DNA of 36,014 nt, taken from positions 1 to 36,014 of the IMG/VR virus record IMGVR_UViG_3300025104_000140; one strand, given 5' to 3'. A program made the translations under genes and the position numbers. How positions within the stretch are numbered: the first letter of the stretch is position 1; every line of letters begins with the position of its first letter. Positions 1 to 36,014 of the stretch are shown here, piece by piece. This DNA is from a virus. Under the pieces are notes generated by a model. It worked only from the letters and a program-made list of their open reading frames with translations, ran no database searches and was not told where the DNA came from.

Positions 1-90
1 GGGCAATGGCAGGTGTTCAATCTGAGCGCCGCTATAGAGTGCTTTGCCGCTAAACCCTTCGAACCGCTGGCGCGGTTGGGGGTGGGGTGA
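1..90 (+). CDS. Possible 3' end of an unidentified gene (partial)
   Basis: Frame 1 is open from the window edge to a TGA at 88-90, giving 29 codons that end in RLGVG. It could be the tail of a host gene interrupted by or flanking the prophage, or chance. No family is recognised in so short a piece. A short palindrome (GGGGTGA-GA-TCACCCC, 84-99) overlaps its stop codon. Confidence 0.25.
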   Translation, partial: GQWQVFNLSAAIECFAAKPFEPLARLGVG

Positions 91-99
91 GATCACCCC
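84..99. repeat. Perfect palindrome between left-flank ORF and repressor stop
   Basis: The sequence is GGGGTGA-GA-TCACCCC, with 7-bp arms and a 2-bp centre. It lies just downstream of the repressor gene on the minus strand and overlaps the stop of the partial ORF on the plus strand. No T-run follows on either strand, so it is a weak terminator candidate. A protein-binding site is equally possible. Confidence 0.35.
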
Positions 100-116
100 G
101 GGCCCGGCCTCGATAC

Positions 117-836
117 TTACTCCGGTTTTCGGATTTCTACAACTGGTCCAACCAGTTCGGCTACGTCTTTGGCAGGGATAACGGAGGGAGTCCCGTTTTC
201 ATAGTCAGGGTTGGTGCTAACTAAATAACGACCAGTACGATCCACGCGGTAGAGCTTGCATACATAGCTACCATCCTTTAAGCGTGCCACCACACGTTGG
301 CCGGGACTGACAGACAGACTTTTGTTGACAATAATGTAGTCACCATCGCAGATCGGCTTGCTTCCGGCGCACATAGAGTTTCCGCGAACGGCAAATGCCA
401 CAAAACTTCCCTTTAGAAAGCTATCCAAGGGAAGTGGAAGCGCCACTTCACTAATAGCTTCATCTTGACCTGGCCCAGCTCCAACCCACCCAACTACTGG
501 TGCGGAGGGAAACATATAAATTTCATGGTCGAGATCGTTATAAAGACGCTCCAGCAAATAAAATAACGGGACGTTCAATGCCTTGGAAAGCCTAATGAGC
601 GTGGTAAGTTCTGGTTTTACCCACGTACCGATTGGGGATTGTCTACCCATAACAAAGTTACGCAAGGTGGTTCGACCAATGCCATGCTTGTCAGCGAACT
701 TATCCAATGTGTCAATCCCCTCACGGCGCATCGCATCAAAGATCAAGTCATTAAAGGGCCCATTGAGAACTGGATGCTTTCGCGGCCTACCTTTTTTGCC
801 TTGGCTACTGTTCATGGCGTTGACATTTTCCCACAT
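117..836 (-). CDS. LexA/CI-like phage repressor (HTH + S24 peptidase)
   Basis: Predicted lysogeny repressor of 239 aa. Residues about 27-95 form an N-terminal helix-turn-helix DNA-binding region (the LDKFADKHGIGRTTLRNF stretch), and residues about 112-235 form an S24 peptidase-like domain. The likely catalytic serine is Ser154 in RGNSM and the lysine is Lys194 in VCKLYR. Ala120-Gly121 is a plausible self-cleavage site, so the protein should be inactivated by RecA-stimulated cleavage, as in LexA or lambda CI. This is unlike the Mu c repressor, which is not an S24 protein. The ATG at 836 has no Shine-Dalgarno but sits 8 nt after TAATAT, which fits a leaderless message. It is divergent from the XRE gene at 858. 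The region looks more AT-rich than the late genes. Confidence 0.88.
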   Translation of the reverse strand: MWENVNAMNSSQGKKGRPRKHPVLNGPFNDLIFDAMRREGIDTLDKFADKHGIGRTTLRNFVMGRQSPIGTWVKPELTTLIRLSKALNVPLFYLLERLYNDLDHEIYMFPSAPVVGWVGAGPGQDEAISEVALPLPLDSFLKGSFVAFAVRGNSMCAGSKPICDGDYIIVNKSLSVSPGQRVVARLKDGSYVCKLYRVDRTGRYLVSTNPDYENGTPSVIPAKDVAELVGPVVEIRKPE

Positions 837-849
837 GAGAAACTATATT
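820..849 (+). promoter_or_regulatory. Early promoter, TTGACA-N18-TATATT
   Basis: A consensus -35 TTGACA (820-825) is separated by 18 bp from TATATT (844-849), which lies 8 nt before the ATG at 858. The promoter should give a leaderless early transcript covering the XRE gene, transposase, MuB and the small early genes. Its -35 lies inside the first codons of the divergent repressor gene, so almost no intergenic space remains for operators. Confidence 0.7.
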
Positions 850-873
850 AAACGCAAATGCGTGTATACCAAA
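845..873 (-). promoter_or_regulatory. Probable repressor promoter (leaderless)
   Basis: On the minus strand a TTTGGT-like -35 (873-868) lies 17 bp from TAATAT (850-845), which is 8 nt before the repressor ATG at 836. The -35 match is weak, but the -10 to ATG distance is typical of leaderless transcripts in Thermus and Deinococcus relatives. The -10 overlaps that of the opposing early promoter, so the two are likely mutually exclusive. Confidence 0.5.
852..869. promoter_or_regulatory. Candidate immunity operator (two adjacent palindromes)
   Basis: ACGCA-AA-TGCGT (852-863) is a palindrome covering the ATG of the XRE gene, followed directly by GTATAC (864-869). Both lie downstream of the early -10 box and within or near the repressor promoter spacer. 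They are natural targets for the repressor or the XRE protein. Assignment to one regulator is not possible from sequence alone. Confidence 0.4.
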
Positions 874-1112
874 CCGCTTTTGCCCAAACCGTCAGGCAGC
901 TGTTAGATGAGCGAAAAATGCGTCCGCTTCATCTGGCACGTAAAGCTGGCGTATCATCTGGGTACATTTCTGAGCTACTGAGCGGGAAGAAGGGTTCAGA
1001 TCCAACGTTATACATCGTGCAGAAAATAGCGCGTGGGTTTGATATGTCTACAACGGCCTTTATTAGCCAGATGGAAGATATCGCACGGGCGGAAAATAAT
1101 GAATGCTGGTAA
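858..1112 (+). CDS. Small XRE-family HTH regulator (Cro/Ner position)
   Basis: An 84-aa protein made almost entirely of one XRE/Cro-type helix-turn-helix domain (residues about 8-68, with LARKAGVSSGYISELLSGKKG as the helix-turn-helix core). It is the first gene of the early operon and is divergent from the repressor, the position of ner in Mu and cro in lambda. It probably turns down early and/or repressor transcription. The ATG at 858 is preceded by a -10 box and no Shine-Dalgarno. It overlaps the transposase start by 14 nt. Confidence 0.8.
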   Translation: MRVYQTAFAQTVRQLLDERKMRPLHLARKAGVSSGYISELLSGKKGSDPTLYIVQKIARGFDMSTTAFISQMEDIARAENNECW

Positions 1113-3177
1113 CGTACAAATACCAGAAAATTGGGTCTGCACAGATGAAGTTTCTCGGGCGTGGGATAAGTCGGCAGACTCTGTTCTGAGGCTAAAGGCT
1201 AATCCACGGACTCGATGGGTGCGGGTGGTAGGTAGAGCAGGTGGACGAGGCAAAATCTATTTCGATCCCGCCACCATCGAGCAAATCTGGGGCCCCCCTG
1301 TTAATCCTCTACCTGAACCGGAGCCCATAACCGACGTAATCCTGCCATCTCCGACGGCAATCGTCCACTATACAGACGCCCCATATACCGCTGAACCAAC
1401 CCCAAGCGCCCTGGCCAATCGGCCGTTGCTCCCTGACCTGCGCCGGATTGATCCAGAGGTTCGAGCTTTGTGGGAGCGCATTGAGCAACTGCGACAGCAG
1501 CTGGCCCAGGCCCGACGCGGCGAGCGCACTGCGATTATCGAGGCATTCGCAAAACATGAGAGCGTATCCACAAAAACCGTTTATGCATGGCTCAAAATGT
1601 CGGCCCGCAAATTCTTCAAATCGCACCGTGCTGACACGGGCTCGATGCAAATTCCTACCGAGCTGGTGGAGGCTACCACCAGCCTGTGGCTACACCATCC
1701 CAAAGCCAGCGCCTGGATGATTCACCGCTGGCTCCAGATAGCGAACCCCGACATCCTTATATATAAGCGCGGGAACTACGAGCGGCGATTCAGCGTTCGG
1801 GGGGTGCGGGACATCCGCAAACGCCTCGAGGCCAATCCCATCACCCGGGCTGCATTGATGAATGAGGATGAGCGCCGGGAGTTTATTCGTACCTGGTCGG
1901 GCGCGGTGGTGGCCACCCACCCCAACGAACTGTGGCAGATGGACATGACCCGCTGCGATGTACTTGTGTGGGGCTATGCCCGGCCCAAGGATACCGAGCC
2001 CAGCGCCTTCCGCTTGCGCATCCACGACTGCATCGACCACTACACCGGCGCCATCCCCGCCCTGATCTTTTCCCGCGAGGAAAGCCGACGCCCCACCACC
2101 CGCCTCCTGATCCTGGGGCTGTTCCCCAAACCGGGCGGGTGGAACATATTCGGCAAGCCCAAGCGCATCTACCACGACAACGGCTCAGCCTACATCGCCG
2201 AGGCCACCCAGCGCGGCCTGGCCACCCTGGGCATTGAGACCAGCACTTCCCAGGCCTGGGTGAGCCACACCCGGGGCAAGGTGGAGAACTTCCACAAACT
2301 CTTCCATGCCTGGGAGCGCACCCTGCCCGGCTACGCCGGCGAGGACGCCAGCCAACGCAACGACTGGGAGCTGGCCCGGCTCATCCAGAACACCCGCACC
2401 TGGTGGGAGAAGGGCTGCCCGCCCGAGGCCGACCCGGGCCGGGGTAACCGCCTCCTACTGGAAGACGAGTACAAGCAGGAGGCCCTGAACTGGCTCCAGA
2501 ACGACTACCACGCCCGCATCCTGCCCGGAGGCTATACCCGCGCCGAGCTGTTCCTGCAGGAGGTGCCGCCCGAGACCCAGATCCAGTACAACCTGCGTGA
2601 CCTGCTGGAGATTTTCGCCGAGAGCGAGGAGCGCACCGTGACCGGCAACGGCGAGATTCGCTGGAAGAACCAGCGCTACACCCTGCCCGACGGCAGCCTG
2701 ATGCTTTACCAGAACCGCACGGTGGTAGTTACCGAGTTCGAGCACCCGCTCACCGGGGAAGCGGTCGTTAACCTATATATACGCCAACCCGACGGGGGCT
2801 TGCTCGAGCTGGGCCAGGCCATCCCTGCCCCCGAAAATGCACTTTCCCCGGAGGCCAAAACGCAGCGCCGGGCGAACAAAACTGCCATCAAGGAACTGTT
2901 CGCCCAGGCCGAGGCCTTCCGCCAGCAGTACCTCAACCCGAGCTGGCGACAGGATGCCGTCCTGGCCAAAGGGCAACCCGCAGAGCCGATCACCCTGGAG
3001 CTGCGCGGGCCTAAAGCCGAACTGAGACGCGAGACCCCGGCCCAGGCCGCCCTCAAAGCCGCCGAAAGCCAGGCCGAACTGATCGAGAAGATGCGCCAGA
3101 GCGACAACCCGTTGAGCCGCGCCCTGGCGAACCTAGGTATGGGCACATCGGCCCCCGATCCCTTTGGAGAGGAGTAA
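1099..3177 (+). CDS. muA: MuA-type DDE transposase
   Basis: Strand-transferase that integrates and replicates the phage by transposition, 692 aa against 663 in Mu. The N-terminal region (about 1-70) looks like the Mu-type winged-helix DNA-binding domain. A second helix-turn-helix region (about 155-185, IEAFAKHESVSTKTVYAWLK) follows. The catalytic core has Asp282 (QMDMTRCD), Asp360 (IYHDNGS) and Glu396 (RGKVENFHK), so the last two are separated by 35 residues. A beta-barrel-like region (about 520-580) precedes a basic, helical C-terminus. The ATG at 1099 is chosen because it overlaps the upstream gene and begins at the domain; an in-frame upstream start at 1033 would add 22 unlikely residues. 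The first roughly 700 bp are visibly less GC3-rich than the remainder. Confidence 0.93.
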   Translation: MNAGNVQIPENWVCTDEVSRAWDKSADSVLRLKANPRTRWVRVVGRAGGRGKIYFDPATIEQIWGPPVNPLPEPEPITDVILPSPTAIVHYTDAPYTAEPTPSALANRPLLPDLRRIDPEVRALWERIEQLRQQLAQARRGERTAIIEAFAKHESVSTKTVYAWLKMSARKFFKSHRADTGSMQIPTELVEATTSLWLHHPKASAWMIHRWLQIANPDILIYKRGNYERRFSVRGVRDIRKRLEANPITRAALMNEDERREFIRTWSGAVVATHPNELWQMDMTRCDVLVWGYARPKDTEPSAFRLRIHDCIDHYTGAIPALIFSREESRRPTTRLLILGLFPKPGGWNIFGKPKRIYHDNGSAYIAEATQRGLATLGIETSTSQAWVSHTRGKVENFHKLFHAWERTLPGYAGEDASQRNDWELARLIQNTRTWWEKGCPPEADPGRGNRLLLEDEYKQEALNWLQNDYHARILPGGYTRAELFLQEVPPETQIQYNLRDLLEIFAESEERTVTGNGEIRWKNQRYTLPDGSLMLYQNRTVVVTEFEHPLTGEAVVNLYIRQPDGGLLELGQAIPAPENALSPEAKTQRRANKTAIKELFAQAEAFRQQYLNPSWRQDAVLAKGQPAEPITLELRGPKAELRRETPAQAALKAAESQAELIEKMRQSDNPLSRALANLGMGTSAPDPFGEE

Positions 3178-3205
3178 TCGAGGGCCGTGCCGAAAGGAGA
3201 TAGGG

Positions 3206-4012
3206 ATGACAGAACCTATTTTGGGATCGTTGGAGCTGATTCGTCAAGCCATCGCCCAGGCGGTGGGCGAGGGTGTCATCGTGCCGGAGGATCGGCCCGA
3301 CCTGCTCTACACCACCGCCACCCGCACCATTACCGAGCGGGTGCGCTTTGGCCTGAAGCGCCAGTTCAAGTTCGTGCTGGTGCACGGGCCCGCTGGGGTA
3401 GGCAAGACCGCCACCCTAAAGCATTTGGCCGAGCAGGTGGGCGGGGCCTATATCCGCTGTTATCCCGATTTCTCGGCCCCGGCCCTGGTGCGGGCCCTGG
3501 CGGAGCGCCTGCAGATTACCCAGGTCGAACGGTTCCACGTGCTGCTCAACATCACTGTAGAGAGCCTGCGGCGTAACCCCCGGCTGATCATCCTGGATGA
3601 CATCGAGAACGTCCCGCGTAGCACTCTGGGAACGGCTAAATATTTGGCCGATGAAACCAAAAGCACGATCGTGCTCTGCACGATGGACGAGTACGTGCCC
3701 CTGGTGCGCCGTTACCGGGACATCGAGAGTCGGATTGGCATTGTGGCGCAGGCCATGCCGCTCAAACAGGGCGAGTTCGCCCGGCTCTTTGGCCAAAGCG
3801 GCTTTAGCCCCGCCGCCCTCAAAGCAATTTATAACCACACTGGCGGGGTGATGCGGGACATCGAAAACCTGATGCGCAGCCTGGATGACGCCCTTGACGT
3901 ACTGAACGCCGAGGCCCCCGAAGGCCAGCCCCAGTTCACGCGCGGACATATCGAGCCGCAAAACGTGGACGAGGCCGCCGGTTTATTGAATCTGGCAGGA
4001 GGAAGCCGATGA
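3206..4012 (+). CDS. muB: MuB-type AAA+ target-DNA activator ATPase
   Basis: ATPase that in Mu binds target DNA, delivers it to the transpososome and stimulates MuA; 268 aa. Walker A is GPAGVGKT at 61-68 (Lys67) and Walker B is LIILDD at 127-132. The C-terminal part (about 190-268) is helical, as in MuB. Compared with MuB (312 aa, Walker A near residue 100), most of the N-terminal helix-turn-helix appendage is missing. AAGGAG lies upstream of the ATG. The 3' end overlaps the next ORF by ATGA. Confidence 0.9.
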   Translation: MTEPILGSLELIRQAIAQAVGEGVIVPEDRPDLLYTTATRTITERVRFGLKRQFKFVLVHGPAGVGKTATLKHLAEQVGGAYIRCYPDFSAPALVRALAERLQITQVERFHVLLNITVESLRRNPRLIILDDIENVPRSTLGTAKYLADETKSTIVLCTMDEYVPLVRRYRDIESRIGIVAQAMPLKQGEFARLFGQSGFSPAALKAIYNHTGGVMRDIENLMRSLDDALDVLNAEAPEGQPQFTRGHIEPQNVDEAAGLLNLAGGSR

Positions 4013-4110
4013 AAAAACCCCACTATAGCTGGATGGATCTGGTTAGAGACATCGTTACCGGCGCGTTTGGCGCGGGCATCATCATCTCAATCATTTACTG
4101 GGGGATGTAA
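4009..4110 (+). CDS. 33-aa predicted membrane microprotein
   Basis: A 33-aa ORF from ATG 4009 to TAA 4110. It overlaps the MuB stop by ATGA and the next start by TAATG, so it fits exactly into the operon. After a polar start (MKKPHYSWMDLVRD) comes one hydrophobic helix (IVTGAFGAGIIISIIYW). The upstream GGAGGAAG provides a ribosome binding site. Function is unknown; a single-span inner-membrane peptide is the only prediction supported. Confidence 0.6.
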   Translation: MKKPHYSWMDLVRDIVTGAFGAGIIISIIYWGM

Positions 4111-4460
4111 TGGCGCGGCGACACCTCAGCGGTCGAAACAAACAACAACTACCCAAAAGCGTGACCGATGACCGGGGCGAAGAAATCCCTGTGAGCAAGG
4201 ACGCTGGCACGTTCATCTACGTTAGCGAGGATGGCCAGTCCTGGCCTAAACGCCCCCTGGTGGGCCTGCCGCTGGATCTGGCTTGGCTTAGAGAAGGGGA
4301 CATTTTAGCGGTCAGAAACCTACGGCCCGGTTTTTTTATGGGGAAATTATCGCATATGCGTGTTTTGGAGATTCGAACCGAGTTGCTAGTGCATGCCGGG
4401 CGGTGGGGGCAGATTCGCCGTGAAGCTCTCGTAGAGGAATTGGAGGGATGGGATGCTTGA
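4110..4460 (+). CDS. Early hypothetical protein (116 aa)
   Basis: A soluble 116-aa protein with a basic N-terminus (MARRHLSGRNKQQLPK). A beta-rich middle carries FIYVSEDGQSWPKRPL, followed by LAWLREGDILAVRNLRPG, which resembles a small barrel or nucleic-acid-binding fold but matches no family I can name. It overlaps the preceding stop by 1 nt and the following start by 8 nt. The composition is somewhat more AT-rich than downstream genes. Confidence 0.7.
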   Translation: MARRHLSGRNKQQLPKSVTDDRGEEIPVSKDAGTFIYVSEDGQSWPKRPLVGLPLDLAWLREGDILAVRNLRPGFFMGKLSHMRVLEIRTELLVHAGRWGQIRREALVEELEGWDA

Positions 4461-4887
4461 CCCCCAAACCCAACAACACATCACCCGCCTGCTGGCCCTA
4501 CCCCGGGAGATTGCCCGGGTAGGGCGGCAACTGACCGCGCTCAGGGCCGAAAAGCGCGACCTGGAAGACGACCTGAAGAAGCGGGCGGCCCAGGCCCGCC
4601 TGCTGGCCCGCAAGACCCCTGAGTTTGCCGCTTTGACCAGGGCCTCCGCCCAGGAGGACTTCCTGACGGTGGCCGTATTCGAGGACATCCAGTGGGAGGA
4701 GGACAACAAGCGACTGAAACAACTGCAAGCCGCCATCGACAAGCTCCAGGTGGAGAAAGACGAACTCCAGGACGAGCACCAGAGCCTGCGGGCCGCCCTG
4801 GAAGGCAAATACGCCGAACTGCTGGAGCGTGTGCTGACCGAGGTGAAGCTGGCCAACCAGCTCTCCACTGGGCGCCCGCTGGCCTGA
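4453..4887 (+). CDS. Coiled-coil early protein (144 aa)
   Basis: Two long charged helices dominate: residues about 18-55 (rich in Arg, Glu and Leu) and about 80-130 (KRLKQLQAAIDKLQVEKDEL and following). This suggests a helical hairpin or dimeric coiled coil. In Mu this part of the early region encodes the coiled-coil DNA-end protector Gam. No Gam-specific motif is visible, so that is only a positional idea. The start is GATG overlapping the previous stop, with GGAGGGATGG upstream. Confidence 0.7.
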   Translation: MLDPQTQQHITRLLALPREIARVGRQLTALRAEKRDLEDDLKKRAAQARLLARKTPEFAALTRASAQEDFLTVAVFEDIQWEEDNKRLKQLQAAIDKLQVEKDELQDEHQSLRAALEGKYAELLERVLTEVKLANQLSTGRPLA

Positions 4888-4900
4888 GAGGGGGGTAAGT

Positions 4901-5128
4901 GTGACGTTCTCTATGCGGGAGCTCATTGCCGAAGTAGACCGCGAGCTGGCGCTGCGCCGAAACGTGTACCGCCAGCGTGTTCGGGCGGGCAAGATGCACC
5001 GCCACGACGCCGAGGCCCAGTACCTGCGGATGGTGGCCATCCGCCGGTTGCTGACCAATCAGGCCGACACCGCCATCGAGGTTCCCGATGAAGCCGAAAT
5101 CATCGCCGGCCTTTACGGAGCGGCCTAG
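4901..5128 (+). CDS. Small helical early protein (75 aa)
   Basis: Begins at GTG 4901, preceded at good spacing by the purine run GAGAGGGGGG; an in-frame ATG at 4913 is an alternative. The sequence is helical and basic (ELALRRNVYRQRVRAGKMHRHDAEAQYLRMVAIRRLL) and resembles short conserved phage proteins whose helix ends in a MVAIRR-type segment. The function is not known. Its 3' end overlaps the next gene. Confidence 0.7.
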   Translation: MTFSMRELIAEVDRELALRRNVYRQRVRAGKMHRHDAEAQYLRMVAIRRLLTNQADTAIEVPDEAEIIAGLYGAA

Positions 5129-5543
5129 CCACCGCGATCCAGACCTGCGGCCCTTGTGGGGCGAAACCGAGCGCCCCAAAAGCCGCACCCGCACCGACAA
5201 AAGTGCCACCATTGCCAAGATCGCCGAAATTGCCAGGAGGAAAACCATGCACAAGCGCCAGTCGTTTGAAGCCAGCCAGGAGGCCCTGGAGCGCGTCGTG
5301 ACCTATACCGCCGAGGACTACCTCAACTTCTCGTTGCAAAGCATTGCCTCGGAATTGCTCGACCACGCCCGCGAGCTCCGCGAGACCCGCACTGTTGAGC
5401 CCATTCTGCTCAAGAACCTGACCCGCCGCCTGATGGCCTGCTACCTGGTGGCCTCGGACATCCAGGCCGGCGAGACCTCGACCGAGAAAGCCCTGGAAAC
5501 CCTGCGGAACCCGCACCGGATGCGGGGGGTGGAGCTGCCCTGA
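5088..5543 (+). CDS. Early hypothetical protein (151 aa, or 98 aa from 5247)
   Basis: Two starts are plausible. The ATG at 5088, with GAGG upstream, overlaps the previous gene by 41 nt. The ATG at 5247 has a strong AGGAGG. The stretch between keeps coding-like GC3 in this frame, which favours the longer form or production of both. The C-terminal 98 residues are helical (EALERVVTYTAEDYLNFSL and LKNLTRRLMACYLVASDI). No family is recognised. It ends with TGATG, coupling to the next ORF. Confidence 0.65.
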   Translation: MKPKSSPAFTERPSHRDPDLRPLWGETERPKSRTRTDKSATIAKIAEIARRKTMHKRQSFEASQEALERVVTYTAEDYLNFSLQSIASELLDHARELRETRTVEPILLKNLTRRLMACYLVASDIQAGETSTEKALETLRNPHRMRGVELP

Positions 5544-5668
5544 TGGAGCTGCTTTGGTTTGCTTTCGGCCTTGTAAGCGGAGGCCTGCTGGGCGTGCTCC
5601 TGATGGCCATCCTGGCGGTCTCCGGCTACCACAGCCGCCGGGAGGAGGAACGCCATGACCAGCCTTGA
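5543..5668 (+). CDS. 41-aa predicted membrane microprotein
   Basis: The ATG at 5543 overlaps the upstream TGA, and the ORF ends at a TGA at 5666-5668, 14 nt into the next gene. Residues 2-28 form a strongly hydrophobic Gly/Leu-rich helix (LLWFAFGLVSGGLLGVLLMA), followed by a charged tail (HSRREEERHD). This is a single-pass membrane peptide by prediction. It is the second such microprotein in the early operon. Function is unknown. Confidence 0.6.
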   Translation: MELLWFAFGLVSGGLLGVLLMAILAVSGYHSRREEERHDQP

Positions 5669-5894
5669 CCGCATCTATGCCCGCAACCTGACCCCCACCC
5701 AGGCCCGCCACTATGGGCGCCTCTGCGAGATGAACGGCAACTACTACGGGGCCCAGCTCTACGCCGATGTGGCCGAGGCCCTGGAGGCCGCCCAGCGCAT
5801 CCGCTGCACGATGGCACTGCAGGGTTACATCTGCCCCACCTGCGGCAACACCGGGAGGCTGGATGACATTCCCTGTTTCCACTGTGCAGCTTGA
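5655..5894 (+). CDS. Small Cys4 zinc-ribbon protein (79 aa)
   Basis: The C-terminus carries CPTC (Cys60, Cys63) and CFHC (Cys74, Cys77), the CxxC-x10-CxxC pattern of a zinc ribbon. The N-terminal 50 residues are helical. AGGAGGAA precedes the ATG at 5655. Such proteins often bind nucleic acid or another protein, but no specific family is recognised. Confidence 0.75.
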   Translation: MTSLDRIYARNLTPTQARHYGRLCEMNGNYYGAQLYADVAEALEAAQRIRCTMALQGYICPTCGNTGRLDDIPCFHCAA

Positions 5895-5901
5895 ACCGGC
5901 C

Positions 5902-6192
5902 ATGCAGACCCCGGGCGAAATTCTGAACGCCATCCGGCAGGCCGGGCGGCCCGTGCTGCTCTTCTACGCCCACGACACCGCCCTGCGCCTGTGCTACCTG
6001 GGCCGCACCCTGCTCCCGGATGTGCCCGACCCGGCGCACCCGATGGGATACCGCCCCGGCCAGGCGGTCGAGCTGTTCGGAATCTATTCCCCCACGCTGG
6101 ACGACTGGCTGGAAGTGACCGAAAACACCCTGGCGGTGGTGCTAGCCCGCCGCCAGGTACACCACCTGGAGGTGGAGGATGAATGCTATTGA
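5902..6192 (+). CDS. Early hypothetical protein, paralogue of the gene at 6459
   Basis: A 96-aa protein from ATG 5902; a GTG at 5884 is an in-frame alternative, and neither has a strong ribosome binding site. The pattern is RPVLLFY, then YLGRTL, then LFGIYSPTLDDWLEV, then TLAVVLARR, then LEVEDE. The 98-aa product at 6459 shows the same order (QPVLL, YEGLI, LYALHLPSTGEWLRV, TLDGYL, WEVQDA). The pair is therefore a diverged duplication flanking the gene at 6179. A small all-beta plus helix fold is likely; function is unknown. Confidence 0.7.
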   Translation: MQTPGEILNAIRQAGRPVLLFYAHDTALRLCYLGRTLLPDVPDPAHPMGYRPGQAVELFGIYSPTLDDWLEVTENTLAVVLARRQVHHLEVEDECY

Positions 6193-6466
6193 AAGCCTCC
6201 GTGAACGCCTGGCCCGCAAGGGCGTGACGATCCATGAGCACCCCCGCCTGGTGCTCAAGGGGGTGCACTTTGCCGTCTGGAAAAAGGACGGGCAGTACAT
6301 CAAAACCTACGACATCGAGCCCACGCTGGAGGCCACCTACCCCGACGAGGACACCGTCTGGCGCTGGATGAAGCAGCACCTGGCCGGCCTGCCCCTGCGG
6401 GGCATTGGCCTGGCCGGGCTGGAGCTGATCCAGCGGCGCATGAAGCGGGAGGCCCCCAATGCCTAG
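6179..6466 (+). CDS. Early hypothetical protein (95 aa)
   Basis: A 95-aa soluble protein starting at ATG 6179, with GGAGGTGGAGG directly upstream and a 14-nt overlap with the preceding gene. It has a helical start (MNAIESLRERLARKG), a beta-hairpin-like middle (LVLKGVHFAVWKKDGQYIKTYD) and a helical end. No family is recognised. It lies between the two paralogues at 5902 and 6459. Confidence 0.7.
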   Translation: MNAIESLRERLARKGVTIHEHPRLVLKGVHFAVWKKDGQYIKTYDIEPTLEATYPDEDTVWRWMKQHLAGLPLRGIGLAGLELIQRRMKREAPNA

Positions 6467-6755
6467 CGCCCAGGCCCTGGCCCGCCAGCGGGCAGCCCAG
6501 CAGCGGGCAGCCAACAACACCGCCGATGCAGTGCGCTTCCTCAACGACCACGAGGGGCAGCCGGTGTTGCTGCGTAGCAGCCGGATCGAGGTGCTGGCCC
6601 GCTATGAGGGCCTGATCGAAGAGGACGGGCGTGTTGAGCCCCTCTACGCCTTGCACCTACCCAGCACCGGTGAATGGCTGCGAGTGGCCCAGGCTACCCT
6701 GGACGGCTACCTGAACCTGTACGGCCCCTACACCTGGGAGGTACAGGATGCCTGA
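6459..6755 (+). CDS. Early hypothetical protein, paralogue of the gene at 5902
   Basis: A 98-aa protein. A basic, Gln/Ala-rich N-terminal helix (residues 1-25) is followed by a domain sharing motif order and spacing with the 5902 product, including W-L-x-V, T-L and a terminal WEVQDA/LEVEDE-like strand. GGGAGG precedes the ATG. It overlaps the 6179 gene by 8 nt and the next gene by 8 nt. Function is unknown. Confidence 0.7.
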   Translation: MPSAQALARQRAAQQRAANNTADAVRFLNDHEGQPVLLRSSRIEVLARYEGLIEEDGRVEPLYALHLPSTGEWLRVAQATLDGYLNLYGPYTWEVQDA

Positions 6756-6966
6756 CCCCCGCCACAAGTTGCTGGAGGCGGCCTACCTGATAGCCCGCCA
6801 TGCCCCTGGCAAGCAGGGGAAGTATGTGAGCGACGCAAAGGTGTCCTGGCATTACATCAACACCCTGCGAAAGGCCCTGGCCGACCTGAACATCTCGATT
6901 AACCACTGGGACTCGGCCACCGAGCTGGAGCGCCTGTACGGCGCGTTTGAGGTGTGCCATGAGTGA
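6748..6966 (+). CDS. Early hypothetical protein (72 aa)
   Basis: A small, mostly helical protein (HKLLEAAYLIARHA, then SWHYINTLRKALADL, then ATELERLYGAFEV). The ATG at 6748 has GGGAGG upstream, and the 3' end overlaps the next start by 8 nt. No recognised family. Its operon position suggests an early accessory role. Confidence 0.65.
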   Translation: MPDPRHKLLEAAYLIARHAPGKQGKYVSDAKVSWHYINTLRKALADLNISINHWDSATELERLYGAFEVCHE

Positions 6967-7366
6967 CCCCAAGATCGAACTGGCCCGGGCGGTTTTCCGC
7001 GCCCTGTGGGAGGCCGGCCCGGCAGGCCTGGATCGGGATGCCCTGGCCCATGCCGTAAGAGCCTCCGACCGGGAGATGCGGGAGGCCGTGGAGCTCTGCG
7101 CCAAACTGTCGGCCCAGCCCACGGTGGCCGGCACCAAGCCGGAGGTGGTGGGCTTCGACCCGATGACCCGCCGCTACCACATTGCCAACTCCCCCGAGCA
7201 GGCCGACCGCATCATCGCCTATGCGCTCAGCTACATCCGGAGCGGGCTGGAGCGCGTCCTGGCCTACCGCGAGGCCCGTACCCTGCGCTGGGGGGATATC
7301 GAGATGCCCCAGACCACCCAGCAGGCCCTCTTCGAGGCCGAACAGAAGATGCGGAGGTGGGGATGA
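6959..7366 (+). CDS. Early hypothetical protein with possible winged-helix N-terminus
   Basis: A 135-aa protein. Residues about 8-50 (ARAVFRALWEAGPAGLDRDALAHAV and following) look like a helix-turn-helix or winged-helix module, followed by GFDPMTRRYHIAN as a wing-like hairpin. Residues about 80-130 are helical. The ATG at 6959 is preferred over a TTG 12 nt upstream. It overlaps neighbours on both sides by a few bases. DNA binding is inference. Confidence 0.65.
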   Translation: MSDPKIELARAVFRALWEAGPAGLDRDALAHAVRASDREMREAVELCAKLSAQPTVAGTKPEVVGFDPMTRRYHIANSPEQADRIIAYALSYIRSGLERVLAYREARTLRWGDIEMPQTTQQALFEAEQKMRRWG

Positions 7367-7701
7367 GGGATTCCGAGCTGATCGCCCTGACCGCCGGGGT
7401 GCTGGGGGTTGCCGGCCTCATTGCGGCCACGGTGGTAGACAACGCCCGTATAGAGGCCGAGCGGCTCAAGGCCGAGGCAGCCCTGGCTGCTGCGAAACCG
7501 GCCCCACAGATCACCCTCGACCTGACCCCCGAGGCTATGAACATCTGCAAGCGCCTGTTCGTGCGCCACATGCAAGGCGGCCATGTGGACGAATACCGTT
7601 GCGAGCTGCGTGACGGGGCCATCGTGCTGATCGGCCCCAACTGGCGGAAAGCCCAAGGAGACAAGGCCCCCATTGAGGTGCTGGGCCGCGAAGAGCTTTA
7701 A
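7363..7701 (+). CDS. Membrane-anchored early protein (112 aa)
   Basis: Residues about 5-27 (LIALTAGVLGVAGLIAATVV) form one transmembrane helix near the N-terminus. A charged Ala-rich helix (RIEAERLKAEAALAAAK) and a soluble C-terminal domain (about 50-112) with a beta-like end (EYRCELRDGAIVLIG) follow. GGAGGTGGGG precedes the ATG. The likely topology is cytoplasmic-tail anchored. No family is recognised. Confidence 0.7.
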   Translation: MRDSELIALTAGVLGVAGLIAATVVDNARIEAERLKAEAALAAAKPAPQITLDLTPEAMNICKRLFVRHMQGGHVDEYRCELRDGAIVLIGPNWRKAQGDKAPIEVLGREEL

Positions 7702-7712
7702 GGAGGTTGCAT

Positions 7713-7970
7713 ATGGAAAAGCAAGTGGTCATTCTAGGCGATCCCGAATACCACCTCTGGCTGCACCGCCGGCAGGATGAGATCGTGCTGGAGGTGGCAA
7801 CACTGGATGGGTTTGTGCTGGACAAGTGGAGCATCGAGCGGGCCGAGGCGGTGCAGGGCCGGGAGGTGCTGCAGGAGGGGGCGGCGGTTGGGCAGGTTGA
7901 ATGGCAGGGCATTGTGCTGGAGCCCTTCGAGGCCCTCGCAGTAGCCAACGCACTAGGAGCACTGCTATGA
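7713..7970 (+). CDS. Early hypothetical protein (85 aa)
   Basis: Starts at ATG 7713 behind a near-perfect AAGGAGGT. The sequence alternates beta-like strands (QVVILGD, HLWLHRRQDEIVLEVATL) and ends in a short helix (LEPFEALAVANALGALL). It is similar in size to the other small early products and is unrecognised. The stop overlaps the next ATG (ATGA). Confidence 0.7.
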   Translation: MEKQVVILGDPEYHLWLHRRQDEIVLEVATLDGFVLDKWSIERAEAVQGREVLQEGAAVGQVEWQGIVLEPFEALAVANALGALL

Positions 7971-8314
7971 ACGAAACCAACACCAGCGAAATCAAGGCTC
8001 GACTGGTCGGCGCGGTAAACGAGATGCACGCCCAGGGCATTGTGGACGCGCTGCATGCCGAGCGGATGATCGCGCGGCTGGTCGGCCAGTACAGCGACTG
8101 GCTGGTGAACCCCGGCCCCGACCCCCAGCCGGAGGAAGTGGAGCAGGAGTCCGAGCCCACCGAAGAGCAGGAGCCCCATGCTGGGGAACGGGAATGCCAG
8201 TGGTGTGGCCAGCGCTTCGTAGCAACCCGCAGGGACTCCAAGCATTGCTCCAAGGCCTGCCAGAACCGGGCCTACCGGGCCCAGCGGAAGCTGAGGAGGA
8301 GCCTGGATGCATAG
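7967..8314 (+). CDS. Early protein with C-terminal Cys4 zinc finger (115 aa)
   Basis: A helical N-terminal domain (residues 1-46) is joined by a Pro/Glu-rich linker (about 50-75) to a zinc finger with Cys77, Cys80, Cys94 and Cys98 (CQWCGQRF...CSKACQNRAYR). The last part matches the common FCSxxCRxRxYR-type finger found in small phage and plasmid DNA-binding proteins. A basic tail follows. A nucleic-acid-binding role is likely but the target is unknown. Confidence 0.75.
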   Translation: MNETNTSEIKARLVGAVNEMHAQGIVDALHAERMIARLVGQYSDWLVNPGPDPQPEEVEQESEPTEEQEPHAGERECQWCGQRFVATRRDSKHCSKACQNRAYRAQRKLRRSLDA

Positions 8315-8516
8315 GATGCGGCTGTATCAACTCGAGGTGCGCGGCCAGCACAAGACCTGGGGCTGGTACCGCTGGGGCACCCCGGAGCACGCCGCCGACT
8401 GGCGGGCAGACGGCCTCGAGGTCACTGAAGTGCTTAATGTCATCCCCACCTGGGTGGTGCGCCTGGGCCTGACCCGGCTGTGGGTGCGGCTGGAGGATTT
8501 CCTTCTTGGGAGGTAG
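8307..8516 (+). CDS. Early hypothetical protein (69 aa)
   Basis: A Trp- and Arg-rich small protein (KTWGWYRWGTPEHAADW) with an amphipathic C-terminal helix (WVVRLGLTRLWVRLEDFL). GAGGAGGA precedes the ATG at 8307; a second ATG at 8316 is possible. It overlaps the zinc-finger gene by 8 nt. No recognised family. Confidence 0.6.
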   Translation: MHRMRLYQLEVRGQHKTWGWYRWGTPEHAADWRADGLEVTEVLNVIPTWVVRLGLTRLWVRLEDFLLGR

Positions 8517-8517
8517 C

Positions 8518-9282
8518 ATGAACCCTATCCTGCGCAATAGCCTGATCGGCCTGCTGGCCCTGGCCTACCTGGCCACCCTGGTGATGTCGGCGGGCCACCT
8601 GACCAAGTGGTTCGACCTGAGCCTGGGCGACCTGCCCTGGTATTTCTCTATCGGACTGGCGGTGGGCCTCGAGTTGCTGGCCTTCACCCTCTCCCTGGCC
8701 TCCACACTCGAGCCCCGCCTCCGCTGGAGCCTGGCGGGCGGACTGTTCTTCCTGCTACTGGTCTGGCTGGGCAACCTGCTGGCGATGGCCCGGGTAGCCG
8801 ACGCCCCCGGCTGGGAGGTGCTGCTCCAGAGCCTATTTGCCCTGGGGCCCCTGGTGGCCGGCAAGGCCATCGGCGAACTGTTGCGGCTGGACTCCCGGCC
8901 CCGGCCCGCATCCGCGAGCCCACTCCAGCCGACCAGCTCCACCCCCACCGTCCACATCCAGACCCATGTCCAGACCACCACGGTTCACCAGTCCACCCAG
9001 GCGGAGTCCAACGGGAACAACCGAGTCCAGCTTGAAACAGCCCCGTCCGCCCATGCTGAAACGCCACCCCCTGCACTTGGAACACGAGCCCCTTCCCTGG
9101 ACGAGCGGGCGGCACAGTTGATGGCCCAGCTATCCAGCCAGCCCCTGGGGCCGTCCGCCCTGGCCCGTCAGACCGGGCTGCCCAAGACCACGGTCTACCG
9201 GCTGGCGGCCCGGCTGGTGGAGGCCGGCCTGATTGTCCAGACCGCGGATGGCTACGTCCGTCGGGAGGTGGAACATGGATAA
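8518..9282 (+). CDS. Four-helix membrane protein with C-terminal winged helix
   Basis: A 254-aa protein with two parts. Residues about 5-120 contain four hydrophobic segments (LIGLLALAYLATLVMSAG; YFSIGLAVGLELLAFTLSL; LAGGLFFLLLVWLGNLLAMA; LLQSLFALGPLVAG). This layout is loosely like DUF2637/Spd-type membrane proteins. A Thr/Gln/Pro-rich linker (about 130-185) leads to a winged helix (about 195-250) with LARQTGLPKTTVYRLAARLVEAGLI as recognition region. This is a predicted membrane-tethered DNA-binding protein. GGGAGG precedes ATG 8518. The helix-turn-helix closely resembles the C-terminus of the antirepressor-like protein at 15261-15950. Confidence 0.75.
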   Translation: MNPILRNSLIGLLALAYLATLVMSAGHLTKWFDLSLGDLPWYFSIGLAVGLELLAFTLSLASTLEPRLRWSLAGGLFFLLLVWLGNLLAMARVADAPGWEVLLQSLFALGPLVAGKAIGELLRLDSRPRPASASPLQPTSSTPTVHIQTHVQTTTVHQSTQAESNGNNRVQLETAPSAHAETPPPALGTRAPSLDERAAQLMAQLSSQPLGPSALARQTGLPKTTVYRLAARLVEAGLIVQTADGYVRREVEHG

Positions 9283-9706
9283 CCTGCTGCGCTGGCGGGC
9301 GGAACACCTGGCCAAGTACCTGTGGTGGGTGGCCTCCGGGGTGAAACAGTGGCAGACCGACCACACCAGCTATGCCCCGGAACTGGAACGGCTGACCGGG
9401 CGGGTGGTGCGCCCCGGCTACCTGATCGTCCGGGTGATGGAGCTGCCGGCTTTGGGCATTGAACGGCACACCCTGCGCTTCTGGCGGTCGGCCTATGCCA
9501 GCCTGCTGGAACAGATGGATCCGGCCATCAAGGACGAATGGGCCGCCTTCCTCCACCGCGCCAGGTGGTCCAGCCTGTGGTACTACGACTCACGGAACCG
9601 TCGGGTCAGGCCGGGCAACGAGCACCCGGGCCTGACCCGGTGGACGCTGGAGCTGGCCCGCTGTGCCGAGGTGTTGGACAAACCGGCCCACCAGCAAAAT
9701 ATCTGA
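9275..9706 (+). CDS. Last early gene; candidate late-transcription regulator
   Basis: A 143-aa, Trp/Arg-rich, mostly helical protein. Residues about 60-80 (MELPALGIERHTLRFWRSAY) could hold a helix-turn-helix. It is the last gene before the early/late junction, the place of mor and C in Mu or Q in lambda, and its stop lies inside the conserved box at 9693-9720. No Mor/C motif is visible, so the regulatory role is a positional inference. GGGAGGTGG precedes the ATG at 9275. Confidence 0.65.
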   Translation: MDNLLRWRAEHLAKYLWWVASGVKQWQTDHTSYAPELERLTGRVVRPGYLIVRVMELPALGIERHTLRFWRSAYASLLEQMDPAIKDEWAAFLHRARWSSLWYYDSRNRRVRPGNEHPGLTRWTLELARCAEVLDKPAHQQNI

Positions 9707-9720
9707 TACCATTTCCGTAA
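9693..9720 (+). promoter_or_regulatory. Late control box 1 (promoter-like, with partner at 16573)
   Basis: The box AGCAAAAtATCtGaTAccAT...GTAA shares about 20 of 28 positions with the site at 16573-16600. The element aligned with -10 is TACCAT (9707-9712). No good -35 is seen, which would suit an activator-dependent promoter. It overlaps the stop codon of the upstream gene and lies 6-14 nt upstream of a terminator hairpin. Confidence 0.5.
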
Positions 9721-9725
9721 CGTAA

Positions 9726-9757
9726 CCCGCCGCATAACCAGCGGCGGGCTTTTTGTT
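9726..9757 (+). terminator. Intrinsic terminator between early and late regions
   Basis: Stem CCCGCCGC (9726-9733) pairs with GCGGCGGG (9741-9748) around a 7-nt loop, followed by CTTTTTGTTT. It ends the early operon. Because a promoter-like box lies just upstream, it would also stop transcripts starting there unless antiterminated. The next ATG follows at 9767 behind GGAGG. Confidence 0.85.
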
Positions 9758-9766
9758 TGGAGGCGC

Positions 9767-10006
9767 ATGGACGAAAACGAAAACCGACTGCTGGAACATC
9801 TCATCCGGGCCATCCGCGCCCCCCGCAAGGCCGAGCGGGAAGCCGAGCTCAAGGAAGCGGAAAACATCCTGCAAGCGCGGAAGGTCATCTTGCAAATCCC
9901 CAAACCCCGGGCCCCGGCCTGGTGGCAGAACGAATGGTTCTTCCGCTTCATCGCCACGCTCATTGGCGCCGCCCTGGCGGCAGTGGGCATCAACTGGAAA
10001 CCTTGA
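9767..10006 (+). CDS. Small C-terminal-anchored membrane protein (79 aa)
   Basis: First gene of the late packaging operon. Residues 1-45 are charged and helical (coiled-coil-like, AEREAELKEAENILQARK), and residues about 57-76 form one membrane helix (FFRFIATLIGAALAAVGINW). Mu places lysis-related small genes here, so a holin or accessory lysis role is possible but not shown. GGAGGCGC precedes the ATG. Confidence 0.65.
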   Translation: MDENENRLLEHLIRAIRAPRKAEREAELKEAENILQARKVILQIPKPRAPAWWQNEWFFRFIATLIGAALAAVGINWKP

Positions 10007-10016
10007 AAGGAGCAAA

Positions 10017-10361
10017 ATGAGCATCTTCAACAAAAACAACCCCCGCCGGGCTGCCCTGATCCGGGGGCGGCTTATTGAGGTGGTCTACTTCGCCGCAATG
10101 GGCGATGCCCTCAACCCGGACGACCCCTATACCATGAGCCGGGGCGTGCTGGTGGCGGCCCTGGAGCAACTCGGCGAGCTGCCCGCCGAGAATGACCTGC
10201 ACGCAGCCCTGCGCTACTGCGCCGAGAAGGGCTACCTGGAGGTGGCCTGGCGCAAGGACGGCAGCGGCGCCTTCGACCAGGTACGCCTGACCACCGCAGG
10301 CATTGACCTGTATGAGGGCACCCTGCACGACAAGGCGGTGTACTTCGCCTCGAGGCGGTGA
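10017..10361 (+). CDS. Mu-like late winged-helix protein (VpaChn25_0724-like)
   Basis: A 114-aa protein with a winged-helix pattern (RGVLVAALEQLGELPAENDLHAALRYCAEKGYLEVAWRKDG, then VRLTTAGIDLYEG). This matches, by eye, a small family found in Mu-like phages next to the terminase small subunit, where its function is not established. AAAGGAG precedes the ATG at 10017. It is followed directly by the coiled-coil membrane protein and terminase genes. Confidence 0.7.
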   Translation: MSIFNKNNPRRAALIRGRLIEVVYFAAMGDALNPDDPYTMSRGVLVAALEQLGELPAENDLHAALRYCAEKGYLEVAWRKDGSGAFDQVRLTTAGIDLYEGTLHDKAVYFASRR

Positions 10362-10362
10362 C

Positions 10363-10686
10363 ATGGAACGGTTGGATCGCATCGAGGCCCAGATGGACGA
10401 TTTGCGGAAGGAGCTGCGGGGCCTGCGGCTGGCCCACACCATCGCCCACGAGGAGCTGAGCCACACCCTCCGGGACGTGCGCGATGGGCTCACCCAACTG
10501 CAACTGCGCCGCCCGCCCCGGCTGCGGATCTGGGCGGCCCTGATTATCGGCGTGCTGGGATTTGGCCTGGGATTTACCGCCCACTGGCGGATTGCGGCCT
10601 GGGAGGAGGTGAGGCATGTCCAGTTTGTTCTACCCCCGCGAAGCCCGCTGCAAAATCTGCAACAGCCCACTCCGGGACGAAATTGA
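10363..10686 (+). CDS. Coiled-coil membrane protein (Mu gp25/DUF2730-like position)
   Basis: A 107-aa protein. Residues 1-50 form a charged coiled coil (LDRIEAQMDDLRKELRGLRLAH), followed by a membrane helix at about 55-76 (IWAALIIGVLGFGLGFTAHW). The tail runs 71 nt into the next gene. Mu gp25 is a coiled-coil membrane protein of similar size in this position, though with different topology. A spanin-like role is an alternative. Confidence 0.65.
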   Translation: MERLDRIEAQMDDLRKELRGLRLAHTIAHEELSHTLRDVRDGLTQLQLRRPPRLRIWAALIIGVLGFGLGFTAHWRIAAWEEVRHVQFVLPPRSPLQNLQQPTPGRN

Positions 10687-11152
10687 CGAGATGCTGTTGG
10701 GCAACCATTGCAAAGACGACGGCAGCCGCTGGCGCATGGAGGAGATAGTGGACTGGGGCCGCGAGCGCGGCCTGCACACCAGCATCGCTGCTTTGTCCCG
10801 CCACAAAAACAACCACCTGAACCCGGCCATCCAGGCCGCCCTGGAAACCGAGCGCATGGTGGAGGCCATCAGCCAGGCCACGGGCCGCAAGCTCTCGGTG
10901 GCGCGGGCCTACGCCAACGCCGTGCTGGCCAAAACCTTGCGGGTGCTGGACGACCTGGACTGGCAGAGCCTGGACGACAACCAGCGGCTGCGGGCCATTG
11001 ACCGGGGCCTGCGGGCCGGGGAAGTGCTGTCGCGGCTCGAGCGGGCCGATGTGCGCCTGGAGGTGGCGGCCAAGGTCGAGCAGACCCTCTCGGAGGCCGG
11101 GGCCGGGGCCGAGATCATCCGGCGGGTGAGGGAGATTTATGGCCTCGAGTGA
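10616..11152 (+). CDS. Terminase small subunit-like (Mu gp27/DUF3486-like)
   Basis: A 178-aa protein immediately upstream of the large terminase. The N-terminus has CKIC (Cys12, Cys15) and Cys32, a possible zinc site. A helix-turn-helix follows (EEIVDWGRERGLHTSIAALSRHKNNHL). Long C-terminal helices suit oligomerisation. Domain order and position fit the DNA-recognition subunit of Mu-like packaging enzymes. GAGGTGAGG precedes ATG 10616. The zinc-like start is unusual for the family. Confidence 0.75.
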   Translation: MSSLFYPREARCKICNSPLRDEIDEMLLGNHCKDDGSRWRMEEIVDWGRERGLHTSIAALSRHKNNHLNPAIQAALETERMVEAISQATGRKLSVARAYANAVLAKTLRVLDDLDWQSLDDNQRLRAIDRGLRAGEVLSRLERADVRLEVAAKVEQTLSEAGAGAEIIRRVREIYGLE

Positions 11153-12413
11153 CGTCATCCTGTTGCCCTACCAGCAGCGCTGGGTGGCCGACAAACGCCG
11201 CTTCAAGATCGGCCTGCTGGCCCGCCAGACCGGGAAATCCTTCGCCGCCTCGCTGGAGGCGGTGCTGGATGCCCTGGAGCACCGGGGCAACCTGTGGATT
11301 TTTTTGTCCAGGGGGGAGCGCCAGAGCCTGGAGCTGGCCGAGAAGGCCAAGCGGCACTGCGAGGCCATCCGGGTGGTGGCCGAGCTCTACCAGGAAAACT
11401 TCGACGTGGCCACCAAGCAGTACGTGATCCAGTTCCCCAACGGCAGTCGCATCATCAGCCTGCCGGCCAACCCCGACACCGCCCGGGGCTACTCGGGCAA
11501 CGTGTTGCTGGACGAGTTCGCCTTCCATCAGGACTCCCGCGAGATCTGGGGGGCCATCTACCCCACCATCACCCGCAACGAGCGCTACAAGATTCGGGTG
11601 ATCAGCACCCCCAACGGCCAGAGCGGCAAGTTCTGGGAGCTCTGGCAGGGCGGCCCGGGTGATGTGTGGAGCCGGCACCGGGTGGACATCTACGACGCGG
11701 TGCGGGAGGGCCTGGCCATAGACCCTGAGGTGCTCCGGCAGGGCATCCGCGACCCCCTGAAGTGGCAGCAGGAGTACCTGCTGGAGTTCGTGGAGGAAAA
11801 CACCGCCTGGCTGCCCTACGACCTGATCGCCACCTGCGAGAGCGACCAGGCCTGCACCGAGGGGGAGCTGGAGGGCGAGCTGTACCTGGGCATGGACATT
11901 GGGCGGCACCGCGACCTGAGCGTGATCTGGGTGGCCGAGCTGGTGGGGGACGTGCTCTGGACGCGGAAGGTGGTCTGGCTCGAGCGCACCCCCTTCAGCG
12001 TCCAGCGGGAGGTGCTCTACGGCCTGCTGCCCAGGGTGCGCCGGGCGGCCATTGACGCCACCGGCCTGGGCATGCAACTGGCCGAGGAGGCCCGCCAGCG
12101 CTATGGCAGCAAGGTGGAGCCGGTGCTGTTCACCAACGCGGTCAAGGAGGATCTGGCCATCACCCTGCGGCGGCGCTTCGAGGATCGGCAGATTCGCATC
12201 CCCCCCCACGAACGCATCCGCGAGAGCCTGCACGCGGTGCGGCGGATTGCCACCAGCGCGGGCAACTTCCGCTTTGATGCGGAGCGGGACGAGGCCGGCC
12301 ACGCCGACGAGTTCTGGGCGGCGGCCCTGGCCGTGCATGCGGCGGCCCGGCCCGGCGGCCCCATCGCCTTTGAGCGGGTGGGCGGCCCCCGGCTGGAGAA
12401 AGGAGCCTGGTAA
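11139..12413 (+). CDS. Terminase large subunit (Mu gp28-like)
   Basis: Packaging ATPase and headful nuclease, 424 aa. Walker A is ARQTGKS (28-34, Lys33) and Walker B is VLLDEFA with Asp125/Glu126. An RNaseH-like nuclease follows with Asp253 (MDIG), Asp306 (IDATG) and Asp390 (HADEFW). In Mu the enzyme cuts host DNA flanking the prophage during headful packaging. It overlaps the small subunit by 14 nt and ends in TAATG at the portal gene. Confidence 0.92.
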   Translation: MASSDVILLPYQQRWVADKRRFKIGLLARQTGKSFAASLEAVLDALEHRGNLWIFLSRGERQSLELAEKAKRHCEAIRVVAELYQENFDVATKQYVIQFPNGSRIISLPANPDTARGYSGNVLLDEFAFHQDSREIWGAIYPTITRNERYKIRVISTPNGQSGKFWELWQGGPGDVWSRHRVDIYDAVREGLAIDPEVLRQGIRDPLKWQQEYLLEFVEENTAWLPYDLIATCESDQACTEGELEGELYLGMDIGRHRDLSVIWVAELVGDVLWTRKVVWLERTPFSVQREVLYGLLPRVRRAAIDATGLGMQLAEEARQRYGSKVEPVLFTNAVKEDLAITLRRRFEDRQIRIPPHERIRESLHAVRRIATSAGNFRFDAERDEAGHADEFWAAALAVHAAARPGGPIAFERVGGPRLEKGAW

Positions 12414-13966
12414 TGTGGCTGATTGAACAGGTGCAAAAACTGCTGGGCAGGAAGCCCCCCCTGGCCCCAACGGCCCAAACCCCCAGCGGGCGGGTGCTGG
12501 GCGGGGTCTCGCGGGGCCTGGAGCCCGCCGGGCTGGCGGCCATCCTGCGCCAGGCCGAGCAGGGCGACCTGACCAAGCAGATGGAGCTATTCGAGGAGAT
12601 CGAGGAGAAGGATGCGTACCTGGCAAGCCTCCTACAAACGCGCAAACAGGCGGTGCTGGCCCTGGACTATGAGGTGCTACCCGCCGACGACTCGGCGGAA
12701 GCGCAGCGCATCGCGGATCAGGTAGCCGAGCTGCTGCGCAACATCGACCTGGAAACGCTGCTGCTGGACTTGCTGGACGCCACCGCCAAGGGGGTGAGCG
12801 TGGTGGCCATGCGCTGGGAGTACCACCGCCTATCGCGGATGCAGCTCCCGACGGAGTTCACCTGGGTCCACCCCCGCAACCTGAGCTACGACCCCGACAG
12901 CGGGGCCTTGCAGATGCGCACCGAGGGGGGCCTGGAGCCCATCCCCTACGGTGCGGCCCTGGTGCACCAGTACCGGGCCAAGTCGGGCGCCCCGACCCGG
13001 GCCGGGCTGATGCGGTCGCTGGCCTGGCTCTACCTCTTCAAAAACTACGCCATCAAGGACTGGGTCACCTTCCTGGAGATGTACGGCCAGCCCCTGGTGC
13101 TGGGCAAGTACGACCCCACCGCCAGCAAGGACGAGCTAAACGCCCTCAAGGAGGCCGTGGCGGCCCTGGGGCCGGAGGGCCGGGGGGTGATCTCCAAGGC
13201 CACCGAGATCGAGTTCAAGGAGGCCCAGCGCTTCGGCAGCGCCGACGCCTACAGCCGCTTCATCGAGCTGATGGAGCGGGAGATGGCGGTGGCGGTGACC
13301 GGCTCGCCCCTGAGCAGCTTTGACGGGGCGGGGGGCTCCAACGCGATGGCCCTCACGCTGGATAAAATCTCGCAGAGGCTGACCCGCTCCGACGCCAAGG
13401 CGGTCTACGCCACCCTGCGCCGCGACCTGCTGGTGCCCTTCTGCCATTACAACTTCGACCGGGCCGACCTGGCCCCGGCGGTAGAGCCAATCATTCGGGA
13501 ACCGGAGGATCTGCGCACCGCCGCCGAGACGGTCAAAACCTTGGTGGAGGCGGGGACGCCCATCCCCACCTGGTACATCCACGAGCGCTTCCAGATTCCC
13601 GCCCCCCAGCCCGAGGACGAGGTGCTGGATTCCATGCGGAACCAGCTCAGGATGGCCTCGAGGGGGCGGCGGGTCAGGCTGGCCTCGGGGGATGCCCTCA
13701 GTGCGGCGGAGGGGTTTGTGGACGGACAGATGTACGTCGATGCCCTTACCGACGCGAGCATTGCCAGGGCCAGGAGTTTGTTCGAAAAGCAGATCGAAGG
13801 GATTCTGGAAGCGGTTAACCAGGCCTCAGGGGACTATGAGCGCCTGCGGGAGCTGCTGATCGAGCGCTATGCGGACTTGCGCCCAGACGAGCTGGCTGAG
13901 GTGATTGAAGGCGGTCTGGTGCTGGCCAACCTCGCGGGCCGCTTGGCGGTGAAAGAGGACACCTGA
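12413..13966 (+). CDS. Portal protein (Mu gp29, DUF935 family)
   Basis: A 517-aa protein with hallmarks of the Mu portal family: EEKDAYLASLLQTRKQAVL near residue 60, the FTWVHPRNLSYDP segment, LAWLYLFKNYAIKDW and TFLEMYGQPLVLGKY, and a long helical C-terminus. It forms the dodecameric ring through which DNA enters and to which MuF binds. Start TAATG overlaps the terminase stop. The last roughly 100 codons are less GC-rich than the core. Confidence 0.9.
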   Translation: MWLIEQVQKLLGRKPPLAPTAQTPSGRVLGGVSRGLEPAGLAAILRQAEQGDLTKQMELFEEIEEKDAYLASLLQTRKQAVLALDYEVLPADDSAEAQRIADQVAELLRNIDLETLLLDLLDATAKGVSVVAMRWEYHRLSRMQLPTEFTWVHPRNLSYDPDSGALQMRTEGGLEPIPYGAALVHQYRAKSGAPTRAGLMRSLAWLYLFKNYAIKDWVTFLEMYGQPLVLGKYDPTASKDELNALKEAVAALGPEGRGVISKATEIEFKEAQRFGSADAYSRFIELMEREMAVAVTGSPLSSFDGAGGSNAMALTLDKISQRLTRSDAKAVYATLRRDLLVPFCHYNFDRADLAPAVEPIIREPEDLRTAAETVKTLVEAGTPIPTWYIHERFQIPAPQPEDEVLDSMRNQLRMASRGRRVRLASGDALSAAEGFVDGQMYVDALTDASIARARSLFEKQIEGILEAVNQASGDYERLRELLIERYADLRPDELAEVIEGGLVLANLAGRLAVKEDT

Positions 13967-15126
13967 TGGCGTGGAAGGTAACTACAGACCCGCTCGAGTT
14001 CGAGGAGGCGGTGGCCTGGTTCCGGCAAAAAATCACGGTGTCGGGTGAGGTTTTCCGAGCCCTTAACGACAAGGCTCGGCGTCGAGCCTTTACCGTGGCT
14101 GGGGTGGCCCAAGCCGACCTTCTGGCGGATGTATTCACCAGCCTAGAAGCGGCCCTGCGCAGCGGCACCCCATACGAGGAGTGGGCCAGACTGATCGGCC
14201 CCAGGCTAGAGCAGGCCTGGGGCGGGCCCAAAGCCTTTCGCACCGAGTTGATTTTCCGGCAGAACATCCTGGGAAGCTATGCTGCGGGGAGATTTGCCCA
14301 GGCCACCGACCCCGACGTTATCAAAGCCCGACCGTACTGGATGTTTGATGCCGTGCTGGACTCAGGGACTACCGCTACCTGCCGAGCCCTGAATAACACT
14401 GTACTGCCCTACGACCACCCCTTCTGGCAGCGCAACTACCCTCCCCGGCACTTTGGCTGCCGTAGCGGGATCCGCAGCCTGACCGAGCAGGAGGCCTTAC
14501 AACGAGGCATTACCAAGACAGCCCCAACAGCGGAAAGCCCCGAGGGCTTTGGGCGGTTGCCTGACCTCGATGAATGGGGGAATGACATGGCGGTGGGGGC
14601 GGTTACCAGCGCCCGCAGCGGCAACTGGTCACCTGCGGGGGTCTGGAAATCGGCAGCCGATTACGACAGACCCGCAACTGTACCGGTTGTGCCCATGCCC
14701 GTCCCGCTATTGCCAACCATCGCGGAAGATGGGCGGGAGGCCTTTGAGGCAGCCCTGGTGGCGGCCTGGGGCGGCCCGGTGGTCGCCCTGCAAGACCCTA
14801 CGGGAGCCGGGGTGGTGCTTTCTAAAGACTACCTTCTCCGGCACCTAGCCGATGACAATCGGGAGCGTTTCTTCGGGCTACTCCCCGACGTGCTCGAACG
14901 GCCTTACGAGGTATGGTTGCAGCCTCAACAAAGCGATACCAGCGGGCGGGTGGTCTTGCGCAAGGTATACATCAAGCTGTATGCACAAGACAAAAAAAAC
15001 CGTCCTATTGCAGTTGTTGTTGAACAGCACAGGGGTGCGGTGTGGGATGTGTACACGGCAGTGGTCACGCAGGAGCGGCAGATCCTCAAGCGCAGGCGCG
15101 GATTTTTGTTGTGGGGGGCTGATTAA
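13966..15126 (+). CDS. MuF minor head protein fused to a probable nuclease toxin domain
   Basis: A 386-aa protein. Residues about 60-180 are the MuF (Mu gp30) domain with DSGTTATCRALN (Asp132-Cys139) and PFWQRNYPPRHFGC (Pro152-Cys165). A Pro/Val hinge near 240 separates a C-terminal domain (about 250-386) ending LQPQQ...VVLRKVYIKLYAQD...VVVEQHRGAVWDVYTAVV. That pattern resembles phage Barnase-EndoU-ColicinE5/D-RelE-like (PBECR) nuclease domains known on MuF polymorphic toxins. The MuF call is firm and the toxin subtype tentative. The C-terminal region has lower GC3. No obvious immunity gene follows on the same strand. Confidence 0.85.
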   Translation: MAWKVTTDPLEFEEAVAWFRQKITVSGEVFRALNDKARRRAFTVAGVAQADLLADVFTSLEAALRSGTPYEEWARLIGPRLEQAWGGPKAFRTELIFRQNILGSYAAGRFAQATDPDVIKARPYWMFDAVLDSGTTATCRALNNTVLPYDHPFWQRNYPPRHFGCRSGIRSLTEQEALQRGITKTAPTAESPEGFGRLPDLDEWGNDMAVGAVTSARSGNWSPAGVWKSAADYDRPATVPVVPMPVPLLPTIAEDGREAFEAALVAAWGGPVVALQDPTGAGVVLSKDYLLRHLADDNRERFFGLLPDVLERPYEVWLQPQQSDTSGRVVLRKVYIKLYAQDKKNRPIAVVVEQHRGAVWDVYTAVVTQERQILKRRRGFLLWGAD

Positions 15127-15216
15127 AAAAGGCGTCCCACCGTGCTCGGTCACGAGGGAGTCGCGTGCGGTATTGGGAGTCCGAGCCCACCGCAGTTGTT
15201 TCAATGTAAGTATACC

Positions 15217-15245
15217 ACAAAACCCCCAGGAGCAATCCTGGGGGG
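15217..15245 (-). terminator. Terminator of the minus-strand antirepressor cassette
   Basis: CCCCCAGGA (15223-15231) pairs with TCCTGGGGG (15236-15244) around a GCAA loop. Read on the minus strand the stem is followed by TTTTG, so it terminates the leftward antirepressor operon just after its stop at 15261. On the plus strand no T-run follows, so it would not efficiently stop read-through from MuF. 15127-15216 holds nothing else I can support. Confidence 0.75.
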
Positions 15246-15260
15246 CAACCGATTCCGGGA

Positions 15261-15950
15261 TCAGCCTAGTTGTCGGGCAATCAGGTGCAGAATCTCGGCC
15301 TGCTGGGCCAGAATACGGGCCAGTTCGGGGGTGCGCCGGAGTTCGGGCTGGGGGTGGTGAGTGCGGAGGTGCGCCACTCCCAGCCGCCCAGCCAGCCGGT
15401 ACAGGGTGGTCTTGGGGGTGCCGCTCAGGCGGGCAATCTCCGAGTAGGTATAGAGCCTGCCGCCCGGCCCCAGCACCTCGCCCACCAACAGGCGAGCCGC
15501 CAATTGCCGGTCGCCCCTTGGTGCGGCAGGTGCGGTCTGTGGGGCTGGGTTAAACAGTGGGGCCTGGGCTGGGGCGGCCCCTTCGAAGAGCAGGCGGTCG
15601 AGGGTCTCGAAGGCCCAGCGCTGGAAGGCAACGACCCGCGCCCGCCGTGCTGGATCCTTGATGCGGGCCGCGCTCAGCTTGGCCAGCGCCCCCAGCACCC
15701 CAGGACGTTGCAGAAAGGCCGTCTTGTGCGGGATTCCGTCCCGCACCATCGTAACGATGGTCTGGAAAGAAATCAGCACAGGGTCGCGCTTAATCAGGGT
15801 GCGTAAAGGTTCAAGCTCGTACCCCACCGCCTCCGCCAGCCGGGCCAGGGGCACCGCCACCTCGGTGCGGCCCTCCAGGTTCAGCCAGGCCACCGGCAGG
15901 CGGGTGCCCAGCGGAGTGTCCAGTTCCTGGGTGCGAATCAGTTTGCTCAT
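15261..15950 (-). CDS. P22-type antirepressor N-domain + winged-helix protein
   Basis: A 229-aa protein. Residues about 10-122 resemble the phage antirepressor N-terminal domain (P22_AR_N): VAWLNLEGRTEVAVPLARLAEAVG, an ...RDGIPHKTAFLQ segment, and a helical end with VVAFQRWAFETLDRLLF. Residues about 165-215 form a helix-turn-helix (EIARLSGTPKTTLYRLAGRL), nearly the same motif as in the membrane protein at 8518. Antirepressors of this type bind and inactivate repressors; the target here could be the XRE protein at 16350 or the LexA-like repressor. AGGAGG precedes the ATG at 15950; an upstream in-frame extension lacks such a site. It runs against the late genes. Confidence 0.75.
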   Translation of the reverse strand: MSKLIRTQELDTPLGTRLPVAWLNLEGRTEVAVPLARLAEAVGYELEPLRTLIKRDPVLISFQTIVTMVRDGIPHKTAFLQRPGVLGALAKLSAARIKDPARRARVVAFQRWAFETLDRLLFEGAAPAQAPLFNPAPQTAPAAPRGDRQLAARLLVGEVLGPGGRLYTYSEIARLSGTPKTTLYRLAGRLGVAHLRTHHPQPELRRTPELARILAQQAEILHLIARQLG

Positions 15951-16228
15951 GGAGCCTCCTCGGGCGTTTCGAGCGGGGACTGGGCCAGCGCCTCGGCCAA
16001 CAGAACCCCCAAAGGCAGCGGGCTGTCCAGCAGGCCCGCCAGGTAGATGTCCCGCACGGCCTCGACAAACGCGGGCCAATCCTGTACGCTGGCCGACTCC
16101 CAGGCCGCGTCCAGGTACGGGCTGAGCCGGTTAAAGAAGAAGCCTTGGGCCGGGGGCAGCCGCATCTCGCAGAAGCTCAGAAGTGCCGATTTGGCCGCCG
16201 GGTGCTTGTAGGGTGTGGTATTCTTCAT
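15947..16228 (-). CDS. Hypothetical partner of the antirepressor (93 aa)
   Basis: First gene of the leftward cassette, overlapping the antirepressor start by ATGA, so the two are translationally coupled. It is a helical 93-aa protein (SALLSFCEMRLPPAQGFFFNRLSP, then WPAFVEAVRDIYLAGLL) with an acidic end. No family is recognised. The ATG at 16228 has no Shine-Dalgarno and lies 5 nt after a strong inverted repeat; a TTG at 16237 is a less likely start. Confidence 0.6.
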   Translation of the reverse strand: MKNTTPYKHPAAKSALLSFCEMRLPPAQGFFFNRLSPYLDAAWESASVQDWPAFVEAVRDIYLAGLLDSPLPLGVLLAEALAQSPLETPEEAP

Positions 16229-16233
16229 GAGAC

Positions 16234-16267
16234 CCAAGAGGGTGGCCCTGGAAACCGACCCTCTTGG
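16234..16267 (-). promoter_or_regulatory. Leader inverted repeat of the antirepressor operon
   Basis: CCAAGAGGGT and ACCCTCTTGG are perfect 10-bp arms around a 14-nt loop. They lie wholly between the predicted leftward transcription start (near 16270) and the ATG at 16228. In RNA this hairpin would end 5 nt before the start codon and could block initiation. As DNA it could be an operator. Confidence 0.55.
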
Positions 16268-16276
16268 ATCATTTGT

Positions 16277-16306
16277 GTTATGGTTTCAACCATAATGGAT
16301 TGTCAA
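16277..16306 (-). promoter_or_regulatory. Leftward promoter of the antirepressor cassette
   Basis: On the minus strand TTGACA (16306-16301) is separated by 18 bp from CATAAC (16282-16277). The spacer and -10 contain the perfect palindrome at 16278-16295, so a protein bound there would block this promoter. Confidence 0.55.
16278..16295. promoter_or_regulatory. Perfect 18-bp operator palindrome
   Basis: TTATGGTT-TC-AACCATAA has perfect 8-bp arms with a 2-bp centre. It sits between -35 and -10 of the leftward promoter and a few bases from the -35 of the rightward one. It is the best candidate binding site for the XRE protein encoded at 16350-16574. Confidence 0.65.
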
Positions 16307-16329
16307 TATATTGGCGGGAAAGATATAAC
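16300..16329 (+). promoter_or_regulatory. Rightward promoter of the small XRE gene
   Basis: TTGTCA (16300-16305) lies 18 bp from TATAAC (16324-16329). Its -35 overlaps the -35 of the leftward promoter, giving a back-to-back switch. The message would have a leader of about 15 nt without a Shine-Dalgarno. Confidence 0.45.
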
Positions 16330-16349
16330 CGCGATAGCATATAAGCGTG

Positions 16350-16574
16350 ATGATGTATCGCTATCGTATCCGGGAATTGGTCGAAGAAAACGGCATCAGC
16401 CTTTACAGGCTGGCGAAAACGAGCGGTCTGCTGCCTGCTACGGTGTATGCAATCGCACGAGGTGAAACCCAGCCAACACCGGAAACGCTACGGCGGCTGC
16501 ATCAAACTCTCGAGACCCTCCTGAACCGCGAGGTCAGCCTCGACGAACTGATCGAGGTCAAACGCACCACCTAG
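16350..16574 (+). CDS. Small XRE-family repressor of the internal cassette
   Basis: A 74-aa protein that is a single XRE helix-turn-helix domain (RELVEENGISLYRLAKTSGLLPATVYAIARGETQP, then TLRRLHQTLETLL), ending in a short charged tail. Tandem ATGs at 16350 and 16353 follow a GTG at 16347; none has a clear Shine-Dalgarno. It is divergent from the antirepressor pair and probably binds the palindrome between them. Its stop codon lies inside late control box 2. Confidence 0.8.
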   Translation: MMYRYRIRELVEENGISLYRLAKTSGLLPATVYAIARGETQPTPETLRRLHQTLETLLNREVSLDELIEVKRTT

Positions 16575-16600
16575 CAAAAAATCCGGTATAATCGCAGTAA
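16573..16600 (+). promoter_or_regulatory. Late control box 2 (promoter-like, TATAAT)
   Basis: AGCAAAAaATCcGgTAtaATcgCaGTAA aligns with the box at 9693-9720 and contains a perfect TATAAT (16587-16592). No -35 hexamer is present at normal spacing, which suggests an activator. The box overlaps the upstream stop codon and precedes a terminator hairpin and the next operon. Confidence 0.55.
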
Positions 16601-16614
16601 TCTCGGCAACCTAC

Positions 16615-16643
16615 CCCCCGACTTCGGTCGGGGGTTTCGTTTT
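16615..16643 (+). terminator. Intrinsic terminator with UUCG tetraloop in the late leader
   Basis: CCCCCGAC (16615-16622) pairs with GTCGGGGG (16627-16634) around a TTCG tetraloop, followed by TTTCGTTTT. It lies about 16 nt after the start predicted from TATAAT. It would end the XRE transcript and also any transcript from box 2, giving an RNA of about 45 nt unless antiterminated. Confidence 0.85.
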
Positions 16644-16665
16644 GCCGGGGCGGAAGGAGGTGTAC

Positions 16666-16968
16666 ATGGACGCATGCAAGGTGTTGGGATTTGCCGTCTG
16701 GCTGCTGGGCCAGGGGCCGGTGATCTCGTTCTTGGTGGACGCCCTCAAGCGCATTCCCTGGGTGCAGCAGAACCCCCGCAAGGCGGTGGTGATCCTGAAC
16801 GCGGTGGCGGCCCTGACCACGGGGCTGACCCTGTGCGGGCTGGGCCTGGAAAACCTGCTGCTGCAGATTGCCGCCGGCATCGCGGGCTCGGTGGCGACCT
16901 ATGAGTTTGTCACCAAACCCCTGGCCGAGCGCCTGGCCCGGCCCGAGCGACCGGAGCCGCTCGAGTAG
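16666..16968 (+). CDS. Holin-like membrane protein (100 aa)
   Basis: Hydrophobic segments lie at about 5-25 (LGFAVWLLGQGPVISFLVDAL), 42-62 (VVILNAVAALTTGLTLCGLGL) and 64-84 (LLQIAAGIAGSVATYEFV), with a charged tail (KPLAERLARPERPEPLE). Size, two to three membrane spans and charged C-terminus suit a phage holin. It is first in the capsid/tail operon and far from the endolysin at 20132, so the role is tentative. AAGGAGG precedes ATG 16666. Confidence 0.65.
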   Translation: MDACKVLGFAVWLLGQGPVISFLVDALKRIPWVQQNPRKAVVILNAVAALTTGLTLCGLGLENLLLQIAAGIAGSVATYEFVTKPLAERLARPERPEPLE

Positions 16969-17001
16969 CTCCGAAAATCCACCCCGAGGAGGTAGCCCCG
17001 T

Positions 17002-18009
17002 GTGAGACGACGACACGCCGGCTTCAACGTTTTTGAGACCCAGGAGCCGCCCGCCGAGTTCCTGATCTGGGCCTACGGCACGGTGCCCTTCCGCTGGGCC
17101 GACGGCAGGCAGATGGACTTCCTGTTCACCCCGGAGGACGCCCAGGAGGTCGTGCGGCGGGTGCAGATGCCCGAGCTCCCCATTGACTACGAGCACCGCA
17201 GCCAGGCGCCGGTGGACAACGGGCCGGTTCCGGCGGCAGGGTGGTTCCAGCTCGAGGCCCGCCCCGACGGGCTGTGGGCGGTCAACGTGCGCTGGACCGA
17301 GACCGCGGCCAACCTGCTGCGGGCCGGGGAGTACCGCCACTGGTCGCCGGTGTTCTGGGACGAGGACGGGCACATCCGGCAACTGGACATGATCGGGCTG
17401 ACCAACCAGCCCGCCACCGTCAACCAGATGCCCCTGGTGGCATCGGCACTAGGAGATTCCATGCGAGAAAAACTGATCCGAATCCTCGGCCTGGCCGAAG
17501 ACGCCGGCGAGGAGCAGATTGAGGCCGCCCTGGCCGAACTGCAGAACCGGGCGGGGCAGCTCGAGCAGGCCCAGGCCCTGCTGGCCGAGGCGGGCATCCA
17601 AGCCCCCATCGGCAGCGACGAGGCCCACGGCCAGGCGATGGCCGCCGCCGCCAATGCCCTGCTGGCGGCCCGGGTAAGCGAGCTCGAGGCCGAGCTGGCC
17701 ACCCTGCGCACCCAGGCCCTGGAGGGCGAGGCCGAGGCGGTGATCGAGGCCGCCCTTGCGGAGGGCCGTATCCACGCGGCCAGCCGCGACTACTGGCTGG
17801 AGCGGTACCGCCAGAACCCCCGGGCGGTGCGGGCCCACCTGGCCAGCCTGCGGGCCGGGGCCGCCGTCCCCACCACCCCGCTGGCCCGGCAGGCGGCAAC
17901 CCCTGCCGACCCCCTCAGCGAGACCGAAAAAGCCATCATCGCCCAAACCGGCGTGAGCGTGGAGAAATACCTGGCCACCAAGCGCCGCCTGGAGGAACAA
18001 CATGCCTGA
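17002..18009 (+). CDS. Mu I-like head maturation protease with scaffold domain
   Basis: A 335-aa protein from GTG 17002 behind GAGGAGG. Residues about 20-150 match the Mu-like protease family: LPIDYEHRSQAP (His65), VPAAGWFQLEARPDGLWAVNVRWT, then GEYRHWSPVFW (likely nucleophile Ser115) and LTNQPATVNQMPLVAS. Residues about 155-330 are helical and charged, typical of scaffold. It should process the scaffold and capsid during head assembly. A separate internal start produces the scaffold alone. Confidence 0.88.
   Translation: MRRRHAGFNVFETQEPPAEFLIWAYGTVPFRWADGRQMDFLFTPEDAQEVVRRVQMPELPIDYEHRSQAPVDNGPVPAAGWFQLEARPDGLWAVNVRWTETAANLLRAGEYRHWSPVFWDEDGHIRQLDMIGLTNQPATVNQMPLVASALGDSMREKLIRILGLAEDAGEEQIEAALAELQNRAGQLEQAQALLAEAGIQAPIGSDEAHGQAMAAAANALLAARVSELEAELATLRTQALEGEAEAVIEAALAEGRIHAASRDYWLERYRQNPRAVRAHLASLRAGAAVPTTPLARQAATPADPLSETEKAIIAQTGVSVEKYLATKRRLEEQHA
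17461..18009 (+). CDS. Nested scaffold protein (Mu Z-like internal start)
   Basis: An in-frame ATG at 17461 (codon 154 of the protease) is preceded by TAGGAGATTCC, a good ribosome binding site inside the gene. It would yield the 182-aa helical scaffold without the protease, exactly as Mu gene I contains Z. The join lies at the end of the protease domain (LVASALGDSMREKL). Confidence 0.65.
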   Translation: MREKLIRILGLAEDAGEEQIEAALAELQNRAGQLEQAQALLAEAGIQAPIGSDEAHGQAMAAAANALLAARVSELEAELATLRTQALEGEAEAVIEAALAEGRIHAASRDYWLERYRQNPRAVRAHLASLRAGAAVPTTPLARQAATPADPLSETEKAIIAQTGVSVEKYLATKRRLEEQHA

Positions 18010-18412
18010 ACGCAACACCCCACAGCAGGGCCTGGGGCCCATCCTGGAGTACTTCGACCTGCCCCTCGAGGCCAACACCCTTATCGAGGCCGGCAACCTG
18101 GTGGTGCTCAACGCCGCCGGCTACGCCGTGCATGGCAGCACCGCCACCAACCTGCGGGCCGTGGGCCGCGCCGAGCAAACCGTGAACAACCAGGGCGGCG
18201 CCCAGGGCGCCAAGCGGGTGCGGGTGAGCCGGGGCGTGTTCAAGTGGCAGAACTCGACCGCCGCCGACCAGATCACCCAGGCCGACCTGCTCAACGACTG
18301 CTTCATCGTCAACTCCACCACGGTGGCCAAGACCAACGGCACCAACACCCGCAGCCGCGCCGGCAAGGTGGTCGGCGTGGACGCCGACGGGGTCTGGGTC
18401 GAAACCTACTAA
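18002..18412 (+). CDS. Probable head decoration/cement protein (136 aa)
   Basis: Small beta-rich protein between scaffold and capsid. Features include ANTLIEAGNLVVLNAAGYAV near residue 25, a GRAEQTVNN segment and a RAGKVVGVDADGVWVETY end, resembling small beta-barrel capsid cement proteins (DUF2190-like). ATG 18002 overlaps the scaffold gene by 8 nt. The family assignment is by pattern only. Confidence 0.65.
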   Translation: MPERNTPQQGLGPILEYFDLPLEANTLIEAGNLVVLNAAGYAVHGSTATNLRAVGRAEQTVNNQGGAQGAKRVRVSRGVFKWQNSTAADQITQADLLNDCFIVNSTTVAKTNGTNTRSRAGKVVGVDADGVWVETY

Positions 18413-18424
18413 AGCGAGGGAACC

Positions 18425-19324
18425 ATGCGAATCACCACCGCTGCACTGCAAGCCCTGCGGGTGAGCTTCGAGACCCGCTACAACGAGGCCTACCAGGCCG
18501 CCCAGCCCCTATGGAACCGCGTCGCCACCGAGGTGCCCAGCACCACCAAGGAGAACACCTATGGCTGGCTGCTGAAGATGCTCAAGATGCGGGAGTGGCT
18601 GGGCGAGCGGGTCTTCCAGAACCTGGCCGAAGCCTCCTACACCATCCAGAACCGCAACTTCGAGGCCACCGTCGCGGTAGACCGCAACGACATCCAGGAC
18701 GACAACCTGGGCATCTACAACATGCAGTTCGACCAGATGGGCCAGGCCGCCCGGATGTACCCGGATGACCTGGTGTTCTCCCTGCTCCTGAACGGGCAGT
18801 CGAACCTGTGCTTTGACGGCCAAAACTTCTTTGACACCGACCACCCGGTCTCCACGGTGGACAGCAGCCTGGGGGTGTACGCCAACTACGCCACCAGCCG
18901 CCCCCTCACCACCGCCAACTACGAGGCCACCCGGGCCGAGATGATGGCCTTCCGGGGAGACGACGGCCAGCCGCTGGAGGTGATGCCCACCCTGCTGGTG
19001 GTGCCGCCCCAGCTCGAGGGCACCGCCCGCCGCATCCTCAACGCCGACTTTGTGGCCGGCGGGGATACCAACATCTGGAAGGGCTCCGCCGACCTGCTGG
19101 TGGTGCCCAAGCTGGCCAGCCAGCCCACCGCCTGGTATTTGCTCGATGTCAGCCGCCCCATCCGGCCCTTCGTGTTCCAGAACCGCCAGAACCCCGAGTT
19201 CGTCAGCAAGGACGACCCCACCGACGACAACGTCTTCATGCGCCGCCAGTTCGTCTACGGGGTGGATGCCCGGGGCAACGCGGGCTACAGCCTGCCCTTC
19301 CTGGCGTACAAGTGCGTCGGCTAA
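18425..19324 (+). CDS. Major capsid protein (Mu gpT-like)
   Basis: A 299-aa protein with the Mu gpT pattern: RVSFETRYNEAYQAA at the start, then TYGWLLKMLKMREWLGER, NFEATVAVDRNDIQDDNLG, then FFDTDHPV (residues about 137-144) and LLVVPPQLEGTARRIL. A gpT fold is HK97-like. It is placed right after scaffold and decoration genes. ATG 18425 follows a short GAGGG ribosome site. Confidence 0.9.
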   Translation: MRITTAALQALRVSFETRYNEAYQAAQPLWNRVATEVPSTTKENTYGWLLKMLKMREWLGERVFQNLAEASYTIQNRNFEATVAVDRNDIQDDNLGIYNMQFDQMGQAARMYPDDLVFSLLLNGQSNLCFDGQNFFDTDHPVSTVDSSLGVYANYATSRPLTTANYEATRAEMMAFRGDDGQPLEVMPTLLVVPPQLEGTARRILNADFVAGGDTNIWKGSADLLVVPKLASQPTAWYLLDVSRPIRPFVFQNRQNPEFVSKDDPTDDNVFMRRQFVYGVDARGNAGYSLPFLAYKCVG

Positions 19325-19335
19325 GGAGGCGCACC

Positions 19336-19533
19336 ATGACCCAGTACCGCGTCAAAGTCTCCACCCCCCAGCCGAAGGGCCGCTGGCGGATTGCCCGGCA
19401 GTGGTGGCCGGAGCCGCAGGAGGCCCTGGTCTCGCCCGAGGAGCTGGAGCGCCTGCAGGCCGACCCCTTGCTCCTTATGGAGGTGCTGGAGGAGGTTAAG
19501 GCCGACCCGCCCAAGAAGGCTCGAGGCAAATAA
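19336..19533 (+). CDS. Mu gp35-like small head protein (65 aa)
   Basis: A 65-aa protein (KVSTPQPKGRWRIARQWWPEPQEALVSPEELERLQADPLLLMEVLEE) between capsid and gp36-like genes, the gp35 position. The pattern of a short strand with Trp followed by a Leu/Glu-rich helix fits that small family. AAGGAGG precedes ATG 19336. Function in Mu is not established. Confidence 0.7.
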   Translation: MTQYRVKVSTPQPKGRWRIARQWWPEPQEALVSPEELERLQADPLLLMEVLEEVKADPPKKARGK

Positions 19534-20003
19534 TGCCCTACCTCACGCTGGACGAGCTCAAAACCCGCAAGCGGGAAGACGCCATGCTCTACGCCCTCGA
19601 CCCGGAAAACGTGGGCGAGTGGACGGTGCTGGCCGAGGAGCGGGCGGAAGCGGCCATCCAGGACGCCGCCGACACCATTGATAGCTTCGTCAGCCAGCGC
19701 TACACCCTGCCGCTGCCGCCGGTGCGGGCGCTCAAGCGCATCAACGCCGACATCGCCTTCTACCTGATTCTGGCCCGCCGGGGCTTCCAGGAGGGCACCG
19801 CCGACGATGTGGTGGTGCGCGACTACGAGGAGGCCCTTAAGTGGCTGCGGCTGGTGGCCGAGGGCAAGGCCCAGATTCCCGCCGACGACGGCCAGCCCAT
19901 CCCCCCCGGGGGCGCCCAGGGCGGGGTGGTGCCGTCCGAGGCCAAGCCGGAGATCGAATCCGCGGGCCGGGTATTTGGCCGAGACAAACTCAAGGGCTGG
20001 TAG
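19533..20003 (+). CDS. Mu gp36-like head-tail connector (DUF1320)
   Basis: A 156-aa protein with YLTLDELKTR at the start, then AIQDAADTIDSFVSQRYTLPLPPVRALKRINADIAFYLIL and the DYEEALKWLRLVAEGKAQIP helix, the recognisable DUF1320 layout. Such proteins form the head-completion ring between portal and tail. It overlaps the gp35-like stop by 1 nt. A 128-bp gap follows. Confidence 0.88.
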   Translation: MPYLTLDELKTRKREDAMLYALDPENVGEWTVLAEERAEAAIQDAADTIDSFVSQRYTLPLPPVRALKRINADIAFYLILARRGFQEGTADDVVVRDYEEALKWLRLVAEGKAQIPADDGQPIPPGGAQGGVVPSEAKPEIESAGRVFGRDKLKGW

Positions 20004-20084
20004 CCCGGCTGCCGTGACCATTGCGGCCAAATCCCGCCCGTGACCCCGGCCCCCTACCCCGAATAGGGAGCAGGGTCTACCCCC

Positions 20085-20107
20085 GCCTCAAAAACGGTTT
20101 TAGAGGC
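20085..20107. repeat. Inverted repeat upstream of the endolysin gene
   Basis: GCCTCAAAAAC (20085-20095) and GTTTTAGAGGC (20097-20107) are 11-bp arms with one mismatch around a single base. The repeat lies in the only sizeable gap of this operon (20004-20131). It ends next to AAGGAG (20108-20113), which is about 18 nt from the ATG at 20132. It could be a binding site or RNA hairpin affecting endolysin expression. Confidence 0.5.
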
Positions 20108-20131
20108 AAGGAGTGAAAACAATCACAAACT

Positions 20132-20674
20132 ATGAGCAAGGTTGCCCAGATTGCCCTCCAGGCCGTGCGGCGGGAGCTGCCCGGCTTCCCCACCAGCGCG
20201 GGCTGGTGCGTGGCGTTCGCCTTTGAGGCCATCGCCCGGGCCTACCAGACCAACCGCTGGCTGCTCTACAGCCGCCTCCTGGACTCGGTGCGGGCCGACC
20301 CCGACCGCAGCCGCTGGGCGGTGGCGGTGGAGCGGGCCATAGACCGGCTCGACTGGGATGTGTCCGCCGTGGATCGAGACCCGGCCAAAACCGCCGACCG
20401 GGCGGCCCTCCTCAAAATCATCAAGCCCGGCGACCTGCTATTCAGCAGCGCGCCCTTCGACGAGGCGCCCCGCTCTTCCCGCACCGCCCCAGACCGCGAG
20501 GGGCACATCGGCATATACCTGGGCGAGGTGGAAGGGGTGCCCAGCGTGGCGGAAAACACCCGCGCCGAGCGGGGCCGCTGGTGGGGGCGCAAAACCGCCC
20601 TCCGGCTCACCCCGCTGCAGCAGTGGGACGCCGTCACGACCCTGGGCCGGATTCCGGCCCGGTGGAAGCCGTGA
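20132..20674 (+). CDS. Cysteine-peptidase endolysin (CHAP/NlpC-like)
   Basis: A 180-aa protein with GWCVAFAFEAI (Cys26), GHIGIYLGEV (His125) and VAENTRA (Glu141/Asn142), the order and spacing of papain-like peptidoglycan hydrolases. LIKPGDLLF-type sequence (IIKPGDLLF) precedes the His. No signal peptide is visible, so it would need the holin for release. It is placed among head/tail connector genes, not in a lysis cassette. The ATG has no well-spaced ribosome site. A tail-tip hydrolase is an alternative. Confidence 0.75.
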   Translation: MSKVAQIALQAVRRELPGFPTSAGWCVAFAFEAIARAYQTNRWLLYSRLLDSVRADPDRSRWAVAVERAIDRLDWDVSAVDRDPAKTADRAALLKIIKPGDLLFSSAPFDEAPRSSRTAPDREGHIGIYLGEVEGVPSVAENTRAERGRWWGRKTALRLTPLQQWDAVTTLGRIPARWKP

Positions 20675-21174
20675 GCGTCACCGGCTCCTTCCGCAAGCTG
20701 GATCGGCTGATCCGCTTCGCCGACAGGCTGCGCCAGCCCCAGTTCGCGGCGGGATTGGTGAAGAACCTGGGCCAGGCCGCGCTGAACCAGATTGACGAGT
20801 CCTTCGCGGGCCAGAAAGACCCCTGGGATCGGCCCTGGAAGCCCAGCGCCCGGGCCGAGGCCACCGGCGGCCAGACCCTGCGCAAATCCGCCCGGCTGCA
20901 GCGCTCCATGACCTCGAAGTCGGCCCTCAAGACCGACCCCCAGGGCTTCGAGATTGGCACCAACGTGCGCTATGCGGCCACCCACCAGTACGGCGCCACC
21001 ATCACCCCCAAGCGCAAGCAAACCCTGCGCTTCCGGGTGGGCAAGGACTGGGTGCAGGCCCGGCGGGTGGAGATTCCGGCCCGCCCTTTCATCCCAGAGC
21101 CCGAGCTTTCGCCCCGCTGGGAGCAGGCGCTGGAGGAGGCGGCCCGGGCCTACCTGGAAAAGGAGATTCGATGA
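20671..21174 (+). CDS. Virion morphogenesis protein (Mu gpG / tail completion S-like)
   Basis: A 167-aa protein starting at GTG 20671 (GTGA overlap with the endolysin stop). Key segments are FAAGLVKNLGQAALNQIDESF, the KDPWDRPWKPSARAEATGG stretch, TLRKSARLQRSM, then GFEIGTNVRYAATHQYGATITPK and IPARPFIPEPELS. These match the phage virion morphogenesis/tail completion family that includes Mu G. In Mu this gene follows F; here it is displaced downstream of the capsid and gp36-like genes. Confidence 0.85.
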   Translation: MSVTGSFRKLDRLIRFADRLRQPQFAAGLVKNLGQAALNQIDESFAGQKDPWDRPWKPSARAEATGGQTLRKSARLQRSMTSKSALKTDPQGFEIGTNVRYAATHQYGATITPKRKQTLRFRVGKDWVQARRVEIPARPFIPEPELSPRWEQALEEAARAYLEKEIR

Positions 21175-21443
21175 ACCGAACCGAACTGATCGAGCACATC
21201 CACGCGCAGACCGGCCTGAGCAAGAAGCAGGCCCAGGCGGCCCTGAAGGCTGCCCTGACGGCCATCGAATACGCCCTGGCGGACGGCAAGGAGGTGCAGC
21301 TCACCGGCTTTGGCACCTTCGTGACCGCCCGCCGTGCGGCCCGCAAGGGCACCCGGCCCGGCAGCGGGGAGGCGATTCAGATCCCCGCCAAGACGGTGGT
21401 GCGCTTCCGTCCCGGCAAATACCTGCGGGAGGCGGTGAGCTAG
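21171..21443 (+). CDS. HU-family DNA-binding protein
   Basis: A 90-aa full-length HU/IHF-type protein: MNRTELIEHIHAQTGLSKKQAQAAL at the start, GFGTF at 46-50, a basic arm (about 52-76) with Pro63 at the intercalation position, and VVRFRPGKYLREAV at the end. HU bends DNA; in Mu, host HU is needed for transpososome assembly. It overlaps the gpG-like stop by ATGA and sits in the late operon, so it may serve DNA condensation, packaging or transposition. Confidence 0.93.
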   Translation: MNRTELIEHIHAQTGLSKKQAQAALKAALTAIEYALADGKEVQLTGFGTFVTARRAARKGTRPGSGEAIQIPAKTVVRFRPGKYLREAVS

Positions 21444-21444
21444 G

Positions 21445-21945
21445 TTGACCCAGGCCCTGTTCGAGCGGCTCAAGGCCGAGCTGCCCCGGCAGGTGAAGCT
21501 CGAGCTGGGTCCCGAGGCCCTGAACCAGCTCGAGGCCCCCCTCAAGCTGGTGCTGGTGCCGGGCCAGGACACCTTCACCGCGCCGGATGGCCGGGCTATC
21601 TCGAGCGAGGCCCTGGCCCAGGAGCCACCCCCCGAGCCCAAACCCAAACCCCCCTACACCCGGCTGGCCGGCTATACCCTGCACATCTGGGGCAAGGACT
21701 ACGCCACCGTGGAGGGCATCCTTTCCGACTGCGTGGCGGCGCTGCGGCGCATCTGCGGAAGCGCCCTGGAGCTCTTCCCCAGCGGCTGGGACGAGGACGA
21801 GACCGGCCAGGCGGCGGCCCTGCCCGCCGACAAGCGCCGCTATCAGCTCCGCTTCCGGGTGTTCCTGGAGGTGGGGGCGGCAGAGCCGGGGGTGTATGTG
21901 CGGCTCGAGCGGGCCCTGCTCGACCAGACCGAGGTGCTCCCCTAG
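21445..21945 (+). CDS. Mu gp37-like tail terminator/completion protein (DUF1834)
   Basis: A 166-aa protein from TTG 21445. Residues about 1-65 have a Pro-rich end (EPPPEPKPKPPY). A beta-rich part follows (GYTLHIWGKDYATVEGILSDCVAALRRICG, then RRYQLRFRVFLEV), which fits the gp37 family by position and pattern. It likely caps the tail at the head junction. The TTG start is the first in frame after the HU stop, with GGAGGCGGTGAGC upstream. Confidence 0.75.
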   Translation: MTQALFERLKAELPRQVKLELGPEALNQLEAPLKLVLVPGQDTFTAPDGRAISSEALAQEPPPEPKPKPPYTRLAGYTLHIWGKDYATVEGILSDCVAALRRICGSALELFPSGWDEDETGQAAALPADKRRYQLRFRVFLEVGAAEPGVYVRLERALLDQTEVLP

Positions 21946-21955
21946 GAGGAAACAC

Positions 21956-22156
21956 ATGGCAAAAAACGACACGACTGCGGAACCCCGCAAACTGCAAACC
22001 GTGGAGGAGCTGGCTGCCGAGGCCGGCACCCCGGACTGGCTGCTGGCGGCAGCCCGGGCCAAGCACCGCTGGGTGGTGGGCCAGGAGCTGACCAAGGCCG
22101 CCTTTGAGCGGGGCATCGCCGAAGCGGCGAATGAGCCCATCGGAGGTGCGCGATGA
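21956..22156 (+). CDS. Small tail-region protein (66 aa)
   Basis: ATG 21956 behind TAGGAGGAAACAC. The helical sequence (LQTVEELAAEAGTPDWLLAAARAKHRWVVGQELTKAAFE) resembles small proteins encoded just before sheath genes in several contractile-tailed phages. It fills the Mu gp38 position but lacks recognisable gp38 features. It overlaps the sheath start by ATGA. Confidence 0.7.
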   Translation: MAKNDTTAEPRKLQTVEELAAEAGTPDWLLAAARAKHRWVVGQELTKAAFERGIAEAANEPIGGAR

Positions 22157-23610
22157 CCGGCCTGCCCCGGGTAGAGGTCAAACCCCAGGACTTTGGCATC
22201 GGCGCGGTGCCGGGTAGCGGGGAAGGAGTGCACGTCAAAATCGGGGTGGCCACGCTGCTGGCCCCCAATACCCTGGTGACCGTGACCAGCCCCCAGGGCG
22301 CCAAGGAACAGGTAGGCGGCAAGCTGGCCGAGGCCGCCGCCCTGGCCTTTGGCGAGGGCACCCAGGCGGTGATCTGCCTGGCGGCCAACCCCAGCGTGGC
22401 CGGGGTCGCCGGGGCCGTCACCAAGACCGGCACCGGCACCGCCACGCTGACCCTGACCGACAGCACCCCCCGCGACGATTACAAGCTCCGGGTGCGCATC
22501 ACGCGGGCGGCGGCCAACCTCGCAGCGGCCCAGGCCGCTTTCGAATACAGCCTGGATGACGGCAACACCTACAGCCCGGAGACCGCCGTGCCGATCTCGG
22601 GGGTCTACATCATCCCGGACACCGGCCTGACCCTGACCTGGACCGACGGCACCTTCGTGGTGGGGGATACCTATACCGCCACCTGCACCGCCCCCGGCTA
22701 CACCCTGACCGACCTGATCAACGCCCTGAACGTGCTGTTTGCCCGCACCGAGCTGTCGTATCGGTTCATCCACGTGGTGGGGGCGGCCACCCCCACGGTG
22801 GCCGCGGGCGTCAACACCGCCCTGGAAACCCGGGCCAACGACGCCAACAACCCCCGCTTCATTCACGCGATTCTGGACACCGCCGACGATACCGACGCCA
22901 ACCTGATCACTGCGTTTTCCAGCTTCACCAGCGTGCGGGTGGGGGCCGGCGGGCGCTATGCGGATGTGGTCAGCCCCATCACCGGCCTGGTGATGAAGCG
23001 GCCCTCGGCCTGGGTCATTGCGGGCCGCTACAGCGGGCGACCGGTGGAGGAGCACCCAGGGCGCTACGCCTCGGGGGCGCTCAAAACGGTGGTCAGACTG
23101 CACGGGGACGAATCGGTCACCCCGGCGCTGGACGCGGCTCGCTTCGCCACCTTGCGCACCATTCAGGGCGGCTTCTACATCACCCGGGGCCGGCTGTTCG
23201 CCCCGCCCGGCAGCGACTACGAGCAGGTGCAGCTCCGCGAGGTGATGGACGTGGCCTGCGAGACGGCCTACCGGGCCTGGCTGCGCTGGCTCAACGAGCA
23301 GATCCAGGTCTCGGCCCAGACCGGGCGGATCCTGGAGCGGGAGGCCCTGCGCATCGAGGCCTATGTGCAGGGGCTGGTGCGTACTGCCCTGCGCGGCAAG
23401 GTCTCGATTGACGAGATCACCGACCAGCCGGCGGTGTACGTGCGCATTGACCGCGCCGAGAACATCCTCAGCACCAAGACCATCCCCTACGACATCAGCA
23501 TCGTCCCGCTGGGCTACGCCGAGCGGATCACCGGCAAGGTGCGGTTCTTCAACCCGCAACTCCAGCCGGTAGCGGCCCAGGAGGTGGCGCGTGGCGATTA
23601 CTATACGTAA
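22153..23610 (+). CDS. Tail sheath protein (DUF2586-type, Mu gpL role)
   Basis: A 485-aa protein. GVATLLAPNTLVTVTSPQGAKEQ near the start, a beta-sandwich insert (about 78-180: TGTATLTLTDSTPRDDYKLRV ... GVYIIPDTGLTLTW), then a C-terminal domain with FATLRTIQGGFYITRGRLFAP and VMDVACETAYRAWLRWLNEQ. This fits sheath proteins of the DUF2586 type and shows the phage has a contractile tail. It is followed by the tube gene, as expected. Confidence 0.85.
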   Translation: MTGLPRVEVKPQDFGIGAVPGSGEGVHVKIGVATLLAPNTLVTVTSPQGAKEQVGGKLAEAAALAFGEGTQAVICLAANPSVAGVAGAVTKTGTGTATLTLTDSTPRDDYKLRVRITRAAANLAAAQAAFEYSLDDGNTYSPETAVPISGVYIIPDTGLTLTWTDGTFVVGDTYTATCTAPGYTLTDLINALNVLFARTELSYRFIHVVGAATPTVAAGVNTALETRANDANNPRFIHAILDTADDTDANLITAFSSFTSVRVGAGGRYADVVSPITGLVMKRPSAWVIAGRYSGRPVEEHPGRYASGALKTVVRLHGDESVTPALDAARFATLRTIQGGFYITRGRLFAPPGSDYEQVQLREVMDVACETAYRAWLRWLNEQIQVSAQTGRILEREALRIEAYVQGLVRTALRGKVSIDEITDQPAVYVRIDRAENILSTKTIPYDISIVPLGYAERITGKVRFFNPQLQPVAAQEVARGDYYT

Positions 23611-24022
23611 CGGCAAGGTCTACGATAACTCCAGCATCCAGCTCGACTTAGACGGGGAGCGCATCCCGGTGAACGTCGAGCTGGAATACAACACCGGCGA
23701 GGTTTCGGAGGAGTACATCTACGCCGGGGGCAAGCCGGTGGGCCGCACCCCCGGCCAGATGGCCCCGGCGGATGTGACCATCAAGATGCCGGTAGACCAG
23801 TGGCACCAGTTCCGCGCCAAGCTGGGGGCCAAGTACAAGCGCAAATCCTTCAACGCGGTGGTCACCTTCGTGGACGCCGAGGAGAACGTCATTATCGACA
23901 AGCTCAACGACCTGCGCATCCTGAACGACGCCCTCTCGGCCACCCCGGGCGCGGAGGCCCTAATGGCCGAGCTGACCTGCAAGGCGCTGGATGTGGTGCC
24001 CGGCGACCTGGCCACTTTCTGA
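23591..24022 (+). CDS. Tail tube protein (Mu gpM role)
   Basis: A 143-aa protein beginning at GTG 23591 behind AGGAGGTGGCGC and overlapping the sheath gene by 20 nt. It is all-beta with a central helix: SSIQLDLDGERIPVNVELEYNTGEVSEEYI, then DVTIKMPVDQWHQFRAKLG and LTCKALDVVPGDL. Length and position directly after the sheath fit the inner tail tube. Confidence 0.85.
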   Translation: MAITIRNGKVYDNSSIQLDLDGERIPVNVELEYNTGEVSEEYIYAGGKPVGRTPGQMAPADVTIKMPVDQWHQFRAKLGAKYKRKSFNAVVTFVDAEENVIIDKLNDLRILNDALSATPGAEALMAELTCKALDVVPGDLATF

Positions 24023-24034
24023 TATTGCTTTGAG

Positions 24035-24068
24035 CCGGCCCTGCCCCTGGCGGGGCCGGAACCTTTTT
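24035..24068 (+). terminator. Attenuator-type hairpin between tube and chaperone genes
   Basis: CCGGCCC (24035-24041) pairs with GGGCCGG (24053-24059), followed by AACCTTTTT. The downstream ATG is at 24079 with no promoter visible. A partial terminator here would lower expression of the chaperone, tape measure and baseplate relative to sheath and tube, matching their needed amounts. Confidence 0.65.
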
Positions 24069-24078
24069 GAGGCATAAC

Positions 24079-24468
24079 ATGGGAAAGCCCGAAATTTTGA
24101 CGGACGACCTCGAGGGCCTTTTGCCCCCCACCACCCTGGCCAAGCTGATTGAATCGCACGGCGACCGCCTGTTTGCCCTGGTGCGCCAGGGCCGTGCGCT
24201 GGTGTTTCGCCCGCTTTCCAAGGGCGAATACCGCCTCATGCGGGCCGACCTGGACAAGGCCGCCAGCGGCCAGAAGCTGGCCCTGGACACCTACGCCATC
24301 GGCGAGAAGTACGCCAAGGCGGCGCTGGTGTATCCCGAGAAGACCGAGTTCGAGCAGATGTTGGAGGACTACCCCGGCCTGGCCGACGTTATCAGCCAGG
24401 ACTTGGCGGCCATTGCCCAGATGGCCGAGACGGAGTTCCTTCAACAAATCCGCCGACCTACTGAATGA
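24079..24468 (+). CDS. Tail assembly chaperone, short form (Mu gp41-like)
   Basis: A 129-aa protein between tail tube and tape measure, the universal chaperone position. It has a DLEGLLPPTTLAKLIESHGDRLFALVRQG start, then VFRPLSKGEYRLMRADL and a helical end (FEQMLEDYPGLADVISQDL). The 3' half overlaps an open frame that continues to 24610 and lacks its own start. The short form probably coats the tape measure during assembly. Confidence 0.75.
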   Translation: MGKPEILTDDLEGLLPPTTLAKLIESHGDRLFALVRQGRALVFRPLSKGEYRLMRADLDKAASGQKLALDTYAIGEKYAKAALVYPEKTEFEQMLEDYPGLADVISQDLAAIAQMAETEFLQQIRRPTE

Positions 24469-24610
24469 GGCCCTGAAGCACCGCGACCGGCCCCTGTTTG
24501 CGGGCCAGCTCCTGCTGGCCTACCGGCGGGGGGAAGACTCCCCCGAGGCCCTGGCTGGGGCCGCGCTGGAGGCGGCGGTGCTGCTAAGCCACTTTGAGGA
24601 GAAATCATGA
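24079..24610 (+). CDS. Tail assembly chaperone, frameshift long form
   Basis: After about 24430 the +1 (equivalently -2) frame encodes SFNKSADLLNEALKHRDRPLF...LLAYRRGEDSPEALAGAALEAAVLLSHFEEKS, ending at the TGA overlapping the tape-measure ATG (24607). No in-frame initiation codon suits independent translation, so a programmed shift is likely. Mu itself was reported to use -2 shifting here. Coordinates give the span; the junction lies within roughly 24400-24465. Candidate shift text near 24438-24450 (TTCCTTCAACAAAT) is not a classic slippery heptamer. Confidence 0.65.
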
Positions 24611-26697
24611 GGCGCCTGACCTGGTTTTTCGGCCTGCGCAACAACTTTGTGACCCAGTCGCGGGCCATGTCGGCAGGCCTGGGCCGCATCCGCACCCAGC
24701 TGCAGGGCTCCGGGCGGGACAGCGCAGCCGCGGCGCGGGCCATCGCCGGCAGCTTTGGGATTTCCACCGCTGCCGCCCGCCGCCTGGTGGGGGCCCTGGT
24801 GGCGGTGGGGGCGGCCAGCCGCCACCTGGGCAGCATCCGTACCCAGGCCCAGAAGGCCTACCAATCCCTGAGCGGCCTGATTGGCCGCCTGACCAGCCTG
24901 CCCAACCTGCTCATCGCCGGGGCCGCCGGGCTGGCCACCAAGAGCGTGTTTGACGCCCTGGGCTTCAAGGAGCAGCAGCTCATCAGCCTGCGGGTGATGC
25001 TGCGGCCCCAGTTCGGCGCGGAGGCCGGGCAAATGGCCAAGGCAACCTATGCCATGCTGGCCCGGTTCGCAGCCCAGACGCCCTTCGAGACCCAGGAGGT
25101 GCTGGTCGGCGGCAAGCAACTGCTGGCCGCCGGGGTGAGCGTCAAGAACCTGCAAGGGCTGCTCAAGGACGCCGGCGACCTGGCCTCGGCGATGGGGGTG
25201 CGGCTGGAGGACGCCATCAGCCCCCTGACCCGGCTGCGCTCGGGCAACTTCGGCGAGGCCTTCGAGCGGCTGCGGGAGCTGGGCATCAGCCGGGAACTGC
25301 TGGAGGCCCAGGGGCTCAGGTTCGACAAGAGCGGGAGCTACGTGGGCACGGTCAACAAGGCCATGCTGGCGGTGCGCCAGATCATCCAGAAGCGCTTCGG
25401 CGGGCTGATGGAGGAGCAGAGCACCAGCATCTTTGGCCTGATCTCTACCCTCAAAAGCCGCCCCTTCGAGCTCTTTAGCCAGATGGACGTGGGCGACGGC
25501 GGCCCGCTCAAGCCCTTCAAGCAGATGCTTAGCAACCTGGCCGCCCTGACCGACTTCAGCCAGGGCCCCGGCGCCGCCATCTCCCGGCGCTTCCAGGCCA
25601 GCCTGGCCCGGCTGATGCAGGCGGTGTTCGGGCCGCTGGCCAGCGCCACCGAGCCGAAAAAGGCGGGGGAGGCCATCCTGGGCTTCCTGGATCGGGCGGC
25701 TTTGCTGGCGCACAGAGCCCGGCAGTATTTCCCGCTGGCCCTGGGGTATGCCCGGCAGTTCTGGACGGGGGTGCAGGCCGGGCTGGGCGCGCTGCAGGGG
25801 GTGTGGAAGGCGTTGGAGCCGGGCATTGCGCTGCTGGGCGGCCTGGCCAGGGGGTTCTCGGCCAACCAGGCCGGCCTGGCTGGAACCAACGCCGGCGGGC
25901 TGGCCCTGGTGGGCACCCTCCTGGTGCTGACCACCGGGTTCCGCCTGTTGAACACCCTGACCTTCGGCCTGGCGGGCACCCTACTGCGCCTGGGCCTGGT
26001 CTGGGTGGCCACCGCAGCCCGCATGGCGGGCGGCTGGCTGCTGGCGATGGGGCCGGTGGGTTGGGTGATCGCCCTGGTGGGGGGCCTGGTGGCTGCCGTG
26101 GTGGTGGCCTACAAGCGCCTGGGCTGGTTCCGCGACGGCGTGAATGGCGTATGGCAGGCCATCATCACCAAGGGCGGGGAGCTGATTGTCTGGGCTAAAG
26201 GGTTGCCCGAGACCATCCGCAGCGCCCTGGCCAACCTGCCGGGGCTGATGCTGGAGATTGGCCGCAACGCCATTACCGGCCTGTGGAACGGCCTCAAGGC
26301 CGCGCCCGGCAAAATCTGGGAGGCAGCCAAGGGGCTGGCTGTGCAGGCAGTAGGCGGGGCCCGGGAGGGCCTCGAGGTGCGCTCCCCCAGCCGGGCCCTG
26401 GCCCGCATCGGGGAGCAGGGCGGGTTGGGCCTGCAGCGCGGCCTGCTGGCCATGCGCGGGGCGGTAGCCGGCGCGGGCCTGGCCCTGGCCACGGCGGCCA
26501 TCCCGGCAGCGCCCCAGATGCCGGTGGCCATTGCGACCGGGGCGGGGGGCACGGCGGCCACCGCCCCCCGCGAGGTGCACGTTCACGTCGGCAACATCGT
26601 GCTGCAGCAAGCTCAGACCCCCGGCGAGGCCAAGGCCCTGGTGGTGGAGGCCATCCTGGAGGCCCTCGAGCGGGCCGCCATCGAGGAGGGCGCCTGA
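24607..26697 (+). CDS. Tail tape measure protein (Mu gp42-like)
   Basis: A 696-aa Ala/Gly/Leu-rich protein. It begins with a helical region (FGLRNNFVTQSRAMSAGLGRI); residues about 145-270 match the tape-measure core region with TPFETQEVLVGGKQLLAAGV and GDLASAMGVRLEDAI. Hydrophobic segments lie at about 425-500. A short-domain end includes RSPSRALARIGEQGGLGLQRGL (about 590-610). At about 0.15 nm per residue the tail would be near 100 nm. It overlaps its neighbours by ATGA and TGATG. Confidence 0.9.
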   Translation: MRRLTWFFGLRNNFVTQSRAMSAGLGRIRTQLQGSGRDSAAAARAIAGSFGISTAAARRLVGALVAVGAASRHLGSIRTQAQKAYQSLSGLIGRLTSLPNLLIAGAAGLATKSVFDALGFKEQQLISLRVMLRPQFGAEAGQMAKATYAMLARFAAQTPFETQEVLVGGKQLLAAGVSVKNLQGLLKDAGDLASAMGVRLEDAISPLTRLRSGNFGEAFERLRELGISRELLEAQGLRFDKSGSYVGTVNKAMLAVRQIIQKRFGGLMEEQSTSIFGLISTLKSRPFELFSQMDVGDGGPLKPFKQMLSNLAALTDFSQGPGAAISRRFQASLARLMQAVFGPLASATEPKKAGEAILGFLDRAALLAHRARQYFPLALGYARQFWTGVQAGLGALQGVWKALEPGIALLGGLARGFSANQAGLAGTNAGGLALVGTLLVLTTGFRLLNTLTFGLAGTLLRLGLVWVATAARMAGGWLLAMGPVGWVIALVGGLVAAVVVAYKRLGWFRDGVNGVWQAIITKGGELIVWAKGLPETIRSALANLPGLMLEIGRNAITGLWNGLKAAPGKIWEAAKGLAVQAVGGAREGLEVRSPSRALARIGEQGGLGLQRGLLAMRGAVAGAGLALATAAIPAAPQMPVAIATGAGGTAATAPREVHVHVGNIVLQQAQTPGEAKALVVEAILEALERAAIEEGA

Positions 26698-27278
26698 TGG
26701 AGCGAGACCAGATCGTATTTGTGGGGCCAGGCGGCCAGCGTTTCGCCATCAAGCCCTCGGCCCGGGGCCAGGACGAGATTCAGGGCGTGGTGCAGCTATC
26801 GGTGCGCCGCACTCTGAAGGAAGAAACCACCGAGATTCCCAAGAAAGGGGTGGAATACACCTACCTCGGCTACGACTACGCCGAGGTCACGGTGGAGATC
26901 CGGGTTTGGAAGGAGACTGAGTTTGTCAAACTCCAACGGCTGATCCAGCTCTTCCGCCCCAAAGGCAAGGAACAGAAGGCGCCCGAGGTGTACCAGCCGG
27001 TGCACCCCACCCTGCGCCGGCACGGCATCACCCACCTGTACATCTTCGGCATCGAGGAGCCGCCCTACGACCCGGTGAAGGGCTGGACGGCCACCCTGCA
27101 GATGCGGGAGTGGCGGCCCAGCTACAAGAAGGTAAAAACCGAAGCCACGCAGGTGGGCAAGAAGGGCGGGGGACAAGGGGCCGACAGCGACACCGGCGGG
27201 GCCGACCGCGACGGCACCCCCACCCCCCAGCAGCGGGCCCAGGCCAACCCGCCCAGCGCTAGGGGGGTACGGCCATGA
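26697..27278 (+). CDS. Tail/baseplate-hub associated protein (193 aa)
   Basis: Lies after the tape measure where Mu has N and P. The protein begins QIVFVGPGGQRFAIKP, has VQLSVRRTLKEETTEIPKKGVEY, then TVEIRVWKETEFVKLQRLIQLF and HLYIFGIEEPPYDPVKGWTATLQMREW, and ends in a low-complexity Gly/Asp/Gln/Pro tail (about 150-193). It is much shorter than Mu N (about 490 aa). A tail-hub connector is likely but not family-assigned. Confidence 0.65.
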   Translation: MERDQIVFVGPGGQRFAIKPSARGQDEIQGVVQLSVRRTLKEETTEIPKKGVEYTYLGYDYAEVTVEIRVWKETEFVKLQRLIQLFRPKGKEQKAPEVYQPVHPTLRRHGITHLYIFGIEEPPYDPVKGWTATLQMREWRPSYKKVKTEATQVGKKGGGQGADSDTGGADRDGTPTPQQRAQANPPSARGVRP

Positions 27279-27943
27279 GCTACCTGACCGCCAACGGTAT
27301 CCCGGTCAGCAGCGGCGTTGTTACGATCCCCCGCATAGGCCGCCCCCTGGCCGAGCTGCGGCTGGGGGAGGAAGCCACCCTGGACATCGGCGAGGCGGTA
27401 ACCCTGCGCTTCGAGGACGGCACCGCCTACCGCACCACGGTGCGGCGGGGCGGCCCGGGCGCGGGTACGACCGAGGTATTTCTGGTCGGCGGCTCCGATG
27501 GGCTTTCCAAAATCCTGCCCCCCAAGGATTACCAGGGCGTGCCGGCCTCGCTGATCGTGCGAGACCTGCTGACCGAGGCAGGAGAGCAGCCGGGGGAACT
27601 CGATCTGCCTACCGTATTCGTGCGCTGGGCTCGCCGGGGCGGCCCCGCTGCGGAGGCCCTCAAGGCGGTGATGGAGCGCCTGCCCGAACGAGCCTGGCGG
27701 GTGCTACCCGACGGCACGTTCTGGGCCGGGAACGAGACCTGGCCCCAGGGCCCCGATGGGGCAGTGGTGGCGGAGGCCGCCCCCCAGCGGGGCTGGTTTT
27801 CCCTTCTACCCGTCCCTGCGCTCCAAGCCGGAGTAATCCTCAGAGGGCTCTGGGAGGGCCAGACGCGAGAGATTGGCCGGGTGGAGCGGGTGATTCACCA
27901 GATTGGAGCCAAGCTGCGCACGGCAGTTTACATAGGAGGCTAG
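27275..27943 (+). CDS. Baseplate hub protein (Mu gp44/gpP-like, divergent)
   Basis: A 222-aa protein, beta-rich (GVVTIPRIGRPLAELRLGEEATLDIGEAVTLRF at the N-terminus, then YRTTVRRGGPGAGTTEVFLVGG, then YQGVPASLIVRDLLTEAGE). The LIVRDLL segment and strands before it are typical of the gpD/gp44 hub fold. It is followed by the spike gene. Shorter than Mu P, so assignment is moderate. Confidence 0.65.
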   Translation: MSYLTANGIPVSSGVVTIPRIGRPLAELRLGEEATLDIGEAVTLRFEDGTAYRTTVRRGGPGAGTTEVFLVGGSDGLSKILPPKDYQGVPASLIVRDLLTEAGEQPGELDLPTVFVRWARRGGPAAEALKAVMERLPERAWRVLPDGTFWAGNETWPQGPDGAVVAEAAPQRGWFSLLPVPALQAGVILRGLWEGQTREIGRVERVIHQIGAKLRTAVYIGG

Positions 27944-28420
27944 ATGCAAGAACGACTGACCAAAGCCATCAAACAACTGGCCCGCCCTGCGCACCTGGAC
28001 TACCTGGCGCTCTACCCCGGCAGCGTGCTGAAGGACTACGAGGATATGCACGTGGATGTGCAGGTGGACGACCCGCGCCTGGGCGCCCTGACCCGGGTGC
28101 CGATCTGGACGGGACTGCCCGGCGTAACCGTAAAAGTCGCTCCGGGGGCACGAGTACTTGTGGGCTTCCACCAGGGCGACCCCGAGCTGCGCTACTGCGA
28201 TCTGTGGCGGGGCGAGGGGCTGCGGGAAGTGCGGCTCACCGCCAGCGTAAAGGTGACGGTGGATGCGCCCCTGGTGGAGCTGGGGGGCGCGGGGGGCTCG
28301 AATATATTGCTCCAGGGCCAGCCGTTGACGTTTGTGTTTAACACGACCCCTATTGCGATGGTGCCCACCACCGGCACCGTGCAGGCGGGGGGCTCGAGCA
28401 GGGTGCGGGGGGTGCAGTGA
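27944..28420 (+). CDS. Baseplate spike (Mu gp45/gpV-like)
   Basis: A 158-aa protein with an OB-fold-like N-terminus (YPGSVLKDYEDMHVDVQVDDPRLGALTRVPIW then VKVAPGARVLVGFHQGDPELRYC) and a C-terminal region of short repeating beta strands (VRLTASVKVTVDAPLVELGG), the usual triple-stranded needle stalk. It would sit at the tip of the tail tube and puncture the outer membrane. Confidence 0.8.
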   Translation: MQERLTKAIKQLARPAHLDYLALYPGSVLKDYEDMHVDVQVDDPRLGALTRVPIWTGLPGVTVKVAPGARVLVGFHQGDPELRYCDLWRGEGLREVRLTASVKVTVDAPLVELGGAGGSNILLQGQPLTFVFNTTPIAMVPTTGTVQAGGSSRVRGVQ

Positions 28421-28794
28421 TGGCCGACTTCGGCACCGACCTATCGGTTTTCCCTGACCTGTCCTGGACCTTGAAAAGCGGCCTGGACAACCTGGCCGAG
28501 GCGGCAGCCCGCTGCCTCATAACCGCGCCGGGGAGCCTGTTTTATGCCCCCGAGTACCGCCTGGATCTCAAGCAATTCCTGAACCGCGAGATCACCCCGG
28601 AAACCTTGTTCGAGATTGAGGTGCGGGCGACGAATGCGCTGGAGGCCGACCCCCGCATCCTGAGCGCCGAGGTGGTTGCCAGCCAGCCGCAGTGGAACCA
28701 GCTCGATCTGGATATCGTGCTGCAAACCGAGGAAGGCCCCTTCAGCCTGGTGGTGCGGGTCAGCGATCTGAGCGTGGAGGTGCTGCGTGCCTAA
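28420..28794 (+). CDS. Baseplate wedge protein (Mu gp46/W, gp25-like)
   Basis: A 124-aa protein (ATG 28420 overlapping the spike stop; a GTG lies 3 nt upstream). The order is DLSVFPDLSWTLKSGLDNLAEAAARCLITAPGSLF, then LKQFLNREI, then DPRILSAEVVASQPQWNQLDLDIVLQT. This is the lysozyme-like gp25/W wedge pattern, connecting sheath to baseplate. It overlaps baseplate J by 8 nt. Confidence 0.8.
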   Translation: MADFGTDLSVFPDLSWTLKSGLDNLAEAAARCLITAPGSLFYAPEYRLDLKQFLNREITPETLFEIEVRATNALEADPRILSAEVVASQPQWNQLDLDIVLQTEEGPFSLVVRVSDLSVEVLRA

Positions 28795-29869
28795 CCTGCA
28801 ACAGCTACTACAGCCCCGCTCGCGGGATCAGGTGCTGGCTGCGCTGATCCAGTTTTTGCAGAGCAAGGGCTACCCCCCCACCGACTGGGTCGAGGGCAGC
28901 GTCCAACGCACCCTGGTGGAGCTCCAGGCTGCCGGGATTGCCGACCTCGAGGCCCTCCGCGTGGAGATCGCCAAGGGCGGGTTTCTCGATACGGCGACCG
29001 GGGACTACCTGGACTTGCTGGGCCAGAGCGCCTACGCACTCCCCCGCAAGCAGGCCACCTTCGCCCGGCAGACCTTCCGCCTTACCGCCCAGGCGGGGTT
29101 TGGCCCTTACAGCATCCAGCCCGGCCAGCTATGGGCGGGTAATGCCGCCGGATTGCGCTTCAACAACCTGGACGGTGGCACCCTGCCCCTGGGCGGCACA
29201 CTGGATCTGGAGTTTCGGGCCGAGAGCCCGGGCGCGGCGTATAACCTGCCCATTGGCTCCGGCACGATTATGTTCACACCGCTCCCAGGGGTGACCATTG
29301 TGAACACGGCAGTGCTGGAAGCAGCCATTGACAAAGAGAGCGACGCCGCCTACCGCGAGCGTTGCCGGCTGCGCTGGGGGGAGCTGGGCTACGGCGCTAC
29401 CCGCGCCGCCTACGAAAGTTGGGCGCTGTCCAGCACCCCATCAATCACCAAGGTGAGGGCTTTGGACAACAACCCCCGCGGCCAGGGCACGGTGGACGTG
29501 GTGGTCTGGGGGGAGGGCGGCCTGGGGCCGGGGGCCGTTGCCGCGGCGGATGCATACATTCAACAGCGCAAGCCCCTGACCGCCAACGTGCAGGTGTACG
29601 CCGCTACCCAGGTGAACATCCCGGTGACCGCTACCATCCGTCTGCGGGCCGGCTTCCTCACCCAGGTGCAGGCCGAGGTGGCCACCCGACTGACTGCGTT
29701 TCAGCAGAGTCTTCCCATCGGGGCAATCGTATACCGCTCGGCCTTGATCGAAGTGCTATTCGTAACCAACGTCCTCGATGTAGCCCTGACCGCCCCCTCT
29801 GCCGATCAAACCCTGACCCCCACCCAGGTGGCCGGGTTTACGCCGAACGTCACGTACCAGGAGGTGTAG
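28787..29869 (+). CDS. Baseplate J-like wedge protein (Mu gp47)
   Basis: A 360-aa protein from GTG 28787 behind GGAGGTGCTGC. It shows the J family hallmarks: FLDTATGDYLDLLGQSAYALPRKQATFARQTFRLTA, an AGNAAGLRFNNLDGGTLPLGGTLDLEFRAESPGAAYNLP strand block, then KESDAAYRERCRLRWGELGYGATRAAYESWALS and VDVVVWGEGGLG. It forms the wedge core and contacts the tail protein that follows. Confidence 0.9.
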   Translation: MPNLQQLLQPRSRDQVLAALIQFLQSKGYPPTDWVEGSVQRTLVELQAAGIADLEALRVEIAKGGFLDTATGDYLDLLGQSAYALPRKQATFARQTFRLTAQAGFGPYSIQPGQLWAGNAAGLRFNNLDGGTLPLGGTLDLEFRAESPGAAYNLPIGSGTIMFTPLPGVTIVNTAVLEAAIDKESDAAYRERCRLRWGELGYGATRAAYESWALSSTPSITKVRALDNNPRGQGTVDVVVWGEGGLGPGAVAAADAYIQQRKPLTANVQVYAATQVNIPVTATIRLRAGFLTQVQAEVATRLTAFQQSLPIGAIVYRSALIEVLFVTNVLDVALTAPSADQTLTPTQVAGFTPNVTYQEV

Positions 29870-31540
29870 ATGCCAGGCCAGGAGATAGAGTTAATCCCAG
29901 TCCGGCTCTACGAGGACTGGCTGCCTGAGCTGGCCCCGCCCTGGCTGCAACAAGAACGGGGCCGGGCGTTACTGGCCGGCTGGGGCCAGGCGCTGGATGA
30001 GTACGCTTCCCTCGCTGCGACCGGCCTACTGGCCCGCTGGGCCGCCATCGCACCCGAGGACGCCCTAAATCTGCTGGGAACGGAACGGGGCCTGACCCGC
30101 TATCCCGGCGAATCGCTGGAAGGCTGGCGCACCCGGGTGCTCGGGGCTTGGGAATTCTGGCAATGGTCGGGAACAGAATATGGTCTCGCGGTGGCCCTGT
30201 CGCAGCTTGGCTACGCCTCCGCAATTGTGCCCGTCTGGACCTACGACACTGCGCGGTGGAGTGAGTTCGATATCTATATTTATCCCGCCAGCCGTAGCTA
30301 TGACGGCACCCCCGAGGAGCGGGCCCGCATCCTGGCGATTATCAACAAAGTCAAACCGGCCCACACCAGGCTGGCGGCTGCCTATTACGTCGGATTTGGC
30401 CCGCTCACCTGGAACCCGTCCGGCCTGACCTGGGATCCTCCCGGCCAGGTGTGGGGGGCACCTCCCATCCAGCTGTGGCCAGAGCAATCGTATTACCCAA
30501 ACCCGACGGGGTTGCGTACCTTTTATGTATCCCCGTCAGGCTCCAATAGCAATCCGGGCACCATCAACCAGCCCTGGCAAACCATTGGGTACGCCATCAG
30601 CCAACTGACGGCGGGAGATGTGCTGCGAGTCCTCGACGGGGTATACAACGAATATGTGCACATCAATCGCAACGGCACCCCCACCAACCGCATTGTGATC
30701 ATGGCGCAGAACAAATGGGGCGCCAAAATCAATGCCGCTGGGCATAACTACGGCATCACTTTTGGGGGCAGCTATATCGATGTGATCGGGTTCGAGGTAT
30801 ACGGGGCGGCGAGGGTGGGGATAATGTCCTGGACGTATAACCCGGCCAACGTGTACCAGAGCAACCGGGTGCTGTGGTGCTATGTGCACGATATCATCCC
30901 ACCCTGCGATTCGGATGGCGGCGCGGGGATTGTTTTTTCCACCTACTCGGAAAACTGCGAAGCAGCCTACAACGTGGTGCGGGATATTGGGAACTACGCT
31001 GCCGGGCCCTGCACCTGGATTCATGGCATCTACGCCCAGGGGTATGGGGCCATCGTCCGAGGTAACTTTGTGCAGCGTGTGCGAGGGTACGGCCTGGATA
31101 ACTGGCACAGACCGAAGAATGGGTACATCATCAACAACACTGTGGTGAACTGCCGGTATGGTGGGCTCTCGCTGGGCACCGACGTGGCGGGGCACACGGT
31201 GGATGGATACCTGGTTGCCAACAACATCTTTGCCCTCAACGGCAGCTACGGGGTGCAGGAGGTGGCCCAGACCGGGGTCAACCAATTTTTGAATAACCTC
31301 AACTGGGGCAACCCCACCAACTGGGCGCTGGCGACCAGCACCCATCAAAACAGCATCAACGCCGATCCAAAGTTTGTGGACTATCAGGCCAGCGGCAACG
31401 GCAACTACCGATTGCTGCAAAGCAGCCCGGCCATCAACGCAGGGGCGCTGGTGAGCCAGCTCCCCGAATACGATCTGGATGGATTGCCCAGGCTGCGCGG
31501 GGCGCCCGACATTGGCGCCTACGAACTACAGGAGGCCTAA
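29870..31540 (+). CDS. Baseplate wedge gp48-like protein fused to a right-handed beta-helix
   Basis: A 556-aa protein. Residues 1-210 match the Mu gp48/tail protein I-like group (LLGTERGLTRYPGESLEGWRTRVLGAWEFWQWSGTEYG, WSEFDIYIYP). Residues about 215-556 begin TFYVSPSGSNSNPGTINQPWQTIGYAIS and continue as parallel beta-helix rungs with NRIVIMAQN, YIDVIGFEVYGA, NTVVNCRYGGLSLG and a SPAINAGALV ... GAPDIGAYEL end. This C-terminal pattern occurs in polysaccharide-binding or -cleaving proteins. A tailspike or depolymerase covalently attached to the wedge is the likely meaning. Catalytic residues are not identifiable by eye. Confidence 0.85.
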   Translation: MPGQEIELIPVRLYEDWLPELAPPWLQQERGRALLAGWGQALDEYASLAATGLLARWAAIAPEDALNLLGTERGLTRYPGESLEGWRTRVLGAWEFWQWSGTEYGLAVALSQLGYASAIVPVWTYDTARWSEFDIYIYPASRSYDGTPEERARILAIINKVKPAHTRLAAAYYVGFGPLTWNPSGLTWDPPGQVWGAPPIQLWPEQSYYPNPTGLRTFYVSPSGSNSNPGTINQPWQTIGYAISQLTAGDVLRVLDGVYNEYVHINRNGTPTNRIVIMAQNKWGAKINAAGHNYGITFGGSYIDVIGFEVYGAARVGIMSWTYNPANVYQSNRVLWCYVHDIIPPCDSDGGAGIVFSTYSENCEAAYNVVRDIGNYAAGPCTWIHGIYAQGYGAIVRGNFVQRVRGYGLDNWHRPKNGYIINNTVVNCRYGGLSLGTDVAGHTVDGYLVANNIFALNGSYGVQEVAQTGVNQFLNNLNWGNPTNWALATSTHQNSINADPKFVDYQASGNGNYRLLQSSPAINAGALVSQLPEYDLDGLPRLRGAPDIGAYELQEA

Positions 31541-32641
31541 ATGCCAAAAACACTCAACCCCACCAACGCTTTTCCTACCAGCATCCCAAACTTCCCACAG
31601 GCCGGGAACAACGAGCCGGTGGCCATCGGCCCACTGGAAGCCGCCATCCAGGCGGTGCTCAACCGCACCGAGCACCTGCACCAATCGCGGTTGGTGGTCG
31701 AAGGGGCCGGCATCAAGCGCATCCAGAGGGTGGCGTCGCTATCAGCCCTGCAAAACCTGGCCGGGATGAGTGACGGCGACGTCGTGGATGTCGAGGGATA
31801 TGGACGCTATCGTTTGTACAACCCATCGGCCCTCGTCGCCGATGGGTTGTGGATCCTAACCGCCACCGGCGGAGGCCGATGGGTGCATGTGTTGAACACC
31901 CTGCGGGGAGCGAACTCCGGCCTGGCCACGCTGACTAGCGGCGGGCAGCTGGCCCAGGATGTGCGGGACGGCAGCATCCTCACCGCGCACCTGGCCAACG
32001 CTGCGGTCACCGGCCCCAAGCTGGCCCCGGGGGCTGTAATAGCCAGCTTGGGCTACACACCCCTTAACAAGGCCGGCGACACCATGACCGGCCAGTTGAT
32101 CAACACCGAGCGCATATTCGCCCACCGGCAAATAGGGTCGGGGGGACCGTTCATAAGCGTGGCTATCGGGGACGATGACACGGGGTTGAACTGGGTGAGC
32201 GATGGCCTTGTGAATATGGTTGCCAACGGGATTGTGGCTGCTCAATGGAGTGGAGCTGAATTCAATGTGAATGTTCCGATCAACGGGCGGTACAACCACC
32301 AGCGCCGATTCACGGTGAGTGGGTGCGTTGGTGGGACGGGTGGTGGAACGCTGGCAAATGGAGATACCAGTACTCGGCAAACATTCGCGGTGCAGTTAAA
32401 CAATCAGGTGTTGCGATTAGTCCGGGCGCGATTTTGGCCGCTAACATCGCTGAAGCTGCGGGTAAGCAACACTCTGGTGTGGACCAGCAGCACTTACGGA
32501 GGTGAGTTTACACCGAATGTGGCGCTTTGTAACCAAACCTCAAGCACCATTCTCGTATTCATAGACCTCCTGAACGACTCGGGGGCATCAGTGACAATTC
32601 CACAAGCTGCGGGCTGGTGGCTGGAGTTCGAGATTCAATAG
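31541..32641 (+). CDS. Tail fibre protein (366 aa)
   Basis: The N-terminal part (about 1-60) has MPKTLNPTNAFPTSIPNFPQAG. A small barrel-like module (about 65-125) carries GDVVDVEGYGRYRLYN and GGRWVHVLN. A GYTPLNKAGDTMTGQL fibre motif lies at about 169-184. The C-terminal part is beta-rich with TLVWTSSTYGGEF and GWWLEFEIQ. ATG 31541 follows AGGAGGCC. The fibre motif is widely shared among phage fibres. This gene and those downstream are less GC3-biased than head genes. Confidence 0.8.
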   Translation: MPKTLNPTNAFPTSIPNFPQAGNNEPVAIGPLEAAIQAVLNRTEHLHQSRLVVEGAGIKRIQRVASLSALQNLAGMSDGDVVDVEGYGRYRLYNPSALVADGLWILTATGGGRWVHVLNTLRGANSGLATLTSGGQLAQDVRDGSILTAHLANAAVTGPKLAPGAVIASLGYTPLNKAGDTMTGQLINTERIFAHRQIGSGGPFISVAIGDDDTGLNWVSDGLVNMVANGIVAAQWSGAEFNVNVPINGRYNHQRRFTVSGCVGGTGGGTLANGDTSTRQTFAVQLNNQVLRLVRARFWPLTSLKLRVSNTLVWTSSTYGGEFTPNVALCNQTSSTILVFIDLLNDSGASVTIPQAAGWWLEFEIQ

Positions 32642-32643
32642 CT

Positions 32644-32802
32644 ATGGACGAAAAAGAACGCACCATCCAAATCCTGGGGCAGAAGCTGGCCCAGGCCGAA
32701 ACAAACCACGCCTATTTGATGGCGCTGCTCGAGGCGGCCCTGGAGCGAGAAAAAGCGCTCCAGGAGAAGCTGAAAGATCTCGAGGCCAAACCAGCCGAAT
32801 AG
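32644..32802 (+). CDS. 52-aa coiled-coil protein in fibre region
   Basis: MDEKERTIQILGQKLAQAET begins a single long charged helix lasting nearly the whole protein (LLEAALEREKALQEKLKDLEAK). Heptad-like Leu spacing suggests a coiled coil. It starts 2 nt after the fibre stop. It might assist fibre trimerisation or be a small structural rod. No family is recognised. Confidence 0.55.
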   Translation: MDEKERTIQILGQKLAQAETNHAYLMALLEAALEREKALQEKLKDLEAKPAE

Positions 32803-32810
32803 GAGGCCCA

Positions 32811-33194
32811 ATGCCTACAGAACGGGGAAAGCTGACCGCCTTTCCCACCATCCACCGTGGTGTGTCAGGCTACGCCTACCGGGTGGTGTTCACCCGCAGC
32901 TACCGCGCCCCTAACGGGGAGCGGATACCGGCGAACTTCAACGGCCTCGAGGCCCGCCTCACCATCTACCCGGCCAACAAGCAGGGCCCCCCGCTCCTGG
33001 ACGTGAGCACCACCCCGGCCAACTCCAACCTGTATTTCACCCTGAACGGGCCGGATCGGGTGGCACTGACCTGGTTCATGCCTCACACCGAGGTGGCGGC
33101 CCTGACCTGGAAGCAGGGTTGGGGTGAGCTGGCCCTGATTGAAGGGGCCCACCGCTGGAAGTGGCTGGAAGGGAAGGTGGTGGTGGGTGATTGA
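32811..33194 (+). CDS. Beta-rich tail accessory protein (BppU/Ig-like pattern)
   Basis: A 127-aa protein with FTRSYRAPNGERIPANFNGLEARLTIYPAN, LLDVSTTPANSNLYFTLNGPDRVALTW and AALTWKQGWGELALIEGAHRWKWLEGKVVV. This strand order is common in upper baseplate/fibre-base domains of the BppU/DUF2479 type. ATG 32811 follows GGAGGCCC. It probably links fibre modules to the baseplate; this is pattern-based. Confidence 0.6.
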   Translation: MPTERGKLTAFPTIHRGVSGYAYRVVFTRSYRAPNGERIPANFNGLEARLTIYPANKQGPPLLDVSTTPANSNLYFTLNGPDRVALTWFMPHTEVAALTWKQGWGELALIEGAHRWKWLEGKVVVGD

Positions 33195-33681
33195 GGTTAT
33201 AGAGGTTAGGGAGCACTACGAGACCACGCTCGAGACCACCCAGATCGAGGTGGTGGAGCTGGGCGTGGACGTGCAGACGGCGCTGGCGTACCCCGAAGTG
33301 GAGCTGGTGGAGCAGGGCATCATCGTGGTACAGACGGGCACGGGTGGAGGGGGCGCCGCCCCGGTGCTCCGCGCCTTCACCTTGGGCGTCCCCTCGCCCA
33401 TGTTGCTGCACACGGTGCAAGCGCCAACCCTACTCGCCAGTGTAGAGCTCGATGTTCGCACCCCCTTCAACGGGGCAGGCGCCCAGCTATCCATCGGCCA
33501 GCCCGGCCAGCCGGGCCGGTTCATGTCGGCAAGCGAGAATGACCCCGCCTTTGCCGCCCAGTACGAGGTATTCCCAAACCTCGAGCTGGCCCCCGGTGAA
33601 GGCATTTACCTATTCATCACCCCCGGAGCGGGCACCACCCAGGGCGCGGGCGTGGTGATTCTCAACCTGGTCCCGCTATAG
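33187..33681 (+). CDS. Tail adhesin module A (164 aa)
   Basis: GTG 33187 overlaps the upstream stop by 8 nt and has AAGGTGG before it. Residues about 1-55 form strand-rich text with Val/Glu repeats. From about 65 to 164 a beta-sandwich module with DVRTPFNGAGAQLSIG, RFMSASENDPAF and FPNLELAPGEGIYLF appears. The same module recurs in the next gene, so the two are paralogues. Likely a receptor-binding or stabilising domain. Confidence 0.65.
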   Translation: MIEVIEVREHYETTLETTQIEVVELGVDVQTALAYPEVELVEQGIIVVQTGTGGGGAAPVLRAFTLGVPSPMLLHTVQAPTLLASVELDVRTPFNGAGAQLSIGQPGQPGRFMSASENDPAFAAQYEVFPNLELAPGEGIYLFITPGAGTTQGAGVVILNLVPL

Positions 33682-33689
33682 GAGATGAT

Positions 33690-34355
33690 ATGAGCAACCC
33701 CCTGAAGGAACTTTTTGGCACCCTGCGCGACCAGTTCCAGATCGGCCTGGCCAGCGCCACGGCTGCCTTGTTAAAAACCGCCTCCGGGCGGTTGGATTTC
33801 CGCAACCGGGCCGACAGCGCCCACATCGATATCCGGGTCAAGGCCCTTCAGCTCAACGATGGGGATACCAACCAGATCACCATCCAGAGCCCCGCCATCA
33901 GCGCCGACTATACCCTAACTTTGCCGACAGCGCAGGGTGCGGCCAACCAGGTGCTGGCGCAAAGCAGCACCCCAGGGGTGCTCGAGTGGGCCAACGTGGC
34001 TGTGGCCAACGATACGGTCAAGACCGATACCACCAGCCTGGCGTTCAACTCCGCCGCCACCGTCAGCATGTTCGCCCTGCCGGCCAATGCCAGGGTGCTG
34101 CGGGTACGGCTCATCATAGATACGCCCTTCACGGGCGGTACGGGGGCGCAAGTCTCGGTGGGCATATCGGGCAATACGGCGAAATACATGGGGGCTACCG
34201 AGAACGACCTCAGCTACCCGGCCCTGACCAGCTTTGAGGTGGAACCCAACCTGACGCCGGTCGGCTCGGTGGAAAACATCATCGCCACCTACGCCGCCAA
34301 CGGCGCCACGGCAGGCGCGGCCCGCATCGAAGTGGATTACGTCCTGCCCGGATAG
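33690..34355 (+). CDS. Tail adhesin module B (221 aa)
   Basis: The N-terminal part (1-110) reads like a fibre shaft (TASGRLDFRNRADSAHIDIRVKALQLNDG, then QITIQSPAISADYTLTLP). The C-terminal module (about 118-221) has LIIDTPFTGGTGAQVSVG, KYMGATENDLSY and FEVEPNLTP, clearly related to module A. AGGAGATGAT precedes ATG 33690. It probably forms a trimeric fibre segment with a receptor-contact head. Confidence 0.65.
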   Translation: MSNPLKELFGTLRDQFQIGLASATAALLKTASGRLDFRNRADSAHIDIRVKALQLNDGDTNQITIQSPAISADYTLTLPTAQGAANQVLAQSSTPGVLEWANVAVANDTVKTDTTSLAFNSAATVSMFALPANARVLRVRLIIDTPFTGGTGAQVSVGISGNTAKYMGATENDLSYPALTSFEVEPNLTPVGSVENIIATYAANGATAGAARIEVDYVLPG

Positions 34356-34365
34356 GGGGTAGGGC

Positions 34366-35157
34366 ATGAGCAAGATTGAGAGCAGGCTGGCCGGTACGCG
34401 GGTTCCCTTCGGTCTGCCCGTGTTTACGCTGGCGACTCGCCCGAACCTGTCGGCCAACGATACGGGCCGCCAAATCTATGTAGCCGATGCCCCAACCGGC
34501 CAGCGCATACAGGTCTGGACGGGCACGACCTGGGAGGCCCCCATCGCGGGGGCCTCCTTCAGGGCTCATCGGGCCACCTGGTCTACCGGCCAGAACACCA
34601 TCAACCTACCCTGGACACCGAGGGGCGACGTAGCTGTGTTTGTGGTGGCCAAGGCCGAGTTTCTGGTCGAGGGCGGGGGCAACGACTACACGGTCGCCGG
34701 GGCTGTGCTCACGCTGACCGCCGCAGGTCAGGCAAAGCTGGCCAACAACGATGTGCTGCTCATTGTGGGGGCGGAGAGCGCCTCCGGCGGCAGCCTCAAC
34801 AGCATCCAGAGTTTCGTGATCGCTGCCAGCGACGAGACCAGCAACCTGACCACCGGCACGGCTAAGGTGACTTTCCGCATGCCGTATGCGTTTATCCTAA
34901 CAGCGGTGCGAGCGAGCCTGAGCACGGCCTCAACCAGCGGTTTGGTTGTGGTTGACATTCGGAAGAACGGAGCTTCTATCATGGGCAGCAACAAGCTGTC
35001 TATTGATTCCAACGAGCGCACCAGCACCACGGCAGCCACCCAGCCCAACCTGGTTGACACCAACCTGGGGGACGATGCCGAAATCAGCATAGACATCACC
35101 TCGGCGGGCACCGGGGCCAAGGGTCTCAAAGTGACATTAATTGGATATCCGTCATGA
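34366..35157 (+). CDS. Tail adhesin module C (263 aa)
   Basis: It begins with LATRPNLSANDTGRQIYVADAPTGQRIQVWTG, a common head-binding or fibre-base repeat. A beta domain (about 65-140) and a C-terminal jelly-roll-like module (about 145-263) follow: SFVIAASDETSNLTTGTAKVTFRM, VRASLSTASTSGLVVVDIRKNGASI, NLVDTNLGDDAEISIDI. The last module is frequent at fibre tips. The stop overlaps the next start (ATGA). Function is predicted host recognition. Confidence 0.65.
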   Translation: MSKIESRLAGTRVPFGLPVFTLATRPNLSANDTGRQIYVADAPTGQRIQVWTGTTWEAPIAGASFRAHRATWSTGQNTINLPWTPRGDVAVFVVAKAEFLVEGGGNDYTVAGAVLTLTAAGQAKLANNDVLLIVGAESASGGSLNSIQSFVIAASDETSNLTTGTAKVTFRMPYAFILTAVRASLSTASTSGLVVVDIRKNGASIMGSNKLSIDSNERTSTTAATQPNLVDTNLGDDAEISIDITSAGTGAKGLKVTLIGYPS

Positions 35158-36014
35158 GCAAGATAATCATTAACCCATTTGTATTTGGTGCAAAGGTGAG
35201 TGGGCTGTCGGCAGCCTGGCACGATGGGTACGCGGTCGTAAATTGGAACGCGCTGGCTGCCGACAGCTATGAAATAGGAATCTCCACGGTATCGGGAGGC
35301 CCCTATACCTTTTTTGGTGTAGGCAACAACACGTCCTTTGAGGTAGGGGGGCTGCTTAACGGCACGACCTACTACCTTGTGGCCAGGGCAATCATTGACG
35401 GTGTTCCACAGCCCACGAGCGACGAGGTCAGCGGAAGCCCGAGTAATACAGCAGGCTACAGTCAAACGGACGCCGATGCGGGCTGGCGCAATGCCGGAAG
35501 TGGCATTCAGAGTATTAATACAGCAGCCAACCGCCCCTGGCAGGGCGATGCGGGAATATCCAGGCAGACCGTAGGTTTTTACAATCAAAATGGGCAAGAT
35601 TACGATACTCCCACACTTCAGCTTCTTAACCCCGCAAGAAGGATCCGACTCCGGATAGCTGACGTTGCCACCCCAGATTCCCCGATTGCGCTGTGGATTC
35701 GCAGCCAGACCCAGTGGTATGGCGATCAGTGGCAGGTGTTTTGGGACCCCAGCAGCAACTTCATTTCTCTCGGGGAAATCACAGGCGGCACATACACGTA
35801 TGTCACCGGCGCCAGCGGCCCCAGCCGTTCCAACGCGCAAGCGCACACCCTGGAAGTGCGGGATACGGGAACAATCATCAGTGTTTACGCGAACGGGTCA
35901 CTGCTCGTTAGCCATCCGACCACCAGTAAGGCGTCTAACCAGTATTGCGGATTCCAGATCGGGCCGGGTAGTTCCGGGCGCGTGCGGTGGCTAAGCATAG
36001 ATAACGCAGCTTAG
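35154..36014 (+). CDS. Fibronectin type III + LamG-like adhesin (286 aa)
   Basis: Residues about 13-95 form an Fn3 domain (SGLSAAWHDGYAVVNWNALAADSYEIGISTVSGG then GLLNGTTYYLVARAIIDG). Residues about 115-286 resemble a concanavalin/LamG sandwich (IRLRIADVATPDSPIALWI, HTLEVRDTGTIISVYANGSLLVSH, YCGFQIGPGSSGRVRWLSID). Such pairs bind sugars or surfaces. The coding bias is less GC-rich than for the head genes. The window ends exactly at its stop codon, so later fibre or assembly genes and the prophage right end are outside. Confidence 0.75.
   Translation: MSKIIINPFVFGAKVSGLSAAWHDGYAVVNWNALAADSYEIGISTVSGGPYTFFGVGNNTSFEVGGLLNGTTYYLVARAIIDGVPQPTSDEVSGSPSNTAGYSQTDADAGWRNAGSGIQSINTAANRPWQGDAGISRQTVGFYNQNGQDYDTPTLQLLNPARRIRLRIADVATPDSPIALWIRSQTQWYGDQWQVFWDPSSNFISLGEITGGTYTYVTGASGPSRSNAQAHTLEVRDTGTIISVYANGSLLVSHPTTSKASNQYCGFQIGPGSSGRVRWLSIDNAA

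What the first reader, a model, noticed from the sequence alone, without database searches (positions are those of the whole stretch)
29870..31540. Baseplate wedge protein covalently fused to a beta-helix spike
The first 210 residues are a gp48-like wedge protein, while residues 215-556 form a right-handed beta-helix with sugar-enzyme-like ends. In Mu the wedge and fibres are separate. Six copies of a depolymerase-like domain would thus be built into the baseplate, a possible adaptation to the thermophile envelope.
Basis: partly seen in the sequence, partly recalled or inferred. Interest (0 to 1): 0.6.

Follow-up and report, generated by a model that had tools for sequence, protein, structure and literature searches.

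The report
Phage baseplate part carrying sugar-cutting domain
A Mu-like virus of the hot-spring bacterium Meiothermus has welded a polysaccharide-cutting-enzyme-like domain, related to proteins that Meiothermus keeps beside its own slime-making genes, onto a core part of its injection baseplate, probably so that it can cut through that slime to reach the cell.

Summary
The fusion is real. ORF 29870-31540 (556 aa) has an N-terminal baseplate-wedge protein (Tail_P2_I; Tri2, Mu gp48-like), a 7-11-residue linker and a right-handed beta-helix ending in a choice-of-anchor-Q domain.

It is not a lost-stop artefact. The same intact frame occurs in four further distinct records (81-100% identity) with dN/dS 0.06-0.10 on the helix. 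About 20 unfused Thermaceae relatives stop exactly at the junction (...LYP*), and the same separate fibre gene follows in both arrangements. The helix is therefore an added module, and the fibre was not replaced. One recombination breakpoint lies on the junction.

New here: the closest cellular relatives of the helix (45-48% identity) are predicted Meiothermus lipoproteins encoded inside an exopolysaccharide (EPS) biosynthesis locus. Two proteobacterial relatives also sit in polysaccharide loci. Fold and profile matches are to PL9/PL6 polysaccharide lyases.

Best reading: a baseplate-tethered depolymerase or binder for the host's own EPS, probably captured from a Meiothermus EPS-locus gene. 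Catalysis, substrate and direction of transfer are inferred; no catalytic residue could be assigned. 'Adaptation to the thermophile envelope' is not supported, because most thermophile relatives lack the fusion. I call it a new variant of a known kind (virion-borne depolymerases).

The parts
29870..30481 (+). wedge part (Tail_P2_I / Tri2 / gpI), residues 1-204; unfused homologues stop here
   Evidence: Pfam Tail_P2_I 6.8e-6; R2 pyocin Tri2 PA0619 0.0042; baseplate folds incl. Mu 9ki1_a; unfused stops
30482..30514 (+). linker EQSYYPNPTGL, residues 205-215; domain junction and recombination breakpoint
   Evidence: alignment A2; junction DNA; L008 changes from 100% identity with L009 to 100% with the window here
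30515..31363 (+). right-handed beta-helix, residues 216-498
   Evidence: DUF1565 above cut-off, Pel9A-like below it; PelN profile match; fold search; 45-48% identity to Meiothermus EPS-locus lipoproteins
31364..31531 (+). choice-of-anchor-Q C-terminal domain, residues 499-554
   Evidence: NF041518, 39.8 bits vs cut-off 25
31526..31543 (+). Shine-Dalgarno AGGAGG for the fibre gene embedded in the last helix codons (CAG GAG GCC TAA ATG)
   Evidence: sequence; same in L006, L007, L008
31541..32641 (+). separate tail fibre gene retained downstream (366 aa); same N-terminus as the fibres behind unfused wedge genes
   Evidence: PHROG tail fibre; MPKTLNP.. N-terminus in fused and unfused loci
28787..29869 (+). 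baseplate J (gp47-like, Tri1)
   Evidence: Pfam Baseplate_J 5.7e-37
28417..28794 (+). gp25-like sheath initiator / wedge
   Evidence: phrog_975 1.7e-10
1033..4012 (+). MuA-like transposase and MuB-like ATPase (marks the phage as Mu-like)
   Evidence: phrog_310 7.9e-43 and phrog_296 1.3e-24; rve

Best explanation
The protein is the Tri2/gpI wedge subunit of a Mu-like Meiothermus phage, extended at its C-terminus by a polysaccharide-lyase-type beta-helix. Because Tri2 is built into each of the six wedges and sits where fibres attach, about six helices would project from the baseplate beside the ordinary fibres (inferred). They would bind and cut the exopolysaccharide that Meiothermus makes from the locus encoding the helix's cellular relatives, probably by beta-elimination next to a uronic acid, and so open a path to the cell surface (inferred). 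The module probably came once from a Meiothermus EPS-locus lipoprotein gene or a close relative. It was inserted in frame between the wedge and fibre genes, and is now exchanged between phages by recombination at the domain junction.
For: Fusion intact in five records and conserved in frame. Helix dN/dS 0.06-0.10. Unfused relatives stop at the junction and the same fibre gene follows. Wedge identity. Helix fold matched to PL9/PL6 lyases. Nearest full-length homologues are Meiothermus proteins with apparent lipoboxes, in a locus with a nucleotide-sugar dehydrogenase, flippase, O-antigen-ligase-like protein, glycosyltransferases and a Wzz-like protein. Homologues in EPS or polysaccharide loci of Azospirillum and a Paracoccaceae plasmid. 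Phage and Meiothermus helices form one group against outgroups, 100/100. M. taiwanensis DSM 14542 (L009, G002) and KatS3mg071 (L008, G001) carry both the fused prophage and the EPS-locus relative. A known analogue of an EPS-locus beta-helix lyase is V. cholerae RbmB (PMC11637428), also a weak fold hit.
Against: No catalytic residue could be assigned: the lyase profiles align only over the first coils, and no Lys, Arg, His or Asp in a likely active-site position is invariant across all homologues. The last 130 residues are modelled with low confidence. The EPS-locus relatives are themselves uncharacterised and could be epimerases or binding proteins. The tree does not resolve whether the phage clade sits inside or beside the Meiothermus clade (support 52/85).
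Confidence: 0.58

Rival explanations
1. The helix is a non-catalytic carbohydrate-binding arm on the wedge that gives a second, lower-affinity attachment to EPS or another surface glycan.
For: No assignable catalytic site; beta-helices also serve as receptor-binding domains (beta-helix pectin-lyase folds among eCIS fibre domains, PMC12923769).
Against: Strong purifying selection, with lower dN on the helix (0.087) than on the wedge part (0.243) between the window and L007, is unlike a rapidly diversifying receptor binder; nearest solved folds and profiles are mostly enzymes.
Confidence: 0.25
2. The helix modifies EPS without cutting it (for example a C5-epimerase of the AlgG/AlgE kind, or a de-esterification activity), helping the phage diffuse.
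For: EPS-locus position of the relatives; pectin methylesterases and AlgE4 are among the fold hits.
Against: Best profile and fold hits are lyases; no clear advantage of an epimerase on a virion.
Confidence: 0.1
3. Fusion caused by a lost stop codon or an assembly error joining two adjacent genes.
For: The stop TAG of unfused relatives lines up with GAG in the fused genes.
Against: Unfused relatives encode no helix downstream of the stop; the fusion is intact in five records from different sources, at synonymous divergence up to about 1.5.
Confidence: 0.02

Closest known systems
Mu gp48 / P2 gpI / R2-pyocin Tri2 PA0619 (Tail_P2_I)
   Same: Gene position gp25-J-I-fibre, Tail_P2_I domain, fold matches to baseplate wedge proteins of Mu, phi812 and phiCD508
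   Different: The known and unfused forms are about 160-220 aa and carry no enzyme-like domain; here 345 aa of beta-helix are added
Phage tailspike depolymerases with a beta-helix (P22, Dettilon TSP, Klebsiella RBPs)
   Same: Right-handed beta-helix carried by the virion, presumed to act on surface polysaccharide
   Different: Tailspikes are separate trimeric fibre-position proteins; here the helix is covalently part of a wedge subunit expected in six copies, and its nearest full-length relatives are cellular lipoproteins
V. cholerae RbmB, a beta-helix lyase of its own EPS
   Same: Beta-helix lyase encoded in the biofilm-matrix gene cluster (PMC11637428); weak fold match; analogue of the Meiothermus EPS-locus proteins
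   Different: RbmB is a secreted cellular enzyme, not on a virion; sequence similarity was not tested
PL9 lyases (Pel9A 1ru4, rhamnogalacturonan lyase 5olq)
   Same: N-terminal cap and first coils by profile (3.4e-7) and fold (3.1e-5)
   Different: No alignment over the catalytic part; below family cut-offs
Bacillus phage phiNIT1 PghP and LevP
   Same: Matrix-degrading enzymes thought to be acquired from a host (PMC6966330)
   Different: PghP is released at lysis and LevP is not a tailspike, whereas this domain is fused to a baseplate protein

Membership tests
Tail_P2_I / Tri2 baseplate wedge protein | Pfam PF09684 above gathering score | tested here: met
   26.5 vs 20.6 bits, residues 57-164
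Tail_P2_I / Tri2 baseplate wedge protein | Gene order gp25 - J - I - fibre | tested here: met
   28417 gp25-like, 28787 J, 29870 I, 31541 fibre
Tail_P2_I / Tri2 baseplate wedge protein | Fold of a solved wedge subunit | tested here: met
   phi812 2.1e-4, phiCD508 2.7e-4, Mu 9ki1_a 6.8e-3; model pLDDT mostly 55-75 there; R2 Tri2 profile E 0.0042
Tail_P2_I / Tri2 baseplate wedge protein | Six copies in the assembled baseplate | not testable with these tools
   Only by homology to 6u5b/6u5k (12 chains in 2 entries)
Right-handed beta-helix (pectin-lyase-like) domain | Beta-helix family or domain above curated cut-off | tested here: met
   DUF1565 25.4 vs 20.3; choice_anch_Q 39.8 vs 25; Beta_helix and Pel9A models below their cut-offs
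PL9 polysaccharide lyase | Full-length PL9 profile match above cut-off | tested here: not met
   PF22842 21.5 vs 25.2, only positions 9-53 of 370; PelN 35 vs 740
PL9 polysaccharide lyase | Catalytic Lys and calcium-binding Asp cluster | tested here: inconclusive
   Region not aligned by any profile; no invariant candidate across homologues
Tailspike depolymerase | Homotrimer and polysaccharide cleavage | not testable with these tools
   Needs biochemistry or cryo-EM
Mu-like transposable phage | MuA-type transposase and MuB-type ATPase with a contractile tail | tested here: met
   phrog_310, phrog_296, tail sheath phrog_907

The most novel reading that the evidence does not exclude
A virion depolymerase architecture in which a cellular EPS-locus enzyme, rather than a trimeric tailspike, is welded into the Tri2 wedge of a contractile baseplate, giving six single-chain enzymes that act on the host's own EPS. 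The host EPS operon that carries the paralogue would then directly name the phage's substrate.
Probability: 0.45. Interest if true: 0.62.

Novelty: new variant of a known kind. Interest (0 to 1): 0.5.

Why it matters
Virion-borne depolymerases are well known, but they are normally separate spikes or fibres. Here the module is part of the wedge itself, the fusion is recent enough to compare with many unfused sister phages, and its cellular relatives lie in one recognisable EPS operon. That turns 'what polysaccharide does this phage cut?' into a direct test, suggests how phages could recruit host matrix enzymes, and offers a possibly heat-stable EPS-active enzyme and a wedge attachment point for study in contractile particles.

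Tried and rejected
Lost stop or assembly error: rejected. Relationship to known phage tailspikes: no INPHARED phage record has a helix match below E 0.01. The Synechococcus ACG-2014f 'baseplate wedge initiator' hit (E 0.04) looked like a precedent, but the translated protein is a very long repetitive, fibre-like sequence and is not counted as one. AlphaFold2 of the full protein gave no usable C-terminal model; the helix alone was better but still poor after residue 200. Searching Deinococcota for Tail_P2_I proteins found no other fusion to this helix; one longer frame (G005) carries an N-terminal extension instead.

Full report
What is there. The ORF at 29870-31540 is a single open frame of 556 codons in a 36-kb virus record that also encodes a MuA-like transposase, a MuB-like ATPase, a tail sheath and a baseplate. 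It lies after gp25-like and J-like genes and directly before a tail-fibre gene. The first 204 residues are a Tail_P2_I protein: Pfam 26.5 bits against a cut-off of 20.6. A profile of ten relatives finds R2-pyocin Tri2 PA0619 (E 0.0042), and a Foldseek search of the model returns baseplate subunits of phi812, phiCD508 and Mu itself.

The C-terminal 345 residues. DUF1565 (above cut-off) and Pel9A-like (below it) match the first coils. The choice-of-anchor-Q domain (39.8 against 25 bits) matches the end. A profile built with cellular homologues finds a PL9 rhamnogalacturonan lyase at 3.4e-7. An AlphaFold2 model of the domain is good over its first 100 residues and poor over the last 130. Its best PDB matches are PL9, PL6, pectin methylesterase and GH136 beta-helices. 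A right-handed beta-helix is well supported; an exact enzyme class is not.

The fusion is real and derived. The same intact frame occurs in L005 (100%), L006 (91%, identical in this gene to the M. taiwanensis DSM 14542 prophage L009), L007 (81%) and L008 (93%). In about twenty related Meiothermus and Thermus phages the wedge protein stops after '...LYP' or the like, a few bases before the fibre start codon. In the fused genes the stop is replaced by EQ(S/A).YPN, the helix follows, and the fibre gene starts immediately after it. Its Shine-Dalgarno AGGAGG now lies in the last codons of the helix. The helix was therefore inserted between two genes that are otherwise neighbours, and the fibre was kept. 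Synonymous divergence reaches about 1.5 with dN/dS 0.06-0.10, so the domain is maintained. Between the window and L007 the helix has lower dN (0.087) than the wedge part (0.243).

Modular exchange. L008 is 100% identical to L009 through the wedge gene up to about position 30,480 and then 100% identical to the window from about 30,540 to 30,780. The switch falls on the domain junction, which indicates recombination that swaps the helix module.

Where the helix comes from. No INPHARED phage has a convincing match. In IMG/VR only the fused phages and one unrelated viral contig at 38-40% (L107) have full-length matches. The nearest full-length relatives are Meiothermus chromosomal proteins at 45-48% identity, most beginning with a signal and a lipobox-like motif (LAACIT., TACATD). 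They typically come as a pair about 15 kb apart. In one complete genome the pair flanks a locus with a nucleotide-sugar dehydrogenase, Gfo/Idh oxidoreductase, DegT aminotransferase, asparagine-synthase-like protein, glycosyltransferases, Wzz-like protein, flippase and O-antigen-ligase-like protein, with galactose-oxidase-like kelch proteins next to the second copy. Homologues at 34% and 25% lie in polysaccharide loci of Azospirillum ramasamyi and a Paracoccaceae plasmid; the Massilia homologue does not obviously do so. The phage copies form one clade, grouped with the Meiothermus proteins against the outgroups with 100/100 support; whether they branch inside or beside the Meiothermus proteins is unresolved. 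GC content of the helix (0.586) resembles the EPS-locus genes (0.565-0.598) more than the wedge part (0.652), though the fibre gene is also low (0.598). Capture from a Meiothermus-lineage EPS gene is the simplest reading; it is inferred.

How it probably works. From the homologues, Tri2 is present once per wedge, six per baseplate, and in R-pyocin-like baseplates the Tail_P2_I protein is the fibre adaptor (PMC12923769). A C-terminal helix would then stand at the baseplate rim beside the fibres. V. cholerae RbmB, encoded in the biofilm-matrix gene cluster, is a beta-helix lyase of the bacterium's own EPS (PMC11637428), which makes the same role plausible for the Meiothermus proteins. Shown: the fusion, wedge identity, helix fold, EPS-locus relatives, selection. 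Inferred: six copies, cleavage, the EPS as substrate, host-to-phage transfer.

Weak points. No catalytic residue is assigned; profile matches to lyases cover only the first coils; outgroup homologues do not share an obvious catalytic Lys, His or Asp. A binding-only helix or an EPS-modifying activity remains possible. The thermophile-envelope idea is not supported, because most phages of the same thermophiles lack the domain. I could not survey all Tail_P2_I architectures, so similar fusions elsewhere are not excluded.

Noticed in passing
L028 1480-3567 (-) (G005): A related Tail_P2_I protein has a long N-terminal extension instead (open frame about 700 aa; a plausible start gives about 480 aa), with no Pfam match before the Tail_P2_I domain.
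   Followed up: partly
L087, L090, L100 (C-termini of unfused wedge proteins): Thermus-type wedge proteins end in Trp/Asp-rich repeats (WDDG..WDD) that vary in number between phages.
   Followed up: no
L016, L017, L102: Meiothermus EPS-locus beta-helix lipoproteins occur in a short form and a form with a Big_7 Ig domain, the latter facing a galactose-oxidase-like kelch protein.
   Followed up: partly
window 28284-28583 vs L008: Identity between L008 and the window or L009 drops to 0.65 across the end of the spike-like gene (27944-28420) while flanks are about 0.9, a second variable module in the baseplate region.
   Followed up: no
window 31541-32641: The fibre gene behind the fusion has a conserved N-terminus but a different C-terminal part and length in the window (366 aa) than in L006/L008 (244 aa).
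   Followed up: no
L107 591-4026: A viral contig carries three adjacent glycan-enzyme-like genes (a beta-helix-like, a GH5-like and a Pel9A-like protein 38-40% identical to this helix), two with very similar N-termini.
   Followed up: partly
L018 969-2228 (+): A TnpB-like transposon protein (judged by eye from its sequence) lies convergent to an unfused wedge gene in a Meiothermus draft genome.
   Followed up: no
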